From assembly GCA_022822565.1 (NCBI GenBank), contig JAJEAX010000280.1, positions 1-43,990 on the forward strand: a stretch of 43,990 bases of DNA. Reading direction: 5' to 3'. The position numbers and the translations under genes were made by a program. The notes beneath the pieces were generated by a model, which did not search any database, was not told the origin of the DNA, and saw only the letters and a list, made by a program, of their open reading frames with translations. Origin of the DNA: Candidatus Latescibacterota bacterium (GTDB lineage Bacteria > Latescibacterota > UBA2968). Shown in pieces: positions 1 through 43,990 of the stretch (its first letter is position 1; every line of letters starts with the position of its first letter).

Positions 1-64
1 ACAGATGACGACGCAAAATCGACACCTTCTCCTCGGGGGTATATTGCTTACGCTTCTTCGACAT
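1..64 (-). CDS. Transposase N-terminus (IS3/OrfA-like), cut by window edge
   Basis: Too short for the ORF track. On the minus strand an ATG at 64-62 opens a frame reading MSKKRKQYTPEEKVSILRRH and then runs off the left edge. A strong Shine-Dalgarno (AAAGGAGG) lies 5 nt upstream. The basic start followed by YTPEEKVxILRRHL is typical of the helix-turn-helix N-terminus of IS3/IS911-type OrfA proteins; that family assignment is from memory of the family. The rest of the element lies outside the window, so intactness cannot be judged. It overlaps the end of the membrane-protein ORF 48..455, which suggests the IS inserted into that gene. Confidence 0.7.
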   Translation of the reverse strand, partial: MSKKRKQYTPEEKVSILRRHL

Positions 65-455
65 GGACTCCTCCTTTGACTGAGCCCAATTTATAGCTTA
101 TCAACCCTCCGCAAAAGTCCAGTTTTATCTGAAGCATAACAATTCCGGTACCCTGTGTCGGAAATAGTGCAACACCCAGAGCAAAGAAACACGCAAAATT
201 ACCGGCGATGTTATCCCGTGTCTCGTATCCTTCATAAGCAAATAGAAACCAACCGATGGTAAACAGTATGCCGACGAAAATATCTACCATATTGCTGTAG
301 TAGTAGTCACTAATAGTAGGCAGGAGTTTACAGCCGCTACACACTAAACTACAGAACAATAGCACGAATGGAAGCGAAACACCAAGTAATCCGACGGTCC
401 GTCGTAGCTTTCTATATGAAGCGGATATATGTTGGTCATCTCGATTGTCGTTCAT
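48..455 (-). CDS. Small integral membrane protein, 3' end replaced by IS sequence
   Basis: The 135-aa ORF starts at ATG 455 behind AGGAG at 8-nt spacing. It has a hydrophilic N-terminus, a first membrane segment (about residues 21-43), the motif ISDYYYSNMVDIFVGILFT leading into a second segment, and a third segment near 85-105 ending in ALGVALFPTQGTG. That motif resembles a widespread family of small multi-spanning proteins of unknown function (ISxYYYTxMRDxFVG type). Family members as I recall them continue with further membrane segments. Here the tail after about residue 106 is hydrophilic and is encoded by what looks like IS leader DNA, so the gene is probably truncated. Function unknown. 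Confidence 0.6.
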   Translation of the reverse strand: MNDNRDDQHISASYRKLRRTVGLLGVSLPFVLLFCSLVCSGCKLLPTISDYYYSNMVDIFVGILFTIGWFLFAYEGYETRDNIAGNFACFFALGVALFPTQGTGIVMLQIKLDFCGGLISYKLGSVKGGVHVEEA

Positions 456-526
456 ATTTCCAACTCCTGTGAAGTGGTCTTAGTCTTTGAGCTTATTGAT
501 GTCAGGAGTCCAGTCTAAACGTTAGC

Positions 527-549
527 TTGCGGCTTCAAGCAGGCCGCAA
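527..549. other. Inverted repeat between membrane-protein and MORN genes
   Basis: TTGCGGC (527-533) and GCCGCAA (543-549) form a perfect 7-bp stem with a 9-nt loop. It lies in the 180-nt gap between the MORN gene and the membrane-protein gene. No clean T-run follows on the minus strand, so terminator function is doubtful. I see nothing else in 456-635. Confidence 0.35.
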
Positions 550-635
550 TGACAAATGTCCTGATCCCAATCGTGCCTTCTGCCTGAATCACGGGACGCC
601 GACCTCGGCTCTGTCCCGAATCACTTACCCGCTCA

Positions 636-1886
636 CTACCGACACATTTTCTTATTTACCTTTTTACTTTCTACCTCTTCATTTTGCCGATATGTATCGG
701 ACCAGCACTGTCTCGAACCATCATAATTCCTTAACCACTGGAACCATGTGCCTTCTCTACTTCCGTTTATATATTCCTTTGTAGATTTGTACCCATCCTG
801 ATGACGAGTGATCCATAGGCCGTGCCGCTTGCCATCCACATAGGAACCTTTCTCTACGGATCCATCTGATTCACGATAGCCCCACTGCCCCTGCCGCTTG
901 TCGTCACCATAGGAGCCTTCAATTACGCTCCCACTTGAGGAATGATAGATATATGGGCCGTGCTTCTTGCCCGCCACATAGGTAACTTCCTCTGTCGAGG
1001 TCTTGCCTGTGGACGAGTCACGTTCGATCCATTTCCCGTGCCGCTTGCCATTCACATAGGAGCCTTTCTCTACATAATATCTCTCGTTTCCTTCGACCCA
1101 TGGGCCGTGCTTCTTGCCATCTACATAGGAGCCTTTATACGTTACGGCGCCGTCCGAGGCACGCTCAACCCATTGACCGTGTGCCTTGCCGTGAACAGAC
1201 GATGCGTGAATTACGGATCCGCTCGGATAACGATAGACCCAGGAGCCGTGTAACTTGCCCCTCTGAAGGCGTCCCACTGTTGTGGCCGTAACTCTCGCGG
1301 CCTTCGCATATCCACGCTCATCGAGGATAGAACCAGAATAAGTCCAACTGATCGTTCCTTCTCCTTGTGCCACACTACCCAAACACTCGCCAGACCAGGT
1401 CGCAGTCTCATCCTTACGGAGGTAGTCATTCCACACATAGCATCCGGGGTGGTTGGTCAACGCCATCCAACAACTGGAACCTTCTGGCTTTCCGGTACAC
1501 GTTTCCTCAGCACTGATCTGTGTCTCTTGAACCACTTCAGCTTCGAGCAACAACGCCAGTGCCTCCTTGTAAAACTGTCCCTCTTTCCCTGTTGCAGACA
1601 GATACCTGGTCACCGACTCAAGCGCGATCCTGATTGAATCTGCTGATAAGGCCACACGCGCATACTTGAAGTGAAATTCGTCCGGCAGTGTAAGGTTGTG
1701 CTCCTTTTGCAGCGCGAGGACCTTTTCCATCACATTGAAGGCTTCCGCATAGTCTTCTGCTGCATGTAGCTGTTCTGACTCAATCAGATGTTTATCTACC
1801 ATGATCTCTGGTGGCAACTGAGCGGACGCAACCGTGAAAAATCCCAGTAAAAATAGAACGAAAATACTTCTGGTTACGTTCTGCAT
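636..1886 (-). CDS. Secreted MORN-repeat protein
   Basis: The ORF track begins at 1916, but the internal ATG at 1886 is the better start. It has GGGAG just upstream and gives a clear signal peptide, MQNVTRSIFVLFLLGFFTVASA, with cleavage before Q. The mature N-terminal third is helical. From about residue 165 there are roughly eight MORN-variant repeats of the form GSYVDGKKHGPWVE, with the GKxHGxW core repeating about every 22-25 residues. MORN repeats form beta-hairpin arrays, and secreted bacterial versions have no single function. It lies 70 nt downstream of the AAA/nuclease gene on the same strand and may be co-transcribed. Four cysteines cluster before the repeats. Role unknown. Confidence 0.75.
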   Translation of the reverse strand: MQNVTRSIFVLFLLGFFTVASAQLPPEIMVDKHLIESEQLHAAEDYAEAFNVMEKVLALQKEHNLTLPDEFHFKYARVALSADSIRIALESVTRYLSATGKEGQFYKEALALLLEAEVVQETQISAEETCTGKPEGSSCWMALTNHPGCYVWNDYLRKDETATWSGECLGSVAQGEGTISWTYSGSILDERGYAKAARVTATTVGRLQRGKLHGSWVYRYPSGSVIHASSVHGKAHGQWVERASDGAVTYKGSYVDGKKHGPWVEGNERYYVEKGSYVNGKRHGKWIERDSSTGKTSTEEVTYVAGKKHGPYIYHSSSGSVIEGSYGDDKRQGQWGYRESDGSVEKGSYVDGKRHGLWITRHQDGYKSTKEYINGSREGTWFQWLRNYDGSRQCWSDTYRQNEEVESKKVNKKMCR

Positions 1887-1955
1887 GGTGTCTCCCGGGG
1901 AAGAAAGTAGATGCATTTGATTGGGAAGGTAAGACTTTTCATCGGTTTGTTCTCC

Positions 1956-3509
1956 TCACGCAAGAGTTGTCTCGAACGCTATCAGATTGCGGGTCTCTCG
2001 GCTAAACTCTACCCCAATCAGATGTACCGGCTCGCCGCTGTCGCGATATTTATCCGCATATCCCTTTTCCTGCAATTGCGCCATTGCAGCCCCTTCGGAT
2101 GCCTGTTCCACCACTTTGAACTCGAACAGATACACATTGTCGTTGAAACGAACCGCCATGTCCAGACGCCCATCACTGCTGCTGTCTTCCACAACAATGT
2201 CGAATCCCACCGATGCGAAGTAGGAGTAGAAGACGCTGGCATAGTAGCCTTCGTAGTTCGCTATTTCATTGTTTGTGTGCCACTGGTAGGGGATGCTGGC
2301 AAAGAACGCCTTGAATAGGCTTTCCAGGCCAGCGAAGTCATTGACCAGTAATAGGTCATAGAGACGCGCACTGTGCTCTGCCTGCTGCGCGGGGCTTCCT
2401 GTCAAATGGTTGAGCAAGCTTTCGTTCAGGCTCTGGCGCACTTCCTGGTTTGGGTAACTCAGACGGTAGTAGGTTCTGCTACCTCGCGGTTCGGTTTGGA
2501 TAATCGTGAGATACCCGGTCTGGAACAGCAATGCTTCAGTGGCGATGTGGTCAACGTCGAATGTAGATAACAGTTCGTCACTGCCCAATATGTTGTCCAG
2601 GTCCAGCGTACCAACCCCGCGCGATAGCAGCGTCTCGATCAGAAATGTAGGCGTGCCGGTCTCAAACCACCACGCGCCGAAGCGTCGGCTATCGAAGAGC
2701 AAAAGGATATCGAAGGGGTTATAGACCTCCTCTCCCAGCCAGCTATAGCCGTTGTACCAGTGCCTTATCTCGTCCCTATCCAGACCGGGCAGTTCCGGTG
2801 CGAACACCGTATTTAGGTCTGCATCGGTATAGCCGCATATAGCCGAGTAACGCGCATCCAGCGTGATGTCCTTGAGGTTGTTGAGACCAGAGAACAGACT
2901 GACCTTGGAGAACTTGCTGACGCCCGTGAGGAGTGTGAACTTAATATGAGCATCGATATCCTTGATGGTCGCGTATAGACCGCGCAGAAAGTCGCGGTTG
3001 GCGCGTGCGACCTCTGGCACCTCAAGTGCGTCCAGAATCGGCTTATCGTATTCATCCACCAGAACGACAACGCGTTGCCCCACCTCCCGATGCAATACCC
3101 GGATCAGGTCGCCAAAGCACTCTGGTGCCGTATCGTAACGCGGCGCAATATCGGCTTCTTCCGCTATCGTGTGTAGTTGCGTCATCACATTTGCATGCAA
3201 GTAGCCAGGCTCTTTGTAATTGCCGCTGCCAAAGCTCAAGCGCACAACGGGATAGCGAACAGACCAATCCCATTGATCGTGGATGTATAGCCCCTCGAAC
3301 AGCGGTTCATTGCCCTCAAACAGTTCCTTCAACGTGTCCAGAAATAGGCTCTTGCCAAAGCGACGTGGACGCGACAGAAAGTAGTGCTTACCCTCGTCCA
3401 TCAGTCGCTGAATGAGGGCCGTTTTATCGACATAGTAGCAGTTCTCCTCTCGTATCTCGCGAAAGGTCTGAATGCCGATAGGCAACTTGCATCTGTCTGA
3501 TATGCCCAT
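1956..3509 (-). CDS. AAA-ATPase-like protein with C-terminal PD-(D/E)XK nuclease-like domain
   Basis: The 517-aa protein starts at ATG 3509 behind GGAGATGAG. Residues 10-60 carry YVDKTALIQRL followed by FLSRPRRFGKSLFLDTL, the unusual Walker A of the AAA-ATPase_like family (PF09820). A Walker B-like VVVLVDEYDKPI follows near residue 150. The C-terminus has GRLDMAVRFNDNVYLFEFKV, matching the D-x(n)-ExK core of the associated PD-(D/E)XK domain (DUF1703, PF08011). These proteins are common in multicopy accessory repertoires; a defence or mobile-element link is suspected but unproven. Length is normal and no frame damage is visible. The gene lies between an IS end and the core operon. Confidence 0.85.
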   Translation of the reverse strand: MGISDRCKLPIGIQTFREIREENCYYVDKTALIQRLMDEGKHYFLSRPRRFGKSLFLDTLKELFEGNEPLFEGLYIHDQWDWSVRYPVVRLSFGSGNYKEPGYLHANVMTQLHTIAEEADIAPRYDTAPECFGDLIRVLHREVGQRVVVLVDEYDKPILDALEVPEVARANRDFLRGLYATIKDIDAHIKFTLLTGVSKFSKVSLFSGLNNLKDITLDARYSAICGYTDADLNTVFAPELPGLDRDEIRHWYNGYSWLGEEVYNPFDILLLFDSRRFGAWWFETGTPTFLIETLLSRGVGTLDLDNILGSDELLSTFDVDHIATEALLFQTGYLTIIQTEPRGSRTYYRLSYPNQEVRQSLNESLLNHLTGSPAQQAEHSARLYDLLLVNDFAGLESLFKAFFASIPYQWHTNNEIANYEGYYASVFYSYFASVGFDIVVEDSSSDGRLDMAVRFNDNVYLFEFKVVEQASEGAAMAQLQEKGYADKYRDSGEPVHLIGVEFSRETRNLIAFETTLA

Positions 3510-3559
3510 CTCTCATCTCCAGATTGTGATGCCAGCGCGGTCGCCCTGCTCGATACAGT

Positions 3560-3588
3560 ATTATACCGCTTTCGCTATCTATTTGGAA
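3560..3588 (-). promoter_or_regulatory. Possible promoter for the AAA-ATPase-like gene
   Basis: On the minus strand a perfect -10 hexamer TATAAT (3565-3560) is preceded at 17 nt by a poor -35 (TTCCAA, 3588-3583). It lies about 50 nt upstream of the ATG at 3509. Only the -10 is convincing. Confidence 0.35.
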
Positions 3589-3649
3589 GTCTAAACTTTT
3601 CATTGTTCTGTTTCAAATTTATCGTGTACTTTGAAAATAACATGAAAAT

Positions 3650-3683
3650 AAAAAAGAGACAGGTGCAAACCTGTCTCTTTTTT
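3650..3683 (-). terminator. Intrinsic terminator after leuS, symmetric for both strands
   Basis: A perfect 15-bp stem, AAAAAAGAGACAGGT (3650-3664) with ACCTGTCTCTTTTTT (3669-3683), closes a 4-nt loop. The A-run and T-run at the ends make it competent on either strand. It sits 23 nt beyond the leuS stop on the minus strand, ending the long translation operon, and insulates it from the accessory genes at 636-3509. Confidence 0.9.
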
Positions 3684-3705
3684 ATTCTAACATTCCCTGT
3701 AACGG

Positions 3706-6147
3706 TTACACCACAATATTGACCAGTCGATTGGGAATGACGATTATCTTTTTGGGGTCTTGATCCTGGACATGCGCCTTCACATTCGGCTGGTCTAACG
3801 CCAGACTTTCAATCTCTTCATGCCCAGCATCGACCTCTACTTCCATGCGAGCACGGACCTTGCCATTGACCTGAACCGGCATCTCAATCGATGCTGGTCG
3901 AGCGAGATTTTCGTCCCATTCAGGCCAATTTTGTTGATGAACGCTGTACTCTCCCCCAATTCGCGACCAAAGCTCTTCAGAAAGATGCGGCGTTACAGGT
4001 GCCAAGAGTAAGATGAGCGTTTGAATGGCTTCTTTCCACGCATCCGTATGCACAACAGGCGTATTTTGAGCCACCGACAGACCATTGCTAAACGTCATGA
4101 GTGCAGCCAATGCTGTATTAAACCCAAAGGTTTCAAAATCCTCAGACACCTTGCGGATGGTCTGATGGGTTAAGCGTCGCAAATCATCCTGGGATTCTTG
4201 CGTAGGGGTGCCCTTTGTAAGACTATCATTTTCAACAACGAGACGCCACACGCGGTTCAAAAATCTCGGAACACCTTCCAGGCTCGATGAATTCCATGGA
4301 CCTCCCTGTTCCCATCGACTCAAAAATATCAAATAAGCCCGAATGCTATCTATCCCATACTGCACAATCAAATCGTCGGGATTGACAACATTGCTACCCC
4401 GCGACTTGCTCATCTTCTCATGATCTTCACCCAGAATAATGCCCTGATTAAACAAGCGCGTCATTGGCTCATCATCACTGACGAGATCCATATCGCGCAT
4501 GGCTTTGGTGAAGAATCGCGTGTAGAGCAGATGCATAGTGGCGTGTTCTATACCTCCTGTATATTGATCAACAGGCAACCAGTATTCACCTTCGTGAGGG
4601 TCAAAAGGTCCTGCATCATAATGTGGACTTAAATATCGGTATTGATACCACGAAGAACACATAAACGTGTCCATCGTATCTGTCTCTCGCTGCGCTGATG
4701 TACCACATTCAGGACAAGTCGTGTTTAGAAATCCTTTGTGATATTTGAGCGGAGATTCCCCCGTCGGCAAAAACTCAGCATCATCGGGTAGCATGACGGG
4801 CAGATCACGCGCTGGCACGGGAACTATGCCACATGTATCACAGTAAATAATCGGTATGGGACACCCCCAATAACGCTGGCGAGAAATCAGCCAATCATGA
4901 AGGCGATAATTGATTTTTCTCTCGCCAATGTCCTGTGATTCCAGATCATCGGCTACTGCATTTTTTCCTTCTTGCGAGAACAAACCATCGAATTGTCCCG
5001 AGTTTACCATACATCCCTCACCAGTATATGGCTGGGTGAGTGCTTCACCGTCCCAATCATCTGGAGCAATAACAACGGGAATGGACAACCCATACTTTTT
5101 TGCAAAATCAAAATCGCGTTCATCGTGTGCAGGCACAGCCATAATAGCTCCGGTGCCATATTGAAGCAATACATAGTCCGCAATATAAATAGGCACATCG
5201 GCATTGTTCATGGGATTAATTGCATAAGCACCGGTGAAAACGCCATCCTGTTCTTTATCTACAGAAAGCCGCTCAATCTCCGACTGCCGTTCAGCTTTGA
5301 CACAATATGCTTTAACAGCTTCTCGTTGCTCGGGCGATGTTATCTCATCAACCAATGGATGCTCAGGGGCTAAAACCGCAAATGACATGCCCCAAATAGT
5401 ATCTGGACGCGTTGTGAACACGCGAAACGAAGCATCTGAATTTTTGACGCGCATTTCAAATTCAACACCTTCACTCCGCCCAATCCAATTCTCCTGCATG
5501 GCCTTCACGCGGTCGGGCCACTCGATTTCTGCAAAATCGAGTAATTCTTCAGCATATCTGGTAATCCGAAACAACCATTGATCCAGGTCCTTTTTAATCA
5601 CGGGCGTATCACACCGCTCGCAGTGTCGATCCTCGCCCCAAACCTGCTCTCGGGCCAGGGTCGTATTGCACTTTGGACACCAATCAACGGGAGCTTTTTC
5701 GCGATAAGCCAGATCATTGGCGTAAAATTTGAGGAATAACCACTGTGTCCATCTATAGTATTCAGGCAAACAGGTGGTCGCTTCGCGCGTCCAGTCAAAC
5801 ATTGCACCCATTATTTTCAGTTGTCCGCGCATGCGTTCCACATTGTCCAGCGTCCATTTTGCCGGATGAATACCCCGTTGGATTGCAGCGTTTTCAGCCG
5901 GCAATCCAAAAGCATCAAAACCAATTGGAAACAATACATTATGCCCCTTCATCCGCATATATCGCGCCCGAACATCAGATGGAACAATCGCATACCAGTG
6001 ACCAATATGGAGATCACCCGAAGTGTAGGGAAGCATCGTCAAAGCATAGTGCTTCGAGCGGTTGGGATCGATTTGACTGCAGTACAATCCGGTAGCTTCC
6101 CAGCGTTCACGCCATTTTTTTTCAATTTTAGAAAATTCGTAAGCCAT
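3706..6147 (-). CDS. leuS: Leucyl-tRNA synthetase
   Basis: LeuRS charges tRNA-Leu in the cytoplasm. The ORF track extends to 6423, but that part is antisense-like read-through of asnS. The ATG at 6147 has TTAGGAG 9 nt upstream and gives the standard start MAYEFSKIEKKWRERWE, for 813 aa. Visible class I features: HIGH in YTSGDLHIGHWYA (residues 47-50), a zinc-type CPKC/CERC pair near 160-190, the CP1 editing motif TRPDTIWG near 249, KMSKS in EKMSKSRGS near 578, and a C-terminal VNGKVRARMEV segment. It is the last gene of the operon, 13 nt after asnS, and is followed by a strong terminator. Length and motifs look intact. Confidence 0.97.
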   Translation of the reverse strand: MAYEFSKIEKKWRERWEATGLYCSQIDPNRSKHYALTMLPYTSGDLHIGHWYAIVPSDVRARYMRMKGHNVLFPIGFDAFGLPAENAAIQRGIHPAKWTLDNVERMRGQLKIMGAMFDWTREATTCLPEYYRWTQWLFLKFYANDLAYREKAPVDWCPKCNTTLAREQVWGEDRHCERCDTPVIKKDLDQWLFRITRYAEELLDFAEIEWPDRVKAMQENWIGRSEGVEFEMRVKNSDASFRVFTTRPDTIWGMSFAVLAPEHPLVDEITSPEQREAVKAYCVKAERQSEIERLSVDKEQDGVFTGAYAINPMNNADVPIYIADYVLLQYGTGAIMAVPAHDERDFDFAKKYGLSIPVVIAPDDWDGEALTQPYTGEGCMVNSGQFDGLFSQEGKNAVADDLESQDIGERKINYRLHDWLISRQRYWGCPIPIIYCDTCGIVPVPARDLPVMLPDDAEFLPTGESPLKYHKGFLNTTCPECGTSAQRETDTMDTFMCSSWYQYRYLSPHYDAGPFDPHEGEYWLPVDQYTGGIEHATMHLLYTRFFTKAMRDMDLVSDDEPMTRLFNQGIILGEDHEKMSKSRGSNVVNPDDLIVQYGIDSIRAYLIFLSRWEQGGPWNSSSLEGVPRFLNRVWRLVVENDSLTKGTPTQESQDDLRRLTHQTIRKVSEDFETFGFNTALAALMTFSNGLSVAQNTPVVHTDAWKEAIQTLILLLAPVTPHLSEELWSRIGGEYSVHQQNWPEWDENLARPASIEMPVQVNGKVRARMEVEVDAGHEEIESLALDQPNVKAHVQDQDPKKIIVIPNRLVNIVV

Positions 6148-6160
6148 TGAAATACAACTC

Positions 6161-7456
6161 CTAAGGATATAATCTTTGCAAAAGTCGAGGAAATGGAATC
6201 GTCTCGCGGACATGGGACAGGCCGCATATCCACGCGACTGTACGCTCAATACCCAATCCGAAACCGGAATGTGGCACCGATCCATAGTGCCTGAGGTCCA
6301 GGTACCACTGGAACGGCGCCTCGTCAAGACCGTGTTCGGCGAGCTTCCGCCGTAAGACCTCCAGATCGTCCTCGCGCTGTCCCCCACCGACGATTTCACC
6401 ATATCCTTCGGGAGCCAACACATCCATACACAATGCCAGTTGGGAATCTTCCGGATCCCCCTTCATATAAAAAGCTTTGCAAACTGCCGGATACCGATGC
6501 ACGATCACGGGACGATCGTGTGCATTGGCCAATACGGTTTCATCTTCAGCGCCAAAATCCTCCCCCCACGTGTGATCGCGACCCGCTTCTTTTAGCAACT
6601 GATGTGCATCTGAATAAGATATCCTATGAAATGGTTTTTGCACCCGTTGTAGGGGCGCAAGGTCGCGTTGTAAGGCCACAAGCTCAGACCGACAGGTTTC
6701 TATCACGCGCTGAACAACACAACAGATAAAGTCTTCAGCCAGATCCATATTACCCGACAGGTCCATATAGGCCACCTCTGGCTCGATCATCCAAAATTCG
6801 GTCAAATGGCGCCGCGTCTTGGATTTCTCTGCTCGAAAGGTAGGCCCAAAACAGTACACTTTGCCAAATGCCATAGCTGCTGCTTCCATATAGAGTTGAC
6901 CACTCTGTGTCAAATATGCTGTCTCGTCGAAATAATCGGTTTCAAAAAGCGTGCTGGTACCTTCGCAGGACGACGGGGTAAATATAGGCGCGTCAACCAG
7001 TGTGAAGTCATTGTTGTCGTAATAATCTCGACAGGCTTTGACAATCTCGGCACGCACGCTTAAAATGGCGTGTTGACGCGATGAGCGCAGCCACAAATGG
7101 CGATGATCCATCAAAAATGCCGTGCCGTGTTCTTTGGGCGTAATCGGATAATCCTCCACGCGATGCACAATTTCGATATCGCTGACGCCTATTTCAAACC
7201 CGATAGGTGAACGCGCATCGGCCCGGACCGCACCCGTTACGCGAAGAGACGACTCTTGCCCCAGGTCTGAAGCCCTTTCAAAGACGTCTGGCGATACATC
7301 GCCCTGAAAGACCACGCACTGAATCGTACCAGAGCCATCTCTGACCTGAAGAAAGTGCAATTTTCCACTCGATCGTTTGTTGTACAGCCATCCCTCGATC
7401 ACTACTTCTTTATTTTCCCATGCACTTACGTCGTTTATTCTGATGATATCTGGCAT
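6161..7456 (-). CDS. asnS: Asparaginyl-tRNA synthetase
   Basis: Class IIb synthetase that charges tRNA-Asn. The 431-aa protein starts at ATG 7456 behind CAGGGA. An N-terminal OB fold covers about 15-100 ([23 protein letters not shown]). The catalytic domain has motif 2 in [20 protein letters not shown] and motif 3 in [16 protein letters not shown]. AsnRS rather than AspRS is favoured by the length (no GAD insertion), by [11 protein letters not shown] and by the motif 3 form. It lies between pnp (93-nt gap) and leuS (13-nt gap). Presence of asnS suggests direct Asn-tRNA charging, although GatCAB could exist elsewhere in the genome. Confidence 0.95.
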
Positions 7457-7549
7457 ATATCGTTCCCTGAGAGTAAAAAAACGAAAGACGACCGGGTATC
7501 ACCTGCTTGCCCACCGATCGCCTTGTGTTTTTTCGTGTGTATGTAAATC

Positions 7550-9667
7550 TCACGATCTTCGGGGGGGGCGCTGCCTACCCTGCTGATTCGAATCGCCATT
7601 GGGTTTATCTATAAGTACTTTGCGGCTAAGTCGAATCTTGCCCTGATCGTCGATAGCGATCACTTTGACCTGAACTTTTTCGCCTTCACTGAGCACGTCG
7701 TTCACTTTGCGCACCCGATGATGTTCAAGCTCGGAAATATGGCAAAGCCCATCCTTGCCGGGCAAAATCTCGACAAACGCGCCAAAATCCGTGATTCGGC
7801 GCACTGTGCCATCATAGATTCGTCCAACTTCTGGCTCTTCGACGAGAGCTTCAACCATACCCATTGCGGTTTCACCGGCTTGCGCGTCTAAAGAGGTGAC
7901 CGTAACCAACCCATCATCCTCGACTGAAACCGTTGCGCCTGTCTCTTCAATGCTGCGAATGGTCTTCCCGCCCGGGCCAATAACCGCGCCGATCTTTGCA
8001 GGATCAATGCGGATGGACAAAATGCGCGGTGCGTATTCCGACAAGCTCGTTCTCGGCGCGGAAATAGCTTCTTCCATCAGACCGAGAATATGGTTTAATG
8101 CATCTCGGGCGCGAGAGAATGCCGTATTGAGAATCTCAAAACTTATACCACCGATCTTAATATCCATCTGAATCGCGGTCAGACCCGATCGCGTCCCCGC
8201 TATTTTGAGGTCCATATCGCCCAAATGGTCTTCTTCACCTAAAATATCTGTGAGAACCGCCCACTGATCGCCTTCCATGACCAGCCCGACGCCAGCACCA
8301 GCAACATGGCTTTTAATGGGCACGCCCGCATCCATCAAAGCGAGGGAACCACCACACACCGTGGCCATTGAAGACGAACTGTTGGATTCTAAAATCTCGG
8401 AAACCAGCCGGATCGTATATGGAAAATGCTCTTCACTGGGTACAACTGGTTCGAGAGCCTTTTCAGCCAAAGCTCCGTGACCAATTTCTCGGCGGCCGGG
8501 CGCTGCAATCCGACCCGTTTCGCCAACACTGTAGTTGGGAAAGTTGTAATCGAGCATAAAGCTCTTGAACGATTTACCTTCGAGATCGTCAACCATTCGG
8601 GTGTCCATCTTGCTTCCGAGCGTCGCCACACACAAAGCCTGCGTCTGCCCGCGTGTAAAAATACCGGATCCGTGTGCGCGAGGCAATACACTCAGATCGA
8701 TGTCAATGGGCCGAACCTCTTTGAGATCGCGTCCATCAATGCGCTGATTTTCCGAGAGGATCATCGCGCGCATATCCTTTTTGATCAATCGATCAATCTC
8801 ACCGCCAATTTCACCTGCGTCGAAGTCTTCTGCGAGTGCTTCTCGCACCTCGGCGCGGATTGCAGACAACGACTCTGCACGCGCCATCTTATCCGGCATG
8901 CGATTGGCTGCGTGAATCTGCTCTGAAGCGCGTTCGGCAACGGCTGTGGCAAGAGCCTCATTTTCTTCAGGCTCGTCGTAAGACCGCTTCGCTTTCCCGA
9001 CACGGGCAATCAGACCATCCTGTAATTCAATCAGTTGTACAATGCCCTGGTGGGCAACGCGCAGTGCTTCGACGACATCACCGTCGGCTACTTCGTGAAA
9101 ATCACCTTCAACTGAAATAATGGACTCGCGATTGCCCGATACCATCAGGTGGACATCGCTTTCTTCGAGTTGGGAAAGTGTGGGGTTGACCACAAATTCT
9201 CCATCGATTCGTCCAACGCACACAGCGCCAATGGGGCCGTCAAACGGAATATCAGAAATACACAGTGCAGCCGAAGCACCTGTCATTGAGAGTACCGCAG
9301 GATCGTTTTCACCATCGAAAGACAACACAGTGACATAAACCTGCGTTTCAAAATCATAAGCCTCTGGAAACAGGGGCCTGATTTGATGATCAATTAAACG
9401 CGCATGCAATTTTTCCGTTGTTGAAGGCGCGCCTTCCCGCTTAAAAAAGTTGCCGGGAATGCGTCCCCCAGCATACATCTTTTCGCGATAATCGACTTGA
9501 AGCGGAAAAAAATCAAAATCCGAAGGTTTATTATCGGAAACGGCAGCCACCAACACAATGGTTTCACCGTACTGCATCCACACCGCCCCGTGTGACTGTT
9601 TGGCCACCCGACCCGTTTCTATGGACAGCGGACGACCGGCATATTCAAGCTCTACTTTTGCTATCAT
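7550..9667 (-). CDS. pnp: Polyribonucleotide nucleotidyltransferase (PNPase)
   Basis: PNPase is a phosphorolytic 3'-5' exoribonuclease acting in mRNA decay. The start at ATG 9667 ([19 protein letters not shown]) is preferred over the track start 9694 because AGAGGAG lies 6 nt upstream; this gives 705 aa, the usual size. Two RNase PH-like domains are visible: one in the N-terminal third, and a second around [15 protein letters not shown] helical linker separates them. A KH domain follows with [13 protein letters not shown], then an S1 domain ([20 protein letters not shown]). The tail is basic and glutamine-rich. It follows rpsO, the order seen in many bacteria, and the gap contains a hairpin. 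Confidence 0.97.
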
Positions 9668-9699
9668 TCTATCTCCTCTATTTACAAAACACATCTATC

Positions 9700-9742
9700 C
9701 CAGCGCTCTGACAAAAAGGCCAGAGATACGACCAACTGCTGG
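9700..9742 (-). promoter_or_regulatory. Stem-loop in the rpsO-pnp leader
   Basis: On the minus strand CTCTGGC and GTCAGAG form a 7-bp stem (one G-U) around the loop CTTTTT. It lies inside an outer CCAGC/GCTGG pairing separated by an asymmetric loop. It sits about 33 nt upstream of the pnp start. In E. coli the pnp leader folds into a hairpin used in RNase III-dependent autoregulation. A similar role here is inference from position only. Confidence 0.4.
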
Positions 9743-9755
9743 AAAAATAAAAAAC

Positions 9756-10025
9756 TCAACCGCGAATATCCAGTGCCGCAATCAAGCTACGATAACCATC
9801 TAAATCCACGCGCCGTAAATACCGCAACAGACGGCGACGCCGCCCAACCAGTTTGAGCAGTCCCCGACGCGAGTGATGATCCTTCTTGTGGGTTTGAAAA
9901 TGTTCGACCAGTTGTACAATACGCTCTGTAAGTTGCACAATCTGGACTTGTGGCGATCCTGTATCGCCTTCTTTGCGCCCGTATTGTGCGATCAACTCGG
10001 CCTTCTTTTCTTTTGTTAACGCCAA
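9756..10025 (-). CDS. rpsO: 30S ribosomal protein S15
   Basis: The 89-aa primary rRNA-binding protein of the small subunit shows the family signature across its whole length: [20 protein letters not shown], then [20 protein letters not shown], then LLRYLRR. The start codon is TTG (10025-10023), chosen because GGAGG lies 6 nt upstream and the protein then begins [12 protein letters not shown] as S15 normally does. The start lies inside the last codons of ribF, a 10-nt overlap that suggests coupled translation. pnp follows after 88 nt. Confidence 0.97.
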
Positions 10026-10969
10026 AATTTACCTCCATCTGTATGGTGCTGCGAAAGCATAAGTTCCGCGGTCTGTATATCTGTTTGAATCTGTTCGACT
10101 AACGCTTCTTTGCTGCCAAATTCACGCTCGCCGCGAATGCGGTGCCAAATCTCAAGGGGTAAAACTTTTCCATAGAGATTTTGTGAAAAATTGAGCAAAT
10201 GTACTTCACAACGCGCTGACTGCCCCCCAAATGTTGGGCGTTCGCCATAATTGACAACAGCGATGTAGGGCTGATCGAGCCTGGCAATACCAGCATAAAC
10301 ACCCGGTGTTGGCAAGAGTTTTCCCGGCGTTTCAAACAAGAGATTAGCAGTGGGAAAACCAAGTGCCCTGCCCCGTTTCTCTCCCTCTACTACACGCCCC
10401 CACAAGGGATAAGGATGCCCCATAAGCTGAATAACCGCATCCATGTCTCCGCCTGAAAGTGCGTTGCGAATACGAGTACTGCTCACAGGTTTTTCGGCAA
10501 TGCACACCGCCGGTGGTGAAAAAACAGAGAAACCAAACTGTTTCCCCAAACTTTTCATCGTCTCAAACCCACCCTGACGCCCCCTTCCAAAACCGTGATC
10601 GTAACCTATGATCACAGACCTGGCACTGAGTCTATCAATCAGGAAGCATTTGACAAATACTTCGGGAGACATCCGCCGGAGCGCTTCATCAAATTCAACA
10701 ACCGCCAGAATATCCACCCCCAACGAGGCGAGACAATGCTTTTTTTCCTCAAGCGATGTCAACACCCCAGGGGCATCGGCACCGTCGATAAACTGGCGAG
10801 GATGCGGGTCAAAAGTGACGACGACAGATGTGCCCCTACACGTCTGTGCCATATCAATCATAGCCTCAATGACAGAGACATGCCCGATGTGAATGCCGTC
10901 AAATGTTCCAACCGTGACCACCGGGTGAGCAAGCGCGACCGGTTCTTCAAGCGTTATGATGCGCATCAT
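10016..10969 (-). CDS. ribF: Bifunctional riboflavin kinase / FMN adenylyltransferase
   Basis: Makes FMN and FAD from riboflavin. The ORF track start at 11137 reaches far into truB. The realistic start is the ATG at 10969, whose A is the last base of the truB stop (TGATG), giving 317 aa; a second ATG follows at 10966. The N-terminal adenylyltransferase domain has [11 protein letters not shown] (nucleotide binding), TFDPHPRQF and [13 protein letters not shown]. The C-terminal flavokinase domain has [20 protein letters not shown]. The 3' end overlaps the rpsO start by 10 nt. The truB-ribF-rpsO order is classical. Confidence 0.95.
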
Positions 10970-11841
10970 CAATTCTGGATCACGCGAATAGGCTTCAAGA
11001 CGCCCTCGACGATATGACCGAGACCGAGCAAAATACCCCGGGAATTTTGCACTGTTACAATATCCTGGGCATCTAATAAAATACCGGTCACGGAATTGCC
11101 ATTTGAAAAACGCCCCTGCTGCGCCTCTGTCAAACACACCGATGACAGATTAAAAACAGCGTGGGGATTGAGCAACACATCAGCAATGCATTCTGCGCGC
11201 TCGAGTTCATAAACCGAAACACATTGCCCCAATTCAACACACCCTACCGCAGTTCTGCGAAGCGCTGAGAGATGGGCACCACACCCGAGCTGTTTGCCAA
11301 TATCGTCAGCAAGTGACCGAATATAAGTCCCCTTAGAACAATGTACGTTCAGGTGCAAAAGCGGTGGTGCATATACCACAATATCGAGCTTATGTATGCA
11401 TACATTACGCGCTGGGCGATCAATTTCAATGCCTCTTCGGGCGAGTTCATAAAGCCTGCGCCCTCCCATACGTATGGCCGAATGCATAGGTGGAACTTGT
11501 GCAATCGCCCCTCTGAATTCGGAAACGGCGGCATCGACTTGTGCATAATCGGTTGGAATATCTTCCGACCTGCTGGTAATCACACCATCGGCGTCGAGAG
11601 AATCGGTTGTCATTCCCAAACGCACAACCGCGCGATATTGTTTATCGCTGCCCGTAATATAAGAACTCAGGCGCGTATAAGCCCCCAAACAAAGTAACAA
11701 AACGCCTGTTGCCATAGGATCGAGGGTGCCTGTATGCCCTGCTTTTTTGATCCCAAAGTGCTTGCGCACCCAACTGACGACATCTTGAGAAGTCCAGCCA
11801 GCGGGTTTGTCTATGCCCAAAAAGCCGTTTATTGGCGCCAC
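10969..11841 (-). CDS. truB: tRNA pseudouridine(55) synthase
   Basis: TruB makes pseudouridine 55 in the T-loop of tRNAs. The 290-aa protein has GHTGTLDPMATGVL with the catalytic aspartate at about residue 41, then KQYRAVVRLG, a central helical part, and KGTYIRSLADDIG. The start codon is GTG (11841-11839) directly after the rbfA stop TAG. No good Shine-Dalgarno is visible, so translation probably depends on coupling to rbfA. The stop overlaps the ribF start (TGATG). A short C-terminal PUA-like region is present. Confidence 0.95.
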   Translation of the reverse strand: MAPINGFLGIDKPAGWTSQDVVSWVRKHFGIKKAGHTGTLDPMATGVLLLCLGAYTRLSSYITGSDKQYRAVVRLGMTTDSLDADGVITSRSEDIPTDYAQVDAAVSEFRGAIAQVPPMHSAIRMGGRRLYELARRGIEIDRPARNVCIHKLDIVVYAPPLLHLNVHCSKGTYIRSLADDIGKQLGCGAHLSALRRTAVGCVELGQCVSVYELERAECIADVLLNPHAVFNLSSVCLTEAQQGRFSNGNSVTGILLDAQDIVTVQNSRGILLGLGHIVEGVLKPIRVIQN

Positions 11842-12183
11842 CTATGTGTTGAGACGGTTGAGCAATTGCTCAATTCGCGTGCCCTGCGTGATGGAGTCAT
11901 CCAGAGCGAAAAACAATTCGGGAACATGTCGCAAATGAACGCGCTGAGCGAGCGCACGACGAAAAAAAGACATTGCGCCCATCAAGCGTTCGAGCACCTG
12001 TATTTGCGCTTCAGCCTCCCCCATCACACTGACGTAAACCCTCGCTGTGCGCAGATCACGAGACATCTCAACAGCTGTAATCGTGACTTCTGACAGACCG
12101 GGGTCACGGGTTTCCATGTGCAAAATTTCACTCAGGGCAACCTGAATGGCTTTTCCCACACTTTCCGGCCGATAAGATGGCAT
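11842..12183 (-). CDS. rbfA: Ribosome-binding factor A
   Basis: RbfA is a KH-fold factor for late 30S maturation and cold adaptation. At 113 aa it matches family length, with VGKAIQVALSEILHMETRDP at the start, TITAVEMSRDLRTARVYVS in the middle and RHVPELFFALDDS near the end. It starts at ATG 12183, one nucleotide after the DUF503 stop (TGA C ATG). Its own stop touches the truB GTG. Confidence 0.95.
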   Translation of the reverse strand: MPSYRPESVGKAIQVALSEILHMETRDPGLSEVTITAVEMSRDLRTARVYVSVMGEAEAQIQVLERLMGAMSFFRRALAQRVHLRHVPELFFALDDSITQGTRIEQLLNRLNT

Positions 12184-12184
12184 G

Positions 12185-12466
12185 TCAGAGCAACTCCAGC
12201 GAATAGTCCATCAAAATAAGGCGATCTTCGCGCTCGATTAAATCAACCACCTTTGACAACACCTGATTGGCATACCGCGAGTCGTTGGCAACTATTGCGA
12301 TACCCAACTGTGCCCTTTGCCAGCGCTCATTGTCGCCCAGTTCAGAAATAGAGACATTGAATTTGTTGCGTGCGCGCGTCGTGATGCTCTTGAGCACGCT
12401 GCGTTTCTGTTTCAACGAGGCGCATTCGGGTAAATACAGATCGATATTACAAAAACCAATGGTCAT
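12185..12466 (-). CDS. DUF503 (YlxP-like) protein
   Basis: The 93-aa protein shows the DUF503 pattern: [28 protein letters not shown], then FNVSISELGDNERWQRAQLGI, ending in a short acidic helix. Bacillus YlxP lies between infB and rbfA in the same way, and a ribosome-associated role is suggested by that conserved position but is not established. The ATG overlaps the infB stop as TAATG. One nucleotide separates its stop from rbfA. Confidence 0.92.
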   Translation of the reverse strand: MTIGFCNIDLYLPECASLKQKRSVLKSITTRARNKFNVSISELGDNERWQRAQLGIAIVANDSRYANQVLSKVVDLIEREDRLILMDYSLELL

Positions 12467-14898
12467 TAGATCGTGCGAGTAGTTTCAACGCGTTCGTAAG
12501 TTTCAATGACATCGCCGACTTTGACATCGTTAAAATTTTCGATACCAATGCCGCATTCAAAGCCGTTTTGCACCTCGCGGACATCATCTTTAAAACGCCG
12601 CAAAGATCCGATACGGCCGTCGTAAATAACAACGCCATCGCGCAAAACGCGCGCATTAGTCGTGCGGTGGATAAGCCCTTGAGAAACCAGACAGCCAGCA
12701 ATTGTACCAATGCGCGGCACCTGGAAAAGCTCGCGTACCTGCGCTTCTCCCTGCACATTTTCTTCAATTTTGGGTGCCAACAACCCGGAAAGGGCAGCGC
12801 GAATATCTTCGACTACTTCGTAAATCACGCGATACAAACGAATATCAACGCGTTCTCGTGCCGCAACTTCTCTTGCATTTGCATCGGGACGCACGTTAAA
12901 TCCGATAATGATGGCATCTGAGGCGGATGCGAGCAGGATGTCAGATTCGGAAATCGCACCCACAGCGCGGTGAATCACCGATAGCTGCACTTCTTCGTGC
13001 TCAATTTGCAATAGCGCGTCTTGCAAAGCCTCGACAGACCCATCGACATCGCCTTTGATAATCAGGCGCAATTCTTCCATATTGCCCGTCTCAATCTGGT
13101 TGTGAATATCGGACAAGGATACGCGACGCACGCGATGAAATTCTTGTTCGCGCCTGAGTTGCTGCCGTTTTTGGCTGATATCGCGCGCTTCGCGCTCATT
13201 TTCAACGACGTGAAATGTATCCCCTGCCTGGGGCAATCCCGCCAGGCCGAGAACCTGAACCGGACGAGATGGGCCAGCCGTTGCCACGGATAGACCGCGC
13301 TCGTCGAGCATTGCGCGGACGCGGCCACTGAACATGCCAGTAATAAAAGGATCGCCCACTTGTAGCCTGCCTTCTTGCACGAGCACTGTGGCGATATTTC
13401 CACGTCCTCGGTCGAGTTTTGATTCTACAATAGTACCTTTGGCGCGTTTATCTGGATCTGCCCTAAGTTCGAGCATTTCTGTTTCAAGAGCCAATAGCTC
13501 GAGCAGAGCATCGACATTCTGTCCTGTTTTAGCGGAAATTTCGCAAACTTGAACACTACCGCCATAATCTTCTACGACGACATTGTGTTCCGTCAACTCC
13601 CGTTTGATTTTATCGGGATCGGCGGTGGGCAAGTCGATTTTGTTTACTGCAACGACCAGGGGTACATTGGCCGCTTTGGCATGATCGATGGCTTCTACTG
13701 TCTGTGGCATCACACTATCATCTGCAGCCACTATCAGAACGACGACATCGGTTACACTGGCACCTCTGGCACGCATCGCCGTAAAAGCTTCGTGCCCGGG
13801 CGTATCGAGAAAACATATTTCACGACCATCACCGAGTTCGACGTGATACGCACCAATATGCTGCGTAATGCCGCCGGCTTCACCTTCCATCACATTGGTC
13901 TCTCGGATATAATCCAAAAGAGATGTTTTGCCGTGATCCACATGTCCCATAATTGTCACTACCGGGGGCCTTGGTTTTTGACTCTCATCAGAAGTTTCTA
14001 CCTCCGCATTTTCCAATATCTCTTCGCCGTATTCTTCAAGTTCCTCAATGCCAAAACCAAATTCATCGGCAACAAGCGTGATGGTATCCATATCAAGACG
14101 CTGGTTGATGGTCGCCACCATACCGAGTTTGAGACACTGTGTGATGACTTCGGTGGGGCGCACATCCATCTGAGAAGCGAGTTCGCCAATGGTTGTAAAC
14201 TCATTGACTTTGAGAACTTGTTCACCTGTGGTTTCGTCTTCTGGCTCTTCACTATCTTGCCGACGGCGACGGCGCACCCGTGATGGTGCTGCACCACTCG
14301 ACATTTGCGCCCGTGTTCGACGCACATTCTCTAATACTTCGCGCTCATCAACGACAGGGCGCTTACGCCTGCGGCGACGTTTTCTTGGAGACCGCGTGCG
14401 GCTTTTCTTTACCTGTACGGGCTTTTCTTTAGACTTGGCTTCGTCCTGAACTGCGGGCTTTTCTTCTTTGGTTTTTGGCGCTTTTGTTTCGGGTTTCTGC
14501 ACCGGTGTCTGACTGACATCTTCTACGACAACAGTTGGATAATCTGTTCGGCGTCTTCTGCGCCGCGGACGTTGCCGTCTCTCACCGCTGGTCTCAGTCT
14601 TTTCATCAGACCGAACTGAACGAGCCCGGCTCACGCGAGGCTTTTGCACAGGACTTTCGCGTTCTTTTCTTTCATCATCCTTGCGTCTGAGTTTTCGCCG
14701 CGTCGCCTGGCGTTCTGAATCAAATTTCTTTTGTACCGCCTCAACCATATCAGTCGTACAGACCGCCATGTGATTTTTGACTTCAAAACCAAGGCTTCTA
14801 ATCTGCTCAACCATTGCGACACTCGACAAATTGAACTCGCGCGCAATCTCGTAAACTCGTTTTTTCTTAGCTATTGTTTTGCCTGTTGTCTTCGCCAA
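12466..14898 (-). CDS. infB: Translation initiation factor IF-2
   Basis: IF-2 is the GTPase that places initiator tRNA on the 30S subunit. The track start (GTG, 14907) is too close to the Shine-Dalgarno: GGAGG at 14911-14907 overlaps that GTG. The TTG at 14898, 8 nt after GGAGG, is better placed and gives 810 aa. An N-terminal IF2N fold ([19 protein letters not shown]) is followed by a long Arg/Lys/Glu-rich linker and a second IF2N-like segment. The G domain has [13 protein letters not shown] near residue 319, DTPGHEAF and NKIDL. The C-terminal domains end in [12 protein letters not shown]. The stop overlaps the DUF503 start. Confidence 0.96.
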
Positions 14899-14913
14899 TA
14901 GGCTCACCTCCGA

Positions 14914-16221
14914 TCATTTATCTGTTGCTTCTGCTTGCAAACGCGCTTGTTCTTCGCGGTAAGCAGATACTTTGTCATTGACAATTTCCTGCGCGGTCTC
15001 CCGCAACTTCTCAGCCGTCGTTTCACCGATACCGGGCACTTTGAGCAACGTATTTAAGGATACGCGGACGAGGTCGTTGGCAGATAAGATACCCGCGGCC
15101 TCGAGTCGATCTCGCGTCACTTGACCAGTGCCGGGTACTTCGACCAATGGCACTGTCGTGGCCTGGCGTTCGGTTAGTATTTCCTCATAACGTGTTTCCG
15201 TCATGATATCGACATGCCAGCCCGTCAATTGCGATGCCAAACGGGCGTTCTGTCCCTCTTTGCCAATAGCCAGCGAAAGCTGATCATCATCGACTATGGC
15301 CGACATGCGTTTTTCGCGTCGGTCAATCACCACGCGACGGACTGTGGCGGGGTTCAATGCACGCGACAAAAAGATCGCTTCGTCGTCACTCCAGGGGACT
15401 ATATCTATGCGTTCACTACTCAACTCGCGCACCACAGCCTGTACACGCGAGCCTTTCATACCCACGCAAGCACCCACGGGATCTATACGCGCATCATTGG
15501 AATAAACGGCAATTTTGGCCCGCACCCCCGGTTCGCGCGAAACGGCCTTAATTTCGATAACACCTTCATAAATTTCAGGAACTTCAAGCTGGAAGAGCCT
15601 TTCGAGAAATACCGGATGTGTGCGACTCAACACCACCTGGGGGCCTTTGGCTGTACGCAAAACTTCGAGCAAGTAGGCCCGAATGGGATCCCCCTGTCGA
15701 TAGCGTTCCTTTCTGATTTGCTCCTTGAGCGGAATAATCGCTTCTGTTCGACCCAGGTTGACCAGGATATCCCCCCGACTGATTTGTTGCACGGTTCCCG
15801 AAACAATCTCTCCGATGCGCCCCTGATAATCTTCGTAGATTTTCTCGCGCTCGGCTTCCCTGACCCGTTGGACGAGTACCTGCCTTGTCGTTTGAATCGC
15901 ATTGCGCCCAAAATCGTCAAAATTGAGGCGGAATCTCACTTCCCCGCCGACCTTCGCATCTGTGTCTGCTTTTCGCGCCTGTGTCACGCCAACTTGGATT
16001 CCCGGATCTTCGACCGAGTCGTCGGCAACAATTTCTTTGACCGCTTCAACGACAATCTCTCCAGAGTTATTGTCGAAGTTGACTTCCACATTGTCTCCGG
16101 TTCCAAACCGCTTTTTTGCCGCAGAGATTAACCCCATTTCAAGGGTTTCGATAACCATATCTCGGTTGACATTTTTTTCCTGGGCAATTTGCCTTAACGC
16201 TTCGAGAACTTCGTAATTCAA
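14914..16221 (-). CDS. nusA: Transcription termination/antitermination factor NusA
   Basis: NusA binds RNA polymerase and modulates pausing, termination and antitermination. The track start (ATG 16242) overlaps the rimP stop and gives an atypical N-terminus, MVEEGPHL. The TTG at 16221 lies 8 nt after GAGGAGG and gives NYEVLEALRQIAQEKNVNRD, the usual NusA start, for 435 aa. Domains: N-terminal polymerase-binding domain to about 125, S1 (GEIVSGTVQQISRGDILVNL), two KH domains (with VGMKGSRVQAVV and IGKEGQNARLA), and C-terminal helix-hairpin-helix repeats (LLKVPGIGETTAEKL). infB follows after a short gap. Confidence 0.95.
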   Translation of the reverse strand: MNYEVLEALRQIAQEKNVNRDMVIETLEMGLISAAKKRFGTGDNVEVNFDNNSGEIVVEAVKEIVADDSVEDPGIQVGVTQARKADTDAKVGGEVRFRLNFDDFGRNAIQTTRQVLVQRVREAEREKIYEDYQGRIGEIVSGTVQQISRGDILVNLGRTEAIIPLKEQIRKERYRQGDPIRAYLLEVLRTAKGPQVVLSRTHPVFLERLFQLEVPEIYEGVIEIKAVSREPGVRAKIAVYSNDARIDPVGACVGMKGSRVQAVVRELSSERIDIVPWSDDEAIFLSRALNPATVRRVVIDRREKRMSAIVDDDQLSLAIGKEGQNARLASQLTGWHVDIMTETRYEEILTERQATTVPLVEVPGTGQVTRDRLEAAGILSANDLVRVSLNTLLKVPGIGETTAEKLRETAQEIVNDKVSAYREEQARLQAEATDK

Positions 16222-16222
16222 G

Positions 16223-16237
16223 TGAGGACCCTCCTCA
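16223..16237 (-). promoter_or_regulatory. Hairpin covering the nusA Shine-Dalgarno
   Basis: On the minus strand TGAGGA-GGG-TCCTCA forms a perfect 6-bp stem with a 3-nt loop. It includes the GAGGAGG ribosome-binding site of the TTG start at 16221. The rimP stop lies 5 nt upstream, so ribosomes finishing rimP could open the stem. Coupling is inference. Confidence 0.45.
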
Positions 16238-16241
16238 ACCA

Positions 16242-16682
16242 TTACAACTTAAAATGCACAGTGGCTTTCTGAATTTTGGCGCGTTCAATAGTGGTTCGTT
16301 CACCTTGTAACTCGACATCGAGATGATCAGCTTTGACCTGTAAGAGCGTTCCGACCACAACACCCAGACCATCTACAACAAGGCGAAGCGCTTTACCAAC
16401 TACCCGCTCAAAATCTCGGTCTGTCTTTAAGGGCCGCGTCAAACCGGGAGATGAAACTTCGAGCAGATATGTGCCATCAATCGGATCGCGCGTATCCAAC
16501 ATATCTGCAATATCCCGACTGAGCGCAGCACATTCGTCAACTGTAATTCCATCGGGACGATCGACAAAGATGCGTACGATTTGCCGTCTGTAGTTGCCAG
16601 AAACCGCTAACTCAACCAACTCGACATCCCGACGCTTGAGAAGCGGAAGAATCATATCGGTCAGGGTGTCTTTAATAAGCAT
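16242..16682 (-). CDS. rimP: Ribosome maturation factor RimP
   Basis: RimP (YhbC/DUF150) assists 30S assembly. The 146-aa length is normal. The N-terminal domain contains VELVELAVSGNYRRQIVRIFVD with DGITVDECAALSRDIADMLD, then the signature YLLEVSSPGLTRPLKTDRDFER. A C-terminal SH3-like barrel follows (LQVKADHLDVEL). It starts at ATG 16682 with only a weak Shine-Dalgarno. The stop TAA touches an ATG in the nusA frame (TAATG). It is the first gene after a 129-nt gap, so a promoter is expected there. Confidence 0.94.
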   Translation of the reverse strand: MLIKDTLTDMILPLLKRRDVELVELAVSGNYRRQIVRIFVDRPDGITVDECAALSRDIADMLDTRDPIDGTYLLEVSSPGLTRPLKTDRDFERVVGKALRLVVDGLGVVVGTLLQVKADHLDVELQGERTTIERAKIQKATVHFKL

Positions 16683-16743
16683 TGGATAACTCGAGACTCC
16701 CGCTTTATCGCACGGCGGTTCTAACTACCCCCATATACTCAAA

Positions 16744-16765
16744 AGAGTGGGCAGAAGCCCACTCT
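16744..16765 (-). terminator. Hairpin between the MerR gene and rimP
   Basis: AGAGTGGGC (16744-16752) and GCCCACTCT (16757-16765) form a perfect 9-bp stem with a 4-nt loop. On the minus strand it is followed by TTTGAG, only a short T-run, so it may be a weak terminator or attenuator for transcripts from the der/MerR genes. An AT-rich stretch upstream (16780-16805) contains possible promoter-like hexamers for the rimP operon. Confidence 0.6.
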
Positions 16766-16811
16766 ATAATCAGAAAATGAATATATAAAATTATATAGTA
16801 TAACGCAAGTT

Positions 16812-17189
16812 TTATTTCCCCGCATTCGATGCCTTATCCCCTTCTATCAGTTGCTTGAGCTCGACCAACATTCGCTGTAATTCAGCCAGTGGATTTTCAA
16901 CATTAGACGTCGCGCCTTCAATGCTCTGGTTTTCCCATAAACTGCTGTCTATCTTCAGCCTTTCAACCGCCCCTTGAATCGTGTATTTCTGGCCGTAGAG
17001 CAAGTCCTTAATAGCCAAAACAACCTTGATATTTCGCTCTGTGTACGTGCGATTGCCCGATCGACCACGCCTGGGATTCAGTTGAGAAAATTCCTTCTCC
17101 CAAAACCGCAGGACATGAGATTCTACGCCAGTGAGTTCCGATACCTCGCGGATCGAATAATAGAGCTTTTTGATACCGGTCGAACGCAT
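16812..17189 (-). CDS. MerR-family transcriptional regulator
   Basis: The 125-aa protein has a MerR winged helix-turn-helix at residues 8-75: LYYSIREVSELTGVESHVLR, then FWEKEFSQLNPRRGRSGNRTY and IKVVLAIKDLLYGQKYTIQGA. A short C-terminal helix (LAELQRMLVELKQLIEG) probably dimerises. No metal-binding cysteines or effector domain are present, so it belongs to the short MerR type often found beside housekeeping genes. Its target is unknown. It starts 5 nt after the der stop and is probably co-transcribed with der. Confidence 0.9.
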   Translation of the reverse strand: MRSTGIKKLYYSIREVSELTGVESHVLRFWEKEFSQLNPRRGRSGNRTYTERNIKVVLAIKDLLYGQKYTIQGAVERLKIDSSLWENQSIEGATSNVENPLAELQRMLVELKQLIEGDKASNAGK

Positions 17190-17194
17190 AAATA

Positions 17195-18499
17195 TTACTT
17201 CTTTTTAAATAAGATGCGGATGGGGGTACCCAAAAAGTCAAACGCCTGTCTGAGTCTGCGCTCTAAAAACCGGCGGTAGTGCACGGGAACATCTTTGGGG
17301 CGCCCGGTAAAAAAGAGAATGGTTGGCGGTGCACTGCGCGGCATAACGCAGAAAGACATGCGAAAGACCCGTCCATTCTTGGTAGGCGGAGCCGTTGTTG
17401 CATTGAGATGCGTCAAAAAGTCGTTCAAATCGCCCGTTGAAATGCGATGGCGACGTTTCAGTGCCACATCTAGAGCCAGATCAATAACGCGCCAGGCGCG
17501 TTGTCCTGTAAGCGCCGAGAGAAAAACAATGGGATAGTTTTCGAAGTGTACAAAGCGCGAGCGAATTTGTTGAGCTATTTTATCGGCTGTATGGCCGTCC
17601 TTTTCAATCAGGTCCCATTTGTTAATGCCTAAGATCAGCCCCTTGCCCAGGGCAATAGCGCGTTCTGAAATTTTGACATCCTGTACTGTACATCCTTCCA
17701 CAGCATCAACCAACACAATCGCCACATCGGATCGCTCAAGGCTTTCCACAGTGCGGAGCGAACTGTAAAAATCGACTTGCTCTTTGACGCGCGTCCGCCG
17801 CCTCAAACCCGCTGTGTCAACGAGAACAAATGGCCGTCCATTGCGTTCCATCGAGAGGTCAATCGCATCGCGAGTCGTTCCTGGAATTTCGCTCACCACC
17901 ACCCGATCTCGCCCTATCAGACGGTTCACAAAGGTAGATTTACCCATGTTCGGACGGCCCAATACCGCGATTCGAGGGGGCAATTCTTCTTGTGAGTCGC
18001 CTTCTTCTGCTGGCAAACATGTAAGGATTTCATCTAGCAAGTCACCCGATTGCCGTCCATTGATAGCAGAAACGCACAGCGGGTCGCCCAGGGCAAGACC
18101 GTAAAAAGCCGCGCCATCAGCTTCGTTCTCATCTTTATCGACTTTGTTGACAATCAGCCGGTAAGGCGCGCCCGAATCGCGGATCTTGCGCGCCATAATT
18201 GCATCGTAATCCGTAGGTCCTGTCTGTGCATCAACCAAAAAGAGCAACAGGTCTGCTTCCCCCAAAGCAAGCTCGACCTGCCGGGAAACCAGGTCGGCGA
18301 TTATTTCGTCTGCATTGGGCACATATCCGCCCGTATCGACCAGCGTAAACGTTCTGCCATTCCAGGTACACTGGGCATAGTTGCGATCGCGCGTGACACC
18401 GGGAAAGTCATCTACCACAGCTTTGCGCTCGCCAATTAGCCGATTAAAGAGTGTTGACTTGCCGACATTTGGCCGTCCAACAATCGCCACGACGCCCAT
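17195..18499 (-). CDS. der: Ribosome biogenesis GTPase Der (EngA)
   Basis: Der is a double-GTPase needed for 50S assembly. Two G domains are visible: the first with GRPNVGKSTLFNRLIG (from residue 8), PGVTRDRNY and DTGGY; the second with GRPNMGKSTFVNRLIG, PGTTRDAID, DTAGLR and NKWDL. A C-terminal KH-like domain ends in FDFLGTPIRILFKKK. Length (434 aa) is normal. ATG 18499 follows the DUF512 stop by 3 nt, with GGAG about 10 nt upstream. Confidence 0.96.
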   Translation of the reverse strand: MGVVAIVGRPNVGKSTLFNRLIGERKAVVDDFPGVTRDRNYAQCTWNGRTFTLVDTGGYVPNADEIIADLVSRQVELALGEADLLLFLVDAQTGPTDYDAIMARKIRDSGAPYRLIVNKVDKDENEADGAAFYGLALGDPLCVSAINGRQSGDLLDEILTCLPAEEGDSQEELPPRIAVLGRPNMGKSTFVNRLIGRDRVVVSEIPGTTRDAIDLSMERNGRPFVLVDTAGLRRRTRVKEQVDFYSSLRTVESLERSDVAIVLVDAVEGCTVQDVKISERAIALGKGLILGINKWDLIEKDGHTADKIAQQIRSRFVHFENYPIVFLSALTGQRAWRVIDLALDVALKRRHRISTGDLNDFLTHLNATTAPPTKNGRVFRMSFCVMPRSAPPTILFFTGRPKDVPVHYRRFLERRLRQAFDFLGTPIRILFKKK

Positions 18500-18502
18500 T
18501 GC

Positions 18503-19927
18503 CTAATTCTCCATCTGATGTGATGCAATATACGGGTGCGCCACAATCTCACTTCCTGCCCCCATAGAAGCAGACACACCCCAGACGGCATTTTGAATGG
18601 TCTCCACCAGATCGTAAGTACCCACAATGATCCGACAGCCCACCTCTTGCACCAGGTCTTCAAGCAAAAGGTCATCTAAAAATAGACCATTATGATTTAA
18701 GCAGTTGGGAGGTAAAAGGACAGTCTCATCGCTCTCGACAGAGGCATCTGTCAGGGCGCGACCAATATCATTGCCCGATAGCAACCCAGAAACCGTTATA
18801 CCTTCGCCGAGGAAGCGATTGACCACAGGTACAACGCGGGCATTAATCCAGGAAATACGGTTCAAGCGTTTGACCATTGCATCTAAAAAATGCGTACCCA
18901 ACATACCCGTTACAAGAACAAAACGCTGCGGTGGTAATGCTAAATTTTCGAGATCCTCAATCCGATTTTCAAATCCATCGACAAAGCGGCGAACCATGCC
19001 AATTCCATTTTCGACGAGTGGAAACCCATCGTATTCAGATTGCGGAGGCACAGATTGGCCCGTCAGTAAATACATTTCATCGCCCAAATACACAAAGCGC
19101 GTACCCAGGCGTTTTTTTAGCATACTCTGCCACGCTGTTACCTGGCGAATTGCCAGGGCTGCATCGGCTTGTGTCACGCGGTTCAAGCTGGGGAGATTCT
19201 TGCGAAATTTTGTCAAGCCCAGCGGCACAACCCCCACGGATTCAACGCGCGGATGACGCGCAGCAAGATCAAAAACCGTCTGTTTAAGTGCTTGACCATC
19301 GTTGATACCCGGGCACAAGACTACTTGCGCGTGCATCTGAATCCCGTGTTTGGCTAAGATATCAATCCGATCCAAAACAGGCGTTGCCCGCCTGCGACCG
19401 AGCAACTCGGCTCGCAATTTGGGATCTGTTGCGTGAACCGAGATGTACATTGGACTCAATTTTTGGTCAATAATGCGCTGAAATTCATCCTCAGACAGGT
19501 TAGTCAGCGTGACATAAGCCCCGTGCAGAAAAGACAATCGATAGTCGTCATCCTGGTAATACAGGGTTTTACGCAGACCTTTGGGCATCTGGTGCAAAAA
19601 GCAAAAAACGCACTTATTATCGCATTTGAGAATGGGCATGTCTTCAAAATCCACGCCCAGATCGTCTTCAATATCTTTTTCAATCTCAAATAAAAATTGA
19701 TCCTCTCCTCGCCGCACTGTGGCCAACACGTCTTCTTCGCCTATGTAAAAACGGTAATCAATGGGATCGCGCACCGGGTGTCCATTGATCGTTTCTACGA
19801 CATCGCCGCGCTGTAACCCAATGGCTTCTCCAATCCCATCGGGATGTACCAAACGGATTTGCAAACCGGTATCAACGCGTTCAACACTGCGCCGCCCCTC
19901 GACCTGTGCCCCTTTTATAACATCCAT
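18503..19927 (-). CDS. DUF512 radical SAM protein with PDZ domain
   Basis: The 474-aa protein has an N-terminal PDZ-like domain (about 20-75: LQRGDVVETINGHPV). A radical SAM cluster motif follows, KCDNKCVFCFLHQMP, with cysteines at about 102, 106 and 109 (CxxxCxxC). A TIM-barrel-like core and a C-terminal DUF512 region (LVTGMLGTHFLDAM, NRFLGEGITVSGLL) complete it. The family is often found beside der and near oxygen-sensitive metabolism genes, but the reaction is not known. It is first of the DUF512-der-MerR series. The start ATG 19927 has no strong Shine-Dalgarno. Confidence 0.9.
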   Translation of the reverse strand: MDVIKGAQVEGRRSVERVDTGLQIRLVHPDGIGEAIGLQRGDVVETINGHPVRDPIDYRFYIGEEDVLATVRRGEDQFLFEIEKDIEDDLGVDFEDMPILKCDNKCVFCFLHQMPKGLRKTLYYQDDDYRLSFLHGAYVTLTNLSEDEFQRIIDQKLSPMYISVHATDPKLRAELLGRRRATPVLDRIDILAKHGIQMHAQVVLCPGINDGQALKQTVFDLAARHPRVESVGVVPLGLTKFRKNLPSLNRVTQADAALAIRQVTAWQSMLKKRLGTRFVYLGDEMYLLTGQSVPPQSEYDGFPLVENGIGMVRRFVDGFENRIEDLENLALPPQRFVLVTGMLGTHFLDAMVKRLNRISWINARVVPVVNRFLGEGITVSGLLSGNDIGRALTDASVESDETVLLPPNCLNHNGLFLDDLLLEDLVQEVGCRIIVGTYDLVETIQNAVWGVSASMGAGSEIVAHPYIASHQMEN

Positions 19928-19972
19928 TTCAATTCCAGTAATTGATTGTTAGACAATACAATATTTCAATAA

Positions 19973-20000
19973 CTTATAAGTATCTATGAATCGTTGAAAA
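19973..20000 (-). promoter_or_regulatory. Possible promoter for the DUF512-der-MerR operon
   Basis: On the minus strand TTTTCA (20000-19995), a 16-nt spacer and TATAAG (19978-19973) lie 46 nt upstream of the DUF512 ATG. The -10 is good and the -35 is poor. On the plus strand a perfect TATAAT at 20050-20055 could serve the glycosyltransferase gene but has no clear -35. Confidence 0.35.
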
Positions 20001-20141
20001 CTTACGATAAAGCAAAATTAAGGTCAAGAGAAAAGCCGACTACCCGCGATATAATATCTGACAAGTCCAGAATATCTCTTTATCTTGAAACCATCAAAAT
20101 GCAGAAAAAGATTCTCCAGCCAACATGGGAGGACACACCTT

Positions 20142-20834
20142 ATGCCCGCTCCCCCACGCATTTCAGTTATTATTCCGGTTTTTAACGAGCAGGATGCCAT
20201 AGAAAAAGTAATTGGCGATATTCCCAGTCATTTACCCACCGAAATCATCGTCGTAGATAATGGGTCAACCGACCAAACAGCAAAATTAGCCGCCGCAATG
20301 GGCGCACGCATTGTGCGAGAAAATCGCCGTGGGTACGGTTCTGCCTGTCTCGCGGGTATCGCAGCAACCAATGATCCCGATATCGTCGTCTTTCTCGATG
20401 GCGACTACAGCGATCACCCCAACGAAATGCCGGATCTGATTGCGCCCATCCTGGAAAACCGAGCCGACCTCGTGATAGGCTCGCGCGTTCTGGGCAATAG
20501 TGAACCCGGTGCGCTGATGATTCAGGCGCGCTTTGGCAACCGTCTGGCCACCAGCCTCATCAAAATTCTCTTTGGCGTATCCTATACAGACCTGGGGCCA
20601 TTCCGGGCGATTCGCTACCTGGCACTCATGGACTTAAATATGCGGGATAAGACTTTTGGATGGACAGTAGAAATGCAGGTCAAAGCGGCAAAACAGGCGT
20701 TAAAAATACAAGAAGTGCCAGTAAGTTATAGAAAACGCATCGGCGTTTCCAAAATTACTGGCACTCTAAAAGGCACCCTCAAGGCAGGGTGGAAAATTCT
20801 ATTTACAATTTTCAGGTACTGGTTTACGAGGTGA
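20142..20834 (+). CDS. Family 2 glycosyltransferase (DPM/DGS-like)
   Basis: The 230-aa cytoplasmic GT-A enzyme starts at ATG 20142 (MPAPPRISVIIPVFNEQDAI), 9 nt after GGGAGG; the track start at 20085 adds an unlikely leader. Motifs: VIIPVFNE, VVDNGSTDQT, a DGDYSDHP metal-binding DxD-type site, DLVIGSRVLG and a C-terminal PVSYRKRIGVSKITGT. These resemble dolichyl-phosphate mannosyl/glucosyl transferase-like GT2 proteins. No membrane segments are present except a weakly hydrophobic C-terminus. The sugar and acceptor cannot be read from sequence. It is a single gene convergent with zapA. Confidence 0.88.
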   Translation: MPAPPRISVIIPVFNEQDAIEKVIGDIPSHLPTEIIVVDNGSTDQTAKLAAAMGARIVRENRRGYGSACLAGIAATNDPDIVVFLDGDYSDHPNEMPDLIAPILENRADLVIGSRVLGNSEPGALMIQARFGNRLATSLIKILFGVSYTDLGPFRAIRYLALMDLNMRDKTFGWTVEMQVKAAKQALKIQEVPVSYRKRIGVSKITGTLKGTLKAGWKILFTIFRYWFTR

Positions 20835-20838
20835 GATA

Positions 20839-20855
20839 TAAGAGGGGCCCTCTTA
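20839..20855. terminator. Palindrome between convergent glycosyltransferase and zapA genes
   Basis: TAAGAGGG-G-CCCTCTTA is a perfect 8-bp inverted repeat in the 18-nt space between the two stops, and it includes the zapA stop. It has no T-run on either strand, so it may only be a weak bidirectional terminator. Confidence 0.4.
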
Positions 20856-21149
20856 CTTCTTTGCATCATCTATCTGTTGTTCCAAACGCCTGAGTGCTTC
20901 ATCTATGCGAATACGGTCTTTTTCATGCCGATTGTTTTGACGCACAATTTGATCGGCAATATCAAATGCAGCCATCAGTGCAATCCGGGTGGTATCAACC
21001 GTATTTTCGTCCCCGGCAATCTGGTTCATTTTTTTATCGACAAAATTTGAAATCTCAGAGGTATATTCCTCCGACTCCTCACTGCTGAGTACATATTCCG
21101 ACCCAAAGATCGTCACCTTCGTCTTATGTAAATTATCAGAATGGGACAT
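20853..21149 (-). CDS. zapA: Cell division protein ZapA
   Basis: ZapA bundles FtsZ at the Z-ring. From ATG 21149 the protein is 98 aa (MSHSDNLHKTKVTIFGSEYVL). The ORF track uses a GTG at 21158 that overlaps the previous stop by 4 nt and is a possible alternative. The N-terminal head has KVTIFGSEYVLSSEESEEY, then TTRIALMAAFDIADQIVR, then a C-terminal coiled coil (RIRIDEALRRLEQQIDDA). These match the ZapA head and coiled-coil layout. It is the last gene of the bamD-nadD-ORF-zapA series. Confidence 0.85.
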   Translation of the reverse strand: MSHSDNLHKTKVTIFGSEYVLSSEESEEYTSEISNFVDKKMNQIAGDENTVDTTRIALMAAFDIADQIVRQNNRHEKDRIRIDEALRRLEQQIDDAKK

Positions 21150-21154
21150 AATTA

Positions 21155-21406
21155 TCACGGCTTTGCCACAAGATCCATGCGAACCACGCCATCAGTGGCG
21201 GGCACTTCCAATTCCACAATCCACCCTCTGACGACCTCACCTTTCACAACAATTTCTTTGGTTTCTTTTGAAAGGATTTTGGCATCTTCCGATACGCGCG
21301 CCAGCGCGTGACACTTGTCATCATCCACACAGAAATAACGCTGAATCCGCGCTTCGGGCATGCCTCCAAGTCTGGGACATTCGGCTTCGAGTTTTTCTTC
21401 ACTCAT
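21155..21406 (-). CDS. Conserved-looking small protein, unknown function
   Basis: The 83-aa protein starts at ATG 21406. The first half contains ECPRLGGMPEARIQRYFC and DDDKCHALARV, giving three cysteines that could bind metal. The second half is predicted beta-rich (EIVVKGEVVRGWIVELEVPA). I do not recognise the family. Its coding status is supported by close packing: 34 nt after nadD, and its stop overlaps or nearly touches the zapA start. Confidence 0.65.
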   Translation of the reverse strand: MSEEKLEAECPRLGGMPEARIQRYFCVDDDKCHALARVSEDAKILSKETKEIVVKGEVVRGWIVELEVPATDGVVRMDLVAKP

Positions 21407-21440
21407 AACAAAACCCGTAGAAAGTTGCGGGTCTCTATCC

Positions 21441-22022
21441 CTAAAGATATAACCCCTGGGTTCTAATATAATCTGCGACAGCGTCGGGAACCAAAAAAGA
21501 AATTGGTTTTCTGTTGCGTACTCGTTCTCTAATCGCCGTTGACGATATATCTATCAGGGGGGTTTCAATAAACTGCATCCTGGATTTGAAAGCGGGATCA
21601 ACGCGCTCTCGCTCAAATCCCGGGCGTTCAGCTACGAGTACGTGAGCCAGGTCCAACACGCCTTCTGGGTCAAACCAGTCGCCCATTTCAACGGCATTAT
21701 CGGCACCAATGATCAAAAATATCTTTGTGTCCCCCCCCATATTCCTGTGCAAATGACGCAAGGTATCAATCGTATAGGATTTCCCGGAGCGCGACAACTC
21801 GAATCGACTCAGTTCAAACCCCGGATAATCGCGCACGGCCAGGCTGACCATCACCGCGCGATCTTCAGCCGAAGTCATAGTGTGTTTGAGCGGCGGGTCG
21901 CCCGACGGCATAAACACAACCCGGTCGAGCGCGCATTGGAGCATAATTTCCTGCCCGATAATTAAATGTGCGATGTGAATGGGGTCAAATGTCCCGCCAA
22001 AAATGCCAACGCGCTTTGTCAT
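21441..22022 (-). CDS. nadD: Nicotinate-nucleotide adenylyltransferase
   Basis: NadD adenylates nicotinate mononucleotide in NAD synthesis. The 193-aa protein has the nucleotidyltransferase signature GIFGGTFDPIHIAHL, the mid motif VVFMPSGDPPLKH, LIIGADNAVEMGDW, and the C-terminal DISSTAIRERV. Length is typical. It starts at ATG 22022, 11 nt after the bamD stop. The start-proximal Shine-Dalgarno is poor, suggesting coupling to bamD. Confidence 0.95.
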   Translation of the reverse strand: MTKRVGIFGGTFDPIHIAHLIIGQEIMLQCALDRVVFMPSGDPPLKHTMTSAEDRAVMVSLAVRDYPGFELSRFELSRSGKSYTIDTLRHLHRNMGGDTKIFLIIGADNAVEMGDWFDPEGVLDLAHVLVAERPGFERERVDPAFKSRMQFIETPLIDISSTAIRERVRNRKPISFLVPDAVADYIRTQGLYL

Positions 22023-22033
22023 CCTGAGGTTTT

Positions 22034-22789
22034 TCAGTTGGACTGCGTTTTTTTTATTTTTTCCATCTCTTCAATGACTTTTTCCTTCAACTTCTCCGGT
22101 AAGTCCTGCCCTATCAGCAATGTAAGCTCATTGAGTGCCTCGTCGAGTGCCCCGGTCTTCAAATTGACCTGTGCAATAATAAAGCGCGCCTCCAAAGCAG
22201 ACTCTGTGTCGGGATATTCCTTCAATACGCCTTCCGCGTAGAGTTTGGCTGAGGTATAATATTTCCACAGAACATAATCATAAGCAATCATGACATCCTT
22301 CTGGGCCAGTTGATTGCGCAACGCTTTAATTCTTTCCTCTGCTTGAGACACGAGATCGCTTTGTGGATAGTCTTCGATAAACCGCGCAAATTCTCGAATC
22401 GCCTTGTGCGTTTCATCCTGGTCGTGGTGAATGTCGCGCGCATCTTGATAATAACACTCGCCAATCTGGAATCGCGCTTCGGCGGCATAAGGACTCACGG
22501 GATATTCGTTGAGCAGGCGTTCGTATTCAAAAATAGATGTCACATAATCTTTTTGACACTGAAAAGCTTTGCCCAATCCAAACTGTGCCTCATCTGACAA
22601 ATGAGATCCGGGAAAATCAGATAGCATATTTCTAAACAACAACTCGGCGTCGTAGCACTTCTTATTATCGAGTGCTTCTTGCGCGTCTTTGTAATAAACC
22701 TCTGGGCTCAATCGCCTGTATTTTTTTTGTGCACACCCCAAATACAACACCATCAGACACGCACAACAGATATATAAAATTCGTCTCAT
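22034..22789 (-). CDS. bamD: BamD-like outer-membrane assembly lipoprotein
   Basis: The ATG at 22789 (MRRILYICCACLMVLYLGCAQ) is preferred over the track's TTG at 22813 because it gives a standard lipoprotein signal with lipobox LYLGC, lipidated cysteine at residue 19. The mature protein contains TPR-like helices: YYKDAQEALDNKKCYDAE, FGLGKAFQCQKDYVTSIFEY, then NEYPVSPYAAEARFQIGECY, the pattern of BamD/YfiO. BamD works with BamA in inserting outer-membrane beta-barrels, so this supports a diderm envelope. Length is 251 aa. A charged C-terminal helix ends the protein. It is first in the bamD-nadD series. Confidence 0.88.
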   Translation of the reverse strand: MRRILYICCACLMVLYLGCAQKKYRRLSPEVYYKDAQEALDNKKCYDAELLFRNMLSDFPGSHLSDEAQFGLGKAFQCQKDYVTSIFEYERLLNEYPVSPYAAEARFQIGECYYQDARDIHHDQDETHKAIREFARFIEDYPQSDLVSQAEERIKALRNQLAQKDVMIAYDYVLWKYYTSAKLYAEGVLKEYPDTESALEARFIIAQVNLKTGALDEALNELTLLIGQDLPEKLKEKVIEEMEKIKKTQSN

Positions 22790-23079
22790 AATCCGCCAAT
22801 CTGCATAATTCAAAGAACCGTTAACATATTGTCCTGTCTGATAAACGATGCAGATTATGTAATGTTCCCCAGTTTCAAAAATAAAAAGGGCGCGTTTTTC
22901 CCGCGCTTCGTTCCAAAATCTTCAAACGTATAAGACTTTCACAACATAAGCAAACCCACCTATCAAGTCAAGAATGACGCACGCACAAATAGGGGGATTT
23001 TCCTGTAGATTTTCAGGGCATATTGGTATTATATTGCGCGATATATACGTTATTTGTGTAATATGTTTGAGAGGTTCTC
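22790..23079. other. Divergent intergenic region, bamD / ribokinase
   Basis: The 290-nt AT-rich stretch lies between two divergent genes and should hold promoters for both. I see GC-rich partial repeats near 22890-22910 (GCGCG and CGCGC flanking a T-run) and AT-rich hexamers around 23028-23060, but no promoter pair good enough to assign. No gene found. Confidence 0.4.
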
Positions 23080-23994
23080 ATGGCTTCTGTCCTTGTCATC
23101 GGGAGTTCCAACACCGATCTGGTTATTCGCACCAACAAATTGCCAGCCCCCGGTGAAACAGTACTCGGCGGCGCGTTTTTTACTGCTGCGGGTGGCAAAG
23201 GCGCCAACCAGGCCGTTGCCGCAGCCCGCGCAGGGGCACAGGTCACATTCGTAGCGCGTCTGGGGGACGATGATTTTGGCGCGCAAGCGCTATCGGCCTT
23301 TCAACGCGAAGGGATCGACACGCGATGGATTGTATCCGATCCCGATTTACCGTCAGGCGTTGCATTTATCCTCGTTGATGAGCGCGGGGAAAACAGCATT
23401 GCGGTCGCTTCAGGCGCGAATGCAGCCCTATCCCCCGATCAAATTCAGGATCGGGCATATCAAAACGCAGAAATATGCTTGCTTCAACTCGAAATCCCGC
23501 TTGAAACCGTGGTCCAGGCCGCAGATCTATCGACAAAAAACGAGACCCGTATCGTACTCAATCCAGCGCCAGCAGCAGATCTGCCAGAAGAAATCTGGCC
23601 TCACCTGTTTCTCATTACCCCCAATCAAACCGAAACCGAACACTTCACGGGCATTCCTCCCAACAGCCCCAAAAATATCGCAAAGGCAGCCGACAAACTC
23701 CTCCAAAAAGGCGCTCAAAACGCCATCATCACCCTGGGAGCACAAGGCGCGTTTTTGGCGACACCAGATCAAACTTTACACATACCGGCTTTTAAAGCTA
23801 CACCAATAGATACCACTGGTGCCGGCGATGCCTTCAATGGCGCGCTAGCCTGCGCTTTAAGCGAAAACCAATCCCTTGAAACCGCCATTCGCTTTGCGTG
23901 CGCAGCAGGCGCTCTAACCGTTGGCAAAGCAGGTGCCCAACCCGCGATCCCCACAAGAGATCAAATCGATGCGCTGTTGGCGAATCTTCCTTGA
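23080..23994 (+). CDS. rbsK: Ribokinase (PfkB family)
   Basis: Phosphorylates D-ribose to ribose 5-phosphate. The 304-aa protein starts at ATG 23080 with GAGAGG 5 nt upstream. It shows VIGSSNTDLVIRTNKLPAPG at the start, the PfkB first signature GGKGANQAVAAARAGA near residue 38, PDQIQ and NPAPA mid-protein, and the catalytic DTTGAGDAFNGALA near residue 245. The GGKGANQA form and length fit ribokinase better than fructokinase or adenosine kinase, but substrate is inferred. No ribose transporter is nearby. It may feed PRPP for the purine genes downstream. Confidence 0.88.
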   Translation: MASVLVIGSSNTDLVIRTNKLPAPGETVLGGAFFTAAGGKGANQAVAAARAGAQVTFVARLGDDDFGAQALSAFQREGIDTRWIVSDPDLPSGVAFILVDERGENSIAVASGANAALSPDQIQDRAYQNAEICLLQLEIPLETVVQAADLSTKNETRIVLNPAPAADLPEEIWPHLFLITPNQTETEHFTGIPPNSPKNIAKAADKLLQKGAQNAIITLGAQGAFLATPDQTLHIPAFKATPIDTTGAGDAFNGALACALSENQSLETAIRFACAAGALTVGKAGAQPAIPTRDQIDALLANLP

Positions 23995-24084
23995 CGACAT
24001 CCCTACCTTGTCCTATATTCCTATTCCCTTTCCCAAACTTCCCCCCTCTCCCCTGATGCCATCCCGTATCAGAAAGGAAATCTA

Positions 24085-24261
24085 ATGGGTTTGAGGAAGG
24101 CGAGTACAATCAGGCTCGATTTCGATGACCTCGTCAAAGAACTCGACGATTTCGAGCAAGACATTAGAACCCTTCAGGACCGTATAGACCAACTCATCAC
24201 CAACGCGCGACAAAAACCAGTCAAAGCCGTTACGAGCGAAGGCGATATGGGCACGACCTGA
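24085..24261 (+). CDS. 58-aa coiled-coil microprotein (missed by the ORF track)
   Basis: An ATG at 24085 with AAAGGA 8 nt upstream opens a 58-aa frame ending at TGA 24261. It begins MGLRKASTIRLDFDDLVKEL, followed by DDFEQDIRTLQDRIDQLI, an acidic amphipathic helix with heptad-like spacing, then a basic patch and a short tail. It is followed after 11 nt by a perfect intrinsic terminator, so the transcript unit ends here. I do not recognise the family. Coding support is the Shine-Dalgarno, the helix pattern and the terminator. Confidence 0.6.
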   Translation: MGLRKASTIRLDFDDLVKELDDFEQDIRTLQDRIDQLITNARQKPVKAVTSEGDMGTT

Positions 24262-24272
24262 ACACACAAATA

Positions 24273-24308
24273 AACAGGCGGGAAAATTCCCCGCCTGTTA
24301 TTTTTTTT
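24273..24308 (+). terminator. Intrinsic terminator after ribokinase and microprotein
   Basis: AACAGGCGGG (24273-24282) and CCCGCCTGTT (24290-24299) form a perfect 10-bp stem with a 7-nt loop, followed by ATTTTTTTT. This is a textbook plus-strand terminator. Confidence 0.93.
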
Positions 24309-24313
24309 GCGCA

Positions 24314-24523
24314 ATGTTCTACACCACTATATTTGCCATAGTCCTCATCGTTGTCATACTGGCCAAATATCTCTACAAACCCGTTGAACGCTGTCCCGAA
24401 TGCAACGCTCCGCGCGAGTCCGATCATCCGATATGCCCGTGCGGATATGTTTTTGAATTTCCCGATGATGACGATCCCCTCGAATACGGTGACCCGGAAG
24501 ACTCTGCAAAGGATTCCCCATGA
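24314..24523 (+). CDS. Membrane-anchored zinc-ribbon microprotein, coupled to purB
   Basis: The 69-aa protein starts at ATG 24314 with one N-terminal membrane segment (TTIFAIVLIVVILAKYLY). Two Cys pairs typical of a small zinc ribbon follow (RCPECNAP, then ICPCGYVF), and the tail is acidic (PDDDDPLEYGDPED). No family recognised. Its stop overlaps the purB start as ATGA, good evidence of real translation. Oddly, the ATG lies only 5 nt after the T-run of the preceding terminator and has no Shine-Dalgarno, so a leaderless or re-initiated transcript is possible. Confidence 0.65.
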   Translation: MFYTTIFAIVLIVVILAKYLYKPVERCPECNAPRESDHPICPCGYVFEFPDDDDPLEYGDPEDSAKDSP

Positions 24524-25878
24524 CCCTCACTGCACTCTCCCCTCTCGACAATCGCTATACGAGCCGCTTGACCGACCTCGTTCCCTGTCTCTCTCAATTT
24601 GCACTAATAGCCTACCGCGTGCAAATTGAGATCGAGTGGTTGCGCTTTCAATCAGCGCGCCCCGAACTCACACACGTCCGCGCATTTACCGATGCTGAAC
24701 ACCAGATGTTAAAATCGTGGATAGACACTTTCGATGAACAGCAAGCTCAGCGCGTTGTCGCTATCGAAAAAGTCACCAATCACGATGTTAAATCCGTCGA
24801 ATACTATGTCAGAGAACGCCTCGAGGAAACATCGCTTGCCGACATAAGTGAAGCCGTGCATTTTTGCTGCACCTCTGAAGACATCAGCAATCTCGCTCAT
24901 GCACTCATGCTTAAATCCGCTATAGAAGATGTCTTTCTACCACTGGCACAACAGGTTACACAGATCACTTCACAACTCGCACAAGACACTAAAAACCTCT
25001 CTATACTCGCACGCACGCACGGCCAACCCGCCACCCCGACCACAATGGGCAAAGAACTCGCCGTATTTGTCTATCGCTGGCAGCGACAAATCAAACAGGC
25101 CACACAGCTCGAATACCTCGGTAAATTCAATGGCGCCACCGGCAATTACAACGCACATGTCGCGGCCTATCCCAAAGTGCGCTGGCACGACCTCGCCCGC
25201 GATTTCGTCCAGCGTCTCGGCCTCACATTCAATCCCCTCACCACGCAGATTGAATCGCACGATTATATGGCCGAAGTCTTTCACTTGATCGTCCGCTTCA
25301 ACACCATCTCGCTCGACTTTGCCCGCGACATGTGGACCTATATATCCCTATCCTATTTTCGACAGAAAACAGTCGCATCAGAGGTAGGATCCTCGACTAT
25401 GCCCCACAAAGTCAATCCCATCGACTTTGAAAATGCCGAAGCCAATCTGGGCATCAGCACGGCCCTGCTCGAACACCTATCGACCAAATTGCCCGTCTCA
25501 CGCCTTCAGCGCGACCTGTCCGACTCCTCAGCCAGCCGCAATATTGGCCCGGCTATCGGCCATGCGTGTCTCGCCCTGAAATCCATCCTGAATGGTATGG
25601 GCAAGGTCGCTATCGACAAACAGGCCATTGCCAGCGATCTCGAAAACGCCTATGAAATCCTCGGCGAAGCCGTGCAAACCGTCATGCGAAAAGCCGGATA
25701 TGAGAATGCCTACGAACTCATGAAAGACCTCACCCGGGGCACAGAGATTACAAAGGATGATCTCGATAACTTCCTCAATACTCTCGATCTTCCACAGGCA
25801 GACCTCAAAAATCTGAAAAATCTAACGCCTCAATCCTATATAGGGCTTGCCCCTCAGCTTGTGGATGATATCTTGTAG
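24520..25878 (+). CDS. purB: Adenylosuccinate lyase
   Basis: PurB acts twice in purine synthesis, releasing fumarate from SAICAR and from adenylosuccinate. The 452-aa protein resembles the E. coli-type enzyme: LTALSPLDNRYTSRLTDL at the start, FCCTSEDISNLAHALML near residue 110, TMGKELAVFVYRW, and the superfamily signature SSTMPHKVNPIDFENAEANL near residue 290. The start ATG 24520 has AAGGA upstream and overlaps the microprotein stop. The downstream gap to rfbC is 92 nt and contains G-rich repeats. purL lies two genes on. Confidence 0.95.
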   Translation: MTLTALSPLDNRYTSRLTDLVPCLSQFALIAYRVQIEIEWLRFQSARPELTHVRAFTDAEHQMLKSWIDTFDEQQAQRVVAIEKVTNHDVKSVEYYVRERLEETSLADISEAVHFCCTSEDISNLAHALMLKSAIEDVFLPLAQQVTQITSQLAQDTKNLSILARTHGQPATPTTMGKELAVFVYRWQRQIKQATQLEYLGKFNGATGNYNAHVAAYPKVRWHDLARDFVQRLGLTFNPLTTQIESHDYMAEVFHLIVRFNTISLDFARDMWTYISLSYFRQKTVASEVGSSTMPHKVNPIDFENAEANLGISTALLEHLSTKLPVSRLQRDLSDSSASRNIGPAIGHACLALKSILNGMGKVAIDKQAIASDLENAYEILGEAVQTVMRKAGYENAYELMKDLTRGTEITKDDLDNFLNTLDLPQADLKNLKNLTPQSYIGLAPQLVDDIL

Positions 25879-25884
25879 AGACAA

Positions 25885-25930
25885 GGGGCTGAGAACTGGG
25901 GGCTGGTGGGAGGTGGGGACAAGCCCCAGT
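25885..25930 (+). promoter_or_regulatory. G-tract cluster and inverted repeat upstream of rfbC
   Basis: Four G-tracts (25885-25888, 25898-25902, 25908-25910, 25915-25918) are spaced so that an intramolecular G-quadruplex is possible. In competition, ACTGGGGGCT (25895-25904) can pair with AGCCCCAGT (25922-25930) with one bulged G. It lies about 40 nt before the rfbC ATG. Function is unknown. Confidence 0.4.
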
Positions 25931-25970
25931 GTTCATCGCAATCACCCTCTCATCCCCTCATCCTGATCCT

Positions 25971-26525
25971 ATGCCCTTTGAATTTGAGCACCTCGCCATA
26001 CCCGACGTCATCCTCGTTCGCGCAAAGCGATTTTCCGATGATCGCGGTTTTTTTGTCGAAACGTACAAACGAGACGATTTCGAAGCCAATGGCATCTTAG
26101 AAACGTTCGTTCAGGATAACCACTCCCGCTCTACCCGCGGCGTACTGCGCGGATTGCACTACCAAAAATCCCCTCGCGCACAGGGTAAACTCATCCAGGT
26201 ACTCAAAGGCGAAATATACGATGTTGCCGTCGATATTCGTCGGGGATCCCCCACTTATGGTCAGTGGACCGGCATTCATCTATCCGAGGCGCGGTCCGAA
26301 CTCCTGTATGTCCCCCCCGGCTTTGCACACGGATTCTGCGTTCTCACAGAGGTGGCGGACTTCACATACAAATGTACGGATGTTTACGCACCAGAGACCT
26401 ATCGCGGTATTGCCTGGGACGATCCCGACTTAGACATTTCCTGGCCCATAAAAAATCCAATCCTTTCCAGGCGCGATCAAAATCTCCCCTCGCTCAAAAA
26501 GGCAGACAACAATTTCATTTACTGA
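25971..26525 (+). CDS. rfbC: dTDP-4-dehydrorhamnose 3,5-epimerase (RmlC)
   Basis: RmlC is the third enzyme of dTDP-L-rhamnose synthesis. The ATG at 25971 (MPFEFEHLAIPDVILVRAKR) gives 184 aa and the usual N-terminus; the track start (GTG 25929) adds 14 unlikely residues. No clear Shine-Dalgarno precedes it. Cupin motifs: DDRGFFVETYKRDDF, RGVLRGLHYQ with the catalytic histidine, KLIQVLKGEIYDVAVDIR and YVPPGFAHGFCVL. No rmlA, rmlB or rmlD is nearby. It sits between purB and purL, 7 nt before purL, which is an unusual place. Confidence 0.93.
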   Translation: MPFEFEHLAIPDVILVRAKRFSDDRGFFVETYKRDDFEANGILETFVQDNHSRSTRGVLRGLHYQKSPRAQGKLIQVLKGEIYDVAVDIRRGSPTYGQWTGIHLSEARSELLYVPPGFAHGFCVLTEVADFTYKCTDVYAPETYRGIAWDDPDLDISWPIKNPILSRRDQNLPSLKKADNNFIY

Positions 26526-26532
26526 GGACCTC

Positions 26533-29500
26533 ATGAGCTTGAAGCATTTCTTCCGCATATCCCCCACGCAGCAACACACCCTGCTCCAATTGTCACAGCA
26601 ACACATCTCTGCACACATTCAAAATATTGAAACCGAATACTGTTTCAACGTACAAACGGACAGTCCACTTTCTGCCGACCAGCAAAACCGGCTCACCTAT
26701 CTTCTATCTGAAACCTTTGAAGCAGATCGGTTTGCAGAGCAATCCTTTCTTACGGGACCTGGTACGATCCTCGAAGTGGGGCCGCGCATGAATTTTTCCA
26801 CAGCATGGTCCACAAATGCCACGGCAATATGCCACGCCTGCGGTCTCACGCAAATTTCGCGCATTGAACGGTCGCGGCGCTACCTCATTGAGCCAACCCT
26901 GAGCCTGGATCAGCAAAATATCTTTTTGGCCCTCGTTCACGACCGCATGACCGAATGCCTGTATTCCCACCCCCTCACCTCCTTTGACTCCGACGCAAAA
27001 CCAGAACCCGTATCCGAGATTCCCCTCATAGAAGAAGGCCGCCGCGCCCTTGAAAAAATCAATCGCACCCTGGGCCTGGCATTCGACGAATGGGATCTCA
27101 ATTATTACACAGACCTCTTCCTCGATCAGATCGGACGCAATCCCACCAATGTCGAATGCTTTGACATTGCCCAATCCAACAGCGAACATTGCAGACACTG
27201 GTTTTTTAAAGGCCGCCTTATCATCGACGGCGAAGAGATGCCCGACCACCTCATCGCCATGATCCAATCGACACTCAAAGCCAACCCCAACAACAGCACT
27301 ATAGCCTTCAAAGACAATTCCAGTGCCATCCGGGGGTATCCAATACGGACTATTGTTCCCACCACTATCGGCAGTCCCTCTCCATTTGCATTCTCAGACC
27401 GCACCTGCGACATCATCTTCACAGCAGAAACGCACAACTTCCCATCGGGTGTTGCTCCTTTTCCCGGTGCAGAAACAGGCACGGGCGGACGCATCCGAGA
27501 CGTGCAGGCCACAGGTCGCGGCGCACTCGTGATAGCGGGTACAGCGGCGTATTGCGTGGGCAATTTGTATATTCCCGGATACGACCTGCCCTGGGAAAAT
27601 CCAGATTTTCAATATCCCGATAACCTCGCCACCCCCTTGCAAATCGCAGTTGAAGCCAGCAATGGGGCTTCGGATTACGGCAATAAATTCGGCGAACCTC
27701 TTATACAGGGCTACACGCGATCCTATGGTATGCGCCTGCCCAATGGAGAACGCAGAGAATGGATTAAACCCATTATGTTCAGCGGCGGAATCGGTCAAAT
27801 GGACGCGCGTCATACAAATAAAGAGAAGCCCGAACCCCAAATGCTCGTCACCAAAATTGGCGGGCCAGCCTATCGCATTGGCATGGGGGGTGGCGCTGCT
27901 TCGAGCATGGTACAGGGCGAAAATGAAGCCGAACTCGACTTCAACGCCGTGCAGCGAGGCGACGCAGAAATGGAACAAAAACTCAATCGCGTGATCCGCG
28001 CCTGTGTCGAACTCGGCGATCAAAACCCCATTGTCAGCATCCACGACCAGGGCGCGGGTGGCAACTGCAATGTCCTGAAAGAAATTGTTGAGCCTGCGGG
28101 TGCCCGCATCGATATTCGCGCCGTGCCCGTTGGAGATGAAACCCTATCTGTGCTCGAAATATGGGGCGCTGAATATCAGGAAAATAATGCTCTGCTCATC
28201 CGTCCCGAACACGCCCACCTTTTTGACGCCCTCTGCAAACGCGAAAAGGTCATCTATGCTTTTGTCGGCGAAGTGACCGGCGATGGGCAGGTGGTAGTCT
28301 TCGACAGCAAAGACAATACCACCCCCGTTGACCTCGATCTGGAAAAGGTTCTCGGCGATATGCCGCAAAAGCCATTCAAACTCGACCGATTTCCCATCCG
28401 CACAGCACCGCTCACCCTTCCCGATAATCTGACCGTTGAAAAAGCACTCGACCGCGTGCTTCGCCTCGTCTCTGTGGGTTCCAAACGCTTTCTCACCAAC
28501 AAAGTTGACCGCTGTGTAACCGGGCTTGTCGCACAACAGCAATGCGTGGGACCGCTTCAGCTAACAGCAGCAGATGTCGCTGTCATTGCACAAAGCCATT
28601 TTAGCACGACTGGCGCCGCCACCGCCATTGGCGAACAACCCATTAAAGGTCTCATCGATCCTGCGGCGATGGGACGCCTGTGCGTGGGCGAAATGCTCAC
28701 CAATATCGCCTGGGCACGCCTGAGTGCTATCGAAGACATCAAGTGCTCTGGCAACTGGATGTGGGCGGCCAAATTGCCCGGAGAAGGCGCGGCACTCTAC
28801 GATGCAGCCCGCGCCCTCACAGATATTCTGCTCGAATTGGGTATTGCTATAGATGGCGGCAAAGACAGCCTCTCGATGGCTGCGATCGCGCCGGGAGATA
28901 ATGGCGACGAAACCGTCAAAACACCCGGCACACTTGTCATATCGGGCTATGTCACCTGCCCCGACATCACGCAGACCGTCACGCCCGACTTAAAACACCC
29001 CGACGAAGGCATCGTACTTTACGTCGATCTCGGCGCAGATAAACATCGCCTCGGCGGGTCTTCTCTCGCCCATGTGTACGAGCAACTCGGCGACGCGTCG
29101 CCAGATGTAGATGATCCCGCCCTGCTCAAACGCGCGATTGGCGCACTCCAATCCTGCATCGCAAAAAACTATATCGCCTCGGGACACGACCGCAGCGACG
29201 GCGGCCTCATCACCGCGCTTTTGGAAATGGCTTTTGCCGGCAACTGTGGTATTCAGATCGATCTTCAAACCCGCGCCAATGCGATACCCGCGCTCTTTTC
29301 TGAAGAACTCGGCCTCGTCTTTGAAGTGCATCCCAAAAATCTGATGATCGTGCGAGAAATTTTTGAAAAAGTCGCCGTGCCCATCCAGACCATTGGAAAA
29401 GTAACCTCCAATCCCGATATCCAGATTTCTGTCAACAATCAGCGCGTCCTCAAAAGTCCCATGCCCGAATTGCGCGACTTATGGGAAGCTACGAGTTTCC

Positions 29501-30429
29501 AGCTCGAACGCCGGCAAACCAATCCATCCTGTGTCGCGCAAGAAGAGACTTCCCTGTACGCGCGCACAGGTCCCAAATTTACCGCGCCCTTCGCGCCAAT
29601 GCCCACGTCGCCCGCCATCCTCAATGCCAGTCGCAAACCCGCAGTCGCCATCGTGCGCGAAGAAGGCAGCAATGGAGATCGCGAAATGACCTCTGCATTT
29701 TTCGCAGCGGGCTTTGAACCCTGGGATGTGACCACGAGTGATCTCTTATCTGGCACCATCGCACTCGACCATCGGTTCAGAGGCGTTGTATTTGTGGGCG
29801 GATTCAGCTATGCCGATGTGCTCGACTCGGCCAAAGGATGGGCTGGCGTGATTCGCTTCAACGACGGTCTTCGCGCCCAGTTCGATGCCTTCTACAACCG
29901 TCCCGATACTTTCAGCCTCGGCGTATGCAATGGCTGCCAACTCATGGCCTTGCTCGGCTGGGTTCCATTCCCCAGCCTTGCCAATGCGGCACAACCCCGA
30001 TTTATTCGAAACGAATCCGCGCGTTTTGAATCCCGCTTTTCCACCGTGCAAATTCAGGACAGTCCAGCGATTATGTTCAAAAACATGGCTGGCGCATCCC
30101 TCGGTGTGTGGGTCGCACACGGCGAAGGCCGCGCATTTTTTCCCCGTGCAGACGTACTCGACCGCGTCTTATGCGAAAATCTCTCTCCCGTGCGCTATGT
30201 CGATGACAATAATACCGCAACCGAAGCCTATCCCTTTAACCCAAACGGTTCCCCGCACGGTATTGCCGGTCTTTGCTCTCCCGATGGTCGCCACCTCGCC
30301 ATGATGCCCCATCCCGAACGCACCTTTCTCAAGTGGCAATGGGGCTATATGCCAACGGACTGGAAGCGCGATCTTCAAGCCTCTCCGTGGCTTCAAATAT
30401 TCCAGAACGCCCGCGAGTGGTGCGAATAA
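26533..30429 (+). CDS. purL: Phosphoribosylformylglycinamidine synthase, single-chain
   Basis: Fourth step of purine synthesis: FGAR plus glutamine to FGAM. The 1298-aa protein is the large single-chain form, as in Gammaproteobacteria and eukaryotes, with synthetase and glutaminase fused. Visible are NFSTAWSTNATAICHACGL near residue 78, AQSNSEHCRHWFFKG, ETHNFPSGVAPFPGAETGTG, DQGAGGNCNVLKEI, a second half-domain with GKDSLSMAA, and the class I amidotransferase with GVCNGCQLMALLGW (nucleophile Cys) and HPERTFLKW. ATG 26533 has GAGG just upstream. No truncation seen; no separate purS or purQ is needed. Confidence 0.96.
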   Translation: MSLKHFFRISPTQQHTLLQLSQQHISAHIQNIETEYCFNVQTDSPLSADQQNRLTYLLSETFEADRFAEQSFLTGPGTILEVGPRMNFSTAWSTNATAICHACGLTQISRIERSRRYLIEPTLSLDQQNIFLALVHDRMTECLYSHPLTSFDSDAKPEPVSEIPLIEEGRRALEKINRTLGLAFDEWDLNYYTDLFLDQIGRNPTNVECFDIAQSNSEHCRHWFFKGRLIIDGEEMPDHLIAMIQSTLKANPNNSTIAFKDNSSAIRGYPIRTIVPTTIGSPSPFAFSDRTCDIIFTAETHNFPSGVAPFPGAETGTGGRIRDVQATGRGALVIAGTAAYCVGNLYIPGYDLPWENPDFQYPDNLATPLQIAVEASNGASDYGNKFGEPLIQGYTRSYGMRLPNGERREWIKPIMFSGGIGQMDARHTNKEKPEPQMLVTKIGGPAYRIGMGGGAASSMVQGENEAELDFNAVQRGDAEMEQKLNRVIRACVELGDQNPIVSIHDQGAGGNCNVLKEIVEPAGARIDIRAVPVGDETLSVLEIWGAEYQENNALLIRPEHAHLFDALCKREKVIYAFVGEVTGDGQVVVFDSKDNTTPVDLDLEKVLGDMPQKPFKLDRFPIRTAPLTLPDNLTVEKALDRVLRLVSVGSKRFLTNKVDRCVTGLVAQQQCVGPLQLTAADVAVIAQSHFSTTGAATAIGEQPIKGLIDPAAMGRLCVGEMLTNIAWARLSAIEDIKCSGNWMWAAKLPGEGAALYDAARALTDILLELGIAIDGGKDSLSMAAIAPGDNGDETVKTPGTLVISGYVTCPDITQTVTPDLKHPDEGIVLYVDLGADKHRLGGSSLAHVYEQLGDASPDVDDPALLKRAIGALQSCIAKNYIASGHDRSDGGLITALLEMAFAGNCGIQIDLQTRANAIPALFSEELGLVFEVHPKNLMIVREIFEKVAVPIQTIGKVTSNPDIQISVNNQRVLKSPMPELRDLWEATSFQLERRQTNPSCVAQEETSLYARTGPKFTAPFAPMPTSPAILNASRKPAVAIVREEGSNGDREMTSAFFAAGFEPWDVTTSDLLSGTIALDHRFRGVVFVGGFSYADVLDSAKGWAGVIRFNDGLRAQFDAFYNRPDTFSLGVCNGCQLMALLGWVPFPSLANAAQPRFIRNESARFESRFSTVQIQDSPAIMFKNMAGASLGVWVAHGEGRAFFPRADVLDRVLCENLSPVRYVDDNNTATEAYPFNPNGSPHGIAGLCSPDGRHLAMMPHPERTFLKWQWGYMPTDWKRDLQASPWLQIFQNAREWCE

Positions 30430-30456
30430 TCTCTATCTCCCCTATTGGAGGTTTTT

Positions 30457-32133
30457 ATGCAGACCAACTACGACGTCAACATGCAGTTAGACGCAAAAGT
30501 GCCCATGCGAGATGGTATCAATCTCTCGGCCGACATCTACCTGCCTCGAGCACGCGGCAAATTTCCCACTGTGCTCATGCGAACGCCTTATGACAACAAC
30601 GCCGACAACATGGTAGAAAAAGCCCGGCGACTCGCCAACAATGGCTATGCCTGTGTTATTCAGGACTGTCGCGGACGGTGGGACTCAGAAGGGGAATATT
30701 ACGCCTTTCGGGAAGGTGAAGACGGGTATGACACTCAGGAATGGATCGGCAAACAGGAATGGTGCAATGGCAAAATCGGGATGGCCGGCAGTTCCTATGG
30801 CGGCACGGTCCAGTGGCGCAGCGCGCCATATCGCAGCCAGTACCTCAAATGCATCACACCCCGCGTTATATGCGCGGACTATTACTCTGGCCTGGTCCAC
30901 CCCGGCGGTGCTTTCCAACTCAATGTCCTGATGACCTGGGGCATGCGCACCAACGCCCGCACTGCACAAACCATTGAGTTCCACAACTGGACCGAAGCCT
31001 TCCGCGCACTGCCCCTCATAGAAATGGACGAGCGGGCAGGCCGCAACCTGAATTTCTGGAAAGACTGGGTCGATCACGATGCCTACGACGACTATTGGGA
31101 ACAATTCAACGACGAAACCAAATGGGGTGAAATTGCCGTCCCCGCGTTCAACATGGGCGGTTGGTACGATCTTTACGCGGCACAGACCTTCACCAACTTC
31201 AACGGCTTGCGCCTGCACGGTCGCACCGAAGAAGCCAAAAAGAGCAAACTCATCGTCGGACCCTGGCCACATTCTCTCAGCCTATCGCCCAAAACAGGTG
31301 ACATTGACTTTGGCGCACCGTCAATGGTCGATCTGGAAAGCCTCGAACAGCGCTGGTTCGACCACTGGCTCAAAGGCGTTGACAACGGCATTGTGGATGA
31401 ACCGCCTCTGCGCCTCTTCATCATGGGTATCAACCAGTGGCGCGACGAGTGCGAATGGCCGCTTGCGAGAACCCAATGGCAAAAATGGCACCTGCACTCG
31501 GGCGGCAGTGCCAATACGCTACTCGGCAACGGCACGCTCTCCACAGCATCACCGGAGGACGAATCACCCGACCACTACACCTATCACCCGCACTATCCCG
31601 TCCCGACAATGGGCGGCAACAACTGTTGTTCACCCCACATCGTACCATGGGGACCCTATGACCAGCGTCCCATAGAAATGCGGAACGACGTACTCTGTTA
31701 CACCAGCGATCCCCTCGAAACACCTCTGGAGGTCACGGGTCCCATCAAAGCCGTCATCTACGCCGCTACCGACTGTACAGACACGGACTGGACCGCCAAG
31801 CTCGTCGATGTATCGCCCACTGGATATGCTATGAACCTCTGCGATGGCATCTTGCGGGCGCGCTTTCGGGAAAGTCTCACCAATCCCACCTTACTCAACC
31901 CCGGCAACGTCTATGCATATCAAATTGATCTCGGCGTAACCGGAAACGTCTTCAAAAAAGGCCACCGTATCCGCCTTGAAATATCTTCTTCCAACTTTCC
32001 CCGGTTCGACCGCAATCTCAATACAGGCGGCTCTTTGGGCCGTGAGACCGAGATGCGCCAGGCCCATCAAACCGTCCATCACTCAAACGCATACCCATCC
32101 CACATCACGCTACCCGTCATTCCCACGACATAG
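30457..32133 (+). CDS. CocE/NonD-family hydrolase
   Basis: The 558-aa alpha/beta hydrolase resembles the X-prolyl dipeptidyl-peptidase/cocaine esterase family. ATG 30457 has TGGAGG at 6-nt spacing; the track start 30445 lies within the Shine-Dalgarno region. It shows VPMRDGINLSADIYLPR, the strand YACVIQDCRGRWDSEGEY, the nucleophile elbow GMAGSSYGGTVQW, a helical cap, AFNMGGWYDLYAAQTF with a likely catalytic Asp, GPWPHSLS with the histidine, and a C-terminal jelly-roll domain. No signal peptide, so probably cytoplasmic. Substrate unknown: ester or amide. It is followed by a sulfatase after 14 nt. Confidence 0.9.
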   Translation: MQTNYDVNMQLDAKVPMRDGINLSADIYLPRARGKFPTVLMRTPYDNNADNMVEKARRLANNGYACVIQDCRGRWDSEGEYYAFREGEDGYDTQEWIGKQEWCNGKIGMAGSSYGGTVQWRSAPYRSQYLKCITPRVICADYYSGLVHPGGAFQLNVLMTWGMRTNARTAQTIEFHNWTEAFRALPLIEMDERAGRNLNFWKDWVDHDAYDDYWEQFNDETKWGEIAVPAFNMGGWYDLYAAQTFTNFNGLRLHGRTEEAKKSKLIVGPWPHSLSLSPKTGDIDFGAPSMVDLESLEQRWFDHWLKGVDNGIVDEPPLRLFIMGINQWRDECEWPLARTQWQKWHLHSGGSANTLLGNGTLSTASPEDESPDHYTYHPHYPVPTMGGNNCCSPHIVPWGPYDQRPIEMRNDVLCYTSDPLETPLEVTGPIKAVIYAATDCTDTDWTAKLVDVSPTGYAMNLCDGILRARFRESLTNPTLLNPGNVYAYQIDLGVTGNVFKKGHRIRLEISSSNFPRFDRNLNTGGSLGRETEMRQAHQTVHHSNAYPSHITLPVIPTT

Positions 32134-32147
32134 CAGCGGAGCATAAT

Positions 32148-33593
32148 ATGTCAGATTCTCGACCAAATATCCTGCTCATCATGACCGACCAGCAACGCGG
32201 CGACTGCATAGGTCTCGATCCTGTTAGTCCCCCGTGTCTGCAAACACCCAACCTGGACTGGCTTGCCCGCACGGGCACGCACTTTCACCGCGGATACTCC
32301 GAGTGCCCCAGTTGCATACCCGCCCGCCGCTGCCTGATGACCGGCACGGCACCCGCAGCAAATGGCGTTGTCGGATTTAAAAGTGCCCAATGGAACCCGC
32401 CTCACACCCTCGCTGGCGAATTGTCCAGGGCGGGGTATCAAACAGAAATGATCGGCAAACTCCACCTGAACCCCAAACGCAAGCGCTATGGTTTCGACCA
32501 CATGCAACTGGCCGACGCCACACGGGGCGACCACAACGAGTATGTCGAATGGCTACAGCAATACCACAACCGGAATGAAGTACATCCCGGCATGGCCCAC
32601 GGTATTTCCTCCAATGGATGGATTGGTCGCCCACACCACTTGCCCGAAGAACAGATGCACACCTTCTGGTGTATCGACAGGGCAATGGATTTTCTCCAAA
32701 AACGCGATCCCACGGCCCCTTTTTTTCTCAACATATCCCTTATCGACCCCCATCCCCCGCTTACCCCGCCAGCCCTCTATTACGACCGCTATGTCCAGCG
32801 CAACTTGCCCGATCCCGTCATCGGAGACTGGGCACCCAAATACGACGGTTCCCAAAAGGGTCTCGATCCCAATGCATGGCAAATTAGCCTCGACGAACAC
32901 GACATGCACTGTTCGCGTGCGGCCTATTACGGTATGATTAACTTCATAGACGACCAGATCGGCCGCCTCATCCAATATGCCGGTGGTCTCAACAACTGCC
33001 TGACCATCTTCACATCCGACCACGGCGAAATGCTGGGCGACCACAACCTCTTTCGCAAAACCTGGCCTTATGAAGCGTCTGCTCGCATTCCATTCCTCAT
33101 GCGCGCGCCAAAAAACTGGGGATATCCCGAAGAAATAACTTGCAAAAGCCCCGTCGGCATCCAGGACATCATGCCCACCATCCTCGATGCAGCAGGCATC
33201 GACATTCCCGATACCTGCACGGGCACAAGCCTCCTGCCCATTATGCAAGACGATACCGATCGCGCGCGGGAATTTCTACACGGAGAACACGCTGGCTGCT
33301 ATGCCTACGACCACGGCAACCACTATGTCACTGATGGGCACCACAAATACATCTGGTATTCTCAAACGGGCGAAGAACACCTTTTCAACCTGGACGAAGA
33401 CCCCCATGAAATGCGCGACATCACGCGTGATCCCGAAGCTGAAACGAGAATACAACCCTGGCGAAATCGTCTCATCGAATTTCTCAAAGACCGTCCAGAA
33501 GGTTTTACCGATGGTACGCGTTTAATCCCCGGCCAGCCCCACGAAGAACTCCTGCCGGACTACACTCCCGAAGCGACTTACCCGTATTTGTGA
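32148..33593 (+). CDS. Sulfatase (alkaline phosphatase superfamily)
   Basis: The 481-aa type I sulfatase has PNILLIMTDQQRGDCIG (metal-binding Asp pair), the formylglycine site CIPARRCLMTG (C-x-P-x-R form), a middle part with DPHPPLTPPALYYDRY, and TSDHGEMLGDHNLFRKTWPY. The C-terminus has HLFNLDEDPHEMRDITRDP. Activity needs conversion of the CIPAR cysteine to formylglycine by FGE or anSME, not seen in this window. No signal peptide is present. It is the last gene of the plus-strand series; no clear terminator follows. The substrate cannot be read from sequence. Confidence 0.92.
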   Translation: MSDSRPNILLIMTDQQRGDCIGLDPVSPPCLQTPNLDWLARTGTHFHRGYSECPSCIPARRCLMTGTAPAANGVVGFKSAQWNPPHTLAGELSRAGYQTEMIGKLHLNPKRKRYGFDHMQLADATRGDHNEYVEWLQQYHNRNEVHPGMAHGISSNGWIGRPHHLPEEQMHTFWCIDRAMDFLQKRDPTAPFFLNISLIDPHPPLTPPALYYDRYVQRNLPDPVIGDWAPKYDGSQKGLDPNAWQISLDEHDMHCSRAAYYGMINFIDDQIGRLIQYAGGLNNCLTIFTSDHGEMLGDHNLFRKTWPYEASARIPFLMRAPKNWGYPEEITCKSPVGIQDIMPTILDAAGIDIPDTCTGTSLLPIMQDDTDRAREFLHGEHAGCYAYDHGNHYVTDGHHKYIWYSQTGEEHLFNLDEDPHEMRDITRDPEAETRIQPWRNRLIEFLKDRPEGFTDGTRLIPGQPHEELLPDYTPEATYPYL

Positions 33594-33714
33594 GGTACAT
33601 ATCTTTCACGACATCATTGCCGCCATTGACGATTTGCAACGCCTGAAGCAGTTGCATCGTGCGGCGGTCCAGGTCTCCAGTCTTGAGGCATTTGAGCAAG
33701 CGTTGGATACGTGA
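33592..33714 (+). pseudogene. Short orphan reading frame after the sulfatase
   Basis: Downstream of the sulfatase stop, a frame without ATG reads HDIIAAIDDLQRLKQLHRAA and continues to TGA at 33712-33714, with helix-like composition. A competing antisense ORF (505-744 of kb 33) also looks moderately protein-like. It may be the 3' remnant of a deleted gene. Very uncertain. Confidence 0.2.
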
Positions 33715-33784
33715 CGCGATTTCCTCTAAAAAACGCCCCAGCATCGTTGTGCCGAGGCATTTAATAATTAGGAAAAAAGATGCT

Positions 33785-33838
33785 GTAGGAGCGGCATCCC
33801 TGCCGCGATCAAGGTCGGGAAAGGGATTTCCCTCCTAC
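33785..33838. repeat. Cloverleaf-like intergenic repeat (REP-like)
   Basis: An outer stem GTAGGA (33785-33790) / TCCTAC (33833-33838) encloses two perfect hairpins: GCGGCA-TCCC-TGCCGC (33791-33806) and GGGAAA-GGGA-TTTCCC (33817-33832). The GTAGGAGCGGC...GCCGCGA layout resembles bacterial REP-type palindromes. Only one copy lies in the window. The remainder of 33594-33871 is without a confident gene. Confidence 0.6.
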
Positions 33839-33871
33839 GCGACTGCAAGAACCTAAATAATTACCCCCACT

Positions 33872-34087
33872 TTATTGCTCAAAACCGGTGTACACATACA
33901 TCTTATCATCAGCCTCATCAAGCACATAGAATCGGTTGTTGGCATACGTGATACCTGCCGGATTACCGTTGAAAGCATACAGATCGAAGGGCGAGGTTGG
34001 TGTGCTTGTTGTTGGCGTCCCACCACCATCGCCACCGCCCGAAGAACTGGTCTCAAACTCCGCTACGTAAATCTCATCGTCGATCAT
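33872..34087 (-). CDS. Short secreted-protein C-terminus, probably a fragment
   Basis: The 71-aa ORF starts at an ATG that overlaps the LRR protein's stop (TAATG). It has an acidic start (MIDDEIYVAEFE), a Ser/Gly/Thr linker, and a terminal beta-propeller-like unit, PAGITYANNRFYVLDEADDK followed by MYVYTG. Such units normally occur in tandem in secreted proteins, so one alone suggests the tail of a larger gene now reduced, or a piece detached from the LRR gene. It has no signal peptide. Its translation could be coupled. Confidence 0.35.
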   Translation of the reverse strand: MIDDEIYVAEFETSSSGGGDGGGTPTTSTPTSPFDLYAFNGNPAGITYANNRFYVLDEADDKMYVYTGFEQ

Positions 34088-36042
34088 TAGCGCACACTAA
34101 CCCCTCTACTCCGAAGAGTTGGAATATGCACGTTGCGTGATGTGGCACTCAGTGGGTTGTTTCTCACATCAACCCTGTCTCCACTGCCCAATCCCGTGTT
34201 TGCGACCAGAGGTGCGATATCCGAGATGCTGTTGTCGGAAAGATCCAGGTCTGTCAGGTTGGTCAAGGAAGATAGTGCAGATATATCCGAGATGCTGTTG
34301 CCGTCAAGATACAGAAAGTCCAGATTGGTCAAATTAGATAGTGCAGATATATCCGAGATGCTGTTGCCGGAAAGAGATAGAAAGTCCAAGTTGGTCAAAT
34401 TAGATAGTGCAGACACATCCGAGATGCTGTTGTCGTCAAGACTCAGACTGGTCAGACCGGTCAAGCCCGCCAGCGCAGACACATCCGAGATGCGGTTGTT
34501 GTAAAGAATCAGGTCTGTCAGGTTGGTCAAATTAGATAGTGCAGACACATCTGAGATGCTGTTGCCGGAAAGCCACAGCTCTGTCAGACTGGTCAAATTC
34601 GCATTCGCCAGCCCAGACACATCTGAGATGCTGTTGTTGGAAAGCCACAGCTCTGTCAGACTGGTCAAATTCGCATTCGCCAGCCCAGACACATCCGAAA
34701 GGCTGTTGTAGGCAAGATCTAACTCTGTCAGGCTGGTCAAATTCGCCAGTGCAGACACATCCGATATGTTGTTTTCGTAAAGATACAGCACTGTCAGACT
34801 GGTCGCAAACTCAAGCCCGGTCAAGTCGCTGATGTTTGCATCATATGCCTCAAGGCGCGTCAAGGTCGCCATCTCTGCCCTCGTAATCGCCGCACCACTC
34901 GCCTTGCCCAGACTATCCGCAATCACCGCACGCAGGTTTGCATCTGGAATGGTAACTGACGTACTGCCGCCATCACTGCTATCACCGCCGCAGTTGACAA
35001 CGCCCGATTTGTTCGCAATCCCCTGCAGCCACGTCTGGAACGCGGCGTCTGTCGGTGCACACAACTGCGTGTTACGCAGATCCAGCAATCTCAAGTTAGT
35101 GAGGTTGACCAAAGACGTCGGCAACTCACCCGACAAAGCGGTGTTGCTGGAAAGCTCCAGAATTTCCAGGTTGGAAAGGTTGCCGATCCAAGTCGGTATC
35201 GCGCCGCTCAACTGGTTGTCGTAAAGATACAGAAATTTCAGGTTGGAAAGGTTGCCGATCCAGGTTGGGATTGCGCCGCTCAACCGCATACTTCTGAGTT
35301 CCAGACTTTCCAGTTTCGAGAGGTTGTCAAGCTCGGCTGGCACTGAACCGCTCCACGGATTCCCCCCCAAACTCAACCAAGTCAGATTGGAAAGGCTACC
35401 GATCCAAGTCGGTATCGGTCCATTCAACCGATTATTGCTGAGTCTCAGATTTGTCAGGTTGGTGAGTTGCCTCAGCTCAGAAGGTATAGCCCCGCTTAGC
35501 TGGTTGTTGCCGAGATCGAGCTTGCTGGTCAGGTTGGTGAGTTGTCCCAGTTCGGATGGTATAGCCCCACTTAGCTGGTTGTTGTAGAGATGCAGTCTTG
35601 TAAGTTTAGACAGGTTGCCCAACGCCGAAGGTATCTGTCCACGCAATTGGTTACCGGGCAGGTACAAATCAACAACCCGTCCGTTTTCGTCGGTGGTCAC
35701 GCCGTGCCATTCGCCCAGCGGCCTGTCGCTGAGCCAGTTCGCCTTATTCGTCCAGTTCGGCCCATTCGTCGCGTTATACAGTGCCTCCAGCGCATCCCGA
35801 TCCGACGAAGAAGCTGCATTAACGGTTACGGTCACCGCCGGGGAGCAGTTGTTGTCTGTATCGCTCTCCCCGCTGACGCTCTCAACACACGCACCGTAGT
35901 AGTAGGTCTCCGCACTTGACGGCGCAGTCAAACTGAGTGACTGGACACTCCTGCCCGAAGAAGGCAGGATACCTACCGAGGAACTATCTACCTGTCTGTC
36001 GCTTGAAGATATAGTCGCATCAACAGATTGATAGTAGCGCAA
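34087..36042 (-). CDS. C-terminal half of giant LRR protein, separated by a frameshift
   Basis: This 651-aa ORF is not an independent gene. Its open frame extends upstream past its first Met to the break near 36124 and matches the CARDB repeat begun in ORF 36114..40670. From the N-terminus it holds the rest of the third CARDB module (LRYYQSVDATISSSDRQ), the cap DRDALEALYNATNGPNW, plant-type LRRs (LSGAIPSELGQLTNLT), the short LCAPTDAAFQTWLQG cap, then ANLRAVIADSLGKASG and about ten internalin-type LRRs of 22 residues (ISDVSALSNLTNLTDL). It ends RSRGVSVR. With the missing base restored the whole protein is 2194 aa. Confidence 0.8.
   Translation of the reverse strand: MRYYQSVDATISSSDRQVDSSSVGILPSSGRSVQSLSLTAPSSAETYYYGACVESVSGESDTDNNCSPAVTVTVNAASSSDRDALEALYNATNGPNWTNKANWLSDRPLGEWHGVTTDENGRVVDLYLPGNQLRGQIPSALGNLSKLTRLHLYNNQLSGAIPSELGQLTNLTSKLDLGNNQLSGAIPSELRQLTNLTNLRLSNNRLNGPIPTWIGSLSNLTWLSLGGNPWSGSVPAELDNLSKLESLELRSMRLSGAIPTWIGNLSNLKFLYLYDNQLSGAIPTWIGNLSNLEILELSSNTALSGELPTSLVNLTNLRLLDLRNTQLCAPTDAAFQTWLQGIANKSGVVNCGGDSSDGGSTSVTIPDANLRAVIADSLGKASGAAITRAEMATLTRLEAYDANISDLTGLEFATSLTVLYLYENNISDVSALANLTSLTELDLAYNSLSDVSGLANANLTSLTELWLSNNSISDVSGLANANLTSLTELWLSGNSISDVSALSNLTNLTDLILYNNRISDVSALAGLTGLTSLSLDDNSISDVSALSNLTNLDFLSLSGNSISDISALSNLTNLDFLYLDGNSISDISALSSLTNLTDLDLSDNSISDIAPLVANTGLGSGDRVDVRNNPLSATSRNVHIPTLRSRGVSVR
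34190..35610 (-). repeat. LRR-coding tandem repeats, C-terminal half
   Basis: Direct repeats of about 66 nt (34190-34830, SDVSALSNLTNL type) and about 72 nt (35100-35610, LSGAIPSELG type) encode leucine-rich repeats. They are in-frame coding repeats on the minus strand. Confidence 0.9.
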
Positions 36043-36113
36043 GGTCGTTGCAGGGGCTTGCCCATTGCCCTGATTGCGGACGGTTGCCTGAAGGGTGAAG
36101 GATTGTCCCGCCG

Positions 36114-39100
36114 TCAGGGTGTTACGTTTACCGAAGGGGATTCCACGATCGGGTCTGGACTGCCACCGCTACCGCTACGCCCTGAAGTATCCAGCGCGAT
36201 GCCGAATGGACCACGCAAGCCCGTAACGAGGTCTTCAACATTGGTACCATCCAGGTTAGACCGCTGAACCTTGCCTGCCTCACTGTCCGACCAATACATC
36301 TTCTTGGTACCCACATCCAGCGCAATGCCCACTGGATCACGCAATCCTGTGGTAACGAGGTCTTCAACATTGGTACCATCCAGGTTAGACCGCTGAATCT
36401 TGTCACTGTTCGTCCAGTACATCTTGTCGCTATTCACATCCAGCGCGATGCCAAATGGACCACGCAAGCCCGTAACGAGGTCTTCAACATTGGTACCATC
36501 CAGGTTAGACCGCTGAACCTTGCCTGCCTCACTGTCCGACCAATACATCTTCTTGGCACCCACATCCAGTGCAATGTTACCTGGCCAGTTCAATCCCGTA
36601 ACGAGGTCTTCCACGCCGCTCCCGTCCAGATTCGACCGCTGAATCTTGCTCGGCCCCGTGTCCGTCCAATAGATCTTGCCGCTGCCTACATCCAGTGCAA
36701 TGCTACTTGGCCAGTTCAATCCCGTAACGAGGTCTTCCACGCCGCTCCCGTCCAGATTCGACCGCTGAATCTTGCTCGGCCCCGGATCCAACAAATTCGA
36801 CCAATAGATCTTGCCGCTGCCTACATCCAGCGCAATGCCGCTTGGCCAGATCAATCCCGAGACAAGGTCTTCCACGCCGCTCCCGTCCAGATTCGACCGC
36901 TGAATCTTGCCCGCATTCCAATCCGTCCAGTAGATCTTTGGCGTTCCGCTGCCACTACTGACCGTGACCTGCACCGCAGGCGAGCAGTTGTTATTCGTAT
37001 TCGATTCGCCAGAGACAGACGCAACACACGCACCGTAGTAGTAGGTCCCCGCACTTGACGGCGCAGTCAAACTGATCGATTCATCATTGGTCATGGAAGC
37101 GGCAAGGCCATCCACCGCGTCCGTGCCAACTTCTGTATCACCGGTCGAAATCGTCGCGTCTGACGAGCGATAGTAGCGCAAGGTCGTAGAGGCCGATGCG
37201 CTACCACCCTGATTGCGAACCGTAGCACTCAGCGTGAAGGATTGCCCGACAGTCAGACTGCTGTTGCTCACCGAAGGCGACTCAACCACCAAATCCGGTC
37301 CGGTCTCCACCGTCACCCGAATCCCATCCGAGCAGTTGTTGTCGGTATCGCTCTCCCCGCTGACGCTCTCAACACACGCACCGTAATAGTAGGTCCCCGC
37401 ACTCGACGGCGCAGTCAAACTGATCGATTCAGCACTGGTCCTGGAAGCGGCAAGATCATCCACCGCGTCTGTGCCGACTTCTGTATCGGTTGTAGAGATC
37501 GTCGCGTCTGACGAGCGGTAGTAGCGCAAGGTCGTTGCAGCGGATTGCCTACTGCCCTGATTGCGGACCGTAGCACTCAGCGTGAAGGATTGTCCTGTTG
37601 TCAGGGTGTTATCGTTTACCGAAGGGGATTCCACGATCAGGTCTGGACTGCCACAGTTGACAACGCCCGATTTGCTCGCAATCCCCTGTAGCCACGTCTG
37701 GAACGCGGCGTCCATCGGCGCGCATAACCCCGTGTTCTGCATCGACAGGGTTGTGAGATTGTTCAGACCGGTGAATGAACCGGGCAACGGGCCGGAAAGA
37801 CCGGCGTTGCCGTTAAGATACAGCTCTTGCAGGTTTGTGAGGTTGCCCAGCCAAGATGGAATACCGCCCGTCAAATCGTTGGCGCCAAGCCACAGCTCTT
37901 GCAGGTTAGTGAGGTTGCCCAACTCGACAGGGATACTACCCGACAATTCGTTGGCGTAAAGAGCCAGCCGTGTCAGGTTTGTGAGGCTGCCCAGCCAAGA
38001 TGGAATACCGCCCGTCAAATCGTTGGCGCCAAGAGACAGAGCTGTCAGGTTCGTCAGGTTGCCCAACTCAGAGGGGATACCACCCGACAATTCGTTGAAG
38101 GAAAGATCCAGCACTGTCAGGTTAGTGAGGCTGCCCAACTCGGTAGGGATACCACCCGACAACTCGTTCTGGTAAAGAACCAGCCATTGCAGGTTTGTGA
38201 GGTTGCCCAACTCAGCAGGGATACGACCCGTCAATTCGTTGAAGGAAAGATCCAGCCGTGTCAGGTTGGTCAGGCTACCCAACTCAGCAGGGATACGACC
38301 CGACAACGGGTTGTTCCTAAGCCACAGCACTTCCAAGTTAGTGAGGTTGCCCAACTCGGATGGGATACCACCCGTCAAATCGTTGCCTTGAAGCCACAGT
38401 TCTGTCAGGTTGGCGAGGCTGCCCAGTTCTGACGGGATGCTGCCAGATAATCCGTTGCCGATAAAGTAGTAACCGCCGCTTGCACGTGTATCTACACCGA
38501 CCGTGTCACCGTCGCCGGTTGCGATGGCGTAAAGGCGTAATTGTGTCACCCGTCCACTGGCGTCGGCTGTCACGCCATACCATTCATTCAGCGGTCGATC
38601 ACTCAACCAGTTCGTCTTGAAACGCCAGTTCGGCCCATCCGTCGCGTTGTACAGTGCCACCAGCGCATCCCGATCCGACGCTGGCACGTCGCCGCAGTTG
38701 ACAACGCCCCGTTTGTTCGCAATCCCCTGCAGCCACGTCTGGAACGCGGCGTCCGTCGGCGCGCACAAACCCGTGCCATCCATATGTAGGAGTTCGAGAG
38801 CGTCCAGACCGGTGAATGAACCGGGCAACGGGCCGGAGAGACTGGCGTTGGCGAAAAGATACAGCTCTGTCAGGTTAGTGAGGTTGCCCAACTCGGCGGG
38901 GATACTGCCAGACAATTGGTTGCGGTCAAGAGCCAGCCCTATCAGGTTGGAGAGGCTACCCAATTCGGAGGGGATACCACCCGACAACGCGTTGTTCCTG
39001 AGCCACAGTACTTCCAGGTTAGTGAGGTTGCCCAACTCGACAGGGATACTACCAGACAAATCGTTGCCGTTAAGAGCCAGCCCTGTCAGGTTTGTGAGGC

Positions 39101-40670
39101 TGCCCAACTCGGAGGGGATACCACCCGACAACGCGTTGTTCCTGAGCCATAGCCGTGTCAGGTTTGTGAGGCTGCCCAACTCGGAGGGGATACCACCCGA
39201 CAACTCGTTGCCGTTAAGAGACAGCTCTGTCAGGTTAGTGAGGCTGCCCAACTCGGATGGGATACTGCCCGACAACTGGTTGCCATGAAGCCCCAGCACT
39301 TCCAGGTTGGTCAGGTTGCCCAACTCGGTAGGAATACGACCCGACAATGCGTTGTTGAAAAGATGCAGCACTTCCAGGTTTGTGAGGTTGCCCAGCCAAG
39401 ATGGAATACCGCCCGTCAAATCGTTGGCACCAAGATTCAGCCATGTCAAGTTGGTCAAGTTAGACAGCGCAGACACATCTGAGAGGCGGTTAAAGGAAAG
39501 ACTCAACGTTCTCAGGTTGGTCAGGCCGGATAGCGGCGAGAGGTCGGATATTTCGTTACTATTAACCAACCCCCCAGACACAGACACTGCACCAAGTACC
39601 AATCTTGTCAGACCAGTTGCATGCTCAAGCCCGGTCAAATCGCTGATGTTCGAGTTCGGTGCCGCAAGGCGCGTCAAGGTCGCCATCTCTGCCCTCGTGA
39701 TCGCCGCCCCCCTCGCCTTGCCCAGACTATCCGCAATCACCGCACGCAGGTTCGCATCCGGAATGTCAACTGCCGTTGCACTGCCACCACCGCCACCACC
39801 GCCAGGAGGCGTAGAGACATCTTTGCCATAGCTGATGCTAAAGATCAGAAAATCGCCAAAGCCTATCGCGCCATCGCTGTCTAAGTCATACTTCGTTTCA
39901 TATCTCCCATCGCTCTGACGGGCCCCATACTGACCCGCAAACACCAAAAAGTCGGAAAAATCGACCTTCCCATCGCGGTTAAAGTCCGGTGTGAGGACCT
40001 GTAACTGTAACTTTAACTCAACCCGCACATCCAGGGTCATACTTTGGAGTTGCCCACTTCGACCAAGCTCCGCACGCACCAACCGAATCACTGTGCCCGA
40101 AAACCCTCCTGTTGTGCGAAAGCGAACTGTGCCAACCAAACCACTGTTGGCTGTTGCTTGACCACCTAAAGACGCGATGCCTATTTCGACAAAACCTGTA
40201 CCTTGCGATGGCAGGGCCTGGGCATTGGGCAGCACATCGCCAGCAGCAAAACCGTCGTAAGTCACCTGACCGGCATCGTATTCAAAGCGCACTGAAAGAC
40301 CATTTGCATTGCGAATATCTTGCCCAAAGATCTGAATAGCGACCATCTCATCGGTGGATACATTGGCTGAGGTAACTGACTGATCACCTGCGCTACCATC
40401 CACATCCAGTGATAGAGAAAAGCTATTCTGCGCTGAACGGCCGGAATTAAACGACAGAGGCATCGCCGCTGTATTGCCATCATTCATTTTATTGTCGCTG
40501 GCATCAATGTCAACTGACACAACAGCATTGGCATTGGGACCTGCAGAGGCTTGACCTGCAAAGACCAGCAATGTCAGAATGATCAATAACAGATTTTGGA
40601 AAAAGGAGAACAGAGAGGCAAAGCCGGACAGTGCCAACGGTTGCTTCAATGTTGGGATGTGGTGTATCAT
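36114..40670 (-). CDS. N-terminal part of giant secreted cohesin/dockerin-LRR-CARDB-propeller protein
   Basis: The 1518-aa ORF starts at ATG 40670. Signal peptide 1-43 (cleavage after ASA). Residues 44-225 are a cohesin-like beta domain. Two EF-hand-like dockerin motifs follow at about 228-282 (DFNRDGKVDFSDFLVFAGQY; DLDSDGAIGFGDFLIF), then a Gly-rich linker. Internalin-type and then plant-type LRRs (LSGGIPSELGSLTNLT) fill 300-1000, with LCAPTDAAFQTWLQG caps. Two CARDB domains start near 1007 and 1124 (PDLIVESPSV). Six LDL-receptor YWTD-type repeats form 1241-1500 (GKIYWTDTGPSKIQRSNLDG). A third CARDB has begun when one missing base ends the frame at 36114. Probably a surface adhesin or scaffold; partner unknown. 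Confidence 0.88.
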   Translation of the reverse strand: MIHHIPTLKQPLALSGFASLFSFFQNLLLIILTLLVFAGQASAGPNANAVVSVDIDASDNKMNDGNTAAMPLSFNSGRSAQNSFSLSLDVDGSAGDQSVTSANVSTDEMVAIQIFGQDIRNANGLSVRFEYDAGQVTYDGFAAGDVLPNAQALPSQGTGFVEIGIASLGGQATANSGLVGTVRFRTTGGFSGTVIRLVRAELGRSGQLQSMTLDVRVELKLQLQVLTPDFNRDGKVDFSDFLVFAGQYGARQSDGRYETKYDLDSDGAIGFGDFLIFSISYGKDVSTPPGGGGGGGSATAVDIPDANLRAVIADSLGKARGAAITRAEMATLTRLAAPNSNISDLTGLEHATGLTRLVLGAVSVSGGLVNSNEISDLSPLSGLTNLRTLSLSFNRLSDVSALSNLTNLTWLNLGANDLTGGIPSWLGNLTNLEVLHLFNNALSGRIPTELGNLTNLEVLGLHGNQLSGSIPSELGSLTNLTELSLNGNELSGGIPSELGSLTNLTRLWLRNNALSGGIPSELGSLTNLTGLALNGNDLSGSIPVELGNLTNLEVLWLRNNALSGGIPSELGSLSNLIGLALDRNQLSGSIPAELGNLTNLTELYLFANASLSGPLPGSFTGLDALELLHMDGTGLCAPTDAAFQTWLQGIANKRGVVNCGDVPASDRDALVALYNATDGPNWRFKTNWLSDRPLNEWYGVTADASGRVTQLRLYAIATGDGDTVGVDTRASGGYYFIGNGLSGSIPSELGSLANLTELWLQGNDLTGGIPSELGNLTNLEVLWLRNNPLSGRIPAELGSLTNLTRLDLSFNELTGRIPAELGNLTNLQWLVLYQNELSGGIPTELGSLTNLTVLDLSFNELSGGIPSELGNLTNLTALSLGANDLTGGIPSWLGSLTNLTRLALYANELSGSIPVELGNLTNLQELWLGANDLTGGIPSWLGNLTNLQELYLNGNAGLSGPLPGSFTGLNNLTTLSMQNTGLCAPMDAAFQTWLQGIASKSGVVNCGSPDLIVESPSVNDNTLTTGQSFTLSATVRNQGSRQSAATTLRYYRSSDATISTTDTEVGTDAVDDLAASRTSAESISLTAPSSAGTYYYGACVESVSGESDTDNNCSDGIRVTVETGPDLVVESPSVSNSSLTVGQSFTLSATVRNQGGSASASTTLRYYRSSDATISTGDTEVGTDAVDGLAASMTNDESISLTAPSSAGTYYYGACVASVSGESNTNNNCSPAVQVTVSSGSGTPKIYWTDWNAGKIQRSNLDGSGVEDLVSGLIWPSGIALDVGSGKIYWSNLLDPGPSKIQRSNLDGSGVEDLVTGLNWPSSIALDVGSGKIYWTDTGPSKIQRSNLDGSGVEDLVTGLNWPGNIALDVGAKKMYWSDSEAGKVQRSNLDGTNVEDLVTGLRGPFGIALDVNSDKMYWTNSDKIQRSNLDGTNVEDLVTTGLRDPVGIALDVGTKKMYWSDSEAGKVQRSNLDGTNVEDLVTGLRGPFGIALDTSGRSGSGGSPDPIVESPSVNVTP
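36170..36950 (-). repeat. Six YWTD propeller-blade repeats
   Basis: Six tandem units of 120-129 nt each encode one blade (YWSDSEAGKVQRSNLDGTNV type). Blades 4-6 include a near-identical duplication with a 249-nt period: the segments starting near 36222 and 36471 differ by very few bases across more than 100 nt. Confidence 0.9.
37790..39480 (-). repeat. LRR-coding tandem repeats, N-terminal half
   Basis: About twenty in-frame 72-nt repeats in two blocks (37790-38440 and 38810-39480) encode 24-residue LRRs of the form LTNLTELSLNGNELSGGIPS. They are separated by a cap with DRDALVALYNATDGPNW. Confidence 0.9.
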
Positions 40671-40719
40671 CTTCTGTTTCCACCCTTGGTTTTGAGGTTC
40701 TGGTGTTTGAGATTGTGAA

Positions 40720-40746
40720 AGAGAGCAGGCGATCGCCTGTCTCTCT
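40720..40746 (-). terminator. Long hairpin between the two secreted-protein genes
   Basis: AGAGAG-CAGGCG (40720-40731) pairs with CGCCTG-T-CTCTCT (40734-40746) with one bulged base around a GATC-type centre. On the minus strand it lies between the RDT-repeat gene and the LRR gene; only TTTCAC follows, so termination may be weak. A second small hairpin, ACTCGA-CTTGCA-TCGAGT, is at 40830-40847. Nothing else seen in 40671-40876. Confidence 0.45.
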
Positions 40747-40876
40747 CCTTTACTCGTTCAGATTTTATTTTTTAATCAGATCAGCCCGTTGCTTTTCTCC
40801 GATTGGCATAGGGCGCATCAAGTACTCGTACTCGACTTGCATCGAGTCTTCTATTTGTCTCAAGTTTTTCAATTTT

Positions 40877-42274
40877 CTACAAATCCGATTGGTCTAAACG
40901 TGCTTTTAGTCTATCGTGGGCGTCTATAATTTCTTGTGGAATTGCACCTACCTTACGCCCCTGGTCAGCAAGCTCAGGTGGGATAGCTAATTTAGGAGCG
41001 TGAACGTCAAAACCCTCGCCTTGTGTGCGGCCACTATTAGAGGTAAGATTATATACACTCCCTTGATTGATCGACTCGCCTTTGTCATAGAAATACATAA
41101 TGCCCACTGCCTTGTCGCCTTGAATATCAAAGACAAAGAAGCCATTATAGCTACTGTTGCTCTCCAAAATTGTGTACTGGCTTAACCCTTTGCTATAACC
41201 GCCAAGAATCCTACGCCCCCAATCATCACCCCCCCATACAGGCAGTTCCCCGTCGTTAAACGCCTGGTCAGAGATATATCCCAAAATGTAATAGTAATCT
41301 AATACGCTGCTGCCTGATAGCCCAGCGATCAGCTTCCAAAATCCCAATAAATTTCTGGCGCGTTCTTCTTGCGGGGTCGCGCTACCCACTGTGATGGTGT
41401 CACGAATGGTATTCTGAACCGTAATCGTATCACGAATAGTATTCTGAACCGTGATGGTGTCGCGGATGGTGACGGTATTCTGGAGGGTGATGGTATCACG
41501 GATGGTATTTTGGACGGTGATCGTATCACGGACAACATCGCGGAGAATAACCGTATCCCGAACAGTATTTTGAACTGTAATGGTGTCACGGGCGGTAATC
41601 GTAACCGTATCACGGACAGTAACCTGAACAACGCGCACAACAGGTTGTGGCGGTGTCGGTGCTGGCCCTGTCCGCCCAAAATTGTCCACGAACAGCAGAA
41701 AGTCGGTGAAATTAACATTGCCATCAAGGTTCAGATCACCGGGGAAAGGTTTTATCGTGTTGGTAAAAAGAACAGTGCTTGTCGATGTGATGACATCAGA
41801 GGATGTAGCAGTTTCGGCCAACACGACGCTTTGGAGACCGATGAAAAAATCTCGACCCGTCACATCTGCTATTGTTGTAAACGTCGCTTGCCCCAAAAAA
41901 CCCGATGGTGGCAAAGAAACAGGCACAGGCGAGGCAAGGTTCGCCCCTGTTGACTCTGGAATCACAAAGGCAAACGCGCTATTTTCAACGCTGACAAAAG
42001 ACACCAGGGACGTGTCAAAATCAAATATGATTGACATCCCTGAAAGTGGTGTGGTGACACCTTTTGCAAACACTTCAACAACAATAGTCGCGCCTTGGCC
42101 AGAAACAGTACCCGAGATAACACCATCATCTACCTGATTGCCTTGTCCGCCAGCAGGCACAAGGTCGAGAGTAATGGTGGCATTGATATTCGCGCCAGCA
42201 TGAACCTGAGAAATAAATACTACACCAGCAAACAACAGACAGAAAAGCACAGCACAGATAAACTTTTTCAACAT
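40877..42274 (-). CDS. Secreted cohesin/dockerin-like protein with RDT-repeat stalk
   Basis: The 465-aa protein starts at ATG 42274, 6 nt after GGGAGG. Signal peptide MLKKFICAVLFCLLFAGVVF through VHA. A cohesin-like beta domain spans about 27-175 (SGMSIIFDFDTSLVSFVSVE), then one EF-hand/dockerin-like motif at about 180-200 (GDLNLDGNVNFTDFLLFVDN). Next comes a 90-residue tandem repeat of RDTITVQNTI type, rich in Thr/Val/Ile and alternating, likely an extended beta stalk. The unrecognised C-terminal domain (about 310-465) contains LLGFWKLIAGLSG and YNGFFVFDIQGDKAVGIMYF, reminiscent of lipocalin-like folds. Neighbour of the LRR protein with a similar N-terminal half. Confidence 0.8.
   Translation of the reverse strand: MLKKFICAVLFCLLFAGVVFISQVHAGANINATITLDLVPAGGQGNQVDDGVISGTVSGQGATIVVEVFAKGVTTPLSGMSIIFDFDTSLVSFVSVENSAFAFVIPESTGANLASPVPVSLPPSGFLGQATFTTIADVTGRDFFIGLQSVVLAETATSSDVITSTSTVLFTNTIKPFPGDLNLDGNVNFTDFLLFVDNFGRTGPAPTPPQPVVRVVQVTVRDTVTITARDTITVQNTVRDTVILRDVVRDTITVQNTIRDTITLQNTVTIRDTITVQNTIRDTITVQNTIRDTITVGSATPQEERARNLLGFWKLIAGLSGSSVLDYYYILGYISDQAFNDGELPVWGGDDWGRRILGGYSKGLSQYTILESNSSYNGFFVFDIQGDKAVGIMYFYDKGESINQGSVYNLTSNSGRTQGEGFDVHAPKLAIPPELADQGRKVGAIPQEIIDAHDRLKARLDQSDL
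41385..41635 (-). repeat. About 30-nt coding repeats (RDTITVQNT)
   Basis: Eight or nine degenerate tandem units of about 30 nt, with an insertion in the middle, encode the RDTITVQNTI stalk of the gene 40877..42274. The phase is in frame, so this is a protein repeat. Confidence 0.9.
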
Positions 42275-42298
42275 CTTTCCCTCCCTGACAATTAAGAA

Positions 42299-42628
42299 TT
42301 AAAAAACCTGCTCCACAAGCATCCAGAAAAACGCCAGAACCCCCACGAATACCAAAGCTGGTTGTATTAGTGGAATTATCGCCATCGCTATTATAGACAA
42401 CAGCACTATTACAGATATAGACAACAGCAACATTGGCCATGTCCCGGATACTTCTTTCCCGCGTGAAACACTCATCACAAGTGCCCACACCCATCCGATA
42501 AATGTCCAACCGAGAAAGAGGTTGATGACAAAAACCTTGCCCAAATCACTGTGCTTGCGAATAGCTGCAACAATGACCGGCACAAAATACAGAAAGACAA
42601 AAAACAAAAGCCCTACCAACTCGCCCAT
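42299..42628 (-). CDS. Superinfection immunity-type small membrane protein
   Basis: The 109-aa protein starts at ATG 42628 behind AGGAGA at 6-nt spacing. Three to four membrane segments are visible. The core VPVIVAAIRKHSDLGKVFVI with NLFLGWTFIGWVWALVMSV matches the Imm_superinfect family (PF14373, named after phage T4 Imm), which has the motif R-x4-x-I-x2-LN-x2-LGWT-x-IGW. Most bacterial members have no tested role. It ends 24 nt before the RDT-repeat gene start, so the two may be co-transcribed. The second half is more hydrophobic than the family core. Confidence 0.75.
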   Translation of the reverse strand: MGELVGLLFFVFLYFVPVIVAAIRKHSDLGKVFVINLFLGWTFIGWVWALVMSVSRGKEVSGTWPMLLLSISVIVLLSIIAMAIIPLIQPALVFVGVLAFFWMLVEQVF

Positions 42629-42645
42629 CTAATTTCTCCTAAACA

Positions 42646-42918
42646 GTGGGATTCGCTTATTCTAAACAAGGACGAAAACGAGATACAAGATGGTTCGGCT
42701 ATAAGGTGCATATGACTGAAACGTGTGAGAAAAATCAACCCAACCTGGTGATCCACGTAGAAACACGGTCAGCACCTCAAGATGATCAGAGCTTTGACAT
42801 CACCCATTTTCATTTTGATTGGAAAAACAAAAAAACCGTGCCAGTACATAACTCAGGAGAAAAAATGCAACTTGATTTTGTGGTTTTGGCGTTTTACATT
42901 GTGAAACAGAGCGGGTGA
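42646..42918 (+). pseudogene. IS1182-like transposase remnant
   Basis: The 90-aa ORF contains RWFGYKVHMTETCEKNQPNL, then VIHVETRSAPQDDQSFD. This matches the conserved WxGYKVHLTETC...THVETTxA block in the middle of IS1182-family transposases, as I recall that family. The preceding N-terminal and following catalytic parts are absent, and the sequence after residue 50 no longer fits, so it is a decayed fragment. No terminal repeats identified. Confidence 0.65.
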
Positions 42919-42921
42919 CGG

Positions 42922-42949
42922 TTTACAAGGCCGTTCCTATCTCTATTTT
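42922..42949 (+). promoter_or_regulatory. Possible promoter of the structured RNA region
   Basis: TTTACA (42922-42927), a 16-nt spacer, then TATTTT (42944-42949). The predicted start site would be at about 42956, at the base of the first hairpin of the RNA candidate. Confidence 0.3.
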
Positions 42950-42950
42950 T

Positions 42951-43211
42951 TGCGGCGAAGGGCCACAAGGCTCTCCAACCCAGACAGCCCTTCGCCGTTC
43001 ACACAGGCGCAATTAACGCACGCCTGCGGTTTATTCATTCAAATTACCCTTTGACAACGTTTGATATTTACCACCCAAATAATATCTCCAAACGGAGATT
43101 GTCAAGAGTTTTTACCATATAAAATAAAACGCTACCCGGTTGTAAAGTAAACAACCGATACCCATGTCCCGATATTCACCCCAACCGCCCAACACAACGG
43201 GCGGTTTTTTT
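42951..43211 (+). ncRNA. Candidate structured RNA ending in an intrinsic terminator
   Basis: The 370-nt space before the TPR gene has no convincing CDS but is rich in stems. P1: CGGCGAAGGGC (42953-42963) with GCCCTTCGCCG (42987-42997), 11 bp perfect. P2: CAGGCG/CGCCTG (43004-43009/43021-43026). P3: TTGACAA-CGTTTG (43051-43063) with CAAACG-gaga-TTGTCAA (43089-43105), 13 bp with a 4-nt bulge; an alternative ATCTCC/GGAGAT hairpin (43084-43099) excludes it. P4: CGGTTGT/ACAACCG (43137-43157). P5: the terminator. It could be a free small RNA or a 5' leader of the TPR gene. I match it to no known RNA class. Confidence 0.4.
43183..43211 (+). terminator. Intrinsic terminator upstream of the TPR gene
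   Basis: AACCGCCC (43183-43190) and GGGCGGTT (43199-43206) form a perfect 8-bp stem with an 8-nt loop, ending in a T7 run (43205-43211). It points along the plus strand, 81 nt before the TPR gene start. Confidence 0.88.
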
Positions 43212-43292
43212 GTGTCTTTTGAGGCAACTTCTATGCATCTTAGCGGTTAAAATAGAAATACCCCATTCCCCCCCCATACGAGGAGACGCCAA

Positions 43293-43990
43293 ATGATATT
43301 GCGAATGCTATTAGTTCTCATATTCGTCACATCAACAAATGTAGCCTGGGCAAATATCGACTCTTTGCTCATTGCAGCCTCAGATACAACGCGTGGGTTT
43401 GATGAACGCGAGTCGCTGTTAAAAGAGGCTGCAAAAAGCGATCCGTTGGGACGCGCGGCCCACGCACTGGGCGCATTGTACATGTTGCAGGGCAAAAGTC
43501 ATGTACACAGTGCAGAGCGATGGTTGAAAAGGGCGATGCAAAAACAACCCAATAATGGAAATATTTTGACCTCATTGGCCGAGTATTACTGGCGCATCGG
43601 GCGGCGAACAACCGCAATCGTATATGCCAAACGGGGTATTGAACGCGACCCCGACAATGTGGGACCATTGTATTGGGCGGCGCGCTTTGAGATGTGGAAC
43701 ATGACGCGATATCTCGATGGCGAGCGCAGAATTGTGAATTACGGTTCGGATTTCAATAGATACAGGAGAACCGTCAGAACATTGAGCTTGGAAAATTACG
43801 GCATTGAAGCGCGCGATGCGGCCATTGGATATTTGACGCGCGCAATTGCCAAACACCCAGACCACTGGCCCTCGCATCACTTATTGGGGCTGGTCTATTA
43901 CGAAGGTCGAATGCCTCGTGAATTGATTCCCCTATTTGAAAATTATGTGCAACGGCATCCCGACAATGCCCATGCACATTTTTTTGTGGG
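43293..43990 (+). CDS. Secreted TPR protein, N-terminal part (cut by window edge)
   Basis: Absent from the ORF track because no stop lies in the window. ATG 43293 with GAGGAG 7 nt upstream opens a frame that stays open to 43990 (232 codons). It starts with a signal peptide (MILRMLLVLIFVTSTNVAWA) and then shows TPR-like helix pairs: AAHALGALYMLQGKSHVHSA, ILTSLAEYYWRIGRRTTAIV, AIGYLTRAIAKHPDHWPSHH and HLLGLVYYEGRMPRELIPLF. The protein is probably periplasmic or outer-membrane associated and mediates protein contacts. A region near residues 135-165 is less regular. The C-terminus and specific role are unknown. Confidence 0.85.
   Translation, partial: MILRMLLVLIFVTSTNVAWANIDSLLIAASDTTRGFDERESLLKEAAKSDPLGRAAHALGALYMLQGKSHVHSAERWLKRAMQKQPNNGNILTSLAEYYWRIGRRTTAIVYAKRGIERDPDNVGPLYWAARFEMWNMTRYLDGERRIVNYGSDFNRYRRTVRTLSLENYGIEARDAAIGYLTRAIAKHPDHWPSHHLLGLVYYEGRMPRELIPLFENYVQRHPDNAHAHFFV

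Follow-up and report, generated by a model that had tools for sequence, protein, structure and literature searches.

A dispersed, covarying RNA element of one Latescibacterota genus and its possible antisense action on divergent genes

The DNA analysed here (the window) is a 43,990-nt stretch that forms part of the 4.6-Mb draft genome of a Latescibacterota bacterium. Near its right end, positions 42922 to 43211 fold into several stems between a superinfection-immunity gene and a TPR gene. The question is what these stems belong to. A preliminary description read them as one RNA of five stems with a mutually exclusive fold, its own promoter and its own terminator, either a small RNA or a switch-like leader of the TPR gene.

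Extent, fold and distribution of the element

The stems are present, and 42922-43211 as a whole is more stable than 100 out of 100 dinucleotide shuffles (z -4.4). The single unit did not hold, as the region is made of three unrelated parts and conservation among copies ends at about 43036. What recurs is 42863-43036, found again by a DNA search of relatives at unlinked sites of genomes of the same genus. Within this segment, 42905-43036 is more stable than 200 of 200 shuffles (z -3.7) and forms three hairpins (Table 1). The 11-bp perfect stem noted earlier is 42953-42963/42987-42997, within hairpin 2. The promoter first proposed, TTTACA-16-TATTTT (42922-42949), falls inside hairpin 1 and is at chance level (1 found, 1.6 expected in shuffles); the conserved promoter is a different one, TTGATT-17-TACATT.

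Thirteen copies were aligned to build a covariance model, R1. Run against the 11 genomes of the genus, it gave 34 true-strand copies; nine genomes have 1 to 8 each, and G004 and G010 have none. In this count the weakest included copy has 27.5 bits, reverse-strand echoes of palindromes are excluded and a copy at a contig end (G002:C57) is left out. Searches of further genera, at the level of family, order, class and phylum, gave no convincing match; the only one reached 22.5 bits (E 0.028).

The fold is supported by compensatory base changes. The unfitted alignment has both-side changes at 6 pairs, compared with 3.0 in shuffles (2 of 500 reach 6), and in 18 cells, compared with 6.3; in a larger alignment, fitted to the model, they occur at 21 of 32 pairs against 11.4 (0 of 500), and such comparisons overstate independence because the copies are related. 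Changes from C-G to U-A in hairpin 1 and from A-U to G-C in hairpin 2 are recurrent in different subfamilies.

In terms of known families, Rfam 15 gave nothing at gathering score in the window, and a permissive scan listed only STnc450, at chance level (16.6 of 37 bits, about 43170-43215). Nine other copies had no Rfam family over the element, and the hairpin-1 pattern had no match in viral contigs. The database records in which the RNA pattern does occur are metagenome assemblies of Latescibacterota. A literature search found no noncoding-RNA study for the phylum Latescibacterota. The new structured RNA, or small RNA, that had been suspected is borne out: the family is recurrent and covarying, its promoter is conserved, most copies have a predicted terminator hairpin, and no Rfam family matches at gathering score. 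Both as an RNA and in its conservation, a genus-specific family that is absent from Rfam and apparently undescribed is well supported. It was found through folding and confirmed through covariation.

A mobile or amplifying repeat of MITE or REP type, with no regulatory role, would also be dispersed, and several traits fit one: the element is multi-copy, limited to one genus and part of a strain-specific insertion in the window genome, and several copies are degenerate. Against this, its ends fall at a promoter and a terminator, its orientation to neighbour genes is fixed, its pairs are maintained via compensatory change and it has no terminal inverted repeats. Furthermore, in the positional orthologues of one copy the element and its hairpins are well kept despite diverged flanking spacers. 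We consider a repeat of this kind improbable. The element resembles REP-like repeats and REPINs (PMC8049555) in being short, palindrome-rich, intergenic, multi-copy and genus-restricted, and it differs from them in the fixed gene orientation, promoter, terminator, compensatory changes and lack of terminal inverted repeats just named.

The possibility that the stems are terminal repeats of an IS relic was rejected. For the adjacent 90-aa ORF, which may resemble a transposase, neither a relative in the genus nor a Pfam match was found; the element recurs without it and contains internal hairpins only.

Table 1. Coordinates of the element, its surroundings in the window, and the copies of a second RNA in other genomes
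Feature	Position	Strand	Basis or remark
sRNA promoter (sigma-70-type), TTGATT-17-TACATT	42872..42900 (hexamers 42872-42877, 42895-42900)	+	hexamers and spacing recur in most class-1 copies
Predicted transcription start of the sRNA	about 42905-42908	+	prediction
Structured RNA, family copy (covariance model R1)	42905..43036	+	115.6 bits, E 3e-27 in the window
Hairpin 1, nested AGAG/CTCT, GGG/CCT, ACGG/CCGT	42908..42944	+	fold; compensatory pairs in other copies
Hairpin 2, 12 bp, conserved loop ACA(A/G)GG..CCAACC	42952..42998	+	fold; A-U/G-C exchanges at several pairs
Hairpin 3 (43002-43028) and T-rich tail, predicted intrinsic terminator of the family	43002..43036	+	weak T-run in the window copy
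Superinfection-immunity domain protein (PF14373), divergent neighbour and candidate cis target	42299..42628	-	Pfam 1.3e-16; 277 nt from the element
Candidate promoter TTTACT-17-TTTATT	43123..43151	-	reads into the element, toward the gene at 42628; motif common to promoters of other genes
Intrinsic terminator of the sulfatase operon in relatives, outside the RNA	43183..43211 (hairpin 43183-43206)	+	orthologous to the terminator after the sulfatase gene
Insertion of about 9.6 kb between the sulfatase gene and its terminator, carrying the element	33596..43174	.	flanks contiguous in G001, G002, G005, G007
R2 copy	G005:C20:38789-38885
R2 copy	G009:C87:3553-3649
R2 copy	G009:C240:882-978
R2 copy	G007:C1:86157-86252
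R2 copy	G008:C1:5530967-5531062
R2 copy	G005:C49:55305-55401
R2 copy	G007:C1:3454732-3454826
R2 copy	G008:C1:1103215-1103306

Surroundings of the window copy

In four relatives (Table 1), the sequence corresponding to 30.4-33.6 kb of the window, with peptidase and sulfatase genes, directly adjoins that of 43.175-43.99 kb, which contains terminator and TPR gene. A perfect terminator does lie at 43183, but by this synteny it ends the sulfatase operon and is not the RNA's own; the RNA arrived with the insertion, and the terminator hairpin of the family is hairpin 3. On its minus strand, the insertion also has genes for LRR, dockerin-like and superinfection-immunity proteins.

As for the TPR gene, the element lies on its strand, with the TPR start 257 nt downstream, which is the arrangement of a switch-like leader or attenuator. 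The TPR orthologues of the genus keep the terminator and the 5' region, with the sulfatase gene where the window has the RNA. Since terminator and TPR gene adjoin the sulfatase gene there, the TPR gene of the relatives is regulated without the RNA. With an operon terminator between the two, and no TPR gene after other copies, control of the TPR gene by the element is hardly credible, and that part of the preliminary description was abandoned.

The mutually exclusive fold exists, as the ATCTCC/GGAGAT hairpin (43084-43099) excludes an overlapping TTGACAACGTTTG/CAAACG..TTGTCAA stem. These stems (about 43050-43107) lie in the third part of the region, 43037-43174, outside the conserved element. 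Further right, 43134-43174 matches a different dispersed motif, GGTTGTTTACTTTnCnACTGGGTTTGGATATATT, which is found on the opposite strand upstream of unrelated genes in the genus (L010, L025, L026, L029, L030) and is likely a promoter. This likeness makes it plausible that a promoter on the minus strand reads into the element.

Our preferred explanation, with an even chance of being right, treats 42905-43036 as a seemingly intact member of a dispersed family of small RNA genes. A terminator scan of the window listed none at hairpin 3. With its weak T-run, and with the divergent gene at some distance (Table 1) behind an intervening ORF fragment, function is less certain for this copy than for the family.

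Two other observations concern the DNA to the left of the element. A weak R1 match (14.6 bits, 40719-40771) just upstream of the LRR gene 36114-40670 is possibly a degenerate copy, with only the promoter and hairpin 1 kept. The minus-strand ORF 40877-42274 contains, at 41390-41640, a row of short units that are nearly identical to one another (variants of 'accgtgatggtgtcacgg').

Orientation, strand and putative antisense action

An upstream neighbour gene could be scored for 31 copies, and in every case it is encoded on the strand opposite to the RNA. These genes belong to 15 protein clusters, and their distance to the element is mostly 34-378 nt, where single values may be off as genes were called with a simple ORF script. 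They encode LRR, ankyrin, WD40, outer-membrane-like, lyase, sigma-54 activator and unknown proteins. A crude test placed a strongly hydrophobic segment close to the N-terminus in 19 of the 31 proteins, and the products are often exported proteins. Downstream neighbours are mixed (22 on the opposite strand, 10 on the same), which makes the divergent gene the fixed partner. An orientation always directed away from the start of the neighbour gene suggests silencing by pairing with messages.

The same strict orientation (31/31) fits another explanation, in which the element acts on the opposite strand only, where it provides the divergent genes with a structured, cis-regulatory leader, and the plus-strand promoter is incidental or minor. 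Several features point instead to the plus strand. Directly before the RNA, most class-1 copies have TTGAYT-16/17-TA[CG]ATT, that is, a -35 and a -10 at fixed spacing with a spacer sequence free to change. In the plus direction, hairpin 3 is followed by a T-run. Several copies (L114, L131, L130) have this combination in good form; in the window copy it is weak, and several have lost it. Outside the window, several copies have 6-7 T at the end. For three class-1 orthologues, the plus strand gives the more stable fold, by 11 kcal/mol. Wobble cells (60 G-U vs 47 A-C) do not settle the matter, and the mean energy difference from strand to strand, near 0, is not decisive either. From the promoter and terminator sequences we infer plus-strand transcription, with termination at hairpin 3.

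Under the model that we prefer, RNA polymerase with the housekeeping sigma factor would start at the predicted position (Table 1), and the RNA would form two hairpins and end at the third, the terminator hairpin. Since the DNA of the element stands in front of a gene on the opposite strand, this RNA is antisense to any leader read through the element. It would pair with such leaders in cis and, because the copies are similar, in trans too, and would repress the gene by pairing next to the ribosome-binding site. The cis target in the window would be the superinfection-immunity gene, provided that its promoter lies to the right of the element.

Minus-strand sigma-70 promoters beyond hairpin 3 of class-1 copies have a mean of 8.8, where the other strand gives 8.2 and shuffles give 7.8. 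This is barely above chance, so overlap with a target transcript, by readthrough of its leader, is seen by sequence in the sigma-54 subset only.

A working analogue is found in Bacteroides, where DonS is described as belonging to a family of 78-128-nt cis-antisense RNAs that are divergent to, and negatively affect, susC homologues (PMC7366714). The element shares with DonS a similar size (about 125-135 nt), the position divergent to its putative targets and the many copies per genome. In part, links to glycan use are shared as well, through a polysaccharide lyase 8 gene behind a sigma-54 promoter and through propeller-sensor sigma-54 activators. On the other hand, the genes beside the element are not susC homologues but a diverse set, often for exported proteins; the element also serves in reverse as a sigma-54 mRNA leader; and it comes from another phylum. 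DonS may be regarded as its closest working analogue, with no claim of membership. The best explanation of the family, which we place midway between doubt and acceptance, is an antisense sRNA, transcribed with sigma-70, that targets the leaders of divergent genes in a DonS-like way. If so, copying of one short element can bring a large set of unrelated genes under a single RNA, a sigma-54 regulon among them.

A second structured RNA, described by the 97-nt model R2, has 8 strong copies (Table 1) and resembles c4-2 (RF02944, C4 antisense RNA clan) below the gathering score. It raises the possibility of a C4-type antisense pair, in which this convergent, c4-2-like RNA beside some copies pairs with the hairpin-2 loop. 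Seven of the 8 strong copies are found 40-250 nt past an element and point toward it, and AGCCUGUGGC in the c4-like RNA matches the complement of the loop. Whole-molecule pairing is no better than in shuffles, however, and own pairs are no better than foreign ones. The second RNA reaches at most 33.3 bits, against a gathering score of 41, and stands beside only 7 of the 34 elements, with none beside the window copy; the element itself has no c4 match. Such a pair is very unlikely to explain the family.

Reversed copies behind sigma-54 promoters

The plus-strand promoter is missing in 7 copies. Five of these, in five genomes and before different genes, share one arrangement. Their other strand carries a palindrome that resembles an activator site, then a perfect sigma-54 promoter, then the element and an SD touching hairpin 1. 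With a sigma-54 promoter before it and the SD of a gene at hairpin 1, the reverse strand of these five copies is really a 5' UTR. Exact sigma-54 sites near copies number 8, against about 0.1 expected. As one block before unrelated genes of five genomes, sigma-54 promoter, element and SD also fit action on the opposite strand only. Set against the plus-strand promoter, terminator and folding energies above, an exclusive role as leader is nevertheless rather unlikely.

In G001, G002 and G003, an sRNA-type copy precedes the gene for a propeller-sensor sigma-54 activator, and a leader-type copy is found in the same genome. The sRNA-type and leader-type copies of one genome are 85-88% identical over about 100 nt, and this identity in reversed orientation makes sRNA and leader complementary as RNA. 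A wider, tentative reading, to which we lend less than even credence, is that one element is used in both directions, as a sigma-70 sRNA in some copies and as a sigma-54 leader with an activator site in others. The two would be complementary by descent and form an antisense network that spreads as the element is copied. In three genomes, an sRNA-type copy stands at the activator gene itself.

Lastly, palindromic ATATATCGCGATATT-like sites were observed upstream of perfect sigma-54 promoters in the flanks of four copies (L123 8433, L125 1122, L128 4946, L132 4985), and these palindromes are a candidate activator site.
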